This document shows, piece after piece, positions 1-64,000 of a DNA stretch of 64,000 nucleotides (position 1 is the first letter of the stretch; each line of letters starts with the position of its first letter). Below the pieces are notes generated by a model. It did no database searches. It saw only the letters and a program-made list of their open reading frames with translations, and was not told where the DNA came from. The stretch is from Acidithiobacillus caldus ATCC 51756. GTDB lineage: Bacteria; Pseudomonadota; Gammaproteobacteria; Acidithiobacillales; Acidithiobacillaceae. Position numbers and translations under genes: made by a program. The DNA is taken from contig NZ_CP005986.1 of NCBI RefSeq assembly GCF_000175575.2, forward strand, positions 1,932,615 through 1,996,614. Reading direction: 5' to 3'.

Positions 1-139
1 CCAACGCAACTCCCATCACACGAAGCACGCGACCGGATGGAGACAGCGGAAACATCACATCGAGGCTCGCCGACAAGTCTTCGAGATAGCGCTGCGCAAT
101 AGTTAGACTTTTTGGGGGCGATGCGGTGGATCGTGTCAT
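1..139 (-). CDS. fliI: Flagellum-specific ATPase FliI, N-terminal fragment (cut by window edge)
   Basis: The first 46 codons of a gene running off the left edge. It starts at an ATG at 139 that overlaps the fliH stop in an ATGA tetranucleotide (136-139), which indicates translational coupling. The peptide ends with GRVLRVMGVAL, the beta-barrel N-terminal segment typical of FliI/T3SS ATPases (they usually read GR(V/L)xRVxGxxLE). FliI is the ATPase of the flagellar type III export apparatus and works bound to FliH dimers at the cytoplasmic face. The Walker motifs lie outside the window, so the call rests on this segment and on the fliH neighbour. Confidence 0.8.
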   Translation of the reverse strand, partial: MTRSTASPPKSLTIAQRYLEDLSASLDVMFPLSPSGRVLRVMGVAL

Positions 140-873
140 CCGCCCCCCTCCAAGATGCGCGAAACGACCTCAGACCATCGAGTCTCGATCCGCGCATCCC
201 ATTCTTGGGCTGCAACGACGCCGTCAAATCCCTCCGGCCATTGCACACGCACGCGCACGCCGCCCAATTCCATACGAGCATCGGGGTGCAGGTTCCACGA
301 GTCTGGCAGTGCATGCAGATGCTGCCGCAATAGCGTGACCTGATCTGGATGCAAGGCAAAGGTTACTAACAAATTGTCAAGGCGCAGTGCATCGACGAGA
401 CCCTGCAATCGGGCACGGAGATCGTCGGCGGTTTCCTTCGCCAGATCACGGCGAATGACCTGACGGGATACTGCCAACGTGAGTTGCAAGACTGCCCGCT
501 CAAAAAAGTCCGCAACCTGTGCCTCAATCCCAGCCCATTGCTGGGCAGCCTCTCGAAGTAGTTGTGCGGCACTTTGCGCCTCCTTCAAACCATCGCGGTA
601 CCCTTCCTCGCGGCCGGCGGCGTAGCCCTCCTCTCGTCCCAATTTCTTGCCGGTCTCCAACCCTTCTGTGTGCCCCAGCGTGTATGCCTCACGCCGGGCC
701 GCCTCTCGGATCTTCGACAGCTCCTCCTGCAGGGCGGAATGCGCGTCTGCGTGTCGGGACTCAACATCTTGCGTAATATCCCTCCCTGGCCCAGATATTG
801 CTGAATCACCCTTGGGTGCTTCCGTATCGAGTCGTTCAAAGCGAAATGAGGAAATCGTTTCATGCGTTGCCAT
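136..873 (-). CDS. fliH: Flagellar assembly protein FliH
   Basis: 245 residues, normal for FliH. Residues about 75-100 carry GxxxG-type repeats (LGHTEGLETGKKLGREEGYAAGREEGYRDG, seen as repeated G-x3-G steps) that are a hallmark of FliH/YscL helices. The C-terminal half (LAVSRQVIRRDL, VTLLRQHLHAL, GVRVRVQWPEGF) matches the FliH domain that binds FliI. FliH is the peripheral stator that regulates the export ATPase. No in-frame alternative start exists close by and there is no Shine-Dalgarno before the ATG; a sigma-54-type promoter lies at 886-901, so the mRNA is probably close to leaderless. The gene is separated from the fliEFGKMNPQ operon, where fliHIJ usually sit between fliG and fliK. Confidence 0.92.
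   Translation of the reverse strand: MATHETISSFRFERLDTEAPKGDSAISGPGRDITQDVESRHADAHSALQEELSKIREAARREAYTLGHTEGLETGKKLGREEGYAAGREEGYRDGLKEAQSAAQLLREAAQQWAGIEAQVADFFERAVLQLTLAVSRQVIRRDLAKETADDLRARLQGLVDALRLDNLLVTFALHPDQVTLLRQHLHALPDSWNLHPDARMELGGVRVRVQWPEGFDGVVAAQEWDARIETRWSEVVSRILEGGG
787..802 (+). promoter_or_regulatory. Putative sigma-54 promoter of flgA-flgN-flgM
   Basis: TGGCCCAGATATTGCT has GG and GC elements separated by exactly 10 bp, as required for -24/-12 promoters, and differs from TGGCACGnnnnTTGCW at two positions. The predicted start is near 813, giving a leader of about 49 nt before the flgA ATG. It lies inside the 5' part of fliH on the opposite strand. Confidence 0.55.
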
Positions 874-1590
874 GAGCCATTGGTCAGCAAAAAACGTGCC
901 GTCTTAGCGTTCACATTCATGAGCAGCGTCCTCATATGTCCCATCGGGCATGCCGAAACCTGGGAGTCACAGCCCGCCGTCCTACAAGCTGCGCAATCCG
1001 TACTTCCCCGGGCGCAGGGAGATCATTATCGAGGCAACCCACCCACCACGGCAGGCTGGGTCCGGGCGTGCCCGCAACCGCTCAAGGCGCAGATCTCCAG
1101 TCAAAGCCAATGGGCGCTCACCGTACGCGTTTCATGCGAAGCTCCAACCAGCCGATGGTCGCTTTACGTTCCATTCGAACGGAGCTACACGTCCACGATC
1201 GTGATTGCACGAAACTTTTTGGCTCCAGGTACCGTAATACAGAGCAATAGCGTTGAGGTGAGGCGAGAACGGATCGATGCCGAGACAGGCTCTGTGTGTA
1301 CAAGCATCCACCAGGTCATTGGCGATACCGTCAATGCCGGCATCGCCAAAGGCATGCCGATACGCCCCGAGAACTTACTTGCTCCATTGATCATCCGACA
1401 AGGAGAACGAGTCATGCTGAAAGCGCGGCAACACGGAGTCGTGGCAAGTGCCATGGGGATCGCCATGGAAAATGGTCGCGCCGGAGCCAGCATTCTGGTA
1501 CGCAACACGACCAGCCATAAGCTGCTGACGGGTGTGGTATCCGCCAACGGGACCGTATGGGTCTCTCCGTGGAGGTCACATGCTTCTTGA
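862..1590 (+). CDS. flgA: Flagellar P-ring assembly chaperone FlgA
   Basis: 242 residues. A signal peptide is visible (RAVLAFTFMSSVLICPIGHA, cleavage near residue 31), followed by a mature region with the SAF-domain features of FlgA: IVIARNFLAPGTVIQSNSVE (first SAF strand pair), then GMPIRPENLLAPLIIRQGERV and a C-terminal GRAGASILVRNTTSHKLLTGVV segment. FlgA is a periplasmic chaperone for FlgI polymerisation around the rod. The start chosen overlaps the divergent fliH start by 12 bp; an in-frame TTG at 880 and an ATG at 919 are alternatives, but the latter would cut into the signal peptide. First gene of flgA-flgN-flgM, which is transcribed against the surrounding flagellar operons. Confidence 0.9.
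   Translation: MRCHEPLVSKKRAVLAFTFMSSVLICPIGHAETWESQPAVLQAAQSVLPRAQGDHYRGNPPTTAGWVRACPQPLKAQISSQSQWALTVRVSCEAPTSRWSLYVPFERSYTSTIVIARNFLAPGTVIQSNSVEVRRERIDAETGSVCTSIHQVIGDTVNAGIAKGMPIRPENLLAPLIIRQGERVMLKARQHGVVASAMGIAMENGRAGASILVRNTTSHKLLTGVVSANGTVWVSPWRSHAS
886..901 (-). promoter_or_regulatory. Putative sigma-54 promoter of fliH-fliI
   Basis: On the minus strand CGGCACGTTTTTTGCT matches TGGCACGnnnnTTGCW at all but the first base, with GG-N10-GC spacing. The predicted transcription start is about 875, only 2 nt before the fliH ATG at 873. The site lies within the signal-peptide codons of flgA on the other strand. Confidence 0.65.
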
Positions 1591-1912
1591 CTCCGAGAAC
1601 CTCCTCAACGAATTTGAGCAGTTACTGGACAGCGAGCGGGAAGCGCTTAGCAGCGGAAACTATGAGGCCCTGACGCGGATATCGCAGCGCAAGCTGCAAC
1701 TCCTGAAACTCTTTCAAAATCGGCAGGACTATACCCAGTATCGCACGGCATTGATGCGTATCCTGGATAAATCTTCCGAGAATGGACTCATGGCCGAATC
1801 CGCGCTCCGTTTTTGGCGTAACGCCCATCAAAAATTGCTGCATATCCAGGGACTCGGTTATGATCCTGTAGACCGGGATGAGAATGCGTACGAGCGCTAT
1901 CGCGAGGTATGA
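1580..1912 (+). CDS. flgN: FlgN-like flagellar export chaperone
   Basis: 110 residues starting at MLLDSENLL; a GGAGG Shine-Dalgarno (1571-1575) sits just upstream and the start overlaps the flgA stop by 11 bp. The protein is all-helical and hydrophilic (LLNEFEQLLDSEREALSSGN, ISQRKLQLLKLFQNR), the pattern of FlgN. FlgN is the cytoplasmic chaperone for the hook-filament junction proteins FlgK and FlgL, both encoded in this window. Assignment uses length, helical pattern and the flgA-flgN-flgM context. A longer ORF reading from 1532 lacks a ribosome binding site. Confidence 0.75.
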   Translation: MLLDSENLLNEFEQLLDSEREALSSGNYEALTRISQRKLQLLKLFQNRQDYTQYRTALMRILDKSSENGLMAESALRFWRNAHQKLLHIQGLGYDPVDRDENAYERYREV

Positions 1913-1913
1913 G

Positions 1914-2168
1914 ATGATTAGTGAAACCCAGATTTTTCAGCACGTATCAACAGACAACCCTGTCTCGAACGAGAGGGACACCGTTGCAACCACTCGAATA
2001 CCAGCCGCTGGTTTGCCGGATCCAGCAGGCTCGGTCTCGGACATACAAGCACCACCACCAGATACTGCACATCAGCAGCGCATTGCCGAATTGAAGCAAC
2101 AGGTGCAGTCGGGGACCTACGCCGTGGACAGCGGCAAGTTGGCCCGCGCCTGGCTAAAAATCGACTAA
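1914..2168 (+). CDS. flgM: Anti-sigma-28 factor FlgM
   Basis: 84 residues. The N-terminal half is disordered and Pro/Thr-rich; the C-terminal helices (RIAELKQQVQSGTYAVDS, KLARAWLK) are the conserved FlgM segment that wraps sigma-28. FlgM holds FliA inactive until the hook is finished and FlgM is exported. Its 3' end overlaps the 3' end of fliA by 15 bp on the opposite strand, so the sigma factor and its anti-sigma factor are convergent partners. Starts one base after the flgN stop. Confidence 0.85.
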   Translation: MISETQIFQHVSTDNPVSNERDTVATTRIPAAGLPDPAGSVSDIQAPPPDTAHQQRIAELKQQVQSGTYAVDSGKLARAWLKID

Positions 2169-2888
2169 CGACAAAGACTGCTCCGCAAGATACGAGCGGC
2201 ACTTGAAAATGGCGGCATTGACGACACGCAAGGCGCTACTCTTGCTCCCACACCCTAAAACTTCCGCCACCTCTTCCAGCGTCAATCCTTCGAGGATATA
2301 TAGCGAAAGAGCGACACGCTCGTTTTCTTGTAGACGATTGATGGCACGCTCCAGAATGACCGCCCATTCCTGTCGAACAGCATGAACGTCCGGACCCGCT
2401 TGTCCTGGCTCTGCGGCCAGTTCAACGCCGTCCATCAAATAGTCTTCAAGATAATCCGGCGCCGCTCGGGACGCGGCGATGAAATGCGCATGCAATGCAT
2501 CCAGATCCATACCCGCCGCCTCAGCCAACTCCCGATCACTGGGCTCCCGCATCTCCCTAGACCGAAATTGAGCAGCCGCTCTTTCTAGTTTCCGACTTTG
2601 GTCCCGCAACCTTCGCGGAAAGGGATCTTCATCACGCAAAAAATCCAACATCGCGCCACGAATACGCACAAACAACCAACGTCGAAAACTCTCCGGGTCA
2701 GAATGGCGCAAGTGATGCTCATAATGCTCCCAAGCAACAGTTACACCAGTCTGAACTAAGTCATCCAGATGATCCACAGGCAACGTGTCCTGAATACGTT
2801 TGGCAACCCGCAGGATCATCGGATGCAACGCTCGAAGATAGCGGCCAACATCCCGATCATTGACCTTATCTGATCCGAGTCCGTACAT
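2154..2888 (-). CDS. fliA: Flagellar sigma factor FliA (sigma-28)
   Basis: About 244 residues from the ATG at 2888 (MYGLGSDKVNDRDV); a longer reading from 2954 would run back into fliQ. Region 2 is clear (LDDLVQTGVTVAWEHYE, then RIRGAMLDFLRDEDPFPR, the FliA signature), region 3 follows (SDRELAEAAGMDLDAL), and region 4.1 reads NERVALSLYILEGLTLEEVAEVLG. The region 4.2 recognition helix is odd: CGSKSSALRVVNAAIFKCR replaces the usual SESRVSQIHxxAIxxLR. FliA directs late flagellar genes such as fliC and fliD. Last gene of the fliE...Q operon, 2 bp after fliQ. Confidence 0.88.
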   Translation of the reverse strand: MYGLGSDKVNDRDVGRYLRALHPMILRVAKRIQDTLPVDHLDDLVQTGVTVAWEHYEHHLRHSDPESFRRWLFVRIRGAMLDFLRDEDPFPRRLRDQSRKLERAAAQFRSREMREPSDRELAEAAGMDLDALHAHFIAASRAAPDYLEDYLMDGVELAAEPGQAGPDVHAVRQEWAVILERAINRLQENERVALSLYILEGLTLEEVAEVLGCGSKSSALRVVNAAIFKCRSYLAEQSLSLVDF

Positions 2889-2890
2889 TT

Positions 2891-3169
2891 TCAGTGAAAA
2901 CGTATCCAATGAGGAATTTCCTCGTACCAGTGCACAAAAAAATGGATATACCACCCAACGATGCTACCGCCAAACAGAACCACGACAAGGACGAACAACA
3001 GGAACTTAGGTACAAAACTTACACTCATGTCATTCAATTGAGAGGCGACCTGAAACAGACCTATGAAAATCCCGGAAAATAGGAGCACACCAAAGAGGGG
3101 TGCACCCATCAACAGTCCCGTCTTGGCAGCCTGAGTCAACGCTTCCAGCATCCAACCATCGTGAATCAT
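2891..3169 (-). CDS. fliQ: Flagellar export gate protein FliQ
   Basis: 92 residues with two transmembrane helices (TGLLMGAPLFGVLLFSGIFI and FVPKFLLFVLVVVLFGGSIV) joined by a short loop containing FQVASQLNDMSVSFVPK, which aligns with the conserved FQAxTQINExTLSFIPK of FliQ. FliQ forms the P5Q4R1 export gate in the membrane. It abuts fliP directly (stop and start adjoining). fliR, which normally follows, is absent here; fliA comes next instead. Confidence 0.9.
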   Translation of the reverse strand: MIHDGWMLEALTQAAKTGLLMGAPLFGVLLFSGIFIGLFQVASQLNDMSVSFVPKFLLFVLVVVLFGGSIVGWYIHFFVHWYEEIPHWIRFH

Positions 3170-3865
3170 TTAGCCCACCGAAAAAAAACTCCGAACTAAC
3201 GTTCCGGTCACCAAAAGCCAGCCTCCACCAAGAGCGAATAACAATAATTTAATGGGAATCGAAATGGTTTGCGGAGATACCATCATCATGCCCATCGCCA
3301 TTAACACCGCCGCAACCAATAAGTCGATGATCAGAAAAGGTAAATACACCAGAAACCCGAGCTCAAACCCCGATTCCAGTTGAGACACGGCGAAAGCAGG
3401 AATCAAAACCCGCATTGGGATATCCTTTTCCGAGCGTAAAGTCTTCTTAATGCCGTCCATACGAAGAAATTGTGCTACTGAATCCTTGGTCGTGTTGTTT
3501 CGCATAAATATCCGAAGCGGCTTTTCCGCGATCGCTAGCGCCCTAGTCACAGACACCTTCCCCTGCTCCAAAGGAATAAGCGCTTGATGATTAATGGATG
3601 ACCAAGTTGGCTGCATAACGAAGAACGTCAGAAACAACGCAAGACCAATCAAAACAATATTCGGCGGCATTGTAGATAATCCGAGACCTTGCCGCAATAA
3701 AGACAGAACGATGATGATTCGCGTAAACCCAGTCATCATTAAGACGATAGCCGGCAAAAACGTCAGCACGGTCATTAGAATGACCGTTTGTACGGGCAGG
3801 CTATACGTGATACCTCGACCCTGCGTTACCGCATGCAACACATCCAAGCCACCAGGAGCCATCAT
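3170..3865 (-). CDS. fliP: Flagellar export gate protein FliP
   Basis: 231 residues with the FliP pattern: LTFLPAIVLMMTGFTRIIIV (TM1), LRQGLGLSTMPPNIVLIGLALFLTFFVM (TM2), a cytoplasmic segment PLRIFMRNNTT, then VLIPAFAVSQLESGFELGFLVYLPFLIIDLLVA and VSPQTISIPIKLLLFAL. FliP is the core of the export gate. The N-terminus before TM1 is short and does not look like the cleavable signal peptide carried by many FliP proteins. The start overlaps the fliN stop by 4 bp; no fliO lies between them. Confidence 0.93.
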   Translation of the reverse strand: MMAPGGLDVLHAVTQGRGITYSLPVQTVILMTVLTFLPAIVLMMTGFTRIIIVLSLLRQGLGLSTMPPNIVLIGLALFLTFFVMQPTWSSINHQALIPLEQGKVSVTRALAIAEKPLRIFMRNNTTKDSVAQFLRMDGIKKTLRSEKDIPMRVLIPAFAVSQLESGFELGFLVYLPFLIIDLLVAAVLMAMGMMMVSPQTISIPIKLLLFALGGGWLLVTGTLVRSFFSVG

Positions 3866-4224
3866 GGTTCCCGTGGATTCTGTATCAGGTCTTCCTTGTT
3901 CACCAAAGCTGTCAAGCGCACCCCAAATCGTTCCTGGTTTACAAGTACCGCCTCACCATACGCAAAGATCTCCCCATTTATATATATTGTCAGCGGCTCA
4001 CCCACCGCACGATTCAGCTCAATCACCGATCCCTGTGATAATTGCAGAATATTTTTAAAAGGCATTCTGGTTCGTCCCAATTCTACCGATATCCGCATGG
4101 GAACGTTCACTAACAAATCGACCGATGGAGAGCCCGGAGTTAGCAACTTTTCGTTAGTCTCATCCGATGAATCAAAATGCTCAATTGGCAATGGATTGGT
4201 TGCGTCATCGGTTGAATCACTCAT
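3862..4224 (-). CDS. fliN: Flagellar motor switch protein FliN
   Basis: 120 residues; an acidic Ser/Thr-rich N-terminus of about 35 residues precedes the SpoA/SPOA domain (VPMRISVELGRTRMPFKNILQLSQGSVIELNR, GEPLTIYINGEIFAYGEAVLVNQ, FGVRLTALV). FliN forms the base of the C-ring with FliM. Overlaps fliM by 8 bp and fliP by 4 bp. Confidence 0.95.
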   Translation of the reverse strand: MSDSTDDATNPLPIEHFDSSDETNEKLLTPGSPSVDLLVNVPMRISVELGRTRMPFKNILQLSQGSVIELNRAVGEPLTIYINGEIFAYGEAVLVNQERFGVRLTALVNKEDLIQNPREP

Positions 4225-5317
4225 TGTTAATTCCCTCCTTTTTCAATCGGATACTTTGCAGAACATCCTCCTCGCTGGGCGTACGATACGAAACCAGCTT
4301 TACAGCGTACTGATTTTTGAACGCACCATATCGCCCTTCGCCAATAAGAATATCCTCTACATACACACGTGCATCTTGTACCCGATCGAAGCTCAATACG
4401 TCCCCCTTCTGCAATGTCCGTGCCCGACTCAACGGGATATCCTGGGAGGCCAGGATGACCGACACATCAACCATGGCGTTCTGTATATCCATATGTAGCA
4501 TCTGCTTCCAGGAAGGGTCCATTTCCGACTGATCGGCAGCTACGCCGGATACTAGTTGTTCGCGCAGTGGTTCAACGGTGTTGTACGGTATACACGTATA
4601 GAGCTTTCCGCTCCAACGTTCCATCTCGATTTCAAACACACTTCCCACGACGCCTTCGGTGCTGGATGCAATACTGACGAACTGGGACTTTACATCGGAA
4701 CGCAGTACTTTTGGGCGTAGCTTGATGATTGGTTCCCACGCAGATGTAAAGTCCTCTACAGCATGGTCGATGATCTTGTTGAAAACCCTTTGCTCGATGA
4801 CACTAAAATCTCGGCCTTCGAGTTTTGGCTCTAAGCGCCCATTACCTCCAAAAAACGCCTCAATGACTGCGTAGCATAAATAGGGGTCCATGATAAAAAG
4901 CATGCTTCCGCGCAATGGTGTCAAACTCACCATAACAAAATACGAAGGCAGGGCGATTTTCCCAATATATTCCCCGTATTTTTGAATCTGCGCGGACAGC
5001 GATATAATGTCCGCATTAACGCGTAAGTAATTGAAAAGACTGCCGCGAAACGATCGCGCGAAACGGTCGTTCAGCACCTCCATGGTCGGCATTCGACTAC
5101 GGTTCATCCGATCCTGATTTAATAGGTCCAGAGGAACGATCGTCGGTCCAGACGACGTCGGTGCCTGAGAAGTCGAAGCTTGATCCGTACGGCGCGCCTC
5201 CGTTCCCACCGTTTTTCCTGGGCCGTCATCGGCATCTGTATTTTTTTCCGATGGGCTACCGCCGCCCATCATGGCGTCTATTTCCTCCTGGCTTAATCCA
5301 CCGTTTTCTGGATTCAT
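4217..5317 (-). CDS. fliM: Flagellar motor switch protein FliM
   Basis: 366 residues. N-terminal LSQEEIDAMMGG is the conserved CheY-P binding peptide (LSQEEIDALL). A linker rich in Asp/Ser/Thr follows, then the middle domain with RMPTMEVLNDRFARSFRGSLFNYLR and the GGNGR motif in VIEAFFGGNGR, and a C-terminal SpoA domain (IPLSRARTLQKGDVLSFDR, GRYGAFKNQYAVKLV). FliM sets rotation direction in the C-ring. The gene lies 11 bp after fliK. Confidence 0.95.
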   Translation of the reverse strand: MNPENGGLSQEEIDAMMGGGSPSEKNTDADDGPGKTVGTEARRTDQASTSQAPTSSGPTIVPLDLLNQDRMNRSRMPTMEVLNDRFARSFRGSLFNYLRVNADIISLSAQIQKYGEYIGKIALPSYFVMVSLTPLRGSMLFIMDPYLCYAVIEAFFGGNGRLEPKLEGRDFSVIEQRVFNKIIDHAVEDFTSAWEPIIKLRPKVLRSDVKSQFVSIASSTEGVVGSVFEIEMERWSGKLYTCIPYNTVEPLREQLVSGVAADQSEMDPSWKQMLHMDIQNAMVDVSVILASQDIPLSRARTLQKGDVLSFDRVQDARVYVEDILIGEGRYGAFKNQYAVKLVSYRTPSEEDVLQSIRLKKEGINNE

Positions 5318-5328
5318 GTTCTAAATCC

Positions 5329-6828
5329 TTACACCCACGACTCGAAAAACCGGACGTCCGTTGTTACGACATTTCCAGCATCCGCAGCATCTGTCGGGAT
5401 CTCCATGGAGTCGGTACTCGAAAAAGTCTGCCCGGCCGACGCGGTATACGGGGTACCTTGGTGATTTTCAGGGTTTCCGCCCATGGAGCCAAACCCACTT
5501 GCAAGTGCCGCGTTCATTTGTACCGACACACTCACTGGCGCTGATGGTGTGGTTTGCATAACCTGAATCTGACTGGCAACCATACCGATGTTCTGTTGCA
5601 ATATTTGCTCTACCTGCGGATGAGTTACCGTTAGATGAATGGCGAGCCCCCCGACACCCTGAGTCGCACGCACCTCGATCGGGCCGAGACGTTCCGGATG
5701 TACACGTATCACCATGCTGTGCCCCACGGTAAGGCGAGCAACTTGCCCCGCCAACACAGATGGCCATCCGGTTCCACCGAGGTGCAGGACGGGGGACGAA
5801 ATTTGCTGCGGAACCACCGCTTGAGCTTCTCCGTCATTGACCGCAACAAGGCCCGGTTGCGCCACACCCATCGCCGGTTGCGTCCCAGCGTTCAGGGCAT
5901 CGGTATTCTTGGACGCGGAATCGAGCGCTGCATAGGTATGGGTGGTAGCAGTACCAGCCAGTGACCGTGCCCACGACACAGAAGCGTGTTCTGCCATATT
6001 CCGCCGAGAGTTGGTTGTGAGTAGCCGGAATCTAACCGACTCCACCCCATCCGAAACCACCCGATTTTCGCCAGATACGGCCAAACGTTGCCGGTTCTTG
6101 GACTGCTCCACAACGAAATCGGCCCTGGCATAGGGTAGAGTCACAGAGAGATCCATTCGTCCAGTGCGATATGTCGATTTTTCGACATCATCGGCTGACG
6201 ACTTCTCGACAACCGATGGCTGTACTCCTTTATTAGATATCGATTGCATCTCTGCCAACGGTGTCGAGTATTCGACATCTGGCACGGCTCTAGAGGTCAG
6301 CTTTCCTCCAACCATTGTACCGAGTCGGGTTTCCTCTGGGTGAGCTGGGCGGAGGGCAATGGTCTCGGTTTTCTGGCTTCCCGCTTCCGTATTCGGTGCC
6401 GATGGTTGCATTCCTAGAAGCAGACTGAATAGGCTACCCAAAGCCGGTCCAGACAGGGTATTGGTAGTCGATTTGGCAACCGCGTTGTGCGGTCTCGTAG
6501 CAGCTTGCGCCGAGGCGGGCCCAGCATGAGTCTCTACCCCAGAAACACCGTCTAGCGACACCACTTGAGTAGCCCGCATCAACTCAACCATGGACGACAC
6601 TAAAGAGGCTGACGGCGGCATCACACGCGCTTTGGGATGGGCCCGGCGCGCCGCCGAGGGCCTTTGCTCCTGCGCAGATTGGCGATCCGTGATCTCCTTG
6701 GATATGCCCTGAAAAGTCAACGATGGAGCATTTCCCGACGCTGTAGCCCCGGGGCCGGTCGAAAGCCTTTTCCCCGACGCCTCATTGGCCAGGGATTCCG
6801 ATGGCGATATGACCGTGCCTGTACTCAT
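5329..6828 (-). CDS. fliK: Flagellar hook-length control protein FliK
   Basis: 499 residues. The first about 370 residues are low-complexity, Ser/Ala/Thr/Pro-rich and variable, as in the FliK ruler. The C-terminal domain (VARLTVGHSMVIRVHPERLG, PIEVRATQGVGGLAIHLTV, QVEQILQQNIGMVASQIQVM) is the conserved substrate-switch domain with the LxPexLGxvxV-type motif. FliK measures the hook and switches FlhB from rod/hook to filament export. Its start overlaps the fliG stop by 4 bp (ATGA); no fliHIJ intervene. Confidence 0.88.
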   Translation of the reverse strand: MSTGTVISPSESLANEASGKRLSTGPGATASGNAPSLTFQGISKEITDRQSAQEQRPSAARRAHPKARVMPPSASLVSSMVELMRATQVVSLDGVSGVETHAGPASAQAATRPHNAVAKSTTNTLSGPALGSLFSLLLGMQPSAPNTEAGSQKTETIALRPAHPEETRLGTMVGGKLTSRAVPDVEYSTPLAEMQSISNKGVQPSVVEKSSADDVEKSTYRTGRMDLSVTLPYARADFVVEQSKNRQRLAVSGENRVVSDGVESVRFRLLTTNSRRNMAEHASVSWARSLAGTATTHTYAALDSASKNTDALNAGTQPAMGVAQPGLVAVNDGEAQAVVPQQISSPVLHLGGTGWPSVLAGQVARLTVGHSMVIRVHPERLGPIEVRATQGVGGLAIHLTVTHPQVEQILQQNIGMVASQIQVMQTTPSAPVSVSVQMNAALASGFGSMGGNPENHQGTPYTASAGQTFSSTDSMEIPTDAADAGNVVTTDVRFFESWV

Positions 6829-7862
6829 TCCAGCACCTCGTCATCTTCTCCACCCCTAAGGATAATGGCACCTTCGCGGTCCAGCTTCTGCGCTGTCGCC
6901 AAGATTTCCCGTTGCGCGCTTTCCACCTCGGAGAGACGTAACGGCCCTTTGCTTTCCAGATCCTCCTGGAGCATCTTTGCTGCGCGTTCCGACATGTTTG
7001 CAAAAACTCGGCTGCGCAAATCCTCCGAGGCATTCTTCATAGCAATCGCCAGTGTATCACGTTCGATATCACGGAAGAGTACTTGCAACGAGCGGTCATC
7101 GAGTTTCCTGAGATCTTCAAAGGTAAACATATAATCCTCGATCTTTTGTGCCAAGGTCGGATCGATTGCGCGAACGTGTTCCATGGACACCTTGGTGCGG
7201 CTCGTTTCCAGATGGTTAAGCAACTCGGCTGCGGCTTTCGGCCCACCCGCATCTCCTTGAACAATGGTATTCGTAATTTGACCAGACAACTGCTGATCAA
7301 GAACTTCATTTAATTCGCGGATGGCGTTGGGCGGCACCGGTGCCATGGTGGCCAGACGGTAAATGATATCGGGAATAATCTTGTCTGGCAGATTGTGTAG
7401 CACGTTCCCCGCCTTTTCGGAATCCAGGTGCGCGAGGATCGTCGCGAGAATCTGCGGGTGCTCGAAGCGAATCATTTCGGCAATGGTTTTGGGATCAGCC
7501 CACTTGATAATCTCCAATCCGGCGTATTCGCCTCCAGTAACGATACGATCCAGAATCTCCGAAGCCTTGTCCCGGCCCATGGCCATGGCCAACACCTCTC
7601 GCAGATAATGCTCAGGACGCCCACCGACCGACGTTTGATGCTTCAGACGATCAACGAAATCCTGCATCACGATCTCCAGCGCCTCACGGGTAATCTTTCG
7701 TGGCCGTGACATGGCTGCAGCAATGCGCTGGATCTCCCTCGGATTAAGCTGTTGGAGGATCAAAGCCGCGTCATCCGGCCCCACCCCAAGCAGGAATACG
7801 GCGGCGTAATCTAGCCCAGCATTCAAAGACGCTGGTCCTCCAGAACCGGACAAATCAGCCAT
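6825..7862 (-). CDS. fliG: Flagellar motor switch protein FliG
   Basis: 345 residues, full length. N-terminal domain LLGVGPDDAALILQQLNPREIQRIAAAM, middle EHPQ motif (RFEHPQILATILAHLDSEKAG) and C-terminal torque domain (FTFEDLRKLDDRSLQVLFRDIERDTLAIAMKNAS, then VFANMSERAAKMLQEDLESKGPLRLSEVE) are all present, including the conserved charged residues of the stator-interacting helix. Couples stator torque to the MS ring. Overlaps fliF by 8 bp. Confidence 0.97.
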   Translation of the reverse strand: MADLSGSGGPASLNAGLDYAAVFLLGVGPDDAALILQQLNPREIQRIAAAMSRPRKITREALEIVMQDFVDRLKHQTSVGGRPEHYLREVLAMAMGRDKASEILDRIVTGGEYAGLEIIKWADPKTIAEMIRFEHPQILATILAHLDSEKAGNVLHNLPDKIIPDIIYRLATMAPVPPNAIRELNEVLDQQLSGQITNTIVQGDAGGPKAAAELLNHLETSRTKVSMEHVRAIDPTLAQKIEDYMFTFEDLRKLDDRSLQVLFRDIERDTLAIAMKNASEDLRSRVFANMSERAAKMLQEDLESKGPLRLSEVESAQREILATAQKLDREGAIILRGGEDDEVLE

Positions 7863-9654
7863 TACCGTCTACCTCCCCAAGGTTACCGATCCACTCACGA
7901 ATAACCTCTACCGCCCGAACTGTATCGGAACGAATCAGCTCTTTGATCGTATTCAGATTTTCTTCAAGACTTGCCTGACTGACCCCGTTAAGATCGAGCG
8001 TAGCATGATCCAGGGGGATGGATGGAGAAACATTCTGTACCGGCGGCACATTGCTGCGTCCCTTATCCGGCGCATCCTCGCCAGAACTCGACGCATCGCT
8101 TGACGGCTGTTGTGAGAAGATAGTTTTACGCTGTTTCATAAACTCCACCGCCAGCTTCCGGAATAAGAGCAAAGCGATCAATCCGAGGAGAAACCACTCT
8201 AAACGGCTCCACACCACCCACGGGGAAATCCGGCGCCACCAAGGTAGATGGGGAATCGGCGCTGGGCGCTCGTATGGTAGAACAGACAGCACGACTGTCC
8301 CCTGAGGTGCCGATGCATGGATCGTGTTGGTAACCATCCTCTTCAGCTGCAAAAGCGTCTTGGGACCGTATTCCGGTATGCCTGCAAGCGTCCGGCGTTT
8401 GCTTGCGGGTCTAACCGCAGACGTTGTAGCCGCGCTGACACCGCTCACAGTGCTTGCGCTGACCGGCTTTGCAGAAACCGCACTCGTTGGCGAGATGGAC
8501 TTGCCATTGATGAGCACCGATACGGAAAGACTCGTCAGCCTCCACGGCTCTCCTTTGGTAAACCCTACCGTCTTATCCAGGACATAATGAAACCGTTGGT
8601 TGGCCTGGCTGGATCTGGGTATCATCGCCCGGATCTCCTGTAGCGTCAGCCCCGGTGCTGCACTCGTTGCAGGAGCGGTGATCGGTGCCTGTGGGTTACC
8701 AGGAGGCTGATTGGATAGCGCTCCAGGGATACCAAAGGTAGAACTCGATGCACTGCCTTTCGTGCGCGAAGATTCCACAGCAGCAGTAACCACATGGCCC
8801 ATTCCATACGTGACAAAACTTTTCTGGGTATGGGATAGATCGATATTTGCATCCACGGCGACCCGTAGGTTCCGTTTTCCGCCAACGATAGGAGCAAGCA
8901 GATCAACGATCTGCTTGCGATAGGCGGATTCGACTCTTTGTTGTAACCGCAAGATAGCGGACGATTGCGATCCTGTAGGCTTTGCTGTCAATGCCCGGCC
9001 ATATTGGTCGACCACGGTCACAGAACCCGCCTTCAGTCCAGGCACGCTCGATGCCACGAGATGCGTAATGCCATAAACCTGCTCCTGCGTCAGCATCATA
9101 CCTGGTGCGAGCTTCAGGGTAACTGCAGCCTTAGGGCTCGGCATACGCTCCAGGAAAGGTGTGCGATTGGGGATGGCGAGATTGACGGTTGCTGCCTCGA
9201 CCCCCTGAATCGATTCAATATCCTTGGATAATCCAGCTTCCAGAGCGCGAATATAGGTCGTATGCTCCACAAAACTGGAGGTGCCCAGCTTCTCGTTCTG
9301 CAATTGATGCCAGAGCGCACTCGTCGCCTGAGCGGGCAATCCTTGTTCGGCTAACTGTAAGCGCACCCGTGCTGCATCCGCTTTCGGCACCTCAATCACG
9401 TTGCCATTGTCCAGCAGCCGGAACGGTATACCGCCTTTCTGCAAGGCAGCTATAACGCTCCCCCCTGTCTGTGGACTGAGCCCGGAATAGACGACGGCGT
9501 AGCTGGTATGGCTGACGGCCTCCCCAATCCCCAGGGACGCGGCCAATACCAAAGCTATCCCACCCAAAATGGTGAGACGCTGACGTTGGTTCCGGGAGTG
9601 CCACCAGTTCCGAAAATCACTCGGACCGTTGGTTACGGAAAACGGTATCCGCAT
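7855..9654 (-). CDS. fliF: Flagellar MS-ring protein FliF
   Basis: 599 residues. TM1 near residues 27-47 (LTILGGIALVLAASLGIGEAV), YscJ/FliF periplasmic domain (YAVVYSGLSPQTGGSVIAAL, IPFRLLDNGNVIEVP, SSFVEHTTYIRALEAGLSKDI), the FliF-specific region (RVAVDANIDLSHTQKS, a long Ser/Ala/Thr loop), TM2 near residue 490 (WFLLGLIALLLFRKLAV) and the FliG-binding C-terminus (LNTIKELIRSDTVRAVEVIREWIGNL). The MS ring is the inner-membrane platform of the basal body. Second gene of the operon, 4 bp after fliE. Confidence 0.96.
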   Translation of the reverse strand: MRIPFSVTNGPSDFRNWWHSRNQRQRLTILGGIALVLAASLGIGEAVSHTSYAVVYSGLSPQTGGSVIAALQKGGIPFRLLDNGNVIEVPKADAARVRLQLAEQGLPAQATSALWHQLQNEKLGTSSFVEHTTYIRALEAGLSKDIESIQGVEAATVNLAIPNRTPFLERMPSPKAAVTLKLAPGMMLTQEQVYGITHLVASSVPGLKAGSVTVVDQYGRALTAKPTGSQSSAILRLQQRVESAYRKQIVDLLAPIVGGKRNLRVAVDANIDLSHTQKSFVTYGMGHVVTAAVESSRTKGSASSSTFGIPGALSNQPPGNPQAPITAPATSAAPGLTLQEIRAMIPRSSQANQRFHYVLDKTVGFTKGEPWRLTSLSVSVLINGKSISPTSAVSAKPVSASTVSGVSAATTSAVRPASKRRTLAGIPEYGPKTLLQLKRMVTNTIHASAPQGTVVLSVLPYERPAPIPHLPWWRRISPWVVWSRLEWFLLGLIALLLFRKLAVEFMKQRKTIFSQQPSSDASSSGEDAPDKGRSNVPPVQNVSPSIPLDHATLDLNGVSQASLEENLNTIKELIRSDTVRAVEVIREWIGNLGEVDGNG

Positions 9655-9658
9655 CGTG

Positions 9659-10018
9659 TCAGACCGGCATGGAGATCAATGTCTCATAGCCGCGCGTTAA
9701 CTCATTACGAATAGCGATAAGTTCTTGGAATGCGATATCACTTTTCTGCATGGACAACATGGTCTGCGCTAACGATGGAGCCTCCGGACCTCCGGCCGCA
9801 AAGGCGCGCTGTTCGGCATTGGACGCGGCCTGTGCAGACGAAACTTCTGCCAATCCCTTACGAATCAACTCGGAAAATCCAGACCCGCTTGCATCGGAAC
9901 GCCATGCAGTTGCAGGGACCAACGGGGTCTGCCCCGTCTGCGGGACCGTCAGAGCACGCAACTGCTCCAGCATGTTCGCCATGGTGGAGCTTGTCAAAGA
10001 AATCGCGGGGATGGGCAC
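9659..10018 (-). CDS. fliE: Flagellar hook-basal body protein FliE
   Basis: 119 residues from a GTG at 10018 with a GAGGAG ribosome binding site. C-terminus reads QTMLSMQKSDIAFQELIAIRNELTRGYETLISMPV, the conserved FliE end (MxxxQkAslsfqxxvqVRNKxvxAYqEImxMqV). FliE links the MS ring to the proximal rod. First gene of the fliEFGKMNPQ-fliA operon; a strong sigma-54-type promoter lies at 10055-10070. Confidence 0.93.
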   Translation of the reverse strand: MPIPAISLTSSTMANMLEQLRALTVPQTGQTPLVPATAWRSDASGSGFSELIRKGLAEVSSAQAASNAEQRAFAAGGPEAPSLAQTMLSMQKSDIAFQELIAIRNELTRGYETLISMPV

Positions 10019-10054
10019 AAGCTACTCCTCACTGTTGAATCGTTCCAGCAATGA

Positions 10055-10070
10055 GGCAATAAACGTGCCT
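10055..10070 (-). promoter_or_regulatory. Putative sigma-54 promoter of the fliE operon
   Basis: Minus-strand AGGCACGTTTATTGCC matches TGGCACGnnnnTTGCW except at the two outer bases, with exact GG-N10-GC spacing. The predicted start is near 10044, 26 nt before the fliE GTG. It overlaps the last bases of fliS. Confidence 0.75.
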
Positions 10071-10464
10071 ATTCTCCGACACCTTCCTCTTTACGGAAGA
10101 CCTGCCGCAGGTGCTGCAGCATCTTCAGGGCTTCCTCAAGGTCTTCTGGCTTATTGTTGAGGTTCGCCTTGACGATACGATGCAAAACAAAGGTATACGC
10201 AGTACGCAACCGCGCTTGGAACGAGGGATTCGTGGATGCGGTGGATTCCGCATCATCTGGAGGGAGAGCTGCCAACCAAAACTCCACGATAGCAAAGGCG
10301 TCGTGGAGTAAACGGGCCTTTTCCATGAGGTCCGCGGGATCACGGCTGCTCATCAGATGCTTCGCTCCCTGAAGCAGGGCGACGCAACGACGATAACCCC
10401 GATCCCAGAGATCCAGTGGGGTCGCTGTCTCGTTGCGAACCAAAGCATACGGATTAGCTGCCAC
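10069..10464 (-). CDS. fliS: Flagellin export chaperone FliS
   Basis: 131 residues if the GTG at 10464 is used (MAANPYALVRNETATP, the usual FliS N-terminus ...NxYxxxxVxTATP); an upstream ATG at 10500 would add 12 residues read inside fliD without a ribosome binding site. Helical protein with LWDRGYRRCVALLQGAKHLM and KARLLHDAFAIVEFWLAAL. FliS binds the flagellin C-terminus and keeps it unfolded until export. Overlaps the end of fliD, its usual partner. Confidence 0.85.
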   Translation of the reverse strand: MAANPYALVRNETATPLDLWDRGYRRCVALLQGAKHLMSSRDPADLMEKARLLHDAFAIVEFWLAALPPDDAESTASTNPSFQARLRTAYTFVLHRIVKANLNNKPEDLEEALKMLQHLRQVFRKEEGVGE

Positions 10465-12085
10465 TGGAAGACCCCCCGAAGAGACTAGAGAAGATAGCAT
10501 TCAAGTCGTTTGCCGTAGTAGAAGCCTGGGCCGATACATTCTCGTAATTACCAAACGCGCTGACCATGGCCGAGATTTGCTCTTTGGATGCCTGCTGATA
10601 CTGAGTGATTTGCGAATTCATATTGGTCAATTGCGATTGCAAATCGTTTTGCGCTTGCTGAATGACCCCGTTGCTCCCCAGGACGCCATCCAGCAGAGAT
10701 GCCATGGAAGACGCGATACCTTGATTGAAAAATACCGATGCAGATGGTAGCGTCCCCGTTCCGATAGACAACGTCATTCCGGCTGCCGGTCCACTGGTTA
10801 CCGTCATCATCCCATTGCTACCGGACGCTACATAGCCATTGACCGTACCCGATGTCAGCGACGACGAATTCGCCGTTACGTTAACATCGTACACTCCGGC
10901 AACCGTTCCAGAGGTCGCCCCTGAAAATTGAACGCTCGGGTTGTTCGAACCACCCATCGCTCCAAACAAACCCATGACTTGCGCATAATTACTGCTTAAT
11001 GCGCTATTCAAAGCAGACTGGTCTACCGTAATGGTGCCACTGGACGTGAGCGTGATACCTATGTTCCCAAATCCAATAGCATCTGCAGCCCCACCAGAAC
11101 CAATAGCCGTTGCCGTGGATATTATGGACAGCAACTGGTTCTCAATACCTTGAACTACAGGATCACCAATCAGCGGTCCTGCAGTCCCAGAAGCAACGGT
11201 TCCCGTCGCAGACACCGCTGCCGTCCCGCTGGCCGGCGTATACGCGGTCGCTGACTGAATGAAGCTGGAAGCCTTATTGAAGGCTTGCACGAAATCCTGA
11301 ATGGCCGATTGCGCATCTGAGGTCGAAACCCCAACCGATATACTGGTGCTGCCGGTTGCACTTACCGTAAAACTCACGCCAGGAATTGCGCCAGAAAACG
11401 TATTGCTTGCTGAAGTTAGAGAAATACCATTTACTGACGCTGTAGCATTTTGTGCCGCCTGACTTTCCGTCATACCAGATGCACCGGACGCATAAGAAAA
11501 ACCCGAAAGCGCCGAACCTGTGGTGCTGATACTAAACGCGTTGCCCGAGCCCGTCTGGTTTCCGATCACTGTCAGCCGATATCCCGTACCATCGTACACC
11601 ACACTGGCAGTGACTCCGGCACCCGACTGATTGATGGCATTGGCTAAGCCATCTAACGTATCGTTGCTGCTGGTCACATCAATGTTTACCGCAGCACCAT
11701 TACCCACCTGAATCGACAGTGTGCCTGTGCCAATGGCCGACGTCTGGCTGGAGTAGTCGCTACTGTACAGGGATTGCGCCGTAGCCAGGCCAGAAACCGT
11801 TACCGAATAGCTTCCTGTCGGCGCCGCATTACTGGCCGTGGCACTCAGGATCGCGCTGTTCCCCACATTGGCTTGCACCTGCGTCAAACTGGACAGGTCC
11901 ATCAACCCCTGTACGGCACTCTGCAGCCCCCCCAGCACAGAAGACAGGTTGCCGTACGCGCTGATCTCCGTCTCCAATGGCTTGGCCTCGGCCTGGAGGG
12001 TGGCGATAGGTGCGTTGTATTGGTTTTCGGCAGCCTTCACCAACGATTGGATCTGGCTGGAACTCAACACTCCGGAAATAGACAT
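10454..12085 (-). CDS. fliD: Flagellar filament cap protein FliD
   Basis: 543 residues. N-terminus SLVKAAENQYNAPIATLQAE and C-terminal coiled coil (DLQSQLTNMNSQITQYQQA, followed by NYENVSAQASTTANDLNAIF) are FliD-like; the middle holds the D2/D3 domains. FliD caps the filament and folds incoming flagellin. The protein has only four Lys and one Arg. A GGGAGG ribosome binding site precedes the ATG. The gene follows a terminator behind fliC; no clear promoter of its own was found. Confidence 0.9.
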   Translation of the reverse strand: MSISGVLSSSQIQSLVKAAENQYNAPIATLQAEAKPLETEISAYGNLSSVLGGLQSAVQGLMDLSSLTQVQANVGNSAILSATASNAAPTGSYSVTVSGLATAQSLYSSDYSSQTSAIGTGTLSIQVGNGAAVNIDVTSSNDTLDGLANAINQSGAGVTASVVYDGTGYRLTVIGNQTGSGNAFSISTTGSALSGFSYASGASGMTESQAAQNATASVNGISLTSASNTFSGAIPGVSFTVSATGSTSISVGVSTSDAQSAIQDFVQAFNKASSFIQSATAYTPASGTAAVSATGTVASGTAGPLIGDPVVQGIENQLLSIISTATAIGSGGAADAIGFGNIGITLTSSGTITVDQSALNSALSSNYAQVMGLFGAMGGSNNPSVQFSGATSGTVAGVYDVNVTANSSSLTSGTVNGYVASGSNGMMTVTSGPAAGMTLSIGTGTLPSASVFFNQGIASSMASLLDGVLGSNGVIQQAQNDLQSQLTNMNSQITQYQQASKEQISAMVSAFGNYENVSAQASTTANDLNAIFSSLFGGSSSGS

Positions 12086-12136
12086 GCGAACCTCCCTACC
12101 CTGATCTTTTCCCTACCGCCTCTCGAAGCGACAGGG

Positions 12137-12176
12137 AAAAAACCTGCGGACCCACCTAATACCGACGGGTCCACAG
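12137..12176 (-). terminator. Rho-independent terminator behind fliC
   Basis: On the minus strand a 10-bp stem (CTGTGGACCC pairing with GGGTCCGCAG, one U-G wobble, arms at plus positions 12167-12176 and 12144-12153) with a 13-nt loop is followed after one G by six T residues (12142-12137). It lies 37 bp past the fliC stop, which fits a single-gene highly expressed flagellin unit. Confidence 0.85.
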
Positions 12177-12212
12177 ACTGGGTTTCCCACTTGGGATGAG
12201 TACCAAGCCCTT

Positions 12213-13691
12213 TTAAGGCAAGAGCTTCAAGTAGGCCTGCTGCGTCTGACTCGAGGCGGCGAGTGCCGCAATACCCGCCTGCTGCAACACCTGCGCCTGG
12301 GTCAACTGTGTGCTCACTTGCGGAATATTCGCATCCTGAATGACGGACTGGGCAGACTGATCGTTGGTATTGGTCGTCTGCTCATTGGACAGAGCCGACT
12401 CCACACGCTGCTGGACTGCGCCCAATTGCGTGCCCTGCTCGTTCAGCTGCTGGATGGCATAACCCACGATGGTAATCGCTTGACTCGCACCGTACTGGGT
12501 CGCCACATTGACCTGATTCAGGTTCAAGAGGGAGCTGCCGCTAGAAACGCCCACATCCGACCCTCCGGATACCGTGAATGCGCTTGCCGACTGGAAGGAA
12601 ACCACGCCCTGAATAGTGGCACCCGAGGTCGCGCCGGCAGCAAGCGTCAATCCACCAGCACTGTCGGTCATCGACACCGACCCACTGAAGTTATTGATGC
12701 TGATGTTGTTCCCATTAACATCCGTCAGCACCAGCTGATTCTTCGTGTTCACCGATGCACTAATACCCGTGGTAGACGTACTGGCATTGATACTTTGCAC
12801 CAAGCTCGACATCCCAGAAGCGCTGGAGCTAGTGACGTCCGCAGAAATGGACACCGCGTTGTTGAGACTGCCACTGGTACCATTGCCCAGCGAGAAACTG
12901 ATATCGCCTGTGCTCGTCACGTTAAACGCGACGCTGGTATAGGCTTGGGCGTTCACACCGGTCAGATTGGCAACCTGGTTGACGCTTTGCGCCACGCTGG
13001 CCGCAGACTCCCCAGAGGACGATACCGTGACAGCACCACTACCCTGGCTACCATAGATGGTCATAGTGCCAGAGCTGAAGGCACCGGAGGTAGAAGCGAC
13101 GTAGGCCAGTCCATTGCCATAGGCTCCGGTGCTGCCGCCGTAAACCGAACCGGACGGCGTGGTGGTATACATACCGAGATTTTCAGCGGCGGTGCTGCCA
13201 ATGCTGGCCGTGATCACCTGCCCCTGATTAGCGCCCACCTGGAACTGCGCTCCAGAGAAGCTACCGTCCAGCAGGTTAATGCCATTGAACTGGGTCTGCT
13301 GGGAAATGGTAGTAATCTGGGCCACCAGGTTGCCGACAGTAGACTGTAGAGACCCAAGATCGGCGGTGGTATTGGTACCGTTTGCCGCCTGCACCGCTAT
13401 GGTGCGGATGTTCTGCAAAATACTGGTCTGCTGTCCCAGGGCACCGGTGGCCGTCTGCAGCAGAGAAACCGCCTGATTGGCATTCGAAATCGCCTGGTTC
13501 GAACCGTTGATCTGGGTAGTAAAGCCCTGCGCAATGGTGTACCCGGCAGGATTGTCGGCTGGACTGTTGATCGCAAGCCCCGTAGACAATTCGTTCTGCA
13601 GATGGTTAATGGTCTGGTTGGTATTACCCAAGCTATTCAATGCATCCAATGCGGACACATTGGTATTGATAGAGCCGAATGCAGTAGACAT
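12213..13691 (-). CDS. fliC: Flagellin FliC
   Basis: 492 residues. Conserved N-terminal D0/D1 (INTNVSALDALNSLGNTNQ, LSTGLAINSPADNPAGYTIA, SLLQTATGALGQQTSILQ) and C-terminal D1/D0 (QRVESALSNEQ, DANIPQVSTQLTQAQVLQQ, QAYLKLLP). The central D2/D3 region is Ser/Thr/Gly/Asn-rich. Only two Lys and two Arg occur in the whole protein, against about 17 Asp/Glu. Ribosome binding site GAGGG precedes the ATG. Expected to be driven by sigma-28 (site at 13751-13778) and ended by the terminator at 12137-12176. Confidence 0.96.
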   Translation of the reverse strand: MSTAFGSINTNVSALDALNSLGNTNQTINHLQNELSTGLAINSPADNPAGYTIAQGFTTQINGSNQAISNANQAVSLLQTATGALGQQTSILQNIRTIAVQAANGTNTTADLGSLQSTVGNLVAQITTISQQTQFNGINLLDGSFSGAQFQVGANQGQVITASIGSTAAENLGMYTTTPSGSVYGGSTGAYGNGLAYVASTSGAFSSGTMTIYGSQGSGAVTVSSSGESAASVAQSVNQVANLTGVNAQAYTSVAFNVTSTGDISFSLGNGTSGSLNNAVSISADVTSSSASGMSSLVQSINASTSTTGISASVNTKNQLVLTDVNGNNISINNFSGSVSMTDSAGGLTLAAGATSGATIQGVVSFQSASAFTVSGGSDVGVSSGSSLLNLNQVNVATQYGASQAITIVGYAIQQLNEQGTQLGAVQQRVESALSNEQTTNTNDQSAQSVIQDANIPQVSTQLTQAQVLQQAGIAALAASSQTQQAYLKLLP

Positions 13692-13750
13692 GACAAACCC
13701 TCGTCTGAATAAAACCGGATGGAAACGCCACAGGCGCCTCCTGCTTATTC

Positions 13751-13778
13751 TTAACGGTACAAGCGGAGAAAAAGTTTC
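13751..13778 (-). promoter_or_regulatory. Putative sigma-28 promoter of fliC
   Basis: Minus strand GAAA, 16 bp, then ACCGTTAA, close to the FliA consensus TAAA-N15-GCCGATAA (six of eight in the -10 box). The predicted start lies about 53 nt before the flagellin ATG. The -35 end touches the last codons of the upstream glycosyltransferase gene. Confidence 0.55.
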
Positions 13779-16700
13779 AGGTCCAAGCCGATTCCCACAA
13801 GTCGAGATGGTCCTCCAAGATCCAATGCTGCTCTATGTGCTCACGTAAAATGGTCCCAGCACGGCGTAAGGCATCGCGGTCGGCCAGCAACTCCTTGATT
13901 GTGTTGAGCCAGTCCCGATACCGGTTTTTTACCATCCAGATCGGGAAGCCCCGATAGGGAAGAATGTCTGTCGCCAAGACCGGAATCCCAAGAATACCCA
14001 TTTCCAAAACGCGCAGGTGACTCTTGCCAAGATTAAAGGGATGATCTTCCAACGGGGCCAAAGCCAAGTCCAGGCCAAGCGATGCAACTTTAGCCGGATA
14101 TTGATCAAAGGGCACCGGCTTGACAAAGGTGACGTACGGTTGCAGAGACTCCGGACACATCCCCATGAAAACCCAGTCGATCTCTTTCCTGGTTGCTTTA
14201 ACAACATCTTGGATGAGTTCCAGGTCACCCAGATGGCTCACCCCGCCAACCCAACCAACACGAGGGCGCTTACCCTCGTTGATTGCCGTACGCAGTGCTC
14301 CCCATCGTGCCCGTTCCACAAAATTGGGGACGACACGGATGTCGGCATTCCATCCACGGTACTGTTCTGCCAAATACTCCGTCGTTACCACCATCCGATG
14401 CATCCTTTCAGCAGTATGCCGCAACCGCTTGACGATGTCGGGGTGAATATGCGGACGATGAGCATTTTTCATCGGCAAGTGAATGACCAAATCGTCGATC
14501 TCAAAGACGCGCAGGGTGTCCGGGCAATACTCCGTCCACTGCCGGATAACAACCGACTGGTGATCTTCCATTTGCAGCTGAAAGATCACGCTGTCCGGCT
14601 GGGATTGTAGCATTTCGGGTGGGGTGAGAAGTTGCATGGTCTCTTGCGTCTGCAGCCGCCCAGCCCTCGATAACGCCCGTGCCGGAGCAATAATCCGGTA
14701 TTCTCCCGTTCCTTCCCGATTCACCGGATGTGCAAACACCCGCTTGCGGGGTCGCCATTCCGGCTGCCAGCACAATGCCGGAATCGACTCAAACTGAAAT
14801 CCTCGTCCGTGGCGCGTGAAGTTTGGGTTGTAGGCGCGATCCCGCGCTATCCGCCTCGACCATTTGCGAAACAGCGCATCGTTAGCCTCTGCCATTATCC
14901 GACGCGACTGTACGGTTTTCTCTGGGTTGCCTTGTACTTCAGCACGTTGACTGGCCGATCCGTGATGCAGCAGCACAACGTCAGGTGTCCAAACGATGCG
15001 AAGCCCTTGCTCTCCCAACTTTAGACAGAGATCCACATCATTGAATTGAACTGGAAACTCCTCCGAAAATCCGCCGACCGCATCGAAATCCGCCTTACGT
15101 ACTGCCATGCAGGCAGCGGTCACGGCCTCGTAATTTTGTGTCAGAATAAGACGCCCGAAATACCCACGATCCTGCCCATGGCTTCCCAAGAACGGATGAT
15201 CTGCCCCGCCACCCGAAAGACCCAGGATCACGCCAGCATGCTGCACTTTCCCATCGGCGAACAGCAACTTTGCCCCGACCGCCCCAACCTGAGGGCGCAG
15301 TGCATGACGCACCAAGTTCCGCATCCAGTCGGCGTGCAGAATCGCGGTATCGTTATTCAGAAAGAGCAGCACATCTCCCCGAACCGTTTCCCGTATGGCT
15401 GCATTATGCATGGCCGCATAATCGAACGGCCCAACCCAGGAGAATACGCGGATGCGATTTGCAAAGAGCTCGGGCTTGGAGCGTATTGCATCTAAATATT
15501 GGACCGCATCGACCTCACATGAGCCATTGTCGATGATGATTACTTCAAAATTTGGGTAGTCCGTTTTTTCAAACAGCGTATCCAGACACGCATTCAGATA
15601 TGCCATCTGGTTTTTCGTAGGAATAATCACGCTGACCAGTGGAAGCTCCTCAGGCAGAGCATACTCCACACGATACGTTGCCGGAGCGGGACCAAAATCC
15701 ACACGCCCCCTTTCTCCACTGCGCTCTAGATGAGACGCCAGGGCGTACTTTCCCGAACGCACGATGGTTTCCACCGCAATTCGGTCACTCCCAGACTGCG
15801 GACAACGATGATACAACACCCGTGCCACATGCCCAATGATCCGTTCGGGATTCGGCACCACTTCCGCCGCGCGAAGCACAAGGTCATACTCCTCTGCTCC
15901 GGGGCAGCCCACTGGCATGCCGCCAATACTCCGCAGAAACTCCTGGTCTATGGCCAGCATACCACCAATATAGGGGACACTCCGCAAGGTATCGAGCAAA
16001 AAATCCGGTTTCAGATGCGGCTGACCACGATGGCCTTGATCATCCACTTGGTCTTCGTCGGTGTATACGACACGCCACGCAGGGTGACTGCAAATGGATA
16101 TGCCCACACGCGCCAAGGCATCGGACTCCAGAAAATCTCCGGAATCCAGCAGAACCAGCCACCGGCCACGACCGCGATCACCCCCTTCGCGCAGGTATTG
16201 GTTCAGAAGATCCCAATCGTCGCCATCCAAAATCGTGACCGGGATACCACTGAGACCTTGCGGCAATTCCGGCCACAATACCGAGGCAGCCGATTTCCCG
16301 GATTCGCGCAAAATCACCAACGCGTGGGGACGTACCACCTGGTCCGCAAGGCTTTCCAAGGCGCGACGCGCACGAACGCTATTGCGTACATTCTGACGCA
16401 TCACGACAATAAATTTCGGAAAATCCTCCAAATGTGCTACAGATTCTTTCAGCCATGCCACTTCCTGAGTCGATAACATTTGTCCCTGGCGCCAGACTTC
16501 TTCCGCTGTCGGGGTCAACTGCCAACGCCAGGACAGGGAAGATTTGTCTTCCGGAGCCGCGGGAATCTCCGCAATCTCCGCCACCGGTTTCCAGTTCGCG
16601 CTCACTCGTGCCGTGAATATATGCTGCAATGCCACAAGGTCACTCAACTGCGCCGGCGACACCCCCGAAAGTGCACACGCGCCAATCTGAACCGAAGAAG

Positions 16701-17328
16701 TAAACACCGGACGTCCGGCCTGAAGCAGACGCACATCCTCAACGGTTCGCCGCTGAATCACTTCGTATCCACAGGATGCCAGCAAGGATAATGCCGATTC
16801 CTTGGTAAAAAAACGAAGGTGCGTAACATCCAGAATCCCACTTTGCGCGTAGTGCCATTGTCCGGCCCGTAGCCGCCCAAGCACACCAAGATTTTGAACG
16901 TTTGGCAACGATACGATGATCTGCGCGTCGTCTCGCAGATACTGCCGTAACCAGCGCAGAGTTTTCCATGGATTTTCCAAATGTTCGAGCACATCGGCAA
17001 GAATCAACGTATCGACAGACTTTTCGGCAATCCACCGAAACAAAGGAGTATCGGAAGGATCTTTTTCACTGAATATAACGCCATCCAGAACCCGTGCCGC
17101 AGTGTCCAGACTGACGGGATCGAGATCCGCGCCAAAGACCCGCGCTGAGGGCCAACGCTCCTTGATTAGACGACCTGTTGCCCCGGCCCCACACCCCCAC
17201 TCTAGCACCACACCTGGCTTACGGAAGAATGCCTCCAACAACTCATGCCGCGGACGATTAAAATATTCAGAAAAATCTTTACCGTTCGATTCAGTGCCTT
17301 CAACAACATCGACGCCCTGTTCCAACAT
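13777..17328 (-). CDS. Four-module methyltransferase/glycosyltransferase, probable filament or surface glycan enzyme
   Basis: 1183 residues. Module 1 (about 10-200) is a class I SAM methyltransferase: motif I LEWGCGAGATG near residue 42, then LILADVLEHLENPWKTLR and HLRFFTKESALSLLASCGYE. Module 2 (about 300-530) looks like a degenerate GT2 fold with YTDEDQVDDQG. Module 3 (about 565-800) is a good GT2 domain: LVSVIIPTKNQMAYLNACLD, VIIIDNGS, LLFLNNDTAI, and HHGSASQR. Module 4 (about 880-1180) is GT4-like: GEYRIIAPARALSRAG, RVGWVGGVSHLGDLELI, LRVLEMGILGIPVLATD. Its end overlaps the fliC promoter and it follows the flgKL-pilZ genes, so flagellin or hook glycosylation is a reasonable inference. Sugar and acceptor are unknown. 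Confidence 0.8.
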   Translation of the reverse strand: MLEQGVDVVEGTESNGKDFSEYFNRPRHELLEAFFRKPGVVLEWGCGAGATGRLIKERWPSARVFGADLDPVSLDTAARVLDGVIFSEKDPSDTPLFRWIAEKSVDTLILADVLEHLENPWKTLRWLRQYLRDDAQIIVSLPNVQNLGVLGRLRAGQWHYAQSGILDVTHLRFFTKESALSLLASCGYEVIQRRTVEDVRLLQAGRPVFTSSVQIGACALSGVSPAQLSDLVALQHIFTARVSANWKPVAEIAEIPAAPEDKSSLSWRWQLTPTAEEVWRQGQMLSTQEVAWLKESVAHLEDFPKFIVVMRQNVRNSVRARRALESLADQVVRPHALVILRESGKSAASVLWPELPQGLSGIPVTILDGDDWDLLNQYLREGGDRGRGRWLVLLDSGDFLESDALARVGISICSHPAWRVVYTDEDQVDDQGHRGQPHLKPDFLLDTLRSVPYIGGMLAIDQEFLRSIGGMPVGCPGAEEYDLVLRAAEVVPNPERIIGHVARVLYHRCPQSGSDRIAVETIVRSGKYALASHLERSGERGRVDFGPAPATYRVEYALPEELPLVSVIIPTKNQMAYLNACLDTLFEKTDYPNFEVIIIDNGSCEVDAVQYLDAIRSKPELFANRIRVFSWVGPFDYAAMHNAAIRETVRGDVLLFLNNDTAILHADWMRNLVRHALRPQVGAVGAKLLFADGKVQHAGVILGLSGGGADHPFLGSHGQDRGYFGRLILTQNYEAVTAACMAVRKADFDAVGGFSEEFPVQFNDVDLCLKLGEQGLRIVWTPDVVLLHHGSASQRAEVQGNPEKTVQSRRIMAEANDALFRKWSRRIARDRAYNPNFTRHGRGFQFESIPALCWQPEWRPRKRVFAHPVNREGTGEYRIIAPARALSRAGRLQTQETMQLLTPPEMLQSQPDSVIFQLQMEDHQSVVIRQWTEYCPDTLRVFEIDDLVIHLPMKNAHRPHIHPDIVKRLRHTAERMHRMVVTTEYLAEQYRGWNADIRVVPNFVERARWGALRTAINEGKRPRVGWVGGVSHLGDLELIQDVVKATRKEIDWVFMGMCPESLQPYVTFVKPVPFDQYPAKVASLGLDLALAPLEDHPFNLGKSHLRVLEMGILGIPVLATDILPYRGFPIWMVKNRYRDWLNTIKELLADRDALRRAGTILREHIEQHWILEDHLDLWESAWT

Positions 17329-17384
17329 CCGTCCATCCTCATACTAAATCCTTAGGCATATACAAGCAGAATCCATGCCCAATA

Positions 17385-18347
17385 CTAGCTCGTCGGTAAC
17401 CCCAATGCGAGCTTCAACCTTACATTCTCATTACGGAGAATGGCAGTCGCATCTTGATACACACGGTTAGCCCTAGACAGGCGCTGCAGCTCACCAGAAA
17501 GCAACCGAACCAACAATACAAGGGTGCTCGCGCGATCGGGCAGCGCGACAATATCGTACACTTCTGTCACGGGCAGCGCCCGCTCACCAATGCGTGAACC
17601 GGTCGAAATATCGAAGGCAACAATTTTCCCGCCCCCCACACGCGAATCGAATGTATCCGCATTGCGGCTCATACTAACACCGACATAAAGGACATTTTCG
17701 CGTATAGCAAGACCGCGAACATATCCTCCGATGTAGATACGTTCCGTTTCCCCTTCGGGTCGCTCCCACCATACTTCACCCAACTCCGAGTTACACACAA
17801 ACCAGCCATTCTCGTCCTCTATCAACGAATGTGGTTGACTCAATCCAGTCAGTCGATGGAGCCCGCCTTTTTCGTTTATTGCGCGCACAAATCCCCTACT
17901 GCGCGTGCCTTGTTTATAACCCCGAATTTCATCAAATTCACCAAACGCCGAAAAACAAAGCGCTCCACACCGTTTCCCTAAACAGTTAATATGCCAAGAG
18001 TCCTCTGCTACAGATAATTCTATTCGCTCTTGCTCCCCGTTATTTGTGAGACTCCATCGAACGACGGCATTATGCCTTGTAGAAACCACGTACAGATCGT
18101 CTCCATCAATCAACACATCATGCAAATCTCCCCAATCTCCAGAAACTTCACTAGTACCCCGGGGGGTTGTAATTACCACGCGATCTACGCCTTGAACCGC
18201 CCTGACGAAAATTTCTTGCGATGGATCCCAGGACATACCACAGGTCGCACGATCATCGATAACCAACTCATCATTACCCAACAACGCCAAAACGCAACCG
18301 GCCTGGTTCGGAGCGCTAATAATTAGGTTATCAAATATAGCATTCAT
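17385..18347 (-). CDS. TIGR03032/DUF4915-like beta-propeller protein
   Basis: 320 residues. Blade-like segments DSWHINCLGKRCGALCFSAF, GLSQPHSLIEDENGWFVCNS and GYVRGLAIRENVLYVGVSMS match the recurring pattern of TIGR03032 proteins (CHLNGLA..., GLSxPHSPRW..., GFxRGLAFxGdxxfVGlS). The function of the family is not established; members occur in polysaccharide and glycosylation loci. A short C-terminal helix (ATAILRNENVRLKLALGL) may be coiled coil. Its start overlaps the PilZ gene stop by 4 bp and it precedes the glycosyltransferase, so the three are probably one transcript. Confidence 0.6.
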   Translation of the reverse strand: MNAIFDNLIISAPNQAGCVLALLGNDELVIDDRATCGMSWDPSQEIFVRAVQGVDRVVITTPRGTSEVSGDWGDLHDVLIDGDDLYVVSTRHNAVVRWSLTNNGEQERIELSVAEDSWHINCLGKRCGALCFSAFGEFDEIRGYKQGTRSRGFVRAINEKGGLHRLTGLSQPHSLIEDENGWFVCNSELGEVWWERPEGETERIYIGGYVRGLAIRENVLYVGVSMSRNADTFDSRVGGGKIVAFDISTGSRIGERALPVTEVYDIVALPDRASTLVLLVRLLSGELQRLSRANRVYQDATAILRNENVRLKLALGLPTS

Positions 18348-19090
18348 ATTCTCTCAAGCATTTCCCGCGTGCGGGTCAAAATATAGCTTTCCAATCTGTC
18401 CCGAAGGTCTAGTGTTATTCCTGAGAATTGTATGCCAAGCTCCCAACGTTCTTGTCCGCGCTCATGCTCAATTAGACACTTCGTCGGAAATTTTCTTCTT
18501 ATCGTGCCATCAATACCGATCGGATCGCCGCGTAACTGCAATTGCATGAATATAGCATGCCCTGTATTGGGCAAATAGTCATCCTGGCCTAAAGGCATCA
18601 CCAATGTCACCTTGGCACCCGATGCGCTGATATCTTCAAGGTACCCTTGAGCTTCTCTGCTCTTGCCAGAATGTTCCCACTTCAGTAACAGCTGAGCGTC
18701 GCTTGGGGGCACGTTAACCCGAAATGACTGACGCCTCTGCGCTCGCTCAACGAACCTCGGCATCGAAAATGCCAGTGCTTGAAGCCCATCACAGTGCTCA
18801 ACATACTTGGGATGCGCCGCGACGAAACGATAATGGTATCCGTCCTTTGCACGCAACCATGTTACAGAGGCATCCCCGGTTAGAAAGCACTTTAGATCGG
18901 GTTCTGGATGCGGAACATCAAACCATATTTCATCCTGCTGGAGCGCCCTCAGAAAGCGGGTTTTACTACAATAGGTGCCTATAGTTATCTGCGCTAAATT
19001 CTCTGCCTCGATGGCTTCCGCCAGGACACGCTCAGACGCCGGCCGAGAAATTTGCTCCCATTCAAGATCACCGTATGAGGCCCATTTCAC
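18344..19090 (-). CDS. PilZ-domain cyclic-di-GMP protein (YcgR-like flagellar brake)
   Basis: 248 residues. The N-terminal half resembles the YcgR-N/PilZN domain. The PilZ domain begins about residue 118 with RRQSFRV (the RxxxR c-di-GMP motif) and continues with LEDISASGAKV (the D/NxSxxG motif) and RWELGIQF. Such proteins bind c-di-GMP and act on the motor switch, slowing rotation. The position right behind flgL supports a flagellar role. Start 11 bp before the flgL stop region. Confidence 0.8.
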   Translation of the reverse strand: MKWASYGDLEWEQISRPASERVLAEAIEAENLAQITIGTYCSKTRFLRALQQDEIWFDVPHPEPDLKCFLTGDASVTWLRAKDGYHYRFVAAHPKYVEHCDGLQALAFSMPRFVERAQRRQSFRVNVPPSDAQLLLKWEHSGKSREAQGYLEDISASGAKVTLVMPLGQDDYLPNTGHAIFMQLQLRGDPIGIDGTIRRKFPTKCLIEHERGQERWELGIQFSGITLDLRDRLESYILTRTREMLERI

Positions 19091-19100
19091 ATGAGCCTCC

Positions 19101-20342
19101 TCAGAACTTTAGGGTAGCAAATAAATTCAGATTTTGCATAGCGCTGAAGGCCGACAATGCCGCCTGGAGCGAAGCACTCCCTTGCGCAAACTGTGTCGCT
19201 ACTGCTGGCAAGTTCGCCGAGATTAAGGAACTCTGGGCGATTTGATCGTTACTTGATTCGGTCTCATTCACCTGGGTGATCGCCTGAATCTGGGCAAGCG
19301 AACTTCCAACAGCAGCCTGCCCCGTCAGTAAACGGGTGAGCCCTTGATTGAGATTGGCAATGACGTTGCTCATCCCTTGCTCATATTGTGCACCGGCAGC
19401 GCCGTTCGAGACGCCGGTTGAAAGCAGAGTCAACATACTCTGAACCGTCTGAAATAAGCTTTGCTGTCTGGCCGGATCAATAGAAAAACTATCTCCATTA
19501 GCCGGATTACCGTTAATGGTAAACTCGCTACCAGCCACATCAATACTGGTCCCCGGCGTGTAGACCCCGCTACCGACCACGGTGCCAGACGCATTGGTAA
19601 TAGCGTAACTGCTTTGCGCTACTCCAGAGGTCGCGACAGAAAAGGTCACGGAGTACTTTTGATGGTTGGCATCCATTTCAGCAGCTGCAGCAGGATCGGT
19701 TACTCCCCCCACTGAGATAGTCGCCGTCCCTTGGTTTCCGCTGCTAGCGTTGACTACAGCGTAACCATTCCCGGTAGGGATATCCATCAAAAGAAATTGC
19801 CCAGACAAGGACGTGGGGATCGTCAATCCAGGGGCTATCTGCAACGTATTCGTCCCCGCATCTCCCTGGTAGGTTACCTCCGATCCGGAATCAAGAAACG
19901 GCTGCGTATTGCTCTGACTTCCCGACAATAGGTAGTTTCCATCCGGAGTCTGACTATTACCTAACTGTAGCAGTTGCTGGAGTTGCTCTTGGACAGAGTC
20001 GGCAAGTGCCTGACGATCCTGACCATTCGTGGTAGCATTCGCAGCGGCCAAGGCCGTCTGCCGAAGCGACTGCACCAAGGTACTAATGCTACCTATCGTT
20101 GACGACAAATTCTGAAGATCCGATTGCCCTATACCAGCCGTCGTGCCGTCAAGACTCAATGCGGACAATTGTTGTCCGATCTGCAGACTCTGCGCTGCCG
20201 CCGCCGGATTATCCGCGGGCGAGTCGACTGCGAGACCTGTAGCCAACTGCCGATCTAATGTCGTAAGTTGGGACTGGTCTTGCAGGATCGCATTGGTCGG
20301 AATTAGGTAACTTACCGGTGTGCTGATGGGAGAAATGGACAT
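19101..20342 (-). CDS. flgL: Hook-filament junction protein FlgL
   Basis: 413 residues with flagellin-like ends: N-terminal QLTTLDRQLATGLAVDSPADNPAAAAQSL and QSLRQTALAAANATTNGQDR; C-terminal SSLAQIQAITQVNETESSN and NLPAVATQFAQGSASLQAALSAF. FlgL joins FlgK to the filament. Only two Lys and five Arg are present. Lies 11 bp after flgK. Confidence 0.92.
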   Translation of the reverse strand: MSISPISTPVSYLIPTNAILQDQSQLTTLDRQLATGLAVDSPADNPAAAAQSLQIGQQLSALSLDGTTAGIGQSDLQNLSSTIGSISTLVQSLRQTALAAANATTNGQDRQALADSVQEQLQQLLQLGNSQTPDGNYLLSGSQSNTQPFLDSGSEVTYQGDAGTNTLQIAPGLTIPTSLSGQFLLMDIPTGNGYAVVNASSGNQGTATISVGGVTDPAAAAEMDANHQKYSVTFSVATSGVAQSSYAITNASGTVVGSGVYTPGTSIDVAGSEFTINGNPANGDSFSIDPARQQSLFQTVQSMLTLLSTGVSNGAAGAQYEQGMSNVIANLNQGLTRLLTGQAAVGSSLAQIQAITQVNETESSNDQIAQSSLISANLPAVATQFAQGSASLQAALSAFSAMQNLNLFATLKF

Positions 20343-20353
20343 GGAAGCATTCC

Positions 20354-22339
20354 TCAGACGGCTTGTAGTAACGATTGGAATAATGTGTTCGTTGTTTGGA
20401 TAATGGCGCTAGCCGCCTGGTACGCCTGCGTGTAGTTTACTACCTGCGCCGCTTCTTCATTGAGATTTACTCCAGATATATTCGATAACGCCGTAGTCGC
20501 TTGCGAGAGCACCGCGTTCGCTGCGGATTGGCTTTGCTTCGCCACTTGCGTAAAATTTCCGTAGGTACTCGATAAATCCGCGATAGTCTGATTGATCGAT
20601 CCGTTTTGCAGAACGGCCTGATCCGATACTTGCGCCATGGTTACGGCATTAGCATTATCCCCGGGCGCTCCAGAGCTAAAGGTGAAGCTATCCCCAGCCA
20701 CTGGCTGACCTCCATCCCATGAAAAACTCATGGCGGATCCCGATGCCAAACCGTTGGATGGATAGGGGATAACCACAGCCGTGGAACCCGGTCCACCCCA
20801 GGATCCCGAAGCTATCACCACCCCACCAGAGGTCAATATGTTATATTGCGTGGCGCTTGTGAATGTCAAAGAAAGAGATTGAGGCGCTATTCCTGAGGGA
20901 ACGACGGCAACCCCAGAACCATAGTTGCCAGTTGAAACCACCGTACCAGAAGACAAGGATTCCGTGCCAATATTTTTATTGACCAGCCCGCCAGAGGACG
21001 AAACCGTGCCCGGGCTTGCCACATAAGGGAATGCAGCGGCAATCTGGTTGGGGTCCGTCATCACCGTCTGAAATGCACCGGCAGTGGCCCCAGCTGGGTC
21101 GAGCAAAAAACTATCTCCTGCGGCTGCAGTACCGGAGACCTGCACGGTCATTCCACCAAATTGCAACGTACCGCCACTACTTGCTGTCAAAGTCTGTGAG
21201 GTTCCGTTCGCATCGTTGATGACATTCCATTGTGAGCCGTTATATTCCAGCGTAAAAGTTGTGGGAGGTACCGAAGACAAGTCCGTCACCGATGCTGTGA
21301 TCAGCGCATTCCCCTGATTCGTATCGGCTGGGAAAACCTCCGGTCCCTGTACGGAAAAAATTGGAGCCCCGAAATTCCCGTTGAGGTCCACGCCCTTTGC
21401 TTGCTGACTATTGGTTACCGCGACAATACCTTGAGCAAGCAGACCAAGCTGTAACTGGATCTGGTTGACACGGGCTTGCGCGCTCAGCGCGCCACCTAGA
21501 GCTCCACCCGCAATCTTTGCGGTGAGGTTTTGTCCTGTGGGTTGATAGACGATCCCCCCTTGGCCTGGCTGTTGGAATTGCCCCCCTGCTTGCACCGCAA
21601 GCTTCATGCTTTGTGATCCATCGACCAACGTCGCTCCACTTTTCGTCGTGACGATAAGCGTACCATCTGAGGTCGTTATCGTATTGATACCGATCTGCTT
21701 GGAAAGTTGATCCAACGCGGCAGCCTGACTATCCAACAAGCTATTGGGAATAGAGGAGCCGCTAGGTGTTGCCAGTATCGACTGATTGATCTTGGCTAAC
21801 TGGGAGGAAAGGGCATTAATGGTACCTACCGACTGCTGCATCTGCTGGACTAGTCCGTTTTTAACACTCGCAATCGTATTAATGCTGTTCTGATATTGTG
21901 CCGTGAGGCTCTGCGCTTGCGACAACACACTCTGCCGATCCGGAATACTCGACGGATTCGTCGACAGCGTTTGAAACGCCGCGTAGAAATTCGAAATAGC
22001 GCTACTCAATCCCGATTGGCCGGAAGTGACCGGAAACAGGCTCGACAATTGTTGCAAGGTGTTCACTTCCCCGCTAGATGCCGCAGCCATGGAAGTTGCA
22101 TTCATGAACTGTGTTTGCGCAAACTTGCTGAAGTTACGGCTGATAGAAGCCGTCTGCACCCCCTCTCCCAACCCGCCGGGAAATGTGGTTGGCTGGGATG
22201 GGTTGGTCGCCAGATTGGCCACTTCCGAGACATATCCAGGCGTGTTTTCATTGGCGATATTGTTAGATACCGTTTGTAACGCGTTTTCACTAGCAAGTAC
22301 ACCAGAGAGTCCGACCTGTAGAATACCGTTTAAAGACAT
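20354..22339 (-). CDS. flgK: Hook-associated protein FlgK
   Basis: 661 residues. N-terminus SGVLASENALQTVSNNIANENTPGYVSE is the rod/hook/axial signature, and the C-terminus SGVNLNEEAAQVVNYTQAYQAASAIIQTTNTLF is the diagnostic FlgK end. The middle is Ser/Gly/Thr-rich and poor in basic residues. FlgK is the first hook-filament junction ring. An AGGGTGGGGC ribosome binding region precedes the ATG. The 77 bp upstream separate it from a small ORF coupled to flgJ; no confident promoter was seen there. Confidence 0.95.
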   Translation of the reverse strand: MSLNGILQVGLSGVLASENALQTVSNNIANENTPGYVSEVANLATNPSQPTTFPGGLGEGVQTASISRNFSKFAQTQFMNATSMAAASSGEVNTLQQLSSLFPVTSGQSGLSSAISNFYAAFQTLSTNPSSIPDRQSVLSQAQSLTAQYQNSINTIASVKNGLVQQMQQSVGTINALSSQLAKINQSILATPSGSSIPNSLLDSQAAALDQLSKQIGINTITTSDGTLIVTTKSGATLVDGSQSMKLAVQAGGQFQQPGQGGIVYQPTGQNLTAKIAGGALGGALSAQARVNQIQLQLGLLAQGIVAVTNSQQAKGVDLNGNFGAPIFSVQGPEVFPADTNQGNALITASVTDLSSVPPTTFTLEYNGSQWNVINDANGTSQTLTASSGGTLQFGGMTVQVSGTAAAGDSFLLDPAGATAGAFQTVMTDPNQIAAAFPYVASPGTVSSSGGLVNKNIGTESLSSGTVVSTGNYGSGVAVVPSGIAPQSLSLTFTSATQYNILTSGGVVIASGSWGGPGSTAVVIPYPSNGLASGSAMSFSWDGGQPVAGDSFTFSSGAPGDNANAVTMAQVSDQAVLQNGSINQTIADLSSTYGNFTQVAKQSQSAANAVLSQATTALSNISGVNLNEEAAQVVNYTQAYQAASAIIQTTNTLFQSLLQAV

Positions 22340-22416
22340 ATGTGCCCCACCCTTTCGATCCGAAAACGGCTGCCGTCAGTAGTTTATTACGGCACAACAG
22401 ACAGAAAAGTACACAC

Positions 22417-22710
22417 CTAGCTCCTCGGCGAGGTGGTGCTCCCGCCCCGAAAACTGTCCTGGATGGGGACTTGGCTGCCTTGGGCAGACAAACGATCCGC
22501 ATATCGGCCGACCACAATCCCAGACGTGACTGCCGCCGCCGCATCCCCGCCGAGACGCCGTGCCCGTCTTCCGGTCGGTGTACGAACAGATGTGGAGGAT
22601 ATGGCGGTGCGATGCGTGGCCAAGCCGGTCTGTACACCCGTCGCCGCCGCGACAGCTACGCCATAGCCCAAAAGAAAGAACCATGACCAAAAGCACCATG
22701 CTTGCCTCAT
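22417..22710 (-). CDS. Small predicted secreted protein coupled to flgJ
   Basis: 97 residues. Its ATG overlaps the flgJ stop as ATGA (22707-22710), which argues that it is translated. The first about 25 residues (WCFWSWFFLLGYGVAVAAA) look like a signal peptide with an AxA cleavage region. The mature part is about 70 residues, basic in the middle (TPTGRRARRLGGDAAAAV), with no motif I can name. Occupies a place between flgJ and flgK where no gene is usual. It could be chance, but the coupling and leader favour a real gene. Confidence 0.5.
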   Translation of the reverse strand: MRQAWCFWSWFFLLGYGVAVAAATGVQTGLATHRTAISSTSVRTPTGRRARRLGGDAAAAVTSGIVVGRYADRLSAQGSQVPIQDSFRGGSTTSPRS

Positions 22711-23564
22711 TGGATGCCCGCCAAAGCAGGCGACTGCACAATACGCAGCAGTTTTTGCGCGTAATTTGGATCCGTCGCGTAGTGTCCTGCAGCAAGCCCG
22801 CGCACAAACGCCTGGACATTATCACCCGCGCCAACCACCCCAGGATAAGCCGACTTCATCAAATCCACGTAGTGCTGAACACACGAGGCCATATCGGGAT
22901 AGTCACGAAATGCCGCCATTGTCCAGTACAATGTTCCGTGCGCATTCGCCTCCTGCGTCGGCGATAACACGCTGGGAGCCCCCGGCGTCGCCTTGATGCC
23001 AAATAGATTATTGCCGACCACAGAGCTTCCCCACCCCGTCTCTAGCGCCGCCTGAGCCAAAATAAATTTCGCCGATACGTCCAGCTGTTTTGCCGCCTTC
23101 TGCACCAACGGCCAAATCGTCCGCACAAAACTTAGCGGATTCTCCGAGATAGCGGTAGATCCGGCCACGCTTCCTGAACCCTGCCCCATTGCCGATATAC
23201 TCGGGTGATTCTCCAAGGCTTGTACTGCACTCTTAGGAATATGAAGATTTTTCTCCAAAAGTTCCATCAAACCCATACTCCCGTTTGGTGATTGCACCAT
23301 CTCCTGGGAAAACGACTGTAAAAACAAGGTCTGATAGGTTTGTGCACCGAGGACACCCCCAAAAAGATTGGGCATGGTTTCCCCCAACACTTCATCCAAA
23401 AACATCCCAACGAAACGCTGCGCTGCCCGCGCCTCCTCTAGGAAGTGATTTGCTGCCTTTTGGCTGCCGCCATTCAATGTCTCCGGTCGCCGATGTGTAG
23501 CAACAGGCGTTCCGACCGTTACTTTCTGCGACGCCGTAATAGCCGCCAACCCTTCGATATTCAT
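22707..23564 (-). CDS. flgJ: Peptidoglycan hydrolase / rod-binding protein FlgJ
   Basis: 285 residues with both domains. N-terminal rod-binding domain (about 35-110): FLEEARAAQRFVGMFLDEVLGETMPNLFGG and YQTLFLQSFSQEM. C-terminal glucosaminidase domain (about 135-285): FVRTIWPLVQKAAKQLDVSAKFILAQAALETGWGSS, NLFGIKA, WTMAAFRDYPDMASCVQHYVDL. The Glu in ALETGWG is the expected catalytic acid. It opens peptidoglycan for the growing rod. Start abuts the flgI stop. Confidence 0.95.
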   Translation of the reverse strand: MNIEGLAAITASQKVTVGTPVATHRRPETLNGGSQKAANHFLEEARAAQRFVGMFLDEVLGETMPNLFGGVLGAQTYQTLFLQSFSQEMVQSPNGSMGLMELLEKNLHIPKSAVQALENHPSISAMGQGSGSVAGSTAISENPLSFVRTIWPLVQKAAKQLDVSAKFILAQAALETGWGSSVVGNNLFGIKATPGAPSVLSPTQEANAHGTLYWTMAAFRDYPDMASCVQHYVDLMKSAYPGVVGAGDNVQAFVRGLAAGHYATDPNYAQKLLRIVQSPALAGIQ

Positions 23565-24670
23565 CAGATGACCTTGATGCGCGCATGCAATGCCCCGTCC
23601 ACCTTCATTGCGCGCAAAATGGATATCAGCTGCTGGGGTGTCGCACCAATCGTGTTCAGAGTGCGCACGATGTCCTCCAATGAAGCGGTATGGCTCATTA
23701 AAACCAAGTGCGCCTTGTGCGTTTTTATCTTCGCCTTGCTTTTGGAGACGACCACCGTGACACCCCGTCCAAACAGATTAGGTTGACTGACCTCCGGAGT
23801 GTTCTCTACACTCACGGAAAGGCTTCCTGTCGCGACAGCACATGGGCTCACACGGACGTTTGCACTCATAACCACAGTTCCGTCTTGCGCGTTAATAACA
23901 ACCGTAGGGACCGGTTTCGGCGCATGCACAGGTATTTGCTCCAATGCAGCCAGAAAACCCACCCGACTATTACTTCCAAAAGGAGCACGGACTTGAACTA
24001 CTCCGGGACCCATCGCCGTAGCAGCTGCGGGAAATACGGCGTTAATAGCCTCTACCATACGTGCAGCAGTAATATAATTTGGCTTACGCAGCAGCAATGT
24101 CACACCCGAGTTACCGGATGACATCGGTACCGGTGGCACCTCAACCACGCCACCATTTTCGATTTGCCCCACATCGGGATTGTTGATTCTCGTAGAGGCC
24201 GTCACACCCTGTGCAGAGATCCCACTGACCAGCAAGGGGCCCTGCGCCTGGGCATAAACCCTCCCGTTAGCGCCATGCAGTTGGGTCATGAGCAATATAC
24301 CACCCTGCAAACTAGTGGCATTGCCCATCGCCGATACGGTCACGGTAAACTTTTGTCCGGGCTGTGCGTCTTGCGGGATATTCCCCGTAACCATCACCGC
24401 CGCAACGTTATTGGGTTGCATGAATTGCCCTGGCGGCAGAATAACACCCATATGCCGGAGCATATTCGTGATCGTTTGTGTCGTGTACGGGATTTCTGTA
24501 GTTTGATCGCCTGTCCCTGGCAGTCCCACCACAAGTCCATATCCGATAACACGATTGGAACGAACGCCACCAATACGCGCCAGCTCGCCGATGGTATCCG
24601 CGGATACCACCTGCAGGAGGCTGACACAGAGGATACCTAGCCCGATCAGAAGTTGACCTATCGTGCGCAT
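23564..24670 (-). CDS. flgI: Flagellar P-ring protein FlgI
   Basis: 368 residues from the ATG at 24670, giving a normal signal peptide (MRTIGQLLIGLGILCVSLLQ, cleavage at VVSA-DT). A GTG at 24700 would extend it by 10 residues into flgH. Mature protein has IGELARIGGVRSNRVIGYGLVVGLPGTGDQT, NNVAAVMVTGNIP and the C-terminal LEDIVRTLNTIGATPQQLISILRAMKVDGALHARI, all FlgI hallmarks. Forms the periplasmic P ring, with help from FlgA. Confidence 0.95.
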   Translation of the reverse strand: MRTIGQLLIGLGILCVSLLQVVSADTIGELARIGGVRSNRVIGYGLVVGLPGTGDQTTEIPYTTQTITNMLRHMGVILPPGQFMQPNNVAAVMVTGNIPQDAQPGQKFTVTVSAMGNATSLQGGILLMTQLHGANGRVYAQAQGPLLVSGISAQGVTASTRINNPDVGQIENGGVVEVPPVPMSSGNSGVTLLLRKPNYITAARMVEAINAVFPAAATAMGPGVVQVRAPFGSNSRVGFLAALEQIPVHAPKPVPTVVINAQDGTVVMSANVRVSPCAVATGSLSVSVENTPEVSQPNLFGRGVTVVVSKSKAKIKTHKAHLVLMSHTASLEDIVRTLNTIGATPQQLISILRAMKVDGALHARIKVI

Positions 24671-24687
24671 GCTGCGTGAATGACCCC

Positions 24688-25419
24688 TCAAAATGGCCAC
24701 AAATCTAAAAAGAAACGCGCCAGCCAGGGCATTCTGGCCGCCTCATATCCTTGCCCACTCCCCCGATATTCAACCCGGGCATTGGCGATCTCGGTCGACG
24801 GAACTGTGTCATCCACTACGTCCTCCTCGCGAACAACCCCAGACACCCGTATCCATTCGGCACCTGTGCCAGCGCCCGAATTAATTTCGGTCTGACCCAC
24901 AATAGCGAGATTACCATTGGGCAGGATCTGAGTTACTGTCGCGGAAATCGTGCTGATAACCGTATTACTTTGTTGAGACGCCCCGGCCCCGGCACTACTA
25001 ATGGAAGAAGATCCGGATACATTGGGCGCAATCTTTGCACCTCCCACATTACCGAAAGACAATGGCAATCCAAAAAAGCTACTGATTGCGTCGCCAATGG
25101 AGCTCTTGCGGCTCGTCGTATTTTGGATCGCATTGCTGGCGGTGGCGTTTTCTTGAATATCGACGGTAACCACATCGCCAACACGCCAATTTTGATGATC
25201 CGAGTACCAGTTCTCCGCTGTATCTTGCTGGTACACCTGCCCTGGGATCGACGGACCAGACGGACTGGTGGTCGGCGGCAAGGGCAGCGGTGTAAATGGC
25301 TTGCTCCGATGAAAAGGCATGCCCGCCGCACACCCGGACAATACCAGTATAACTAGCGGTCCGCCGACAGCGAAACACCACCTCCGATCCGGAAGCCCGG
25401 GCTGTGGGTACCGCATCAC
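24688..25419 (-). CDS. flgH: Flagellar L-ring lipoprotein FlgH
   Basis: 243 residues. Lipoprotein signal with lipobox LSGC (Cys29). Then LYSDxxxWRVGDVVTVDIQE-type sequence (WYSDHQNWRVGDVVTVDIQENATASN), NGNLAIVGQTEINSG, WIRVSGVVREEDV and NARVEYRGSGQGYEA before the C-terminal WLARFFLDLWPF. Forms the outer-membrane L ring. Start overlaps the flgG stop (ATGA). Confidence 0.95.
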   Translation of the reverse strand: MMRYPQPGLPDRRWCFAVGGPLVILVLSGCAAGMPFHRSKPFTPLPLPPTTSPSGPSIPGQVYQQDTAENWYSDHQNWRVGDVVTVDIQENATASNAIQNTTSRKSSIGDAISSFFGLPLSFGNVGGAKIAPNVSGSSSISSAGAGASQQSNTVISTISATVTQILPNGNLAIVGQTEINSGAGTGAEWIRVSGVVREEDVVDDTVPSTEIANARVEYRGSGQGYEAARMPWLARFFLDLWPF

Positions 25420-26198
25420 ATATTCGCCAAATAACCCAACATCTGGTTCGCAGTGCTCGCCAGATTAGTGCCCAACTGATAGGCACGCTGTGCAGTGATC
25501 ATATCCACCATAGAATTTACTACGTTGGTGTTCGACGACTCTAGATAACCTTGCATCACCGCGCCCGTGCCATTAATAGTCGGCTGCTGCACATTGGGTG
25601 CCCCCGATGCCCCGGTTTGCAGCAATAGGTTATCCCCAATCCGTTCCAGTCCAGCCGGATTCTGGAACGTCGCCAATTGCAACTGCCCAACCTGCGTAGC
25701 AGCCGCCTGCCCAGGCAGCTGCACGGTGACCGTACCATCCTGTGCGATGGTGACAGATTGTGCGTTAGCCGGGATCGTAATCGGGGGCTGCACAAGATAT
25801 CCATTGGCCGTTACTAACTGGCCGTTCTGATTCAATTGAAAGGACCCATCGCGGGTATACGCCATCGTTCCATTCGGCTCGAGCACCTGAAAAAAACCAT
25901 TTCCATTGATGGCTACATCCAGACTGTCTCCCGTTTGAGACAGGCTTCCTTGCGTTTCTATGGGCTGCGTGCCTACCACCTGAACACCCGTGCCCAATTG
26001 CAATCCTATAGGCAATCGTGTCTGCGTTGAGGACAACGCGCCCGGTTGTTGTACCTCTTGATAAAGCAGATCCTGCATCAGCGCACGCTGGCGTTTAAAA
26101 CCCGTTGTATTTACGTTGGCCAAGTTGTTTGCGATAACGTTGATTTCCGTTTGATCCGCTTCTAGCCCGGTACGAATGGTCGATAAAGCTCCTAACAT
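25416..26198 (-). CDS. flgG: Distal rod protein FlgG
   Basis: 260 residues, the family length. N-terminus GLEADQTEINVIANNLANVNTTGFK; DLLYQEVQQPGA is the FlgG-specific segment; C-terminus YLESSNTNVVNSMVDMITAQRAYQLGTNLASTANQMLGYLANM. Builds the distal rod. Lies between flgF and flgH as in most cluster layouts. Confidence 0.96.
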   Translation of the reverse strand: MLGALSTIRTGLEADQTEINVIANNLANVNTTGFKRQRALMQDLLYQEVQQPGALSSTQTRLPIGLQLGTGVQVVGTQPIETQGSLSQTGDSLDVAINGNGFFQVLEPNGTMAYTRDGSFQLNQNGQLVTANGYLVQPPITIPANAQSVTIAQDGTVTVQLPGQAAATQVGQLQLATFQNPAGLERIGDNLLLQTGASGAPNVQQPTINGTGAVMQGYLESSNTNVVNSMVDMITAQRAYQLGTNLASTANQMLGYLANM

Positions 26199-26210
26199 GA
26201 CAAATAGCTC

Positions 26211-26954
26211 CTATAAATTTGTGGGAATGGTTTCAGCGTCTTTCTGGTTCGCTGCGATACTTTGCTCAGCCTGAGTTTCCCATTGAAACAATCGGGCATC
26301 GGAAATCATGTGCACCATACAAGACACGGGATTGACATTACTACCCTCAAGCGCTCCAGGTATCAGATTCGCCGGAATAGCATTTTTCATTGAAACCACT
26401 CCGGCGATTGGCACAAACTCTCCAGCACCAGCGATCTGCAAATTACTGGGGTTCGGATTCACCACAAGTATCTGCCCAACATCAGCCGCCTGAGAATTCG
26501 GTGTGTCCGGGACCACCGAAACCGTTCCATCAGAGGCAATACGCACATTTGCGTTAGGTGGAACAAATATTGGGACACCCCCCGCCCCAAGAACGGCCTG
26601 TCCTTGGGCATTGACTAACATTCCGTGCGCGTTGATATCGAGATTTCCATCGCGAGAATACGCCTTCGTGCCCCCAGCATCCTGGACCACAAAAAAACCC
26701 GGTCCATTCACCGCGACATCCAGCGCCCGGCCCGTCTGCTCAATAGGCCCTTCCTGCCAGTCAACGCCGTTTTTTTGGGCTACCGTGTCCACCCGGTTGG
26801 GCAAACCCTGATAAAAGAAGGGAACGGCACGATACGCAACGCGCTCGGCCTTGAATGCCGTGCTACTCGCGTTGGCCAGGTTGTTTGCGGTGACATCCAG
26901 GATATTGGCAGATGCCATCATGCCCGTCATGGCAATGTACTGAGTACCTTCCAA
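26211..26954 (-). CDS. flgF: Proximal rod protein FlgF
   Basis: 247 residues. N-terminus QYIAMTGMMASANILDVTANNLANASSTAFKAER, then GRALDVAVNGPGFFVVQ and YSRDGNLDINAHGMLVNAQGQAVLG; C-terminus LEGSNVNPVSCMVHMISDARLFQWETQ. The end (MISDARLFQWETQ...) is the FlgF pattern of loss of the AYQ motif. Component of the proximal rod. Confidence 0.93.
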   Translation of the reverse strand: MEGTQYIAMTGMMASANILDVTANNLANASSTAFKAERVAYRAVPFFYQGLPNRVDTVAQKNGVDWQEGPIEQTGRALDVAVNGPGFFVVQDAGGTKAYSRDGNLDINAHGMLVNAQGQAVLGAGGVPIFVPPNANVRIASDGTVSVVPDTPNSQAADVGQILVVNPNPSNLQIAGAGEFVPIAGVVSMKNAIPANLIPGALEGSNVNPVSCMVHMISDARLFQWETQAEQSIAANQKDAETIPTNL

Positions 26955-26978
26955 TCCAAGCCCTCCTTAGTCGCCTTA

Positions 26979-28229
26979 TCACAACTGCAGCAAGGATTGA
27001 GTATCCTGCTGCTCAGTTTTGATCGTACTGGTGTTTGCCTGGTACGCCTGCTGCGCCACAATCATATCCACCAACTGTGAAGAAAGACTTACATTCGAGG
27101 ATTCCACAGCGCCAGACTGAATCACTCCAAGGCCTGCCGTTCCTGGCGAGTTCACCAATGGATTACCGGCGGTAGCTGTGGCGCTCCACAGATTTCCGCT
27201 GATCGGGGCCAGCCCTTGCAAATTGGCAAAATTGGCGAGCGCTACTTTACCGATTGCTTTCTTTTGTCCGTTGGTATAGTTGGCGTCAATTTCGCCGGTG
27301 CTTTGCACGGAAATAGAGGAATACGTTCCCGGAGCATAACCGTTTACGTTTTCTGATGTTACCGCAAACGGTGAATTGGTGAGTGTACTCCCAGAAAGAT
27401 TTACCGAAATGGTACTTGAGGCAGATCCATCGCCCCATCCAGAGACGGTAAAACTTGCTGTACCACCCGAAACTAATTGACCGGTATTACTGAATTGTAA
27501 TGTCGTCAGCGAACCCGTTGCTACCGTAGTGCCCGAAGAGTTACCGGCTGAATAATAGACGTCCCATTGGTTCGGCTGATTCGCACTACCGGTACCGGAA
27601 GCCTGAACAAAATACAGCGTAATATCCTGCGCGTTCCCCAGGCTATCATAGACCTGAAACGTCGTGGAGTCGTTGTAACTATTGGGATTACTTGCGCTAA
27701 AAGGAGTGACAGAAGGAGGAACATCGTTGGCATTTAGATTGGCAACCAACGCTGCCTGAGACGTAGCTTGCGGGGGCATCGCCGATTCACTGATGGTAAG
27801 ATTGCTCAATATGGTCGAAAACCGTCCATTGCTGCCGGGCACTGGCTGAAAGCCCTGCACCGGCAAATCCCCGTTGTTCTCCAAGACACCGTTACTAGAC
27901 ACATGGAACTGTCCATTTCTGGTATAATCCATCGTACCATTATTGTTAACGATAAAAAAACCCGGCCCATTTATTGCCATATCTAAGGGATTTCCGGTAG
28001 TTTGAATGTTCCCTTGCGTAAAGTTCTGCGACAGGTCAACTGTCGAAACACCAATGCCTGGTGTTGTACTGGCACCAGCGGAGCCTGCGAGCGACGCCGC
28101 ATAAAGGTCCCCAAATTGCGCATTAGACTCCTTAAAACCTACCGTATTGACGTTGGCAATGTTGTTGCCGATGGTATTGAGATCTGTTTGTGCGGCATCC
28201 AGGCCGCTAATAGCTGTATTGTAACCCAT
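26979..28229 (-). CDS. flgE: Flagellar hook protein FlgE
   Basis: 416 residues. N-terminus ISGLDAAQTDLNTIGNNIANVNTVGFKESNAQFGDLYA; GNPLDMAINGPGFFIVNNNG; TFQVYDSLGNAQDITLYFV is the FlgE-specific D1 segment; C-terminus GAVESSNVSLSSQLVDMIVAQQAYQANTSTIKTEQQ. Forms the hook. Lies 15 bp after flgD. Confidence 0.96.
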   Translation of the reverse strand: MGYNTAISGLDAAQTDLNTIGNNIANVNTVGFKESNAQFGDLYAASLAGSAGASTTPGIGVSTVDLSQNFTQGNIQTTGNPLDMAINGPGFFIVNNNGTMDYTRNGQFHVSSNGVLENNGDLPVQGFQPVPGSNGRFSTILSNLTISESAMPPQATSQAALVANLNANDVPPSVTPFSASNPNSYNDSTTFQVYDSLGNAQDITLYFVQASGTGSANQPNQWDVYYSAGNSSGTTVATGSLTTLQFSNTGQLVSGGTASFTVSGWGDGSASSTISVNLSGSTLTNSPFAVTSENVNGYAPGTYSSISVQSTGEIDANYTNGQKKAIGKVALANFANLQGLAPISGNLWSATATAGNPLVNSPGTAGLGVIQSGAVESSNVSLSSQLVDMIVAQQAYQANTSTIKTEQQDTQSLLQL

Positions 28230-28243
28230 ATCCTTTTAACTCC

Positions 28244-28597
28244 TCATGCAACCGTCGCAGAACCTGTGGAAGCCACACCACCAGACACGCCAATACCCAA
28301 CGCAGAATTCAGGCTTGTTACACCATCATTAATCTGCTGCAGCAAAGTGTCCGCGCTAGTTATCCCATTGGCCGTAGTGAACGCAGCCATCTCCTCCGCC
28401 AGTTGAGTATCACTCGCGGGATTTGCAGGATCCTGGTTTTGCAACTGGGTTATTAATAGCGTCAAGAAATCCTGCTCCGTTAGGGTTTGTCCCGATGCCC
28501 CAGAGGTGCTCACGCTGGATGAATTCCCAGTAATCGCGCTCGCCGGAACCGAAGATGGCGTTGCTTGACTTGAGTTTAAAATAGACGTTATAGACAT
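28244..28597 (-). CDS. flgD: Hook cap scaffold FlgD, unusually short
   Basis: 117 residues against roughly 220 or more in most FlgD proteins. The conserved N-terminal part is intact (LTEQDFLTLLITQLQNQDPANPASDTQLAEEMAAFTTANGI, the FLxLLxxQLxxQDPxxPxdxxxfxxQxAqFs signature). The C-terminal FlgD Ig-like/tudor half is missing; the protein stops after a Gly/Ser/Ala tail. There is not one Lys, Arg or His. The reading frame runs cleanly to a stop 14 bp before flgE, so this is not an obvious frameshift. The minimal export/scaffold part may be enough, or the second half is encoded elsewhere. Confidence 0.85.
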   Translation of the reverse strand: MSITSILNSSQATPSSVPASAITGNSSSVSTSGASGQTLTEQDFLTLLITQLQNQDPANPASDTQLAEEMAAFTTANGITSADTLLQQINDGVTSLNSALGIGVSGGVASTGSATVA

Positions 28598-28612
28598 GAC
28601 AGCTCCTTTAAC

Positions 28613-29023
28613 TCATAAGCTCAGCGTTTTCATTGCGATGGTTTTCAAGACGTTCGCCGCCGTAACGTCGTCCTGGTAGGCGCGCGACGCCGAAAGCATA
28701 TCCACCATGCTTTCGATGGGATTGACATTCGATCCTCTGACGTACCCTGCTTTGTTTGCGAGAGGATTGCCAGGCTCATATAGCAATGGCGACGGAGCCT
28801 GACTCTGCACAACTCCCGCAACCCGTACACTCTCCAACGGAATCCCACCACTGGCCGTACCATCGGGAACTGCTTCAAAAACTACTTCCCGTGCCTTATA
28901 AGGCGTTCCCGTGCTGGAGGTAACACTGTTGGCATTTGCGAGATTACTAACTACTGCACCTAACCGTGCATTCTGCGCAGACATCGCAGCTCCGGTAACC
29001 GACAACGCATTGATGATTGACAT
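28613..29023 (-). CDS. flgC: Proximal rod protein FlgC
   Basis: 136 residues from the ATG at 29023 with GAGGG before it. ALSVTGAAMSAQNARLGAVVSNLANANSVTSSTGTPYKAREVVFE and the C-terminus GYVRGSNVNPIESMVDMLSASRAYQDDVTAANVLKTIAMKTLSL are typical FlgC. Follows flgB. Confidence 0.95.
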   Translation of the reverse strand: MSIINALSVTGAAMSAQNARLGAVVSNLANANSVTSSTGTPYKAREVVFEAVPDGTASGGIPLESVRVAGVVQSQAPSPLLYEPGNPLANKAGYVRGSNVNPIESMVDMLSASRAYQDDVTAANVLKTIAMKTLSL

Positions 29024-29034
29024 GGTACAAACCC

Positions 29035-29397
29035 TCAATAGACAGTCGACGTGTTGATGGCATCGATCATGCCCTGGATGGCGTTTGCCCCAAACGTCTC
29101 GTCGGCCTCACTATCCAATGCAGTTTGCGTGATCTGCATCATCACCCGCTGCGGACTAACCGAATTTCCATCCAGCCCGACCGGGTTCCCTCGCTCGTAC
29201 CGAACATACCTGGACAGATCCCCCAGCTGATCTCCGGGAGCAGCCAGCGCACTTCGCAGCGCCCTAGCGAAATCCAGATTTGTCGCCTTATATCCCGGCG
29301 TCGAGGCGTTGGCGAGGTCACTGGAGAGCACATCCAGCTGCGCGTTGCGCAGCGCCAGGGCTTTCCCTAGGTAGGTAATATTTTCCAGCACGAGCAT
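29035..29397 (-). CDS. flgB: Proximal rod protein FlgB
   Basis: 120 residues from the ATG at 29397 (MLVLENITYLGKAL), which has an AAAGGGGG ribosome binding site; longer readings up to 29466 would cross the promoter. ALRNAQLDVLSSDLANASTPGYKATNLDFARAL and NPVGLDGNSVSPQRVMMQITQTALDSEADE are FlgB features. First gene of the flgBCDEFGHIJ-orf-KL operon. Confidence 0.94.
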   Translation of the reverse strand: MLVLENITYLGKALALRNAQLDVLSSDLANASTPGYKATNLDFARALRSALAAPGDQLGDLSRYVRYERGNPVGLDGNSVSPQRVMMQITQTALDSEADETFGANAIQGMIDAINTSTVY

Positions 29398-29429
29398 CCC
29401 CCTTTCCAAAACCATAACACCGAGATACA

Positions 29430-29445
29430 TGCAATTAACATGCCT
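29430..29445 (-). promoter_or_regulatory. Putative sigma-54 promoter of the flgB operon
   Basis: Minus-strand AGGCATGTTAATTGCA keeps GG-N10-GC spacing and agrees with TGGCAYRnnnnTTGCW except at the first base. The predicted start is about 29419, 22 nt before flgB. The regulator gene directly upstream (29476-30570) encodes a sigma-54 activator. Confidence 0.72.
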
Positions 29446-29475
29446 ACTATTATGCTTATAAATCAATCACCTGTG

Positions 29476-30570
29476 TCATCCTCCGTGAACACACCTCTCT
29501 TTATCGAGCTTCAGGCTCTGCATACGCGAAAGCAGAGTGGTCCTCGGCATACCAAGTTCACGAGCAGCGCGGCTCAGATTACCCCCAACGGCGCGCAAGG
29601 TCGTCGAGATAATTTCTCGTTCAATGTTTTCCAAATGTTGAGAAAGCGTCCTTCCCTGTGGCAGGCGTGCAGAATCGCCCCCTACCAGCACATCCGGCAA
29701 CACCGTTTTCGAACTCTGTTTTTTTAAAGTCTCTGGCAAGTCGTTGAACGCAACCTCTCGCTTTTCCCTCTGGAGGGCCTGGACGGCCATACGCTCTACC
29801 AAATTGACCAGTTCGCGCACATTACCCGGCCATGCACAAGCCTGCAAAGCTGCCATTGCTTCGTCGGTAAATGACAACTCAGGATAACCCCTTTTACGCA
29901 ACTCTCTGGTAAAATGTTTAACTAGTAGCGGTATATCTTCTTTCCGGTCGCGCAGTGCCGGTAACTCTATCGGATAAACATTCAAACGATAATACAGGTC
30001 CTCACGAAACTGTTTTTTTAGGATACGCTCCTGCAGATCACGATGCGTCGCAGCGATAATTCGCACATCCACAGGTACCGAATCCCGTCCACCAACACGG
30101 TCGATTTTCCTTTCCTGCAGAACACGCAACAACTTAGCTTGCATAGATAAAGGCATTTCGCCAATCTCATCCAGCAATAAGGTCCCACCATCAGCCTGCT
30201 CAAATTTTCCTGGACTTCTGGCATATGCACCGGTGAAGGCACCTTTCTCATGCCCAAAAAGCACAGACTCCAGAAGCTCTGCCGGGACGGCAGCGCAGTT
30301 AATAGCAACAAACGGCTTCCCTGCACGATCTGAACTATCGTGAATAGCCCGCGAGACCACCTCCTTCCCAGTCCCTGTTTCACCGGTCAACAAGACAGTC
30401 GCTGACGATGGTGCGTATGATAAAATCTCAATTTCATTCAAAACTGCGATCCAAGCAGGAGACTCACCTACAACATTACTTATTGACTTTGGCCGACTCT
30501 TTTCCGCATGCAAGCATGTACGCTCAATTGGAGCATCTACAGCATCTAATATGTGGATATTGGTCGACAT
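29476..30570 (-). CDS. Sigma-54 enhancer-binding regulator, flagellar (FleQ/FlrC type)
   Basis: 364 residues. AAA+ domain from about 35: Walker A GETGTGKE, the sigma-54 contact loop GAFTGA (GHEKGAFTGAYARSPG), Walker B GGTLLLDEIGEM, arginine-finger region REDLYYRLNVYPIELP. C-terminal Fis-type HTH (GGNLSRAARELGMPRTTLLSRMQSL). The N-terminal regulatory part is only about 30 residues, so it lacks a receiver or FleQ domain. It lies at the head of the flg operon and is the obvious activator of the sigma-54 sites found in this window. Confidence 0.88.
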   Translation of the reverse strand: MSTNIHILDAVDAPIERTCLHAEKSRPKSISNVVGESPAWIAVLNEIEILSYAPSSATVLLTGETGTGKEVVSRAIHDSSDRAGKPFVAINCAAVPAELLESVLFGHEKGAFTGAYARSPGKFEQADGGTLLLDEIGEMPLSMQAKLLRVLQERKIDRVGGRDSVPVDVRIIAATHRDLQERILKKQFREDLYYRLNVYPIELPALRDRKEDIPLLVKHFTRELRKRGYPELSFTDEAMAALQACAWPGNVRELVNLVERMAVQALQREKREVAFNDLPETLKKQSSKTVLPDVLVGGDSARLPQGRTLSQHLENIEREIISTTLRAVGGNLSRAARELGMPRTTLLSRMQSLKLDKERCVHGG

Positions 30571-30573
30571 GAC

Positions 30574-31035
30574 TCAAAGAGATTCTCGTTGTCGATCGCG
30601 CCAGGGCTTGACGGCAGCGATTCGATCAACATCTACCATGCCAGAAAGATATCTACAAATTGAAGATATACAAGCATCCGCGAAGATATATTTTTGGACC
30701 ATCCTATTTCCCATTTCGGCCCTACAAGACACCAGTACAAGCTTCTCTTCTGCATGCTTCTTTTTATATCGTCTATCTATACTACGCAGAATTGTTTGAC
30801 AGCCATTTCGACGCCCTGAAGAAGAATCATGTTTTTTCTTCAATAGGTTACTTGTTATGATCTTTTCCAACTTATCCAAAAACCATTTTTGATCCGCACA
30901 ATATCCGCCAGCCATATTTCGACGCAACATTCGCTTACCAAAAAATAAAGTCGATATTTGTATATAACAATCAGTTCTGCCAGAAAACCCGTCAATCATC
31001 ACCAGCAGGACTCCGATTCCATACATCTCCGCCAA
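30574..31035 (-). CDS. Hypothetical protein, weakly supported
   Basis: A 153-codon frame ending 3 bp before the regulator start in an otherwise AT-rich 619-bp stretch (30571-31189) between the flagellar cluster and the IS element. The protein is rich in Lys, Arg, Cys and Met with no recognisable motif and no good ribosome binding site. The stretch otherwise shows only poly-A/T tracts. It may be the promoter region of the regulator rather than a gene. Confidence 0.22.
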   Translation of the reverse strand: MAEMYGIGVLLVMIDGFSGRTDCYIQISTLFFGKRMLRRNMAGGYCADQKWFLDKLEKIITSNLLKKKHDSSSGRRNGCQTILRSIDRRYKKKHAEEKLVLVSCRAEMGNRMVQKYIFADACISSICRYLSGMVDVDRIAAVKPWRDRQRESL

Positions 31036-31189
31036 TCACTGCATGACTCTTTAAAATCACCGTGCCGTCTCGCAGTCTATCTCTTTTCATATCAACGCCG
31101 TACACATAAAAAGATCTGTTGTATCGTTCCACTAAAAGTTCCGATGGCTAGCGTTCACGGTTGATACCATGAGAGCTATGGTCAAGATT

Positions 31190-32541
31190 GGTGTATGAGC
31201 ATTTGCTAACACGATTCAGGCGGCGTCCTGTTGAGGATCCAGCCGGGTTTCGTTGGCAGGCATCCCATCGACAAATGTCACCCCGGCAAAGAGCTCGCGC
31301 AGTCTTTCCGGATGCTGAATCCCGCGCCAGTGTCTCTCTGCCTGCTGGATGAGCTTGTAGCTCAGGCCAAGGAAAGTGGCTCGAGAGACACAGTTTTTAG
31401 TGCGGCTGCTGCGTTGCCGTACGGTGGCGAAGGTCGATTCGATGGCGTTGCTGCTGCGGATATGCCGCCAGTGCTCTGCCGGGAAGTCGAAGAAGGTCAG
31501 CAGCACGTCCCGGTCCTTCTCGAGCTTTGCGACCGCTCTGGGATATTTGGCCTGGTAGTCCCGCACGAAGGCTTGCCAGGCTTTCTCCGCAGCTTCACGG
31601 GTGTCGGCCATCCAGATCGCCTGCAGGGCGGCCTTGGCTTTCCCCTGAAGGCGCTTCGGTAGCTCGTTGAGGATGTTGGCCGTCTTGTGCACCCAACAGC
31701 TCTGATGACGGGTTTGTGGGTAAATCTCGTCCAGGGCGGCCCAGAAACCCATCGCCCCATCTCCTATGGCCAGTAGTGGCGCCTCCTGCAGCCCGCGGTC
31801 GCGCAAGTCCCGCAGGATCTCTAGCCAGGAGGCTTTGGACTCCCGTAAACCGTCGGTGACCGCCACGACCTCCTTCTTGCCCTCGGCCGTCACGCCAATA
31901 ATGACCAAGAGACACATCCGGGGATCGTCCTCCGCCCGCAGCTGGGTATAGACCCCGTCGGCCCACCAATAGGCGTAGCGTTTTCCCTGTAGAGACCGGC
32001 GCTGCCATTGGGCATGCTCTTGCGCCCATTCGACTTTCAAGCGTCCCAGCACGGCCGGAGAAAGCCCCTTGGCCTCCTCGCCCAGGAGAACAGACAGCGC
32101 CTCGTGCATCCGTCCCGACGATACCCCGTGCAGGTACAACCAGGGGAGCGCTGCGGCCACGGTCCGCGACTTGCGCACGTAGGGCGGTACCAGGGAAGAA
32201 CGGAAGACCACGCCCGAACCGGAGCGGTCTCGCACCTTGGGGACCTGTACAGGCACGGGGCCGACCGCTGTCAGGATCTCCCGCTCCGGCAGATATCCAT
32301 TCCGCACGACGGCCCGGCGACCATCGACCATGCGTACCGCGGCATACTCCTCCAGCAGCACCTGCACCTCGCCCTCGATGGCCTGTTGGATCAGCTGGCG
32401 CGCGGACCGCCGCAATAAGCCCTCGATGTTCAGGCCCAACTCTCCCATTCCTCCGTCGAAACCAGTACTCTCTTGCATGGCGCACTCCTCATTCGTTGCG
32501 AATCGGATCCAGAAACCCTTTTCTAGCAACAGTGCGCCACC
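31190..32541. mobile_element. IS256-family insertion sequence
   Basis: About 1.35 kb containing one transposase gene. The ends are imperfect inverted repeats: GGTGTATGAGCATTTGCTA at the left (31190-31208) and, read inward from the right, GGTGGCGCACTGTTGCTA (32541-32524). No matching 8-9 bp direct repeat is visible in the flanks (GTCAAGATT left, CTCCTCAAG right), so this copy may have rearranged its surroundings. It separates the flagellar cluster from the lambda-like element. Exact ends are approximate. Confidence 0.8.
31216..32478 (-). CDS. IS256-family (Mutator-type) transposase
   Basis: 420 residues from the ATG at 32478, which has GAGGAG upstream; a reading from 32529 would add 17 residues from the IS end. 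DDE residues are recognisable: Asp in YWWADGVYTQ, Asp in LLAIGDGAMGFWAALDEI, Glu in SSNAIESTFATVRQR. The CWVHKTANILNELPK motif is the family's conserved segment. No frameshift or stop is seen, so it could be active. Confidence 0.95.
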   Translation of the reverse strand: MQESTGFDGGMGELGLNIEGLLRRSARQLIQQAIEGEVQVLLEEYAAVRMVDGRRAVVRNGYLPEREILTAVGPVPVQVPKVRDRSGSGVVFRSSLVPPYVRKSRTVAAALPWLYLHGVSSGRMHEALSVLLGEEAKGLSPAVLGRLKVEWAQEHAQWQRRSLQGKRYAYWWADGVYTQLRAEDDPRMCLLVIIGVTAEGKKEVVAVTDGLRESKASWLEILRDLRDRGLQEAPLLAIGDGAMGFWAALDEIYPQTRHQSCWVHKTANILNELPKRLQGKAKAALQAIWMADTREAAEKAWQAFVRDYQAKYPRAVAKLEKDRDVLLTFFDFPAEHWRHIRSSNAIESTFATVRQRSSRTKNCVSRATFLGLSYKLIQQAERHWRGIQHPERLRELFAGVTFVDGMPANETRLDPQQDAA

Positions 32542-32550
32542 CTCCTCAAG

Positions 32551-34926
32551 CTAGTTGTAGACCTCCCGTACACCAGATTCGAGCATAGCTCCGGCAACCT
32601 CAGGGTTCCTCGCCGCAAAGCGACGGACGAACTCCTCTGCCGTGGCCACACGATCTCCACCAAGGCCAGAAGGTAAGCCACCAGGCCAGTCATCCCCAAG
32701 ACCAGCCGCTTTGGTCGAAACAACACCGCGGTTGCCTTGCCGGACCTGCTGATAATCTTTCAGAAAACCAACCAGCTCCGGATCCAAGGCATTCACCGGA
32801 GTCATCACGCTGTGGTATTCGGTGAGCCCATGGTCGAAGACCTCTTTCTGGCGGGCACTGGGGCCATTCCCAAGCTTCTCCAGTTCATCGCGCAGATGGT
32901 TGGCGTCATCCCCTTGGAGATACACTTCCGCAGCCGGAACACCATCTTTCAGTCTGGTCAGGGTGATATTCCCCATGCGGTCTTCGGCAATGACGTGCTG
33001 CTTGGATTCGAACAGGATGTCACCACTTATCGTCGTGATTCGGTTTAGCTCTTGCGCCGATTGCACGGTCAACATGCCTTGCTCATCTGCCGATACCAAA
33101 ACTTCCTTGCCACGAAGTTCTTTCATGGGTCCAAGGTCGCGGTTGGCCGGGCCGCCGGCACTGACGTACACGTGCGCACCATCCTTGGTCAGCACTTCAA
33201 CCTGATTTACGTCATAGACTTCAACCAGCATCCCCTGGATTTTTGCCCCTTCCTGCTTGGGCGAATTGAGGTAGGCAACGGAGTCCATGAGGGCAATAGG
33301 CCGGGCGGGCACGTCGTGGACCGTGGAAAACGCTTTGCCGCGCACATTGGCATCTTCGAGCGTCGTGACCAAGCCATCGTTGCTCACCGAAACCACCACC
33401 TCGGTGCCGTTCTTCATGGCTTCGAACGCAAACTGGATCAGCGGGTCCTTGTCCTCGCTGGCCAGGCGAAAGCCCGTTTCCACCCACACCGGACCATATT
33501 CCTTGGTATCGATCTGGTAGGCCGATTGGGAGAAGTTCAACAGCTTGCCCTGCGCTCTTTGCGCGGGAACATGGAGCGTTACTTCCCGCTTGGTATCGTC
33601 CATGTATTCTTCGTGCTGTGGCTGCAGATCCTGTCGGTGCGTGAGTACCAGGCGAACTTCGTCAACACCCTGTGGAAGACGTTGTGTGTTTTCCAGATTC
33701 TGTGTTTTTTCGTTGTGCAAACGAATGGCCTCGTGACCAGACTCGATGGCCGCACGAATGTCCTTGTCCCCATCAAAAAGGCTCTCGGATGCCTCCATTT
33801 CATCCAAGGCAGAAATGAGTAAATCTACGGCATCGGAAACATCTTTCTGTTTTATTGCGGAGAACAAGGACTCCATGGCCTTATTGAACCCGGGATCATC
33901 AACCACGCTGTGCATCTGGTCCATCTGCTCGTAGACCTGGAGCATGGCACTGTCCAAGGTCGGAGCCTCCATCTCGACCTTCAATTCCGGAGTCCGCTCG
34001 ATCAGGTAGTCGCTGATCCCCTGGGCGTCCTTGATGGTCTGCACCATGATCTGCTTGCGCTCTTTCTCAGGCAGGGCACCGAGCCAACTGGCCAGGTACG
34101 CCGCCGTGTTGCCCATCTCCCGGCCTTCCTCGATGTTCTGCGACTGCGGGTCAAAACCAATACCGAGCGACGCCGCCGTCATGGCCGCCGCCATTTCGGC
34201 ACGCAATTCCTCGATGGCGTACTTCTGGCTTCCGAATCCACCACCCATCTCGCGATGAAGTCGGCTCTCGTGACCGGTGGCGTGGGACAGTTCGTGCAGG
34301 AAGGTCGTGTCGTGGCCGGTCGCCGACTGAAAATCGGCAACGTTCGGCATCTGGATGTGATCCCGGGTTGAAGAATAGAACGCGCGGTCACCGCCGCGGC
34401 CAACGGACACACCCATGGCCTTGGCCAATTCCTCGATGCGGGGATCCGGTTCACCTCCTATCTGTTGCTGCGGGGCGGGCCGCTCCAGTGGAGGGATCCC
34501 GTCGATCTGGGAGGCATGGAAAACGGTGTAGTAGCGCACACCCAGGCGCTTCTCGGTTTCCGCTATGGGCTCATCGGGATTCAGGCCACCCTCGGCGCGG
34601 CCCGAGCGGATGTTCTCCAGTTCTTCCTCGGTACGCTTGTGCTCGTACTCTTTCCAGACTTCGATGGAGATACCTCGGGAGCCCTCGCGGACCTGCCAAC
34701 CCTGCTTTTTGGCCTGGTTATAGGTGCACCAGCGCGGATCCGTGGGGTCCGGCGAAAACATCATGAGGTTTTGGCGGTTCACCCCCGTGTAGGGGTTGCC
34801 GGTGACCGCATTGATGGGGAGAGTTACTTCTCCGGCGTTCCATGGCTTCTGCCACGGAGCCGTCCCAGCCTCGATGCGCTTGATGAGTTCGTCTGCAACC
34901 TCTAACCGAAGATCCCGCTTGGCCAT
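32551..34926 (-). CDS. ArdC-like antirestriction protein with zincin metalloprotease domain
   Basis: 791 residues from MAKRDLRLEV, which has an AGGAGGG site 9 nt upstream. Residues 1-120 are the ArdC/TraC-type ssDNA-binding domain (LIKRIEAGTAPWQKPW, NAVTGNPYTGVNRQNLM, GWQVREGSRGISIEVWKEY). A zincin domain follows with HELSHATGHESR (HExxH plus downstream residues) and IEELRAEMAAAMTAASLGI. The last 450 residues are unknown. ArdC proteins protect incoming DNA from restriction. The stop lies 10 bp from the IS end, so the C-terminus may be truncated or changed by the IS. Confidence 0.8.
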   Translation of the reverse strand: MAKRDLRLEVADELIKRIEAGTAPWQKPWNAGEVTLPINAVTGNPYTGVNRQNLMMFSPDPTDPRWCTYNQAKKQGWQVREGSRGISIEVWKEYEHKRTEEELENIRSGRAEGGLNPDEPIAETEKRLGVRYYTVFHASQIDGIPPLERPAPQQQIGGEPDPRIEELAKAMGVSVGRGGDRAFYSSTRDHIQMPNVADFQSATGHDTTFLHELSHATGHESRLHREMGGGFGSQKYAIEELRAEMAAAMTAASLGIGFDPQSQNIEEGREMGNTAAYLASWLGALPEKERKQIMVQTIKDAQGISDYLIERTPELKVEMEAPTLDSAMLQVYEQMDQMHSVVDDPGFNKAMESLFSAIKQKDVSDAVDLLISALDEMEASESLFDGDKDIRAAIESGHEAIRLHNEKTQNLENTQRLPQGVDEVRLVLTHRQDLQPQHEEYMDDTKREVTLHVPAQRAQGKLLNFSQSAYQIDTKEYGPVWVETGFRLASEDKDPLIQFAFEAMKNGTEVVVSVSNDGLVTTLEDANVRGKAFSTVHDVPARPIALMDSVAYLNSPKQEGAKIQGMLVEVYDVNQVEVLTKDGAHVYVSAGGPANRDLGPMKELRGKEVLVSADEQGMLTVQSAQELNRITTISGDILFESKQHVIAEDRMGNITLTRLKDGVPAAEVYLQGDDANHLRDELEKLGNGPSARQKEVFDHGLTEYHSVMTPVNALDPELVGFLKDYQQVRQGNRGVVSTKAAGLGDDWPGGLPSGLGGDRVATAEEFVRRFAARNPEVAGAMLESGVREVYN

Positions 34927-34991
34927 GGCGTACACCCTCCTCTGCCCGTGTCGATGAGGTATAGCCCCTGGCCGACTGGTATAGCTTTGCC

Positions 34992-35912
34992 TCAGGCAAC
35001 GCTAGAAACCGGTTCCAGAAAAATCGACTGTTGCCGTCCTCGGCTGCGTTCCCGGTAGTCCACGAGCAGGGGATTGATCCACACCGACTCCGTGCGCTGC
35101 GCGTCCAGTTCCGGGTTTTCCCCACCTTTGGTGTTACGCACGGTATGGCAATGCCAGGGGAAGTCGCGGCGCTCCCAACCATCGGACTCCAGGAGATCGG
35201 CGTAGAGTTCGCTGGCGTAGCCCGACAGGGCGACAAAGCCCGGGCTCTCCTTGAGTCGCAGGAGCAATCGCTCGTGATCCTCGACACCGTATTCGTGCGC
35301 ATAGCCAATCCCGTTGTGGCCGATGGCCTTGCGGGTATCCGGAAGATACGGCGGGTCGCAATAGAGGATGGTGTTCTCGCTGTCGTAGCGGTCGATGACC
35401 CCCAGCGCATCATCGCATTCGATGACGACGTGGCGGAGCCGATCGCGGATCTGCGGGAGTTCCTCATCGACCTTGTTTTGCATGGACCGCGCACGGTTGT
35501 CCCGGAATCGCGCTACGGCAAAGCCGGCTACGCTGCGGTCCTCGGGGCGCTGGGTTGCCGACATAAACGTTGCCCGAGCCAGAAAAAAGGTCCGAGCGGC
35601 CCGCTCGATATCGTCCCGGGAGACATAGCGCGGATTACTCCACTCGTCGTAGATCGAGCGGGCGTAGGGGACGTTTTGCAGGTATTCCCGCAGTTCGTCC
35701 CCCCGGTCCCGCAGGATGCGGAACAGGTGCACGACATCCCCGTTGCGGTCGTTCAGGACCTCGATGCCGATGGGTTTCCGGGCAAAGAGCACACTGGCAC
35801 CGCCACAAAACGGCTCGACATAGGTGTGATCCCGGTTTGGCGATGGCAACAGAGGCAATATCCGGTCGGCCAGCCGGCTCTTGCCCCCAAGGTAGGGAAT
35901 CGGGCCTTTCAC
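34992..35912 (-). CDS. D12-class DNA adenine N6-methyltransferase
   Basis: 306 residues from a GTG that overlaps the preceding stop by one base (TAGTG). Motifs: IPYLGGKSRLADRIL near the N-terminus, SAM-binding VEPFCGGASVLFAR, and the catalytic DPPY in ILYCDPPYLPDTR. Related to Dam/M.EcoRV-type D12 enzymes common in phages and integrative elements. No partner restriction gene is adjacent, so an orphan methylase protecting the element is likely. Confidence 0.92.
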   Translation of the reverse strand: MKGPIPYLGGKSRLADRILPLLPSPNRDHTYVEPFCGGASVLFARKPIGIEVLNDRNGDVVHLFRILRDRGDELREYLQNVPYARSIYDEWSNPRYVSRDDIERAARTFFLARATFMSATQRPEDRSVAGFAVARFRDNRARSMQNKVDEELPQIRDRLRHVVIECDDALGVIDRYDSENTILYCDPPYLPDTRKAIGHNGIGYAHEYGVEDHERLLLRLKESPGFVALSGYASELYADLLESDGWERRDFPWHCHTVRNTKGGENPELDAQRTESVWINPLLVDYRERSRGRQQSIFLEPVSSVA

Positions 35913-37150
35913 TATGCTACCCCAAGGCGCAGTTCGATCTGTCCGGGTGCTACCCGCGGCGGGAATCCGCGACGGAAGGTCCGCTGCGGTAGCGTCTGGA
36001 CGCTCGCTCTGACCCTTTCTGTAGGTTTCGGCTCTGGCTCTTCGTCGAAGGACGGCGGGGCCTCCTCCATACCTGGCTTGCGCGGCGGCGTCCGCCCCTT
36101 GTACAGGTCCTTGGGGTCGATGAGTTCCCCGAGATCCTTCACCTCGGAATCCTCTTTTTTGCCAGCAGCCACGCAGACCGCTTCCCCGAATCTGTCCACT
36201 TCGTGGTTTACCACTTCGTGGGCTACCACTTCGTGGTTGACCGTCTCGCCGGTGTCGGACTCTGGGACCGCGTCCTGCTCGCGCTCAGCGAGGATATCCA
36301 GAGCGGCCAGAATCTTGGTGATGAGTGCCGGACTGTTTTCCGGGTCCAGGAGGGTTTCCGCCATACGTTCCAACAGCACCCGGGAAACGGCACAGCCCGA
36401 CCTGGCCCTCGACATCAGCCGTTTGGCAATATCCGCAAGCGAAGCGCTGCTCACGGCGCGAATCTGCCGCAGTATCTCTGCCGCGCGTTCCGACAGCGCG
36501 GTTTCCCCAATCTCGGCGCTACGCACATAGGTAATGGTCATGTCCACCCAGGCCGACAGCGATACCGGGGTACTGCGCAGATCCTGCCAATCCACCTCGT
36601 CCGATGCGGGTTCCTCCATGGCCTCGACCACCATCTCGGTGCTGTGCGTCAAGGCATAGTAAGGGTCGATATCGTCCTCACGGATATCGGCACAGGCGTC
36701 CATATCCCCATCGACATGGACCTGCGATACCGCTTTGGGTTGGGTATCCGGGCTGCCATACACGGATTGGGTGAGGTAATCCCGAGAATCGAAACCACAC
36801 TCCGTCATCCGTTTGGAGAAGCTCAGAAAATCGCGGTGCTTGAGCAGATACGCGCGAGCGATGTTGTTCAGATACCGGCTGAAAGACGGCATTTTTTCCG
36901 CGTCGTATTGCGTGCAGCAGAAGTCCACCAGTCCGGTAATGCAGTCGGTGACCATGTCCTCATCGAAGAACCCTGCTTTTCTCGCAATATTCCAGACGAT
37001 GCGCGAAGCGGTCTGAAAAATCTCCGCATGAAAAAGCGCCAGTTCCGCCTCTTCGCGCGGTGTACGATCCGGCTTGCGATAGATGGCACAGAAACGTAGG
37101 ACTTTCTCGCTGTCCAGTTGGGTGATTTTGTTTTTTTTACGATCTTGCAC
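35912..37150 (-). CDS. Protein with sigma-70-region-2-like N-terminus; candidate late regulator
   Basis: 412 residues from a GTG with a perfect AAGGAGG site. Residues about 40-120 read like a sigma region 2: AEIFQTASRIVWNIARKAGF, then DEDMVTDCITGLVDFCCTQYD and MPSFSRYLNNIARAYLLKHRD, comparable to the DLIQEgxxGLxxAxxkFDp...F.sYA pattern. No region 4 HTH is obvious. The middle is helical; residues about 305-318 carry three VNHEV/VAHEV repeats from 15-bp DNA repeats; the end is Pro/Arg-rich. It lies after O, P and RusA, where lambda has Q. Function is inferred, not shown. Confidence 0.5.
   Translation of the reverse strand: MQDRKKNKITQLDSEKVLRFCAIYRKPDRTPREEAELALFHAEIFQTASRIVWNIARKAGFFDEDMVTDCITGLVDFCCTQYDAEKMPSFSRYLNNIARAYLLKHRDFLSFSKRMTECGFDSRDYLTQSVYGSPDTQPKAVSQVHVDGDMDACADIREDDIDPYYALTHSTEMVVEAMEEPASDEVDWQDLRSTPVSLSAWVDMTITYVRSAEIGETALSERAAEILRQIRAVSSASLADIAKRLMSRARSGCAVSRVLLERMAETLLDPENSPALITKILAALDILAEREQDAVPESDTGETVNHEVVAHEVVNHEVDRFGEAVCVAAGKKEDSEVKDLGELIDPKDLYKGRTPPRKPGMEEAPPSFDEEPEPKPTERVRASVQTLPQRTFRRGFPPRVAPGQIELRLGVA
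36196..36236. repeat. Three 15-bp direct repeats of an 11-bp hyphenated palindrome
   Basis: CCACTTCGTGG occurs at 36196, 36211 and 36226, with 4-bp spacers (TTTA, GCTA). Each copy is itself an inverted repeat (CCAC-TTC-GTGG). The array lies in the sigma-like gene and encodes VNHEV-type repeats. It may be a protein-binding array or only a coding microsatellite. Confidence 0.8.
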
Positions 37151-37179
37151 GGGTAGCCTCCTTGGCGGTTATGGATAAA

Positions 37180-37596
37180 TCACGTGATGCCCCCATCGAA
37201 TGGGGTCCATTCGACGAAAACGGCGCCTTCCGGAACGGGCTGACCACGCTCCAGCACCATGCGCACGATTTGCTTATCGTCCTCGAAGGCCACGCCCTGC
37301 AGGGCATCGACTGCAGCTTTTTCGGCGTTGGCCAGATCGATGCATCGCAATTCCAGGTGCCAGTAATCGCCCCAGATCTGCCGGCGCTTCTCGGCGTCTT
37401 TCGGGAGCACGGGGTGCAGCACGATGCGAACGGCAACCGGCCCCGTGAGCGGGGGCCGATCGCGCATCGCCATCTTGGCAACCCACGCAGCGCGGCGTTT
37501 GTAGTCCGCGACCTTCGCGGGCAGGTAGGTCTTCCCGCCGGCGGTGCGCCATATCCGGTTGGTAGACGGCGGGTACGGGAGGGTTATGGACGGCAC
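37180..37596 (-). CDS. rusA: RusA-family Holliday junction resolvase
   Basis: 138 residues. N-terminus ITLPYPPSTNRIWRTAGGKTYL matches the RusA PPSxNxxWR start. The acidic active-site segment reads CIDLANAEKAAVDALQGVAFEDDKQIVRM, against the usual DLDNxxKaxxDALnGvxxxDDxqI; the second Asp of DLDN is Ala here, but the others (Asp of DAL, the DD pair) remain. Resolves branched recombination intermediates in lambdoid phages, where it sits in the nin region. Overlaps the preceding small gene by 13 bp. Confidence 0.88.
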   Translation of the reverse strand: MPSITLPYPPSTNRIWRTAGGKTYLPAKVADYKRRAAWVAKMAMRDRPPLTGPVAVRIVLHPVLPKDAEKRRQIWGDYWHLELRCIDLANAEKAAVDALQGVAFEDDKQIVRMVLERGQPVPEGAVFVEWTPFDGGIT

Positions 37597-37904
37597 GGTT
37601 CCCCTCCCCGATTCTGCCTCTGCCCCGAAGTCGATGGTGAGCTAGGGTTGCCACTGGACATGCCCATTGCCGGGCCGTAAATGCCCATAGAATCGATTTT
37701 CTCTGGTGTGGTGCTAGTGGGGTAGCACAGAGGCTCATAAAACGATTCTGGAGCATCTATGCCCCGTTCCCGACGCAGGCGCTGCTGGTCCCAGCGGTTC
37801 CAGGCATCTTTGCCGTACTGGGCCAGGCAGGATTCCCAAAGCCGCTCGGTCTCCAGGGACTCCAGGACCCCGCGGGGCAGGCCAGCGTCGAGGTACAGGA
37901 GCAT
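37584..37904 (-). CDS. Hypothetical protein
   Basis: 106 residues. Its ATG shares one base with the stop of the P-like gene (TAATG at 37904) and its end overlaps rusA by 13 bp, so it fits a coupled operon. First 60 residues look folded (LPRGVLESLETERLWESCLA, DAWNRWDQQRLRRERGI); the rest is Ser/Gly/Pro-rich. No family recognised. Confidence 0.55.
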   Translation of the reverse strand: MLLYLDAGLPRGVLESLETERLWESCLAQYGKDAWNRWDQQRLRRERGIDAPESFYEPLCYPTSTTPEKIDSMGIYGPAMGMSSGNPSSPSTSGQRQNRGGEPCRP

Positions 37905-38734
37905 TACTCAGAGTTCCCAGCCGCAACAGCCTGGGTATCCGATGCCCCCATCGTCTCCGCCAGGCTCTCGGCCTGGGTAACGATCTGGCGCTTGCGGTCC
38001 TGCATCGCCTGGCGCCGTTGCTCGCGCAGAGCGTCTTTGGCCGCCATCTGCGCCTTTTCCTCCGCATCCACCTTGGCTAGGGTTTCGCGCATCAGGTCGG
38101 CCAACCGCTTGGCATTGGCCGACGGATGCTCGACGACGTTGCCAGTAATCAATCCAACGATCGCCCTGGCATCCTCCTTCATGCCCTGGGAATTTTCAGC
38201 CAGCAGGCGATTGGCACGATCGGCAGGCAAGTATCCTTGCGCTTTGGCTTGCTGAATCGCGTTGATACGCCTTTGGCGATCGAATCCGAGCGAAACCGTG
38301 TATTCGGGAACCCGGCGATCCTCGATGGCGGCTTCCACCAGACGTTGGTAGGCCTTGATGAATGCCGCTCTTGCTCCGAATTCATCGCCCCGTTCCAGAG
38401 CGATGCGCGCTTCGCCAAAAGCAGTGGCAGCTTCGTTGGTCCAGACGACCGTCTCATCTTCATCGGCGGCCTTGAGTGCGTGCACCCAGGCTTCGTCTGG
38501 AGACCACCAAAGGCTCCGGTATCGGTCAAGGATGACCGTGTACAGATCGGCAGGCTTGGGTGCGTACTTCCCGGTTTTCAGGTACTGGACTACCGATGCC
38601 TCGATTGCCTCGAAGGGAAACTCATTGAGCACCACCCACCAGATATCGAAATCCGTTGCATCCAGTTCCAACCGGTAGGGCTTGCACAAAGTGCGTATCA
38701 GATCGTTGAAACGCTCACGGTCGTTTGCCTGCAT
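37904..38734 (-). CDS. P-like replication protein (probable helicase loader)
   Basis: 276 residues, starting one base after the O-like gene stop. The N-terminal part resembles phage P/helicase-loader N-termini: DFDIWWVVLNEFPFEAIEASVVQYL followed by KYAPKPADLYTVI (a domain that picks up W...L...f..i..A...y......r.P.p.dl). The C-terminal part is a long charged helix (EEKAQMAAKDALREQRRQAMQDRKRQ). In lambda-like elements P brings DnaB helicase to O bound at the origin. The call rests on that pattern and on the position next to the O-like gene. Confidence 0.55.
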   Translation of the reverse strand: MQANDRERFNDLIRTLCKPYRLELDATDFDIWWVVLNEFPFEAIEASVVQYLKTGKYAPKPADLYTVILDRYRSLWWSPDEAWVHALKAADEDETVVWTNEAATAFGEARIALERGDEFGARAAFIKAYQRLVEAAIEDRRVPEYTVSLGFDRQRRINAIQQAKAQGYLPADRANRLLAENSQGMKEDARAIVGLITGNVVEHPSANAKRLADLMRETLAKVDAEEKAQMAAKDALREQRRQAMQDRKRQIVTQAESLAETMGASDTQAVAAGNSE

Positions 38735-38735
38735 G

Positions 38736-39716
38736 TCACTTCTCCCCGACTGCTCTGTTCAGAACGACGCCATCGATGGGTTCCTTACCCATCCACCGGC
38801 TCAAGGTGTTCGAGATACCGTTCTCGGTCTTGTTTTCGGAATGGTTCATTGCCAGGAACCGCTCAAACTTTTCCGAATCCCGGAAGATGAGCGTGATGTC
38901 GTTATATTTCAGCCCGCGGTCGTTCTGTCCCATATGCCACTTGGATCGCGCGCATCCATCGATAGCAGCAATGCAGGAATCCAGATCGTAGGTCTTCAGC
39001 CCCCATTCGATGCGGGTCTTACGCTTGTTGTCCAACTTGGCCTTTGGGCAGTTCATGGTTTTCTGCCAATGGACGAAAACCATGCGGACCTGTTCCGCAA
39101 CAGGGAGCGGCTGAGCCGAAGGCGAAGCGAAACTTGACAGATGTTTGTTACCAAGAGATCCATGATTATTACTAACAGGATCTATATTACCTATAGGTAG
39201 TAATATTGAATATTGATTATTGATATCTGCCGGGTTTTTCGATTTTTTGCTTGCCGGGTTCTTGCCGTGTTTCTTGGCGCTCGTCTCGTTACTCATTGAA
39301 TTATCTGGGTTTTCATCGAATTTGCTCTGTTCGGGATTGCCTTGCCGGGTTCTTGCCGGGTTCTTGCCGGGTTTATTTTGGACAGAGAAATCCGTAGGAG
39401 CCAATGACAGTTTAAAAACAATGGCTTCTCCACGTTTTTTGGATCCGATGTCCTCGACAAGCCCTTGCCGCTTTAGCCACTCCATGGCCCGACGTACCTT
39501 CCCTAATGAAGGGGTGCCGGTCTCTTCGAACCCTTGATGCTCCTGTACGTAAAGCATGGTGCGAAGCGTCATCCAGGAAATTCTTTGGGAGGCTCCAACA
39601 ATCCCCGTTTTAAAGTCCATGAATTGCTTCAGGCAAAGATAGAGCCGAAAGACGATATGTGGCATACCCTCCAATGCCTGGAGTTCTTCGCCGGAAAGAT
39701 AAATATGCGCATTCAT
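38736..39716 (-). CDS. O-like replication initiator with internal iterons
   Basis: 326 residues. N-terminal winged-helix region (GMPHIVFRLYLCLKQFMDF, GASQRISWMTLRTMLYVQEH, SLGKVRRAMEWLKRQGLVED), a central Asn/Pro/Lys-rich linker (about 105-190), and a C-terminal phage O/DnaT-like domain (EWGLKTYDLDSCIAAIDGCARSKWHMGQNDRGLKYNDITLIFRDSEKFERFL, seen as W-x-Lxx.y..di..Ai.gc..S...G). The linker DNA holds the 11-bp repeats described as the origin. Its ATG overlaps the preceding small ORF (ATGA). Confidence 0.75.
   Translation of the reverse strand: MNAHIYLSGEELQALEGMPHIVFRLYLCLKQFMDFKTGIVGASQRISWMTLRTMLYVQEHQGFEETGTPSLGKVRRAMEWLKRQGLVEDIGSKKRGEAIVFKLSLAPTDFSVQNKPGKNPARTRQGNPEQSKFDENPDNSMSNETSAKKHGKNPASKKSKNPADINNQYSILLPIGNIDPVSNNHGSLGNKHLSSFASPSAQPLPVAEQVRMVFVHWQKTMNCPKAKLDNKRKTRIEWGLKTYDLDSCIAAIDGCARSKWHMGQNDRGLKYNDITLIFRDSEKFERFLAMNHSENKTENGISNTLSRWMGKEPIDGVVLNRAVGEK
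39169..39374. other. Putative replication origin (iterons plus AT-rich tract) inside the O-like gene
   Basis: TTGCCGGGTTC occurs head-to-tail at 39342, 39353 and 39364 (last copy ending TTT) and again at 39251; degenerate copies lie at 39228 (CTGCCGGGTTT) and 39262 (TTGCCGTGTTT). Next to them is an AT-rich tract (about 39169-39226) with the palindrome ACCTATAGGT. Eleven is not a multiple of three, so successive repeats are read in different frames: the repetition is kept at DNA level. This is the lambda ori plan of iterons in gene O beside an AT-rich unwinding region. Confidence 0.7.
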
Positions 39717-39901
39717 ATTCTATACCCCTTGGAGAGGAATTCCTGTCTCTTCTTTTCGAGCCATTCCTCTACGGAGCGCGCATGGTCTCGTCGGACGATG
39801 TCCAGATTCCTTTCCAGAGATTCGCGCACGGCACGTTCCGCATCCTCTCTTGTAGAGCGATGCTGGACTTCGAGCTTCTTGCGCCAATCGGTGGTTTTCA
39901 C
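39713..39901 (-). CDS. Small coiled-coil hypothetical protein
   Basis: 62 residues from a GTG at 39901 that overlaps the ParB-methyltransferase stop (GTGA), and ending in an ATGA overlap with the O-like gene. The sequence is a single charged helix (TTDWRKKLEVQHRSTRED, AERAVRESLERNLDIVRRDH, SVEEWLEKKRQEF). A longer frame to 40117 would be antisense-like N-terminal extension overlapping the upstream gene. Function unknown. Confidence 0.6.
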   Translation of the reverse strand: MKTTDWRKKLEVQHRSTREDAERAVRESLERNLDIVRRDHARSVEEWLEKKRQEFLSKGYRI

Positions 39902-41064
39902 GCAACGTCCTCCAAGCGTGAAATTCCCCGCTGAACGCCGTACATCACGGCCCCAATGGAAAGGAAAACCGTCTTGAACCGGTCTACGTGAGGCCCGAAA
40001 TAGACCAGCATTTGCCCCTGGGACGGGAGACCGCTTTTCCCTTCTGGCCGGCGAAACTTTAAGCGGGACGCGGGAAAGCAGGCCGCGGATCCGTGTGAGA
40101 GCAGCATCTGTCCCCATTGGGTTTCCGTACCGCTGTTCACCAGCACGATGGCTTCCGTGACGCTGCCATCGGCATATCGCTGGACCAGCGCCTCACAGAA
40201 GTCGAGAATCTGGGGGTAGCTGTAGGGTGGATTGAGCCAGACCTTTCCTCGCCATGCCTGCTGCAGACCATCCTGCTCTTTGGCGAAAAATCGTTTCGCC
40301 TGCACGGCTTCGTTGGCGGCTGCACAGGAGGCGGGATCGAGGTCGATGTCTCCCAAGACCGCGCGCGCCGCATCGAGGATGTAATCGGGCGTGTACCACT
40401 CATCGCTCCACGCGGGGTCTGCGACGGCACGCAAGGCATCGGTTGGCTTCTCGCCGGCCTGGATGGCCTCGACGATTTCCACCTGATCTTGCTCATCCAG
40501 GTCCGCGATCCGAGCGGCGGTGTGGATGCTGACCAACCCGTCGTCCAAAATTTCCACGAGGTCAGGGATTCCTTGTTCGACGGCGTTCCTGGCGGACTCG
40601 TAGGTTTTGCCACAACCAAAGCCCGACCGTTCGGCAACGATATCGCGAGTTTCCCCAACCTCTTTCAAGCCGGAAATTTTTCCGTTTTGAAAATCCTTGC
40701 TCCGACGGTCTCCGCCGTGACGACCGGCCAACTGCTCCTCGATGGCCTTCGCGATCGCCACGCGCTCAGAGACGCTGAAATCCTTACGAATGGAGTTTTC
40801 TTCAAACTCTCCCTCGATAAGACTATCGATACGGAGAATCTTGATGGGTATGGTCTCCCACCCCAGAAGACGGCATGCAGCGAGGCGGCGCTGACCGAAG
40901 ATCAGACGATACCGCTCATCGACCCCGATGGGTTGGAGTAGCCCGAATTTCTGGATCGACTGAGCAAGAGCCCCAATATCACCCAGGTCCTGACGGAAGC
41001 GCTGGCCAACGGATATGTCCGTAATTGTTGCTTGGGCAAGTTCTGGCGCAGACAGGGTAGTCAT
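39898..41064 (-). CDS. ParB-nuclease-domain / phage N6-adenine methyltransferase fusion
   Basis: 388 residues from MTTLSAPELA, with GAGGAG upstream. N-terminal ParB/Srx-like domain: ISVGQRFRQDLGDIGALAQSIQKFGLLQPIGV, LIFGQRRLAACRLLGWETIPI, and ENSIRKDFSVSERVAIAKAIEEQ. C-terminal (from about 215) phage-type N6-adenine methyltransferase: WYTPDYILDAARAVLGDIDLDPASCAAAN, KVWLNPPYS (NPPY catalytic motif) and QMLVYFG. Acts on the element's own DNA, perhaps marking it at the origin beside it. A second, unrelated adenine methylase lies at 34992-35912. Confidence 0.85.
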   Translation of the reverse strand: MTTLSAPELAQATITDISVGQRFRQDLGDIGALAQSIQKFGLLQPIGVDERYRLIFGQRRLAACRLLGWETIPIKILRIDSLIEGEFEENSIRKDFSVSERVAIAKAIEEQLAGRHGGDRRSKDFQNGKISGLKEVGETRDIVAERSGFGCGKTYESARNAVEQGIPDLVEILDDGLVSIHTAARIADLDEQDQVEIVEAIQAGEKPTDALRAVADPAWSDEWYTPDYILDAARAVLGDIDLDPASCAAANEAVQAKRFFAKEQDGLQQAWRGKVWLNPPYSYPQILDFCEALVQRYADGSVTEAIVLVNSGTETQWGQMLLSHGSAACFPASRLKFRRPEGKSGLPSQGQMLVYFGPHVDRFKTVFLSIGAVMYGVQRGISRLEDVA

Positions 41065-41216
41065 AACCAACTCCTCACAGGGCACCGAAGACCGAAAGCA
41101 CCTGGGTCACCACTACCGCTTTCCCATGCGATTGCGCTATATTTGCCACTCCCAAAGAGACTATGCCTGGCAAACGAGTTCCAAATCGTCCTTAACACTT
41201 TAACAGGAGCCTGAGA

Positions 41217-42038
41217 TTGACAAAGGAAACTCCAAAAAATATTCCCATTACAGACGAACGCAAAAGAAACGTTGAAGACCTGGAAACCTATGAGGCGATT
41301 CTGAAATCTATTTCCTGTCCGCCAAGAAAACCGCTCTATCCGAAGCGCGAACAGAGCATATGGATGCGACTGCGCACGAAAATGATACCGGCCAAGAAGC
41401 TCCCGGAAATTGAAATGAAGTTGTGCTGGGTGGCCAGCAGACCGGGCAGTCTTGAAGCTCCGAACCCAAAAGTCTGCGAGATTGCATTCCTTAACTCGCA
41501 TCCCGTCGGCTGTATAAAATACGCGGTATCTCCGTTGCTGGATTGTATCTACTGCTATAAAATTCACGTAGAAAAAAACGCTCGAAGACGCGGAATAGGC
41601 ACAGCGATTCTCCTTGTTGTTAGCCAGAAATATGGAGGGTTGCCCATCGTGCCGATTTACATCTCCAATGCTGCGCATCACTTCTGGAATGCTGCAGCGC
41701 GATGGGACCAAAGCCGCCTCTTGATTTATGAGGATGTGCGAAACCTTGACAACGAACAGGAGCGGTTCAGCCATTTGCATAAACCCCGCTGGCGATTCTA
41801 TCAGCTACGTTGTCACACGATCCCAAAAGAGGTTTTCTTCGAAGAATACGCACAGGGAACTCCAGGTTGCAGTCCCTGGGGAAAAACCAAAACCCATCCT
41901 GAACCGACCGATGCCGGTGCTCCAGGAGATACCCAAGATTCAGGAGAATCTCCTCCGCGGACAGACCAAACCGTTTCCAGTGCCGGAGATAGGTGCTCTC
42001 TGGCGCAGAATGACCCGGATACCTCCCCAACTCCGTAA
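41217..42038 (+). CDS. GNAT-family acetyltransferase-like protein with antisense-overlapping tail
   Basis: 273 residues from a TTG at 41217 with AGGAG upstream. Acetyl-CoA binding segment: IHVEKNARRRGIGTAILLVV (the R/QxxGxG/A motif) near residue 120; preceding strand GCIKYAVSPLLDCIYCYKI fits GNAT. Substrate unknown. It is on the strand opposite to its neighbours, so it may be a moron gene. The last about 90 residues (41767-42038) lie antisense to the next gene and are Pro/Ser/Thr/Asp-rich, probably without structure. Confidence 0.6.
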   Translation: MTKETPKNIPITDERKRNVEDLETYEAILKSISCPPRKPLYPKREQSIWMRLRTKMIPAKKLPEIEMKLCWVASRPGSLEAPNPKVCEIAFLNSHPVGCIKYAVSPLLDCIYCYKIHVEKNARRRGIGTAILLVVSQKYGGLPIVPIYISNAAHHFWNAAARWDQSRLLIYEDVRNLDNEQERFSHLHKPRWRFYQLRCHTIPKEVFFEEYAQGTPGCSPWGKTKTHPEPTDAGAPGDTQDSGESPPRTDQTVSSAGDRCSLAQNDPDTSPTP

Positions 42039-42570
42039 AATAGACTCCTGCCTTTTCCGCAAAGAACGCTCCTTCCTTTCTCCTGAAATTCTCTTTTCCC
42101 TCATCTTGATAAGGGGAAGATTCGAATATCCGGATTTTCTCCATGGGGACAGGAAAATACACCCAGCCCTTCTGGTCGCCTTCTTCGTCATTGCAGCAAC
42201 CGGAGTGTTCTGTCAGAAATGGGATGGGTCCATCTGGCCTTTTTTTCTCGACTCTTATTCTTCTTCCGCGTTTATCGTTTTCATAATCGTAAGGCAAAGC
42301 CCAATAGTCGTAGACATGTACGTATCGTAGTGGCTCGTTCAGGTACTCATCGATGGGATACCCGGCAGCGCGCAGACGACGCTCAAAGGCTTCTTGAGCC
42401 TTACTGATGATGGAGGTGTTCCCAGGATATTCCAGCCACAGCCGCACAACCGGCAGGACTCTCTGCAAAATAGCATCGGGCTGGAGCCCTTGCCGCCTGG
42501 CTTCCATTATGGCCTCGTCCAGATTCACGGGCAGGGGCTTGAGCAAGTAGGAGAGATAGGGTCGGCTCAC
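41767..42570 (-). CDS. Hypothetical protein of the PR-like operon
   Basis: 267 residues. Its ATG overlaps the cII-like stop (ATGA). N-terminus helical (NLDEAIMEARRQGLQPDAIL, VLPVVRLWLEYP), middle aromatic and charged (YVHVYDYWALPYDYENDK), then CCNDEEGDQKGWVYFPVP. No family recognised. Its last 272 bp overlap the convergent GNAT-like gene. Confidence 0.6.
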   Translation of the reverse strand: MSRPYLSYLLKPLPVNLDEAIMEARRQGLQPDAILQRVLPVVRLWLEYPGNTSIISKAQEAFERRLRAAGYPIDEYLNEPLRYVHVYDYWALPYDYENDKRGRRIRVEKKRPDGPIPFLTEHSGCCNDEEGDQKGWVYFPVPMEKIRIFESSPYQDEGKENFRRKEGAFFAEKAGVYFTELGRYPGHSAPESTYLRHWKRFGLSAEEILLNLGYLLEHRHRSVQDGFWFFPRDCNLEFPVRILRRKPLLGSCDNVADRIASGVYANG

Positions 42571-42854
42571 AGACAGACTCCTTCCTCCATGGCCGCTCGC
42601 GCCAATATCCTGAGCGCCCTGAGGTTTTCTGCCTTGATGGTGGTCTTCTCACCATCGCCAAGGTACTCGGGGTGAATATCGAGATAGCTGAATAGATCGC
42701 AGATCTGCTCAAACTTGAGGCCACCATCCCCGGCCACGAATCGGGATAGCGCCGACTCGTGTACGCCGATAGCCTCCGCTGCTTTGCGCTGCCCTTTCTG
42801 GGCGAGTGCCCGCAGGATGAGGGACTGCATTTTCTGGCTGGGAGAGGGTTCCAT
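42567..42854 (-). CDS. CII-like transcription activator
   Basis: 95 residues from the ATG at 42854 with AAGGAG upstream (a second ATG at 42872 is possible). HTH region: LAQKGQRKAAEAIGVHESALSRFVAGDGGLKFEQICDLFSYLDI, which resembles CII (...EKTAEAVGVDKSQISRWK...). Position after cro matches lambda cII. CII in lambda turns on repressor and integrase transcription; whether this one does is an inference. Confidence 0.7.
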   Translation of the reverse strand: MEPSPSQKMQSLILRALAQKGQRKAAEAIGVHESALSRFVAGDGGLKFEQICDLFSYLDIHPEYLGDGEKTTIKAENLRALRILARAAMEEGVCL

Positions 42855-43102
42855 CAGCGAATCTCCTTGCAAGTTCCCACAAATTTTGCAGGCTGCATTT
42901 CATTTCCCTTGCGGCGACTGGCGGGCACACTGTGTCCATCAACAAAAGTGGAGACGGAGGCCACCCATGCACCAAAAGACAACACGCCAAACCTCACCTC
43001 GGGCCGCGGCTCTTCATGGGTATAGCAACCGCCTCCAGAGATACCGTCTCGAAGCTGGCCGAGCAGCCGAAGGATCGGGAGAAGTTGGGCCTCGCGTGTC
43101 AT
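42854..43102 (-). CDS. Hypothetical protein between cro and cII
   Basis: 82 residues. Overlaps the cro-like stop by ATGA (43099-43102) and shares one base with the cII-like start (TGATG at 42854), so it is tightly coupled on both sides. No motif recognised; includes GCYTHEEPRPEVRFGVLSFGAW. Confidence 0.5.
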   Translation of the reverse strand: MTREAQLLPILRLLGQLRDGISGGGCYTHEEPRPEVRFGVLSFGAWVASVSTFVDGHSVPASRRKGNEMQPAKFVGTCKEIR

Positions 43103-43344
43103 GCTGCCCCCCGTCGATCGTCCTGGGGGCGGGAGATGGGGCCGAAGATGTCGGGACGAAGGTCCTCTCTGGTTATAGCTCTTTGGGTAGCGACTTCTAT
43201 GCGGATAGATGCTTTTGTACCTGGAGCAGATTTACCCGCGAACCACTTATGGACCGCTGGTTGTGAAACGCCAGCCATCCTCGCCAGAGCCCTTTGGGAT
43301 CCAGCAATACGCAAAGCTGCGAGCAAAGCAGAGTTCGGTTTCAT
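43099..43344 (-). CDS. Cro-like / YdaS-type repressor
   Basis: 81 residues. HTH: ALRIAGSQRALARMAGVSQPAVHKWFAGK. This is the YdaS/Cro layout of small lambdoid repressors. First gene after PR; predicted transcript start coincides with the ATG (see promoter entry), and no Shine-Dalgarno precedes it, so it is probably translated leaderless. It faces away from the CI-like gene across the operators. Confidence 0.8.
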   Translation of the reverse strand: MKPNSALLAALRIAGSQRALARMAGVSQPAVHKWFAGKSAPGTKASIRIEVATQRAITREDLRPDIFGPISRPQDDRRGAA

Positions 43345-43350
43345 AACCCA

Positions 43351-43378
43351 AGTATAACCCTGGTTATGCGAGTGTCAA
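43351..43378 (-). promoter_or_regulatory. PR-like promoter of the cro operon
   Basis: Minus strand TTGACA (43378-43373), 16 bp, TATACT (43356-43351). The -10 ends 6 bp before the cro ATG, so transcription should start at or next to it. Operator 1 covers the spacer and part of the -10; operator 2 abuts the -35. Confidence 0.85.
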
Positions 43379-43415
43379 TAACCCGGGTCTGTTCCAGAGT
43401 GATAACTTTGGTTAT
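43354..43415. promoter_or_regulatory. OR-like operator array (three sites)
   Basis: Three 14-bp sites of the ATAACC-NN-GGTTAT type: ATAACCCTGGTTAT (43354-43367), ATAACCCGGGTCTG (43378-43391, right half degenerate) and ATAACTTTGGTTAT (43402-43415). Centres are exactly 24 bp apart. The third overlaps a TATAAG box at 43413-43418, the likely -10 of the weak cI promoter (PRM), whose start would lie 3-4 nt before the cI ATG. Confidence 0.85.
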
Positions 43416-43427
43416 AAGGTAGACACC

Positions 43428-44108
43428 ATGGAGACGTTCTCAGATCGCGTTAGAAAAGCACGAGAGCACGCCGGGCTGTCTCAGGCTCAGCTCGCCGAGA
43501 GGGTGGGCATGTCCCAACCGGGAATTCAAAAATTGGAGCGCGGAGGCTCGTCGTCAAAGTTTACTGCCCAGATCGCCAGTGTTTGTGGCGTGAGTGGCGA
43601 GTGGTTGGCTACCGGTAAAGGCCAAATGCTTGGGGACATGCGACCTGGCCAGTACGACGTCAACGTTCAACCCATAGATGAACCTATCCGGACGGTCCCT
43701 CTCATAAGCTCTGTAGCTGCTGGTTTGATGACGAATGTTATGGACCCTTACGCCTTGGGAGCTTATGAGAAGAAGGTTCCCGTGCTTGTCGAAGTGTCCA
43801 AGTTTGCCTTTGCTCTTAGGGTGTTAGGCAACTCGATGATGCCAGACTTCTCCCCTGGCGACATTATCATCATCGACCCGGACGTGACGCCCCATCCCGG
43901 GGATTTTGTTGTAGCAAAAAATGACGAAGAGGAAGCAACTTTCAAGAAGTACCGGCCACGAGGGCGCAACGAGAAGGGCGAAGAGTATTTTGAGCTTGTG
44001 CCATTAAATCCGGACTATCCAATACTTAGATCAGATTTAGAGAACATCTATATCATTGGCACCGTGGTTCAACATAACAGGATGATGAAAAATAACAACA
44101 AGCTATGA
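43428..44108 (+). CDS. cI: CI-like repressor with S24 autoprotease domain
   Basis: 226 residues. HTH_3 domain 5-60 (VRKAREHAGLSQAQLAERVGMSQPGIQKLERG). Linker with an Ala98-Gly99 cleavage site (SSVAAGLM). S24 peptidase domain from 120: catalytic Ser136 in LGNSMMPDFSPGD and Lys in EEATFKKY (173/174). The protein should bind the 14-bp operators on both sides and be inactivated through RecA-assisted self-cleavage in the SOS response, as in lambda. Leader is only a few nucleotides if PRM is right. Confidence 0.95.
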   Translation: METFSDRVRKAREHAGLSQAQLAERVGMSQPGIQKLERGGSSSKFTAQIASVCGVSGEWLATGKGQMLGDMRPGQYDVNVQPIDEPIRTVPLISSVAAGLMTNVMDPYALGAYEKKVPVLVEVSKFAFALRVLGNSMMPDFSPGDIIIIDPDVTPHPGDFVVAKNDEEEATFKKYRPRGRNEKGEEYFELVPLNPDYPILRSDLENIYIIGTVVQHNRMMKNNNKL

Positions 44109-44123
44109 AGGAAGTGCGCGAGC

Positions 44124-44164
44124 ATAGCTTGGGTTATTGACAACAAAATAACCATGGTTATATG
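44124..44164 (+). promoter_or_regulatory. PL-like promoter with OL-like operators
   Basis: TTGACA (44137-44142), 16 bp, TATATG (44159-44164). Two operators: perfect palindrome ATAACCATGGTTAT (44148-44161) in the spacer and -10, and ATAGCTTGGGTTAT (44124-44137) abutting the -35; their centres are 24 bp apart. This reproduces the PR geometry base for base. It should drive the plus-strand genes towards bet, exo, xis and int. Confidence 0.82.
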
Positions 44165-44208
44165 CTTACCCCAGTCGCCACCCCACGGTGGCATGCTGGG
44201 AGAGCACG

Positions 44209-44385
44209 ATGCTTGCCAAGGTCACCCCGAAACGCCCTGAACCATCCCCGTTGGTCCGAGTCGATGTCGCCTATGCCGACGGCGACACCCTGGCCTACCT
44301 CTTTCCCCGATCCATCCGCATCGTCGACCTGAACACCAGGATCGCGCGGGCTGGTCGTGTGCACAGGGTGGTGCTTCCCCGATGA
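44209..44385 (+). CDS. Small hypothetical protein, first gene after PL
   Basis: 58 residues from the ATG at 44209 with a GGAGAG site; a start at 44188 is possible. Basic N-terminus and YADGDTLAYLFPRSIRIVDL core. Position equals that of N in lambda but no arginine-rich N-like motif is evident. Stop overlaps the next start (ATGA). Confidence 0.5.
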   Translation: MLAKVTPKRPEPSPLVRVDVAYADGDTLAYLFPRSIRIVDLNTRIARAGRVHRVVLPR

Positions 44386-44894
44386 GCCCAGCCTATAGGA
44401 AAGATGAAAATAATAACTCTAATAAACAATGCGATGACTTTCTCATAGGTATTTTACTTTGGGCGCTGGTTGATATAATGGTTTTGGGCTTTATTTACAA
44501 TTTGGTTGTTGCCATATTAGACCCGAGGGAATCCCTTAAGACTTTTTTATGCTGGATAGGGATATCCTATTTGATTTACGGGATTCTTAACCACAGAGAA
44601 AAGAAAGTTATGGGGGAAAACACGGACACGGTCCTGTTCGCGTCTCTCGCTATATTTAGTATCGGGCTTATTTTTTCTCCGTTCATTAATGCTTCCTATT
44701 TTGATACATACTTATTGTCATTAGTGATCGTCTCTATCGGATTGTCTGCATGGAGGATCTTCTTCCAATCTAAGAGAGAGGATGGCGCCGGAGAAGACAT
44801 AGCTCTCGATCACCATAAGGGCGATCGCAATCAACATTACGAAGCTCACTTTCCGAAAAACAACCATAAGGAAGAGCATCGTGCAGATTGCTAA
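44382..44894 (+). CDS. Four-helix membrane protein; superinfection-exclusion candidate
   Basis: 170 residues. Transmembrane stretches: FLIGILLWALVDIMVLGFIY, FLCWIGISYLIYGIL, VLFASLAIFSIGLIF, YLLSLVIVSIGLSAW. Coupled to the preceding small gene (ATGA) and under PL. The last about 57 residues lie antisense to the next gene and are His/Lys/Glu-rich. Membrane proteins at this place in lambdoid elements are often exclusion proteins (SieB type), but there is no direct evidence. Confidence 0.55.
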   Translation: MSPAYRKDENNNSNKQCDDFLIGILLWALVDIMVLGFIYNLVVAILDPRESLKTFLCWIGISYLIYGILNHREKKVMGENTDTVLFASLAIFSIGLIFSPFINASYFDTYLLSLVIVSIGLSAWRIFFQSKREDGAGEDIALDHHKGDRNQHYEAHFPKNNHKEEHRADC

Positions 44895-45230
44895 AGCTGA
44901 GAATCTTATGATGCTCCTTGCTGCTTCTTCAATGGATAGATTCATAAAAGAGATGGCGCGCTTGCTCTTCTCCCTGAGAAGGCAAAAAGAACCCGCAACC
45001 ATTAGATTAATTGCGATCGGAACAGAAAGGATCAATGGCGAGATATTTTCCTTCAGAAAGTTGTCCACGACATCTAGTGCAGGAGTTTGCTTATTAAAAA
45101 ATCCGTTGACATATACCACATACAAAATTCCGAACAGAATGGACCAGAATAATAGATGGTACGCCATGTGCAGAAGAAAACATTTGTTCTTATCCCAGAT
45201 GTTTTTCAAGAAACACATTGCACAACCCAT
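44721..45230 (-). CDS. Four-helix membrane protein, convergent to the previous gene
   Basis: 169 residues with hydrophobic segments LLHMAYHLLFWSILFGILYV, LILSVPIAINLMVAGSFCLL, IIRFSALAICTMLFLMVVF and VSFVMLIAIALMVIESYVF. No family recognised and no good ribosome binding site. Overlaps the convergent membrane protein gene by 174 bp. Two unrelated-looking membrane proteins tail to tail beside the immunity region is unusual. Confidence 0.5.
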   Translation of the reverse strand: MGCAMCFLKNIWDKNKCFLLHMAYHLLFWSILFGILYVVYVNGFFNKQTPALDVVDNFLKENISPLILSVPIAINLMVAGSFCLLREKSKRAISFMNLSIEEAARSIIRFSALAICTMLFLMVVFRKVSFVMLIAIALMVIESYVFSGAILSLRLEEDPPCRQSDRDDH

Positions 45231-45306
45231 GTCGTATACCGGTTGCGTGATGATAGCCAGACGCGCAGAAGCTGTCTATACGCAATCCAGTGAGCAGAAT
45301 CCTTTC

Positions 45307-45326
45307 TATCCTACCCTATCCTACCC
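45307..45326. repeat. Two tandem 10-bp units
   Basis: TATCCTACCC occurs twice directly in tandem, followed by TAT, just before the ribosome binding site of the next gene (GGAGGAG at 45335-45341). Confidence 0.7.
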
Positions 45327-45348
45327 TATTGATTGGAGGAGTTGATCG

Positions 45349-45942
45349 ATGACCGACACGACCAACTGGCCACTGGCCAAGATCCGTAAAAGTCTGGCGG
45401 AGAACCCCTTCACGGTTCCTTGCCTCCTATTCCGCGAACGCCTGCTCGTCACCGAGCACGGCCCGATGTCCGACGACAACGATAAAGAGCTTTTGGTGCT
45501 TGTGGACGGCGGAATTCAAACTGAATACGTCTACGGACACGTTCTCAAGGTTAAAGGACGCAAGGGCGAAGACTTTTGGGTGGCGCTGCTGGTGCGAAGC
45601 GGTGAAGCGATAGACGCGCCGACCATTCCGCTCGTCTTCGAAAGATACTACAACTATATGCGCCTTCGGTCTGAATTTTATCCGATGTATGCGCAGGATC
45701 GGGAGGACCTTTTTGCCTCTCGCACCAACTTTGAAGATGCTTGCTTGGCGCTCGCAGAAATGATTCGTCGATTTGATCCAGGAAAGCGGTTCGAGAAAGA
45801 AATAGGTTTGGCAGAATATCAGGCTCCAGAGGGTATGTGCGACCTCCGATTTACCGATATTTATGGATTGTGCGGAAATATGGACGAGAACGGTGGCTTC
45901 CCGCCCATTCCCAAATACGTCTATCCGGAAACGCGGGATTGA
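45349..45942 (+). CDS. Hypothetical protein
   Basis: 197 residues with a strong GGAGGAG site. Mixed alpha/beta composition (FTVPCLLFRERLLVTEHG, KELLVLVDGGIQTEYVYGHV, FWVALLVRSGEA). No family recognised. Lies between the PL-proximal membrane gene and bet. Overlaps the next, convergent gene by 22 bp. Confidence 0.6.
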   Translation: MTDTTNWPLAKIRKSLAENPFTVPCLLFRERLLVTEHGPMSDDNDKELLVLVDGGIQTEYVYGHVLKVKGRKGEDFWVALLVRSGEAIDAPTIPLVFERYYNYMRLRSEFYPMYAQDREDLFASRTNFEDACLALAEMIRRFDPGKRFEKEIGLAEYQAPEGMCDLRFTDIYGLCGNMDENGGFPPIPKYVYPETRD

Positions 45943-46643
45943 CGGCCATGTTCCTCGCAACACGCTTTCAAGATGTCGTACAGGTTATCACTAATCCAGC
46001 CCGTATTAGTTCTCGCCTGTTCTGCTGGGGGGCAGGGTATCGACAACTCTGGTCGTTGCATTGGCCTGCCGGTATCTGCGAAATAAAACCGCAACGAGCA
46101 TTGCTCTGGGTGAATCCACAGGTCATCAATGGGTCCTTTGGGTTTGGAAAGCACTACACGGACGGGGAATTCCCGATCCTTGCTGATAGGAAGGTCCACC
46201 AGCGTAACCAAGATGTACGGGAGTATTGCAAGCGAGAGTCCTTGATAGGAAAAAATATTTCGGTTCACGGCCTGCTGGCACATCCGCAAAAACTCTTTCC
46301 CTGTGAGTTTGCCAATAATCGCCCAACACACCATGTATGCGCTCTTGAGATTCTCAGGGCGACAGAACTCCGCATAGAGTCGTTCCCCTTGCTCCAGATC
46401 CCAGTCCGATGGGCACAAGTGCGCGTAGCGTCGGTCGGGCGTGGAGGACAGGGGGCAGACGCTTCCGTTGGGATGGTCGAATCGCGACTGCACTTTCGTG
46501 GAGTGGACACCATAGGGTTCCAGCCGCACTTTACAGGATGGACAGGTGGGATAATCGTTCCGTTCCCGATAGTGCGGACCAGCCATGGCCATAAACGACT
46601 CTGGGGTCACGATCTTCCTGCGATATACAGCGTGTCTGGTCAT
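45921..46643 (-). CDS. Hypothetical protein with CxxC zinc-ribbon-like motif
   Basis: 240 residues. Near the N-terminus YPTCPSCKVRLEPYG, followed by FDHPNGSVCPLSS, with Cys/His spacing that could bind zinc. A hydrophobic stretch (YQGLSLAILPYILVTLVDL) lies in the middle. Divergent to bet across a 149-bp gap (46644-46792). No family recognised. A larger plus-strand frame on this DNA is judged a shadow. Confidence 0.5.
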   Translation of the reverse strand: MTRHAVYRRKIVTPESFMAMAGPHYRERNDYPTCPSCKVRLEPYGVHSTKVQSRFDHPNGSVCPLSSTPDRRYAHLCPSDWDLEQGERLYAEFCRPENLKSAYMVCWAIIGKLTGKEFLRMCQQAVNRNIFSYQGLSLAILPYILVTLVDLPISKDREFPVRVVLSKPKGPIDDLWIHPEQCSLRFYFADTGRPMQRPELSIPCPPAEQARTNTGWISDNLYDILKACCEEHGRQSRVSG

Positions 46644-46792
46644 GGCTTGCCTCGCGCCTTCGCTATACCGACCAGAGGGATGCTAGCACCGGAGACGATG
46701 CAGTCAAGACGTTCGAAATCTATCTCAAGACCCACTTTTCATCTGACGAGACTATCCGCGCTATAGGTGTATCCATCCGATAGGAGAGTTTT

Positions 46793-47668
46793 ATGAACGC
46801 TGTAGTCCAATCCAAGAAATCCCAGTCCATTACCACGGTTCCCGTCCTGGAAATGTCCGAACAGGAACTGATCTCTGTTCTGGAAAACAGCATCTATCCC
46901 GGCGCATCTCGGGAATCCATCAAGATGGCCATTTCCTACTGCGCTGCAGCCAAGCTGGATCCGTTGCAAAAGCCCGTGCATATCGTCCCCATGTGGGACA
47001 CTAAAGCCAAGAGAATGCGGGACGTGATCATGCCTGGTATCGGGCTATACCGTACTCAGGCGGCCCGTTCCGGAGAATATGCGGGGGTCAGTGAGCCGGA
47101 ATTCGGTGAGGACGTGACCGAAAACATTGGTGGTGTGACCGTCACGTATCCCAAGTGGTGCAAGGCCACGGTCAAGCGGCGTCTACCCAGTGGGGAGATC
47201 GTCGAGTTTTCCGCCAAGGAATTCTGGAAGGAAAACTATGCGGTAAAGGGCGGTCAGGAAAAAAGCATCGCGCCTAACGCCATGTGGGCGAAACGCCCCT
47301 ATGGGCAACTGGCCAAGTGCGCTGAGGCCCAGGCCTTGCGGAAAGCCTTCCCGGAACTGGGGGCACAGCCTACTGCAGAGGAAATGCAGGGGAGCACCAT
47401 CGAGACCTCTGAAGTCATCGACGGCCAGACCGGGGAGATTATCCAGGTCCAGAAAAGCCCAGCCCGTCCAGCCCTTGAGCCGTATTCCCAGGAGCATTTC
47501 GAGCAGAACTTCCCCAAGTGGAAGGATCTGGTGGAAAGCGGAAAGCGTAGTGCGGAAGACATCCTCGCCATGATCCGTAGCAAGGCCACCCTCACCGAGG
47601 AACAGGAGGCGGCCATCCGCGCTCTTGGGGAAACGGCGAACGATTTTGCCGAGATCGCTGAGGGATAA
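46793..47668 (+). CDS. bet: Single-strand annealing recombinase Bet (RecT/Red-beta family)
   Basis: 291 residues with GGAG upstream. Conserved segments: LISVLENSIYPGASRESIKMAISYCAAAKLDPLQKPVHIVPMW, VIMPGIGLYRTQAARSGEYAG, and PYGQLAKCAEAQALRKAFPEL (read as motif patches). These are the phage Bet/RecT-family blocks. Anneals complementary strands made by the exonuclease encoded next, 3 bp downstream. Confidence 0.92.
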   Translation: MNAVVQSKKSQSITTVPVLEMSEQELISVLENSIYPGASRESIKMAISYCAAAKLDPLQKPVHIVPMWDTKAKRMRDVIMPGIGLYRTQAARSGEYAGVSEPEFGEDVTENIGGVTVTYPKWCKATVKRRLPSGEIVEFSAKEFWKENYAVKGGQEKSIAPNAMWAKRPYGQLAKCAEAQALRKAFPELGAQPTAEEMQGSTIETSEVIDGQTGEIIQVQKSPARPALEPYSQEHFEQNFPKWKDLVESGKRSAEDILAMIRSKATLTEEQEAAIRALGETANDFAEIAEG

Positions 47669-47671
47669 TCC

Positions 47672-49189
47672 ATGCTCCGCTACCATCGCGTCGAACAGGG
47701 TACTCCAGAGTGGCTGTCTCTGCGCCTTCGGCACTTCACCGGAAGCGAAGCGCCGGCCATGATGGGCGTGAGCCCCTATCTGGGGCGAAATGAACTCTTG
47801 CGCCAGAAGGCTACGGGTATGGTCCCGGAAGTCGATGCCACGACCCAGGTGATTTTCGACGCGGGGCATGCTGCGGAAGCCGCCATTCGTCCAGCGGCGG
47901 AGCGGGTGATCGGGGAAGAGCTTTTCCCGGGCACCTGCAGTCGCGATGTCGATGGCTTGCCACTGCTGGCCAGCCTCGATGGCCTCACCATGGACGGGTC
48001 CATTGTCTGGGAAAACAAGCTCAAGAACGAAGAGACCATTGCCCACATCGCCGAACATGGAGAGCCTCCCCTGCATCACGTCTGGCAGCTGGAGCACCAG
48101 CTGCTGGTGACCGGAGCAGAAAAGGCGCTTTTCACCTGCGGCACAGACGGTGAAGACTTTGTTCGCTGCTGGTATGAGAGTCGCCCAGAACGCCGCGAGG
48201 CAATCCTGGCCGGCTGGAAGCGGTTTGCGGAGGACTTGGCAAACTACACGCTGCGCCCAGACGAATACGAGTTCATTGGAGTGGCGCCGGATCGTTTGCC
48301 GGCACTGCACGTTGCGGTATCTGGTCGTATTCTCGCCAGCAATATTGCCGAGTGGCGCGACCGGACTCTGGAGATTCTGGCCGGCATTCCTCGCGACCTG
48401 CGCACCGATCAGGATTTCGCGAATGCTGAGGAGACTATCCGGTGGGCCAAGGAAGCCCTGGATCGCATAGCGGTGGTCAAGGATGCGGTACTCGCACAAA
48501 TGCCGGACGTAGAACAGATGTTTCGTTCACTCGACGATATCGGCGAGGCATTGGGCCGTACCGTGAAGGATCTGGACGGGCTCGTGAAGGTGCGCAAGGA
48601 CAATATCCGGCTCGAGATGGTGCAAAAAGCCGCCGAGTCGGTCCGCGCCCACTACGACGCCCTGGCACTGGAACTGGGGGCCTATGCTCCGACGATGCCG
48701 TCGGCTCTGCTGGCCGAACTTGGAGCGAGCATCAAAGGCACCCGTACGGCAAAGGCGGCGGCAGCGAAGCTGGATAGCGCCGTTGCCCAGGCCAAAATCG
48801 CTGCGGATCGGGACGCAGATCGGCTGCGCACGGCTCGGCGTCTCTTTGCCGATGCCGCTGCCCGGGTTGGAGTCGATCTCTGGCCGGACGGGCCAGCCTT
48901 GGCCCAGACTATGGACGAGGACGCTCTGCTCGGGGTCATTGCCCGGCGGGTGAATGCCCACCGCTTGCAAGGTTCCCGTCCCACGTCCAAGGCATCCAAA
49001 ACCTTGTCGCTCGAAGCGATCTGTGCGCGCATCTCGCCGCTGGGCATTACCAAGGCAGGGCTCGCGCAACTCGGTTTTGCCCCGCTCCCGGACGGAGGGT
49101 ATCTCGAGGCGGATTTCCCGAAAATCTGTGCCGCACTTGTGGCCACCTTGCAGTCTGCGGCCAAGAGCGAGATGGCCGATGCCGCTTGA
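47672..49189 (+). CDS. YqaJ-family recombination exonuclease (lambda Exo-like)
   Basis: 505 residues, longer than lambda Exo (226). N-terminal YqaJ domain: QGTPEWLSLRLRHFTGSEAPAMMGVSPY, IFDAGHAAEAAIRPAAE, LLASLDGLTMDGSIVWENKLK (the Asp and E-x-K of the PD-(D/E)xK site), then HHVWQLEHQLLVTGAE. Residues about 220-505 are an added, mainly helical region, common in YqaJ proteins of proteobacterial elements. Resects dsDNA 5' ends for Bet. Confidence 0.9.
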   Translation: MLRYHRVEQGTPEWLSLRLRHFTGSEAPAMMGVSPYLGRNELLRQKATGMVPEVDATTQVIFDAGHAAEAAIRPAAERVIGEELFPGTCSRDVDGLPLLASLDGLTMDGSIVWENKLKNEETIAHIAEHGEPPLHHVWQLEHQLLVTGAEKALFTCGTDGEDFVRCWYESRPERREAILAGWKRFAEDLANYTLRPDEYEFIGVAPDRLPALHVAVSGRILASNIAEWRDRTLEILAGIPRDLRTDQDFANAEETIRWAKEALDRIAVVKDAVLAQMPDVEQMFRSLDDIGEALGRTVKDLDGLVKVRKDNIRLEMVQKAAESVRAHYDALALELGAYAPTMPSALLAELGASIKGTRTAKAAAAKLDSAVAQAKIAADRDADRLRTARRLFADAAARVGVDLWPDGPALAQTMDEDALLGVIARRVNAHRLQGSRPTSKASKTLSLEAICARISPLGITKAGLAQLGFAPLPDGGYLEADFPKICAALVATLQSAAKSEMADAA

Positions 49190-49382
49190 GGCAAAGGATT
49201 CCCCGTGCCGTGGATTCTGTACGACGGCTCTGGGAGACGACGTGTGCCGGTCCTGCGGCCGGACCTTCGAGGAGGTCACCGGCTGGATCGGTTACAGCGA
49301 GGAACAGAAGCAGGCTTGTTGGGAGCGATTGATTCGTGAAGGATGGGTCGATCTGGATCGCACCCCCCTCCGTGGTAAGTGA
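49179..49382 (+). CDS. DUF1289-like small Cys-rich protein
   Basis: 67 residues overlapping the exonuclease end by 11 bp. CRGFCTTALGDDVCRSCGRT followed by EEVTGWIGYSEEQKQACWERL matches DUF1289 (four Cys, then the W..ms..e....v segment). The function is unknown; four Cys suggest a metal site. Confidence 0.7.
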   Translation: MPLEAKDSPCRGFCTTALGDDVCRSCGRTFEEVTGWIGYSEEQKQACWERLIREGWVDLDRTPLRGK

Positions 49383-49392
49383 GGAGTACCCC

Positions 49393-49713
49393 ATGACGAG
49401 GACACTAGACCTGGAAGAAGCGGCCCAGTTTCTCCATCTGCATCCGGACACGGTCCAGCGCCGGGCAAGGGCGGGGGAGATACCCGCGGCGAAACCGGGG
49501 AAACTGTGGGTCTTCCTCGAAGACGACCTTGTCGCTTACCTCAAAAGCCTACAGAATCGACCCCGGCAGACGGGCAAAGGAGAGGATCACCAATGCTCTA
49601 TAAGCGTGGTAAAACATGGTGGGTTGACTTCGTCGATGCAAGCGGCCAGAGAGTTAGGCGCTCGGCTGGCACGACGGACAAAGCGGCCGCGCAGGAACTG
49701 CACGACCAGCTGA
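49393..49713 (+). CDS. Excisionase-like HTH protein
   Basis: 106 residues from the ATG at 49393 with GAGGAG upstream. MerR-type winged HTH: TLDLEEAAQFLHLHPDTVQRRARAGEIPAAKPGKLWVFLEDDLVAYL, the helix_turn_helix_17/excisionase family. Adjacent to and overlapping int by 121 bp in another frame, so it is a probable recombination directionality factor; its last about 40 residues come from the overlap. Confidence 0.75.
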   Translation: MTRTLDLEEAAQFLHLHPDTVQRRARAGEIPAAKPGKLWVFLEDDLVAYLKSLQNRPRQTGKGEDHQCSISVVKHGGLTSSMQAARELGARLARRTKRPRRNCTTS

Positions 49714-50618
49714 GGGCCGAGGCGTGGCGACAGTCGAAACTCGGAGAAGCCCCGGCGCGCACCTGGGACGAGGCTGCGTTACGGTGGCTTGAGGAAAAAA
49801 CGCACAAGGCAACCTTAGAGAAAGATGAGCAGCAGCTGGAGTGGTTGCATCCCTACCTATCCGGGAAAAAGCTGAAAGACATCTCTTGGGAGACGATTCG
49901 AGGCATTCTCGAAATAAAGAAGAAAGAAACGTCCGCGAGCACGGCCAATCATTACCTGGCTTTGATTCGCGGTATTCTACGGCGTGCAAACAAATGGGGA
50001 TGGCTGGAAGTTTTGCCATCCTTTGAACCGTATCCAGTAAAAAACCAGCGGTTACGCTGGTTGACCCAGGAAGAAGCGGCCAGGCTGTTGCAGGAACTTC
50101 CACCGCATTTGGCAAGCATGGCGGAATTTTCCTTGCTGACCGGGTTGCGTCAATCCAATGTGACCGGATTGGAGTGGTCACAGGTGGACATGCAGCGCCG
50201 TTGTGCCTGGATCCATCCGGACCAGGCCAAAGCCAGAAAGCCCATACCCGTGAGCCTCAACGAACAGGCCGTGCAAGTGTTGCTGCGCCAGATTGGGAAG
50301 CATCCCCGGTACGTTTTCACGTACAAGGGCCGACCCGTAACGCAAGTCACAACCAAGGCTTGGCGGAACGCGCTCCAGCGGGCTGGTATCGAGGACTTCA
50401 CGTGGCATGGCTTACGACATACGTGGGCAAGCTGGCACGTCCAGGCAGGCACCCCGCTGCTCGTCCTGCAGCAGATGGGTGGCTGGGCATCGCTCGACAT
50501 GGTGCAGCGGTACGCGCATTTGTCCGCCGACCATGTGGCGCAGTACGCAGGGAATGTGTCGGTTCATGGTACAAAAAAGGCACAGTCCCCATTGAGAGTT
50601 GTGCCGAGTGTCGTGTAA
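49593..50618 (+). CDS. int: Tyrosine-family integrase
   Basis: 341 residues from the ATG at 49593 with AAAGGAGAGG upstream. Arm-type N-terminus (KRGKTWWVDFVDASGQRVRRSAG), core-binding domain, catalytic domain with Arg186 (TGLRQSN), His272-x-x-Arg275-His276 (HGLRHTW), Trp in QQMGGWASL and nucleophile Tyr307 (MVQRYAHL). Ends 13 bp from the CCA end of tRNA-Asn, which is the probable attachment target. Confidence 0.95.
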   Translation: MLYKRGKTWWVDFVDASGQRVRRSAGTTDKAAAQELHDQLRAEAWRQSKLGEAPARTWDEAALRWLEEKTHKATLEKDEQQLEWLHPYLSGKKLKDISWETIRGILEIKKKETSASTANHYLALIRGILRRANKWGWLEVLPSFEPYPVKNQRLRWLTQEEAARLLQELPPHLASMAEFSLLTGLRQSNVTGLEWSQVDMQRRCAWIHPDQAKARKPIPVSLNEQAVQVLLRQIGKHPRYVFTYKGRPVTQVTTKAWRNALQRAGIEDFTWHGLRHTWASWHVQAGTPLLVLQQMGGWASLDMVQRYAHLSADHVAQYAGNVSVHGTKKAQSPLRVVPSVV

Positions 50619-50631
50619 GTCGTTGATAATT

Positions 50632-50707
50632 TGGCTCCCCGGGACGGGCTCGAACCGCCGACCTAGTGATTAACAGTCACCCGCTCTACCGACTGAGCTA
50701 CCGGGGA
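50632..50707 (-). tRNA. tRNA-Asn (GTT)
   Basis: Full cloverleaf on the minus strand: acceptor TCCCCGG/CCGGGGA, D arm TAGCTCAGTCGGTAGAGC, anticodon loop CTGTTAA with GTT, T arm GGTTCGAGCC, and encoded GCCA end. The integrase gene points at the 3' end. The gene appears intact after integration. Confidence 0.97.
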
Positions 50708-50718
50708 AAAGTTCGCGT

Positions 50719-50747
50719 AGGATACCTACTCGGCGCGCAGGGGTCAA
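50719..50747 (-). promoter_or_regulatory. Sigma-70 promoter of tRNA-Asn
   Basis: Minus strand TTGACC (50747-50742), 17 bp, TATCCT (50724-50719), 12 bp before the mature tRNA 5' end. The spacer is GC-rich near the start, as in stable RNA promoters. Confidence 0.8.
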
Positions 50748-50752
50748 GAAAA

Positions 50753-51523
50753 TCAGCCTGCGGACCGGATCTGGAGGCCATCGTAGGCCGGCGCCATGCC
50801 CTCGGGCAGCCGCTCGGCCAGGCTCGCAAAACCGAGGTCGTGGGTCATGTGCGTAAAGTAAGTATACCGCGCACCGATTTCCTTGGCGAGCGCTATGGCT
50901 TCGGTCACATTGATGTGGGTCGGATGTTCTTCTTCGCGCAAGCAATCGAGGATGAGGATATCGAGCTTTTGCAATAAAGCCATGCTGCTTTCGGGTATGC
51001 GCTTGAGATCGGTAAGATAGGCCACGTCGTTGAAACGGTAGCCAAAAATCTGGAGATGGCCGTGCAGCACCGGCACGGGAGTCACCCTCAGCGGCCCAAA
51101 CTCCCGTGGACCATCCAGGTGGTGCATGCGCAAGGAGGGCTTTGCCCAGGCGGGATCGGGTGGCAGGAAACAGTAGCGAAAACGCTCCTCGAGCTCCTTG
51201 CCCGTTCGCACATCGCCATAGCAGTCGAGCACCTGTTTTTGCAGGAAGTTGAATGCCCGGAGGTCGTCGATGCCGTTGATGTGGTCGGCGTGAAAATGGG
51301 TGTAGAGCACCGCTGTCAGCGCGCGGACGTTTTCCCGCAGCAGTTGCTGACGCAGATCCGGGCCAGTATCCACCAGCAGCGCCACCCCCTCGGCCTCTAC
51401 GAGGATGCTGGCACGACTACGGCGGTTGCGCGGGTCGTCACTGCGGCAAACGGCGCAATCGCAACCCACCTGCGGAGTTCCGGCACTGGACCCCGTACCC
51501 AAGAAGCGCACCCGCACACTCAT
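50753..51523 (-). CDS. MBL-fold metallohydrolase, PhnP-like
   Basis: 256 residues from MSVRVRFLGTGSS; the start overlaps the tatD stop (ATGA). GTGSSAGTPQVGCDCAVC is the PhnP-type start, THFHADH the metallo-beta-lactamase metal motif, then VLHGH, YLTDLKRIP, and DCLREEEHPTH/THMTHD for further ligands. PhnP hydrolyses cyclic phosphodiesters; the substrate here is unknown. A longer reading to 51550 is unlikely. Confidence 0.82.
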   Translation of the reverse strand: MSVRVRFLGTGSSAGTPQVGCDCAVCRSDDPRNRRSRASILVEAEGVALLVDTGPDLRQQLLRENVRALTAVLYTHFHADHINGIDDLRAFNFLQKQVLDCYGDVRTGKELEERFRYCFLPPDPAWAKPSLRMHHLDGPREFGPLRVTPVPVLHGHLQIFGYRFNDVAYLTDLKRIPESSMALLQKLDILILDCLREEEHPTHINVTEAIALAKEIGARYTYFTHMTHDLGFASLAERLPEGMAPAYDGLQIRSAG

Positions 51524-52335
51524 GCCGCCATTCCTGCCGCAGGAAAACATCGGAAAAAATTGGCGTGGGTCTGGGCAGCCAGTGCTTGCGGTTCTTCACC
51601 ACGCAGCTCTGCCAAGAAACTGGCGACGTGCGCCACATAAGCCGGTTCATTGCGGCGACCCCTCTGCGGTACTGGTGCCAAATAGGGAGCGTCGGTCTCG
51701 ATGAGCAGGCGATCGGCCGGGATTTTTTTAGCGACTTGCTGAAGCTCCGTCGACTTCTTGAAGGTAACGATACCCGACAGGGATATGTAAAAACCGAGAT
51801 CCATGGCCTGACAGGCAAAATCCCAATCTTCCGTGAAACAGTGGATCACACCGCCCACATCTCGGGCCTTTTCGCTGCGCAGCAGGTCAAGGGTATCGGC
51901 GGCAGCCGCCCGGGTATGGACGATGAGGGGTTTGCCACTCTGCCGCGCCGCGGCAATGTGCAGGGCGAAGCGTTGACGCTGCCAGGACAAGTCCCCTTCG
52001 CTGCGGAAATAATCGAGCCCCGTCTCTCCCGTTGCCGCCACTCTGGGTGCGGCCAGGGCGCGGAGCAGTTCGTCCAGCTCCGGGGTGGTTGCCGGGTCCT
52101 CATTGGGGTGGACGCCGGCTGCAGCCCAGATACCCGCGTGCTCCGCTGCCAGCGACTGCACCCGCGCCCAATGGCTTGGCGTCACCGCCGCGATGAGCAG
52201 GTGCTCGACGCCCGCCGCCCGGGCGCGTGCCAATACGGCATCGCGATCCTCGGCGAAATCGTCAAAATCCAGATGACAGTGGGAATCTACCAAGGCCGCC
52301 TGCAAGACTTGCTCCTCCGTCGTGGGAAGCCCCAT
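51520..52335 (-). CDS. tatD: TatD-family DNase/metal-dependent hydrolase
   Basis: 271 residues from MGLPTTEEQV, directly after the rlmB stop. VDSHCHLDF, GVHPNED, ATGETGLDYF, IVHTRAA, VIHCFTEDW and ETDAPYLAP give all metal-binding motifs. Family members act as 3'-5' exonucleases or DNA repair hydrolases. A longer frame to 52584 is antisense read-through into rlmB. Confidence 0.93.
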   Translation of the reverse strand: MGLPTTEEQVLQAALVDSHCHLDFDDFAEDRDAVLARARAAGVEHLLIAAVTPSHWARVQSLAAEHAGIWAAAGVHPNEDPATTPELDELLRALAAPRVAATGETGLDYFRSEGDLSWQRQRFALHIAAARQSGKPLIVHTRAAAADTLDLLRSEKARDVGGVIHCFTEDWDFACQAMDLGFYISLSGIVTFKKSTELQQVAKKIPADRLLIETDAPYLAPVPQRGRRNEPAYVAHVASFLAELRGEEPQALAAQTHANFFRCFPAAGMAA

Positions 52336-52336
52336 T

Positions 52337-53095
52337 TTAGCGCAGTTCGTCCGGCTTTGCCTGCGTTCGTCGCTGCCGCCGCGCTTCGAAGAGCGCCAGC
52401 GCACCGGCAACGGATACATTGAGGCTCTCCACGGCCCCGCACATGGGGATGTGCCAGAGAAAATCGCAGTGCTCGCGCACCAGGCGACGTAGGCCTTTTT
52501 CTTCACTTCCCAGGACCAGAGCCAGAGGACCACGCAGGTCCGCCTCATACAGGTCTTGACTGGCCTCGCCTGCAAGTCCGGCAATCCAGTAGCCGTACTC
52601 CTGCAGGCCGACCATACTGCGCACGAGATTGGTCACCACCACGATGGGCAGGCGGGAGGCGGCGCCGGCCGCGGCCTTGCGTACGGTGGCATTGACGGGA
52701 CAGGCGTGATCCTTGGGCAGCACTACCGCATTGGCGCCGGCGGCCTCGGCACTACGCAGGCAGGCACCCAGATTGTGTGGATCAAGGATACCGTCCAGTA
52801 TCAGCAGGAGCCCAGGCGCTGGAATGTCCTCCAGCACTTGCGCAAGCGTGGGTGCGGGCCGCGCCAGCAAGCGGGCCACGAGTCCCTGATGCTGGGGACC
52901 GCCACCGAGCCGATTGATCTCCGCCGTCGCTGCCCAGCGCGGACGGATGCCGTGCAGTTCGGCCGCAGCGACCACCTCTCGGATACGCCGATCTTCCTCG
53001 CGCTCTCTGGCAACCCAGAGCTGCTCCACTTCACCGGCGTCGATGGCAGCGGCAACGGCATGGACACCGATTGCCCAGTCTTCAGCCACAGGCAC
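52337..53095 (-). CDS. rlmB: 23S rRNA (guanosine-2'-O-)-methyltransferase RlmB
   Basis: 252 residues. N-terminal substrate-binding domain (IGVHAVAAAIDAGEVEQLWV), then the SPOUT fold: ILDGILDPHNLGACLRSAEAAG, LVLGSEEKGLRRLVREHCD and ESLNVSVAGALALFEARRQ, the three TrmH/RlmB motifs. Modifies G2251 in the 23S rRNA P loop region. The upstream gene ends 45 bp before. Confidence 0.93.
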   Translation of the reverse strand: MPVAEDWAIGVHAVAAAIDAGEVEQLWVAREREEDRRIREVVAAAELHGIRPRWAATAEINRLGGGPQHQGLVARLLARPAPTLAQVLEDIPAPGLLLILDGILDPHNLGACLRSAEAAGANAVVLPKDHACPVNATVRKAAAGAASRLPIVVVTNLVRSMVGLQEYGYWIAGLAGEASQDLYEADLRGPLALVLGSEEKGLRRLVREHCDFLWHIPMCGAVESLNVSVAGALALFEARRQRRTQAKPDELR

Positions 53096-53140
53096 CCTCG
53101 GGGTGGAACACCGGCGAGGGGCAGATCCGGGCCGAAGCCA

Positions 53141-53557
53141 TCAGAAGGAATTGAAGATATCGTCGACTACATTCTCCGCAATGCCGAATCCGGCGCCAAG
53201 TCCAAGGCCCGTGGCGACGTTACCCAGGAAGCTGCTGCCCATCCCAGGCTGCATGGGCTGGTTCCAGGCGCGCTGCCCCATGACGTTGGGGTTGACTCCC
53301 GTCTGGCCCATGGACTGTAACTGCATCTCCAATTGCTGAATGCGCATGCTCAACTGCTGCAGCATCATGGCCGTACTCTGCTGTTGCTGCTGGAGATTCA
53401 TGGCAAGATTACGCAGATCGAGGATCAGCTCGCGCGCCGTGGTATTGTCCGGGACCACGGCCTGCACCCGCTGTGCCACCTGCTGCAGAGCCTGAATGTT
53501 GTTCTGCGTCTGTTGCTGGAGCTGATTGTACTGTTGATCCAACACTTGATAATCCAT
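53141..53557 (-). CDS. Gln-rich coiled-coil hypothetical protein
   Basis: 138 residues from MDYQVLDQQYNQ, with AGGGGG upstream; longer readings cross into the next gene. Residues 1-85 are a Gln-rich coiled coil (NQLQQQTQNNIQALQQVAQR, LEMQLQSMGQ); the rest is Gly/Met/Pro-rich and ends GLGAGFGIAENVVDDIFNSF, a membrane- or glycine-zipper-like stretch. Function unknown. Confidence 0.65.
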   Translation of the reverse strand: MDYQVLDQQYNQLQQQTQNNIQALQQVAQRVQAVVPDNTTARELILDLRNLAMNLQQQQQSTAMMLQQLSMRIQQLEMQLQSMGQTGVNPNVMGQRAWNQPMQPGMGSSFLGNVATGLGLGAGFGIAENVVDDIFNSF

Positions 53558-53595
53558 GGTACGACCCCCTTGTAAACCACCCGACACCGATCGAA

Positions 53596-54627
53596 TCAAG
53601 CGCCGAGGCGCACCCGCCGCTCCCAGGAACGCCAGATACCTCGAGCCATCAACACTAAAATAGGGCCGATGATGAGCCCAATCAAGCCAAAGGCTTGAGC
53701 CCCACCGAGAATGCTGAAGAACACCAGAAAAAACGGGGCCCGAGTCTGCGATCCCGTCAGCAGCGGACGGATCACGAGGTCGGCCACGGTAATGACCACC
53801 AGGCCCCAGGCGAAGATGATGAGTCCGACCAGCCAGTGGCCGGAAAATGCCAGCCACAGGGTTGCTGCTCCAACCACGGTGGTCGCGCCAAAAGGGATGG
53901 GCGATATGAGGGCCGTTGCCACCAGCCACAGCGGCCACATCTTGAGACCGGCCACGGCGAAGGCAATGCCGATGAGAATCCCCTCGATCACTCCCACGCC
54001 GATCAGGCCGATGAGGACCGAACGGGCCGCCTCACGCGCCGCCAGCAGGAAGCGCTCACCACGGTCGCGCCCCCACAGCTCGCTGGCGCCAAGCTGCAGC
54101 ATTTCGCGGATACGCTCGCCGTGCAAGGTCAGGGCGAACACCGTCAGCGCGGCAAAAAAGGTGTGCAGAGTGAAAAACCAGAGTTGCCCCAGAGAACTTG
54201 TGATGATGTCCGCATGCTCGCGAAAAAAATTGGACAGATAGGCACCGTTGATCTCGGCGAGGTGCGTGGACAACCAATGCCCCACGAAAGGCAGCTGTTG
54301 CACACTCAGTGGCAGGGTCAGCAGCGGCATGCCGGTCTGCCAGCGCAGCACCAGCAGGTGCAGTTCCGGTAGTACCGAGTCCACTATGGCCACCGCGGGG
54401 ATGATGATCACGGCGACCCAGGCCGTGGCGTGGAGTAACGCTCCAAGCCACCGCGGCAGACGCAGGTAACGTTCCAGACGCAGCTGCCAGGGCCAGCCCA
54501 CCACGGCCAACACCGCACCCATGAGCAGCGGCCCGGCATAGGGGCTGAGGGCGTAGGCGGCTCCGGCGTAGATCAGAAGCAGCACCAGGGTCCCCCAAGG
54601 ACCATTGCGGACCTGCCCGGCGTTCAC
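53596..54627 (-). CDS. AI-2E/PerM-family permease
   Basis: 343 residues if the GTG at 54627 (MNAGQVRNGPW) is used; an ORF start at 54702 would overlap the PHP gene by 49 bp. Eight or so hydrophobic segments, including LVLLLIYAGAAYALSPYAGP, LIGLIGVGVIEGILIGIAFAVAGL, LWLVATALISPIPFGATTVVG, and the C-terminal LGGAQAFGLIGLIIGPILVLM, which is the AI-2E family signature (GGxxxFGxxGxixGP). Members export AI-2 or ions; the substrate here is unknown. A second family member is at 56418-57536. Confidence 0.8.
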   Translation of the reverse strand: MNAGQVRNGPWGTLVLLLIYAGAAYALSPYAGPLLMGAVLAVVGWPWQLRLERYLRLPRWLGALLHATAWVAVIIIPAVAIVDSVLPELHLLVLRWQTGMPLLTLPLSVQQLPFVGHWLSTHLAEINGAYLSNFFREHADIITSSLGQLWFFTLHTFFAALTVFALTLHGERIREMLQLGASELWGRDRGERFLLAAREAARSVLIGLIGVGVIEGILIGIAFAVAGLKMWPLWLVATALISPIPFGATTVVGAATLWLAFSGHWLVGLIIFAWGLVVITVADLVIRPLLTGSQTRAPFFLVFFSILGGAQAFGLIGLIIGPILVLMARGIWRSWERRVRLGA

Positions 54628-54653
54628 CGCCCTGCCCTCCGAGCGATCGTCAC

Positions 54654-55550
54654 TCAGTGGCTGGGGAAAGGCGTCGCCACGGTCACCCCAAGGCGATCCC
54701 ATATGGCCTCGACTCCATCGGGCAGGGGCAGCAGCTGGCCAATCTCGGCGTGGCCAAGATGCGGACCGTGGAAGTCGGAACCGACGGAACCTGCCATGCC
54801 CAGACGCAGGGCGAGCCGCCCGAGGTGCTCCCGATCGGCAGCAGCCTGGGAGCCGGAGCAGATTTCCAGTCCCACACCACCGGCGGCACGAAAATCCTCC
54901 AGCAGACGTGTGAGGCGAGCACCACTCAATTTGTAGCGACCTGGGTGCGCCAGGACCGCCTCACCACCGGCACTGCGAATCCAGCCAACGGCCTCCACCA
55001 TGGGAATCCAATCGCTGGGAACGTAGGCCGGCTTGCCCCGTCCGAGATAGCGCTGGAAAGCCTCCTGGGTGTCCTGGCAGTGTCCGGCCTGAACTAGCCA
55101 CTGGGCGAAATGGGCACGTCCCACCAGCGGACTACCGGCAATGGCGCGGGCGCCCTCCCGGGCTCCGGCGAGGCCTTGCCCGTGCAGTCGCCTGGCGATC
55201 TCCAGTGCCCTTTCATCCCGCAGCCGCACGATACGCTCCAGACCGCCCTGCAATGCCGGGTGCGCGATGTCCATGGCGAGACCAACGATGTGGATTCCCT
55301 GCTCTTCCCAGACACTGGAGATCTCCACTCCGCTGATGAGGCGCAGGCCATGCCGTTTGGCTTCCCTTGCTGCCATCTCCACACCTGCAGTATTGTCGTG
55401 GTCGGTGAGGGCCATGACCTCGACGCCAGTGTCGGCCACCCTGGCCACGAGTTCGGGTACCGAAAGACTGCCGTCGGAAAATGTGGAGTGCATGTGCAGG
55501 TCGACGCGGGAGCGCGATGACGACGGTACTGCGCTATGGACGGAAGGCAT
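54654..55550 (-). CDS. PHP-domain phosphoesterase (RNase AM/YciV type)
   Basis: 298 residues from MPSVHSAVPS. PHP motifs: VDLHMHSTFSDGS, ALTDHDNTAG, ISGVEIS, HIVGLAMD, GEAVLAHPGRY and VGSDFHGPHLGHAE. Matches YciV/TrpH-like enzymes that degrade 3'-phosphoadenosine-containing nucleotides and trim rRNA 5' ends. Position beside rlmB and permease genes. Divergent from the next gene over a 129-bp gap. Confidence 0.85.
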   Translation of the reverse strand: MPSVHSAVPSSSRSRVDLHMHSTFSDGSLSVPELVARVADTGVEVMALTDHDNTAGVEMAAREAKRHGLRLISGVEISSVWEEQGIHIVGLAMDIAHPALQGGLERIVRLRDERALEIARRLHGQGLAGAREGARAIAGSPLVGRAHFAQWLVQAGHCQDTQEAFQRYLGRGKPAYVPSDWIPMVEAVGWIRSAGGEAVLAHPGRYKLSGARLTRLLEDFRAAGGVGLEICSGSQAAADREHLGRLALRLGMAGSVGSDFHGPHLGHAEIGQLLPLPDGVEAIWDRLGVTVATPFPSH

Positions 55551-55640
55551 GGGCAAATCGCGAGTTCCTGGGATTCGTAGACGTCGTCTAGGATAGCACC
55601 ACCCAGCGTCTAGCCATAATCCTATCCTTCCTGACACAAT

Positions 55641-55661
55641 GACGAGGTCCTCGACCTCGTC
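55641..55661. promoter_or_regulatory. Perfect 8-bp hairpin in the leader of the next gene
   Basis: GACGAGGT-CCTCG-ACCTCGTC: an 8-bp stem with a 5-nt loop, lying 7 bp before the AAGGAG of the gene at 55680. There is no T run after it, so it is not a terminator; it could be a regulatory or mRNA-protecting hairpin. Confidence 0.6.
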
Positions 55662-55679
55662 GCAGCAAAGGAGCATGAC

Positions 55680-56405
55680 GTGGCATCCGTTCTCGATATT
55701 TCCGCCGCCAGATCGCGATTCGAGCAATTCGCTCAGCCGCTTCTGGTCAAATTTGCTGAAAGTCGCATCGCCACGGGCGAGCAGGTCACCCCGCCGCAGC
55801 TGGTGGACGCCCTGCGCCAGCTTTTCCTGGTTTTGGAGAGGGACGTGGCAAACTGGGATCCATCCCTGCCCGAGGACGAGCCGGAACGGATTGGCGATCT
55901 GACCATCGGTCTACTCCTGGATCTGGCAACCTGGGCCGATCGCCTGGGTGAGCGTCCAGCCAAGGCGGCCATGGAGATCGTCAGTGTGGCCGTCGCCGCT
56001 TGGCTGGTCCAGAACGGACAACCCATCCACACCCTCGAACCGGTAGTCAATGGCCTGGCCATCCTGGCCAACGCCGAAAAGGACGCGGAACCGCTGCAGA
56101 GCCTTGCCCGCCTCATGGGTGCCGTGGCCGAGGCGGCAGCCACCGACTTTGCCGCCGACCTGGAAAGTCAGGATCCCCAGCGCCCATGGCGTATCCTGCT
56201 GTTCAACTGGGCCATCACGGCTACCCGTGCCCAGGACCCGGAGCAAATGCGTACGGCCTTTGCCGCCCTGCAACGCTATCTGCCGGCGGATGCGCCGCTG
56301 TTCTTTCAGGAAGGACGGCAGCAGGTACTTCAGGGGGACTACACGCCAGAGGTGCGCGAGACCATGCTGGCGGCGGCCGAAGCGGCTGGCCACGGTCTAC
56401 ACTGA
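55680..56405 (+). CDS. Conserved-looking hypothetical helical protein
   Basis: 241 residues from a GTG with AAGGAG upstream. Entirely helical, Ala/Leu-rich (LVDALRQLFLVLERDVANWD, IGLLLDLATWADRLGERPAKAAMEIVSVAVAAWL, TREQ-like helix repeats), no signal peptide or TM segment. Followed after 12 bp by the second permease, so probably one transcript. No family recognised. Confidence 0.7.
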   Translation: MASVLDISAARSRFEQFAQPLLVKFAESRIATGEQVTPPQLVDALRQLFLVLERDVANWDPSLPEDEPERIGDLTIGLLLDLATWADRLGERPAKAAMEIVSVAVAAWLVQNGQPIHTLEPVVNGLAILANAEKDAEPLQSLARLMGAVAEAAATDFAADLESQDPQRPWRILLFNWAITATRAQDPEQMRTAFAALQRYLPADAPLFFQEGRQQVLQGDYTPEVRETMLAAAEAAGHGLH

Positions 56406-56417
56406 GGGAACCTGCCC

Positions 56418-57536
56418 GTGACTGCAGGAGAGAATCCCGCTGGCGCACTGCAACGGCTGTATGTGCTTGCGGCGCTTGTGGTCGCCGCCTACCTGCTCTA
56501 CCGTCTGGGCGCGGTGCTCACCCCTTTCCTCATCGCGGGCATCCTGGCTTATCTCGGCAATCCACTGGTCAGCCGACTGCAACGCTGGGGGCTCTCGCGC
56601 ACTGTCGGCACCACACTGGTTTTCGTCCTGGTATTGCTGGTGGTGGCCGGGATCGTCACGGCCTTGCTTCCGGCCATCCGCCATCAGGCGCTGCTCTTTC
56701 TGGACTACACGCGTCAGTATGCGGAGCTCCTGCAGCGCCAGATCGTACCGGAACTCTCAGCGCGTCTGGGTATCCAGCTGGATAGTCAGACCATCACCCA
56801 CTACGCCTCGGCCAACGCGCAGAAACTGGCGGACTGGCTGGGCAAGAGTCTGCGCATTGCCGTCAGTTCCAGTAGCGGAATCCTGGCCACCCTGTTGGAT
56901 ATCGTGCTCATTCCGGTGTTGGGATTCTACCTGTTGCGCGACTGGCCGCAGCTTTTGGAGCGCATACGCGAACTGATCCCGCGCCGTCGCCTGCCCACGG
57001 TGGAGCTCCTCGCTCGCGATGCCAACACCATGCTCATGGCCTTTTTGCGTGGCCAGATCCTGGTCATGCTGGCTCTGGGTACCAGCTATGCCATTGGACT
57101 ATCCATCGTCGGCCTGCAGACTGCCATACTCATCGGCCTACTCGCCGGATTCCTGAGCTTCGTTCCCTATCTCGGCGTGATCAGCGGGATCAGCATGGCC
57201 ACCTTGGCCATGTACATACAGACTGGAGCTTTTTTGCCCATGGTCGGGGTGTGGGTGGTCTTTGGCATCGGCCAGATTCTCGAAAGCATGGTCTACACCC
57301 CCTACCTGGTGGGTGAGCGTATCGGCCTGCACCCGGTGCTCGTCATCTTCGCGGTCCTGGCCGGCGGCGAGCTCTTCGGCTTTGTCGGCCTACTGCTTGC
57401 TCTGCCGGTGACTGCAGTGCTCATTGCGCTGTTGCGTCACGCACAGCGCTGGTACCTGGACAGTACCTGGTACGGCGGTCATGCCCCATTGCCCGCGGCC
57501 GAAGAAGAGGTGAACGGATGTCCAGCGAAGCAGTGA
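56418..57536 (+). CDS. AI-2E/PerM-family permease
   Basis: 372 residues from a GTG. Typical layout: LYVLAALVVAAYLLYRLGAVLTPFLIAGILAYLGNPLV, LVFVLVLLVVAGIVTALLPAI, IVLIPVLGFYLLRDW, then AILIGLLAGFLSFVPYLGVISG and the C-terminal LAGGELFGFVGLLLALPVTAVLIALLRH. YcgQ/PerM-like; substrate unknown. Overlaps hemG by 19 bp. Confidence 0.88.
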   Translation: MTAGENPAGALQRLYVLAALVVAAYLLYRLGAVLTPFLIAGILAYLGNPLVSRLQRWGLSRTVGTTLVFVLVLLVVAGIVTALLPAIRHQALLFLDYTRQYAELLQRQIVPELSARLGIQLDSQTITHYASANAQKLADWLGKSLRIAVSSSSGILATLLDIVLIPVLGFYLLRDWPQLLERIRELIPRRRLPTVELLARDANTMLMAFLRGQILVMLALGTSYAIGLSIVGLQTAILIGLLAGFLSFVPYLGVISGISMATLAMYIQTGAFLPMVGVWVVFGIGQILESMVYTPYLVGERIGLHPVLVIFAVLAGGELFGFVGLLLALPVTAVLIALLRHAQRWYLDSTWYGGHAPLPAAEEEVNGCPAKQ

Positions 57537-58882
57537 TCGTCGTCGGTGCCGGCCTCACCGGACTGAGCGCCACCTGGTATCTGCACCAGCGCGGCATACC
57601 GGCTCTGCTGCTGGAGGCAGAAGCCGAGGTGGGCGGCAACCTGCGCAGCCGCTCCGAAGACGGCTTCCTCCGCGATCTCGGACCCAACTCACTGATGATA
57701 AAAGGCGATCTGCTACCCGACCTGATCCGGCAACTGCAGCTGGAGGACCGGGTAGTGGAAGCCAACCCGCTGGCACGCCGCCGTTTCGTGCTGAACCGCC
57801 GGGGTCATCCCGTGGCGCTGGGGCCGGACGTGCTCTTCTCCTCGTCGCTGCTGAGCCTGTCGGCGCGCCTGCGCCTACTGAGCGAGCCTTGGCGCCCGCG
57901 CCGCCCCCAGTCCCAGAACGATGAGAGCATAGCGGACTTTGTGCGTCGGCGCTTGGGACCAGAAGCCCTCACCTGGATGGTGGATCCTTTCGTTTCCGGT
58001 GTCTTTGCCGGTGATCCGGAAAAACTGTCCGTAACCGCCGCTCTGCCCCGCCTTGCAGCCATGGAAGCGGAGTCGGGCTCGTTGCTGCGCGCTGCCCTGC
58101 GCAGGCGGCGTGCCGGGAAGAAGGAGGGCAGCAGTCGACTGGTCTCCTTCCGTGGAGGTCTGCAGGAATTACCTCGGGCGCTGGCCGCGCGTCTGCCACC
58201 AGATCGCCTGGCCTTGTCCCGACCCCTTACCCACCTGCAGCGCCGCGGGGAACTCTGGCACCTGCAGACGCCCGCGGGCGACCTGGAATGCCGGCGGCTG
58301 GTGCTCGCCCTGCCCGCTGCGGAGAGCGCCCGTCTGTTGCGCGCCGAAGCCCCGGAGCTTGCCGCTGAACTCGAGGCCATCGTCTATCCAGCGGTGGCCA
58401 CCGTTGCCTTGGGCTTCCCCCGGGAAGCCGTGGATCATCGCCTGGATGGCTTCGGCTTGCTCATTCCCCGCCGGCTTGGCATCGAGACCCTCGGTGTGTT
58501 GTTCTCTTCTACCCTGTTCCCGGAGCGCGCACCGCCGGGCATGGTCCTGCTCACGGCCTTCCTTGGTGGTGCCCAGCAGGACATATCCGGGCGCAGTCCC
58601 GCCGAACTGGAGGCGCAGGCCCTGGCGGATCTGCGCCCCATCCTCGGCATTCGCGGTGACCCCGCCTATCACCGCTGTGCCCTGTGGCCGCGGGCCATTC
58701 CCCAGTATGCCCTCGGCCATCGGCAGCGTGTGGAGCGCATTCACGAATTGCGCCGCCAACTCGCGGGGCTGGAACTGCTGGGGAACTGGCAGGGGGGTGT
58801 GGCGTTGGGCGATTGCGTTGTCCAGGCCGATGCTTTCCAGCGCACCTTTGCGCAAGTCGACACGGCAACGGGCCCAAGCTAG
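57518..58882 (+). CDS. hemG: Protoporphyrinogen oxidase (HemY-type flavoprotein)
   Basis: 454 residues. FAD-binding Rossmann start VIVVGAGLTGLSATWYLHQRG, then LLLEAEAEVGGNLRS, LGPNSLMI, DPFVSGVFAGDPEKLSVTAALPRL (a PPOX signature) and C-terminal GNWQGGVALGDCV for the FAD end. Oxidises protoporphyrinogen IX to protoporphyrin IX in haem synthesis. The neighbours do not include other hem genes. The O2-dependent HemY type fits an aerobic acidophile. Confidence 0.9.
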   Translation: MSSEAVIVVGAGLTGLSATWYLHQRGIPALLLEAEAEVGGNLRSRSEDGFLRDLGPNSLMIKGDLLPDLIRQLQLEDRVVEANPLARRRFVLNRRGHPVALGPDVLFSSSLLSLSARLRLLSEPWRPRRPQSQNDESIADFVRRRLGPEALTWMVDPFVSGVFAGDPEKLSVTAALPRLAAMEAESGSLLRAALRRRRAGKKEGSSRLVSFRGGLQELPRALAARLPPDRLALSRPLTHLQRRGELWHLQTPAGDLECRRLVLALPAAESARLLRAEAPELAAELEAIVYPAVATVALGFPREAVDHRLDGFGLLIPRRLGIETLGVLFSSTLFPERAPPGMVLLTAFLGGAQQDISGRSPAELEAQALADLRPILGIRGDPAYHRCALWPRAIPQYALGHRQRVERIHELRRQLAGLELLGNWQGGVALGDCVVQADAFQRTFAQVDTATGPS

Positions 58883-58921
58883 TACCCACCGCGTTGGCCG
58901 GATCACCACGACCAGTGTTCC

Positions 58922-59752
58922 TCAGGGATAGGCGGGTTGCGGCGCAGAGGTGGAACCGTGCTGCAAGGCGGCCAGGAGATGGTCGAGATGCCCCTCTGGA
59001 TTATCGGCTACACTCTGAAGCCCAGCTGGGCGCCGCTGCGCTGGTGTGCCGCGGCGATATCCCGGTACCTCACCAACGATGTCCACGGGTGTGCCGACGC
59101 GCACCAGGGTCGCTAGTTGCCGGGCGTCCCAGTTGGACAGGGCGACGCAACCCGCCGTCCAGCGACCCGGGAATACCTTGGAATCCGGATCGTCCGCAAA
59201 CTGCGGACCCATGCCGTGGATACCGATATAACCACCCAGTGGCGTATTCTGCGGCGGGGCCTCACCACGATCCAGGGCACTGATGATGGCGTCGTACTGA
59301 CGCTGGGTGATGATACCTTCACGCAGACCCCAACGGGCGTCGTCGCGATTGGGATAGGTCAGCAGCATGAACGGGCCATAGCGGGTACCAAAACGCACGT
59401 AGCCGATGCGATACTTGCCTACGGGGGTGATGTCGTCGCCACGGGTACGCCGCGGTGCAGCACCATTGAAACCGATGGCCACGGGAAAGGTTTCCAGCAG
59501 GGCGTCCCCCTTGTACACGCGCAATTGGCGGTCGCTGGTGTCGACGACGATGTGCAGTTCCTGAGGCGCCGGGGCTGGCTGGACAGACTGTGTGGGAGCA
59601 CTTACCGTCGGTATCACGGGCGGGGGAATGTGGGCTGCGTACCAGGCAACGGAATGCACCTGCGGCGCAGGGGCCTGCGTGGTGCAGCCGACGAGAAGCA
59701 TAGGAAAGGCACACAGCCACAATGCGCGCCACCAGAGTGTGGCCTTTTTCAT
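58922..59752 (-). CDS. L,D-transpeptidase lipoprotein (YkuD domain)
   Basis: 276 residues. Lipoprotein signal (WLCAFPMLLVGCTT, lipobox LVGC). YkuD domain from about 95: LHIVVDTSDRQLRVYKGDALLETFPVAIG, then IHGMGPQFADD and the active site RWTAGCVALSNWDAR (Cys in TAGC). The residue after the Cys-Val is Ala where many have Arg. Cross-links peptidoglycan or attaches lipoprotein in the periplasm. Convergent with hemG, 39 bp apart. Confidence 0.9.
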   Translation of the reverse strand: MKKATLWWRALWLCAFPMLLVGCTTQAPAPQVHSVAWYAAHIPPPVIPTVSAPTQSVQPAPAPQELHIVVDTSDRQLRVYKGDALLETFPVAIGFNGAAPRRTRGDDITPVGKYRIGYVRFGTRYGPFMLLTYPNRDDARWGLREGIITQRQYDAIISALDRGEAPPQNTPLGGYIGIHGMGPQFADDPDSKVFPGRWTAGCVALSNWDARQLATLVRVGTPVDIVGEVPGYRRGTPAQRRPAGLQSVADNPEGHLDHLLAALQHGSTSAPQPAYP

Positions 59753-59778
59753 GAACCGTCTTCCTCCACTATCCTTGC

Positions 59779-61842
59779 CTACCCCACGTCGCCGTAGGCG
59801 ACGGAGCTGCCGAGCCAGCGCCGTATCAGGACACCTGCTGCCTCGGGCTGCGTGCGCAGCAGATTCTCGCCCAAATCCGGAACAATCTCCAGTAGTGCCT
59901 CATCCCGCAACGGGTCGGCAACACGCAGGGCGCGTTCGCCGCTCTGTCGCACCCCCAGCAACTCTCCCGGACCGCGCATCTCCAGGTCCTTGCGGGCGAT
60001 GAAGAAACCATCGTGACTGGAACGAATCACCTGCAGACGTTGCCGCGCTCGCGCCGATAACGGTGGCCGATAGAGCAATATGCAGGCGCTCTGCGTCGCG
60101 CCCCGCCCCACCCGTCCGCGCAATTGATGCAACTGGGAAAGGCCAAGGCGTTCGGCGTGTTCGATGATCATGAGGCTCGCCGCCGGTACGTCCACCCCCA
60201 CTTCGATCACCGTGGTAGCCACCAGGATCTGGGTAGCGCCGCCGACGAAATCGCGCATCCGCCGCTGCTTTTCTTCGGCGGGGAGGCGCCCGTGCACCAA
60301 ACCGATGCGAACCTCGGGCAAAGCGCGACACAGTTCGGTGTAGCTGTCTTCCGCTGCCTGCAGTTCCAGTAGTTCGGAATTTTCGATGAGCTGGCAGACC
60401 CAATAGATCTGGCGGCCCTCCGCGAGGACGTTGCGCATGCGCGCGATCAGCTCGTCCCGCCGGGTGTCGGGCAGGACCACCGTCGCCACGGGTTGACGCC
60501 CCGGGGGGAGGGAATCGATGACGGAAAGATCGAGGTCGGCGTGCAGGGTCATGGCCAGGGTGCGCGGGATGGGGGTCGCCGTGAGGATGAGCAGGTGGGG
60601 CATGGATCCCTTGGCCATGAGCCGCCGTCTCTGTTCGACGCCAAATCGGTGCTGCTCATCGATGATGACCAGACCAAGGCGAGCGTAGTCCACCCCTTCC
60701 TGGAACAGGGCCTGGGTACCGCAGACGATGGCAAGCTCGCCGTCGGCCAAGGCCCGGAGCAAGGGTCGTCGCTCCTTGGCGGAGCAACTCCCGAGGAGCA
60801 ATCCTGCGCGCAGTCCGAGATTCTGCAGCCAGTCCTCCAAGCGCTGATGCAACTGACGCGCGAGAATCTCCGTGGGCGCCATCAAGGCAACCTGATAGCC
60901 TGCCTCTACCGCCTGCAACAGTGCCGCCACGGCCACGAGGGTCTTGCCCGAGCCCACATCCCCTTGCACCAGGCGGCGCATGGGTGCGGTGGCACCCAAA
61001 TCCGCTCGGATCTCGGCGATGACCCGCAGCTGCGCCGCCGTCGGCACGAAAGGTAAGGTCTGGCGCAGACGTTCCCAGTATGCACCGGGCGCTGCGAGGA
61101 CCGGTGCGGGAAGGCATCGCCGCAAACGACGCTCCTCGCGCAGGGCCAGATAGTGCGCCAAAAGCTCATCCAAAGCGAGACGTTGGCGGGCCGGATCCGC
61201 ATCGCCGGGCACCGCATCGGCACTGCGATGCAGCCGGTACAGACTCGCCTTGAGACTGGGCCAGCCGGCCGGAAGGAGGTGTAGGAGGGGATCCAGCAGC
61301 TCGTCCGACAACGCCAATGCTGCGTCGGTCCAGGCGCGCCAGTGCGCCTGGGTGATACCCGCCACGCTGGGATAGAAGGGCGTGAGCCGATCGGGCAGGC
61401 AAAAGTCCGGGGTGTCCGCCAGCTGCCACTCGGGGTGCACCATCTCCAGCCCGTTGCCACCGACGCGTACTTCCCCAAAACACCACAGACGTCGGCCGGG
61501 GCGCCACTGACTGCGCATGACCCCCACCCAGTGAAAGAAACGCAGTTGCAAAACGGCGCCCCGATCGTCGCCGAGGACTACGCACCATTGGGGTCGACGA
61601 CCAGGCTGTGGCCGGATGTCCAGAATCTCGCCGAGCACCGCCGCCTCTTGACCCGCTTGCAGCCTGCCCATGGCATGAAGCTGCCGGCGATCCTGATAGC
61701 GGCTGGGAAGGTGAAAGAGGAGATCCTCGACGCGGACGATGCCCAAGGGCGCTAGGCGCGCCGCCATGGTTGGGCCGATCCCGCGCAGCGCGGTTACCGG
61801 GCTATCCAGCGAGACGCGAGGGGAAGCCGGGCGGGTTGGCAC
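59779..61842 (-). CDS. recG: ATP-dependent DNA helicase RecG
   Basis: 687 residues. OB/wedge domain in the first 200 (ALRGIGPTMAARLAPLGI), helicase motifs: I GDVGSGKTLVAVAALL, Ia APTEILARQ, II VIIDEQHRFG (DEQH), III TATPIPRTLAM, IV VHGRLPAEEKQ, V VATTVIEVGVDVP, VI QLRGRVGRG. Remodels stalled forks and Holliday junctions. Start 5 bp before the small downstream gene in the operon. Confidence 0.96.
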   Translation of the reverse strand: MPTRPASPRVSLDSPVTALRGIGPTMAARLAPLGIVRVEDLLFHLPSRYQDRRQLHAMGRLQAGQEAAVLGEILDIRPQPGRRPQWCVVLGDDRGAVLQLRFFHWVGVMRSQWRPGRRLWCFGEVRVGGNGLEMVHPEWQLADTPDFCLPDRLTPFYPSVAGITQAHWRAWTDAALALSDELLDPLLHLLPAGWPSLKASLYRLHRSADAVPGDADPARQRLALDELLAHYLALREERRLRRCLPAPVLAAPGAYWERLRQTLPFVPTAAQLRVIAEIRADLGATAPMRRLVQGDVGSGKTLVAVAALLQAVEAGYQVALMAPTEILARQLHQRLEDWLQNLGLRAGLLLGSCSAKERRPLLRALADGELAIVCGTQALFQEGVDYARLGLVIIDEQHRFGVEQRRRLMAKGSMPHLLILTATPIPRTLAMTLHADLDLSVIDSLPPGRQPVATVVLPDTRRDELIARMRNVLAEGRQIYWVCQLIENSELLELQAAEDSYTELCRALPEVRIGLVHGRLPAEEKQRRMRDFVGGATQILVATTVIEVGVDVPAASLMIIEHAERLGLSQLHQLRGRVGRGATQSACILLYRPPLSARARQRLQVIRSSHDGFFIARKDLEMRGPGELLGVRQSGERALRVADPLRDEALLEIVPDLGENLLRTQPEAAGVLIRRWLGSSVAYGDVG

Positions 61843-61847
61843 GGAAT

Positions 61848-62066
61848 TCAGGAGGTAGCGGGCGAACCCGAGCCGGCATCCAGCTCGCGCAGGAGTTCCT
61901 GCAGATCGAGGTCGTGCATGGCCGCCATCCCGGCCAAGGTCTCGCGCTCAGCGATGAAACACTCGTCGCAATGGATACCGCGCCGAGCGAGCAGCTGGCG
62001 CAGTTCGGGATAGTCCTGCAGAAGCTCGCCGATGGGCCGATGCAGTTGGGCAGGTTCCAGGATCAT
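61848..62066 (-). CDS. DUF1858-like protein
   Basis: 72 residues. PIGELLQDYPELRQLLARRGIHCDECFIAERETLAGMAAMHDLDLQELLREL follows the DUF1858 plan (ell..yPel..vl...Gi.C..C....ETL...A...gid...ll), shown here as patches. The two Cys (HCDEC) may bind metal. Start overlaps the ridA stop (ATGA). Function unknown. Confidence 0.75.
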   Translation of the reverse strand: MILEPAQLHRPIGELLQDYPELRQLLARRGIHCDECFIAERETLAGMAAMHDLDLQELLRELDAGSGSPATS

Positions 62067-62455
62067 CCGGCACTCGACAGGGCCACGATACCGTCGATCT
62101 CCACCTGCGCTCCACGCGGCAGGGCCGCCACCTGAATCACTGCCCGCGCCGGGTACGGTGGCGAGAAGACCGCTTCCATGGCCTGATTGATTTCCGCGAA
62201 ATGGGCGAGATCCGTCAGATAGACCTGCAACTTGACGGCCGCCTGCAGCTCGGTACCAGCTGCCTCACAGACCGCCTGCAGATTATCCAATACCCGCCGT
62301 ATCTGGAGCCCGATATCGCCCTCCACCAGCTTGCCCGTCGCCGGATCCAGGGGAATCTGCCCAGACAGATAGAGCAGATCCCCGTGGATCATGGCCTGGC
62401 TGTAGGCACCGATGGCCTGGGGTGCCTGTTTGGTGGTGATGGCTTGTGCTTTCAT
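62063..62455 (-). CDS. ridA: RidA-family enamine/imine deaminase
   Basis: 130 residues, family length. PQAIGAYSQAMIHGDLLYLSGQIPLDPATGKL, IRRVLDNLQAVCEAAG, VKLQVYLTDLAHFAEINQAMEAVF and PARAVIQVAALPRGAQVEIDGIV, with the conserved Arg in PARxxxxVxxLP. Hydrolyses reactive enamines such as 2-aminoacrylate. Lies between spoT and recG, a common arrangement in proteobacteria. Confidence 0.94.
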   Translation of the reverse strand: MKAQAITTKQAPQAIGAYSQAMIHGDLLYLSGQIPLDPATGKLVEGDIGLQIRRVLDNLQAVCEAAGTELQAAVKLQVYLTDLAHFAEINQAMEAVFSPPYPARAVIQVAALPRGAQVEIDGIVALSSAG

Positions 62456-62528
62456 GGGACGATCTTCCTCGGTTGCTCTTGGTGGATTCCGGCGTGGGCA
62501 GAGGCCCTGGGCTTAGGCTCCGCGCCCT

Positions 62529-64000
62529 TCATCCTTTGACGCGCTGTACCCGCGATATGCTGGGCAGGGTGCGGAGATTGCGCTCCACCCGGGCTAGATG
62601 GGTGCGGTCGTGGACCAGGATGGTAAAGGTGATCCCGGTGTAGAGTCCATCCTGGGGCTCGATATCCACCCGATCGATGTTGGCGTCGGCATCGGCGATG
62701 TGGGTAGCGATTCGCGCCAGAACCCCGCGACCGCTCTCTGCCACCACGCGGATGGTGACGGGAAATTCTCCCTGGACCTTGGGATCCCACTGCACGTCCA
62801 CCCAGCGATCGCGGCGCTTGCGCCACTCGCGAATGTTGTGGCAGTCGTGGGTGTGCACCACGATGCCCTTGCCCGCGGTGATGAAACCCAAGATGGGGTC
62901 GCCGGGGATGGGTCGGCAACAACGGGCCAGGGTGACGGGAAGACCCTCGGTGCCGCGGATGAGCAGGGGCTCCCGCACCGCGCCACTGGAGACGCGCCCC
63001 GGCAGCAGCTGACTGACCGCCTGCCCAAGGCGTCGGGCCGTCTGCTTGAGGCGACCCTGGTCTTCCACCGGCAGGAGCTTGTGGGCGAGTACCAGAGGGA
63101 AGATCTCGCCCATACCCACGGCTGCCAGGAGTTCACCCTCCGAGCCCTTGCCAAAGGCCTTGGGCATATCCCGAAGGGCCCCATCGCCCAGATCCGCGAG
63201 GCTGCTACCGAGGCCCTGCAGGGCTTTGTCCAGGAGATTACGGCCAAGCATCTCTGCCTCGTCCTGCTGGATGGTCTTGAGGTGGGCGCGGATACTCGTA
63301 CGCGCCTTGGCCGTGACCACCACATCGAGCCAGCCCGGTTGCGGCCGTGCCGATGCGGCGGTGATGATCTCGACCTTGTCGCCGTTGTTGAGCAGCGTAC
63401 GCAGGGGCGCGAACATATCGTTGATGCGCGCCGCCACCGCCCGATTGCCCACATCCGTGTGCACGGCGTACGCGAAATCCACCGCCGTGGCCCCCCGCGG
63501 CAGGCTGAGAATCTTGCCCTTGGGCGTAAAAACATAAACCTCGTCGGGGAAAAGATCGAGCTTGATGTTCTCCAGGAACTCCTGCGAATCTCCCCCTTGC
63601 GCCTGTAGCTCTAGCAGACGCTGAAGCCAGGCCCGCGCCTGGGCTTCGGCGTGGGCATTCTGGGCGCCGCTCTTGTAGAGCCAATGTGCTGCCACTCCCG
63701 CCTCCGCCACCCGGTGCATATCCTCGGTGCGTATCTGAATTTCCACCGGATGACCAAAGGGGCCCAGCAACACCGTGTGCAGGGACTGGTAACCATTGGA
63801 TTTGGGGATGGCGATGTAATCCTTGAAACGTCCCGGCAGCGGCCTAAAGAGGCTGTGGACGATGCCGAGTACGCGGTAGCAGGTGTCCACATCCTTGACG
63901 ATGATCCGAAAGGCATGCAAGTCGTGGATGGCACTGAAGGGCAGCCCTTTGGCCTGCATCTTTCGGTAGATGCTGTAGACGTGTTTCTCGCGGCCGCTGA
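62529..64000 (-). CDS. spoT: RelA/SpoT-family (p)ppGpp synthetase/hydrolase, 5' part cut by window edge
   Basis: 490 codons seen; the frame is open to the right edge, where GREKHVYSIYRKM marks the synthetase start. Synthetase: LHAFRIIVKDVDTCYRVLGIVHS, RFKDYIAIPKSNGYQSLHT. TGS domain: VYVFTPKGKILSLPRGATAVDFAYAVHTDVGNRAVAARIN. RIS/zinc-finger region with GLPVTLARCCRPIPGDPILGF, and ACT domain (VTIRVVAESGRGVLARIATHIADADANID). Whether hydrolase residues are present cannot be seen; the genomic context (ridA, recG after it) is that of spoT. Confidence 0.93.
   Translation of the reverse strand, partial: SGREKHVYSIYRKMQAKGLPFSAIHDLHAFRIIVKDVDTCYRVLGIVHSLFRPLPGRFKDYIAIPKSNGYQSLHTVLLGPFGHPVEIQIRTEDMHRVAEAGVAAHWLYKSGAQNAHAEAQARAWLQRLLELQAQGGDSQEFLENIKLDLFPDEVYVFTPKGKILSLPRGATAVDFAYAVHTDVGNRAVAARINDMFAPLRTLLNNGDKVEIITAASARPQPGWLDVVVTAKARTSIRAHLKTIQQDEAEMLGRNLLDKALQGLGSSLADLGDGALRDMPKAFGKGSEGELLAAVGMGEIFPLVLAHKLLPVEDQGRLKQTARRLGQAVSQLLPGRVSSGAVREPLLIRGTEGLPVTLARCCRPIPGDPILGFITAGKGIVVHTHDCHNIREWRKRRDRWVDVQWDPKVQGEFPVTIRVVAESGRGVLARIATHIADADANIDRVDIEPQDGLYTGITFTILVHDRTHLARVERNLRTLPSISRVQRVKG

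Follow-up and report, generated by a model that had tools for sequence, protein, structure and literature searches.

The integrated conjugative element (ICE) ICEAcaTY.2 of Acidithiobacillus caldus most probably contains its replication origin inside its own initiator gene, followed by the presence of a P-like helicase loader gene, and the lvrA-lvrB pair of Legionella appears to be the same module, as judged from sequence comparison. It is also reasonably likely that an unnamed initiator family with a one-residue/one-base code, 11-bp intragenic iterons and conserved heptamers provides a lambda-style theta origin for the ICEs of Acidithiobacillus and Legionella, that LvrA/LvrB are not regulators but the replication module reported as missing from Legionella ICEs, and that a phage-type repressor turns on excision and replication jointly.

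The initiator gene and its partner were found side by side in the window (the whole stretch of 64,000 nucleotides that was analysed):

38736..39716, minus strand: O-like initiator gene, 326 aa (PHROG matches; AlphaFold2 model)
37904..38734, minus strand: P-like helicase loader gene, 276 aa (phrog_6028, function unknown, 3.4e-51; phrog_2289, helicase loader, 1.7e-8)

The P-like gene starts right past the O-like stop, and the preliminary description of an O-like gene directly followed by a P-like gene was borne out for both assignments by PHROG profile. The N-terminal part of the O-like protein (aa 8-122) was found to match phrog_23635/13103, families of unknown function, followed by the presence of matches to phrog_16167 (replication initiation, 6.6e-15) and phrog_18020 (O-like, 5.7e-7) in the C-terminal half (aa 204-293). 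The protein also matched phrog_345 (E 4.4e-4), and no Pfam family match was found up to E 0.1. The AlphaFold2 model contained a winged helix (aa 1-106), then a linker modelled as disordered (about aa 109-203) and, at lower confidence, a helical C-terminal domain; the pLDDT was 82-95 in the first nine 10-residue blocks and mostly below 50 in the linker. The linker is the part encoded by the origin repeats, and comparison of the repeat positions with the model domains places the putative origin between the N- and C-terminal domains.

The PDB sequence search with the N-domain profile gave a best E of 0.019, to an unrelated ribosomal protein, and no usable match. The fold search returned generic winged helices, including plasmid RepA and viral initiators, with none singled out. 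Among these, the RepA_N initiators (staphylococcal RepA, 4pql and 4pt7), which have a winged-helix N-domain, were matched at Z 8.2 and 8.0, respectively, no better than many winged helices, and no sequence match between RepA_N initiators and the O-like protein was found. In RepA_N plasmids, the origin is located inside the rep gene.

The O-like gene was found to contain six 11-bp repeats in two arrays and a single copy, followed by the presence of heptamers, an AT-rich tract and an inverted repeat:

39341..39373, minus strand: iteron array I, three AACCCGGCAAG copies head to tail, pitch 11
39250..39271, minus strand: iteron array II, copies 4 and 5 (AACACGGCAAG and AACCCGGCAAG), pitch 11
39226..39236, minus strand: iteron 6, AACCCGGCAGA, 24 bp past copy 5
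39202..39223, minus strand: heptamer tandem TCAATAA TCAATAT TCAATAT, period 7 by Tandem Repeats Finder, directly past the last iteron
39166..39225, minus strand: AT-rich tract, 78% AT, presumed unwinding element
39184..39206, minus strand: inverted repeat ATATTAC(9 nt)GTAATAT, which includes ACCTATAGGT

On the coding strand, the repeats of the AACCCGGCAAG type start at gene positions 343, 354 and 365 (array I), 445 and 456 (array II) and 480, with steps of 11, 11, 80, 11 and 24 bp between them. Of the copies listed in the preliminary description, TTGCCGGGTTC was confirmed as exact at 39251, 39342 and 39353 and as degenerate at 39262, whereas the copy at 39364 has one mismatch and the degenerate one given at 39228 should be at 39227. 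Tandem Repeats Finder reported period 11 with 3.0 copies and 100% matches at 39341-39373 and also scored 39250-39276. The self-match at lag 11 in the O-like gene was 22 nt, whereas the largest among 2000 shuffles was 14 nt (0/2000); in this null, the protein and the codon usage were held constant and the synonymous codons were permuted. The repeat pattern with two mismatches was barely enriched over the whole window (33 seen, 23.7 expected), and the count of mismatched repeats was therefore dropped as evidence; the signal lies in the arrangement of the repeats and not in their number. Two adjacent repeats with at most three mismatches had no other match in the genome (2.99 Mb).

The repeats could instead belong to the level of the protein, if the DNA that codes for a basic linker (KPGKNPARTRQGNP) were repetitive by chance. 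The linker peptide is of low complexity, and up to 6 two-mismatch copies arose by shuffling against the 7 seen. However, the pitch of 11 is out of frame, codon shuffles never gave the 22-nt match, and the peptide varies among relatives while the pitch stays constant. This reading is in the main refuted and has hardly any probability left. The earlier claim that the repeats fall into all three reading frames and are retained as DNA signals was upheld.

The 60 nt past the last repeat contained 78% AT against 51% for the O-like gene. ACCTATAGGT was found at 39189-39198; it is unremarkable alone and forms part of the longer inverted repeat. The AT-rich tract and palindrome described beside the repeats were both recovered. 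The AT excess over the gene mean peaked at +0.16 in the 30 nt past the last repeat (26 genes), and the GC-rich relatives L004 and L013 contained no clear AT-rich tract. The heptamers and the inverted repeat were first spotted by eye and tested afterwards. At the heptamer site, relatives were found to contain TCCGGTA TCCGGTA or TCATTAA TCACTAT TCATTAG, and the 7-bp signal past the last repeat reached z 7.3 outside the Legionella-type group (13 genes) and z 6.6 within it (14 genes). The whole-gene test at lag 7 supports the heptamer signal, with self-matches in 6/16 relatives outside this group against a null of 0.2. An exact 16-mer heptamer probe was rejected as a diagnostic marker, as it matches unrelated DNA in viral contigs too. 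Strong inverted repeats (stem of at least 8) past the heptamers were present in 5/27 genes (null 0.6, max 2), the stem of the window being 7. Roughly where the window has its inverted repeat, the nearest relative (L002, genome G023) contained another stem, GGGGATATAAATATCCCC.

Matches to the O-like protein were found in 11/188 genomes searched (the own genome included), some of them in other families of the same class, and the full-length protein gave no match against viral contigs. The protein of the nearest relative is 57-61% identical to the O-like protein, and its contig contained ORFs that resemble TopB, a coupling protein of the TraG/VirD4 type, and pil genes, as judged from the ORF starts. 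The other relatives were Pseudomonas phages, a Marinobacter phage, a prophage-like Cupriavidus plasmid, and many Legionella loci. A diverse alignment (A1) was too variable for the pattern search and a tighter alignment was used instead.

The repeat layout was tested in 38 representatives less than 70% identical, with a self-match of at least 8 nt and 100 protein-fixed shuffles. Self-matches at lag 11 were found in 12/38 relatives (null 1.5, max 5 in 100 shuffles), at lag 22 in 8/38 (null 0.5, max 3), at lag 24 in 14/38 (null 4.3, max 9) and at lag 35 in 9/38 (null 1.2, max 4). When the 22 Legionella-type representatives (mostly Legionella, with some unclassified MAGs) were set aside, lag 11 was found in 8 of the 16 remaining relatives (null 0.6, max 4). 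In the flanking DNA, lag 11 was found in 0/35 downstream regions and 4/37 upstream regions of 900 nt; the four upstream regions with an 8-nt match possibly contain more binding sites. The usual layout was one array near gene nt 330-375 followed by a second near 420-490, and the 24-bp step before the last iteron recurs among the relatives. The sequence of the repeat varied with the clade: that of the window contained CCCGGCA, that of Legionella either CCCGACA or CCCGCCA, that of the P. aeruginosa phages AAGTGGGCA and that of L026 AAGTGGTGA. The pitch was 12 bp in L013 and L037. Among relatives in other families the repeat sequence and the encoded peptide vary, whereas the pitch of 11 to 12 bp and the place stay. 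The absence of the repeats from homologous genes had been named as an argument against an origin, and the opposite was found, as relatives retain the intragenic repeats. The relatives L015, L027, L039 and L088 carry the N-domain, and clear repeats were not found in them by the method used.

The DnaA box TTATCCACA was found in 6/38 relatives against 0.6 expected, including the Legionella-type L038, L055, L063, L068 and L085. It was excluded as a part of the origin because it overlaps a conserved Tyr-Pro codon pair in the relatives read and is absent in the window gene; constraint on the protein may help to explain the excess.

The strongest covariation over all columns of the N-domain was found between residue 72, in the predicted recognition helix, and the base N of CCG-N-CA. 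Counted by cluster, the pairs were Asp-C (9/9), Gln-A (7/8), Lys-G (3/3) and Gly-G (2/2), and the association reached z 8.3, followed by 5.2 for the next column. The base N of the Pseudomonas phages and L006 was assigned by hand alignment of their differing cores, L010 (repeats with another core, doubtful label) was left out, and the covariation was rerun with the new phage members. A lineage of viral contigs found afterwards (L233) obeys the Asp-C rule. On the tree built without residue 72, only four Asp pairs counted as independent, of which two lie on well-supported branches and go with C; this small number, due to shared ancestry, limits the weight of the covariation. Gln-adenine and Lys-guanine are classic contacts. 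The 11-bp periodicity, the conserved placement of the repeats and the covariation of residue 72 together make it very likely that the O-like protein binds the repeats in its own gene, as in an intragenic origin of the lambda type. The correspondence makes the predicted binding testable by single substitutions.

The preliminary description had named a lambda-type replication origin. The intragenic position, the AT-rich tract and the P-like gene next to it agree with this, as in lambda (ori/O/P) and the lambdoid Stx phages the origin likewise lies midway through the initiator gene, with several iterons followed by an AT-rich tract and P next. Lambda has four iterons and Stx phages have six, those of lambda being 19-bp inverted repeats, according to passages of PMC7466680. 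In contrast, the window contained 11-bp direct repeats without such a dyad, in two arrays with heptamers, on an ICE. The origin of the window is thus best described as working like lambda ori, as predicted from its layout, and membership of the lambda O family is not claimed because of the 11-bp direct iterons and the lack of a Pfam match.

The P. aeruginosa phages D14P and BR153a were found to contain an O-like gene with 11-bp AAGTGGGCA repeats and TCCGGTA heptamers, followed by the presence of replication P and then a Holliday junction resolvase. They differ from the window in being phages with holin or terminase genes, and in Lys72 with G in the repeat. In the P. aeruginosa phages (L250, L253, L254 and others), a second overlapping frame was found open for about 418 codons across the origin.

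The N-domain was present in 17/22 genomes of one Legionella genus group, with up to four copies each, so that a single Legionella cell may harbour more than one ICE origin, each with its own iterons. A T4SS marker was found in 37/68 loci (mostly Legionella) and a csrA match in 41/68. The gene order with csrA and the ICE T4SS is that of lvrRABC-lgi, which makes the Legionella homologue a putative LvrA by gene order. Legionella lvrA-lvrB resembles the O-like and P-like pair of the window in the N-terminal domain, the intragenic 11/24-bp repeats, the P-like partner and the location on an integrated conjugative element; lvrB overlaps the 3′ end of lvrA. Three examples of LvrB matched phrog_109, a family of P-like helicase loaders, with E 2.8e-10, 1.2e-7 and 4e-5, and one example gave a lambda P match below the Pfam cut-off. 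Unlike the window gene, lvrA contained a C-terminal domain of the phrog_270 type and the iteron core CCGACA or CCGCCA; the pair is followed by csrA (lvrC) and a GI-type T4SS, whereas the ICE of the window has a Trb system. A 2013 study, in its available passages, described these Legionella ICEs as without a replication module, with no conserved replication genes found (PMC3864950). In the open-access literature covered, mostly passages and main text only, no replication role of LvrA-LvrB and no ICEAcaTY.2 origin was found.

In the main alternative reading, the repeats would serve the O-like protein, or some other regulator, as intragenic operators or for autoregulation; the O-like protein would be a transcription regulator, and the ICE would replicate only by rolling circle via its relaxase. 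Replication from oriT is open to ICEs that have a T4SS and a relaxase, and the winged-helix fold is common to many regulators. The lvrRABC genes are described, in the passages seen, as a regulatory module reported to regulate island excision, and the Trb transfer system and relaxase encoded by ICEAcaTY.2 (passages of PMC3826726) could drive rolling-circle replication. However, the C-terminal domains match replication initiation profiles and the partner matches P-like loaders, the same gene occupies the O position before the replication P gene in Pseudomonas phages, and the repeats are followed by an AT-rich tract. These features are unexpected of an operator, and the operator reading is accordingly unlikely.

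The region was found to be the phage-like end of the 183-kb ICEAcaTY.2, a conjugative element integrated at tRNA-Asn, and not a prophage:

50629..50678, no strand: right attachment repeat, overlapping tRNA-Asn; a second, exact copy of these 50 bp, about 182 kb leftward, bounds the element
49506..50618, plus strand: tyrosine integrase of the ICE (PF00589, 1.1e-34)
46793..49189, plus strand: RecT and RecE-like recombination pair
43428..44108, plus strand: CI-type repressor with S24 peptidase domain, divergent from the operon
43099..43344, minus strand: Cro/YdaS-like regulator, presumably encoded first in the leftward operon
42567..42872, minus strand: CII-like regulator (phrog_725, 3.4e-14)
39898..41085, minus strand: fusion of ParB-N and Dam-type adenine methyltransferase, one gene directly upstream of the O-like gene
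37180..37596, minus strand: RusA-type Holliday junction resolvase (PF05866, 5.8e-28)

The interval between the attachment repeats contained a TrbI gene and a flagellar cluster. ICEAcaTY.2 was published with 183,318 bp, Asn-GTT, Int, Xis, cI, cII, Cro, Trb, ParAB and flagella (passages of PMC3826726), and of these traits the tRNA-Asn-GTT attachment, the length of about 183 kb (repeats about 182 kb apart), Int/cI/cII/Cro and Trb (a TrbI gene inside) were found here. The unit at 32.5-50.6 kb, first taken as prophage-like, is therefore one end of this ICE; the prophage reading was ruled out by the flanking flagellar genes, the distance between the attachment repeats and the fit to the published element. 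PF11130 was rejected as a T4SS marker for ICEAcaTY.2, as it represents the wrong T4SS family. The remark that a replicating integrated element would be unusual in the genus was not sustained: ICE-2 elements with cI/cII/cro are known in two A. caldus strains, as ICEAcaTY.2 and ICEAcaSM.2 (passages of PMC3826726), and the gene family is present in 17/22 genomes searched of the Legionella group. For ICEAcaTY.2, the passages of PMC3826726 name the phage-type module for the control of excision and mention no replication origin or initiator.

The origin might also be a once functional phage origin that is now an unused passenger in the ICE, given that the phage-like segment makes up just one end of an element of 183 kb and that its replication role is a prediction. 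Against this, the G023 relative keeps the same six repeats with the same spacing despite 57-61% protein identity, and the Legionella elements keep the layout in many species with no decay seen, which makes a passenger quite improbable.

An origin in use would work as follows. The N-terminal winged helix of the O-like protein would bind the six 11-bp direct repeats, as the covariation suggests, and the bound protomers, one per helical turn on one DNA face, would melt the adjoining heptamer and AT-rich tract. The C-terminal domain would then recruit the downstream P-like loader, which would place the DnaB helicase of the host, and the excised circle would replicate by the theta mode. The O-like and P-like genes lie on the strand leaving the CI-Cro region, so joint induction by DNA damage is expected, and through the CI-Cro switch DNA damage would induce excision and circle replication together. 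DNA-damaging treatments were reported to change the proportions of the excised and integrated forms of ICEAcaTY.2 by qPCR (passages of PMC3826726).

If true, a lambda-like theta origin would explain the upkeep of large excised islands (183 kb here), the ICE copy number would be tied to an SOS-type switch, and a function would be supplied for lvrA and lvrB, which are spread through Legionella (17/22 genomes searched). The usual view of ICEs is that any replication starts at oriT and is driven by a relaxase.

Some further features were observed in and around the element. A 15-bp tandem of CCACTTCGTGGTTTA with 3.1 copies was found at 36196-36242, within a 412-aa ORF downstream of RusA, and a transposase-like ORF (family judged by eye) was found at 31216-32529, between the flagellar cluster and an ArdC-like gene. 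The tRNA-Asn attachment repeat occurs three times, at 50629-50678 of the window and at G000:C1:1801072-1801121 and G000:C1:1720712-1720761, and a second element may lie in tandem with the ICE, in another interval of 80 kb on its left side.
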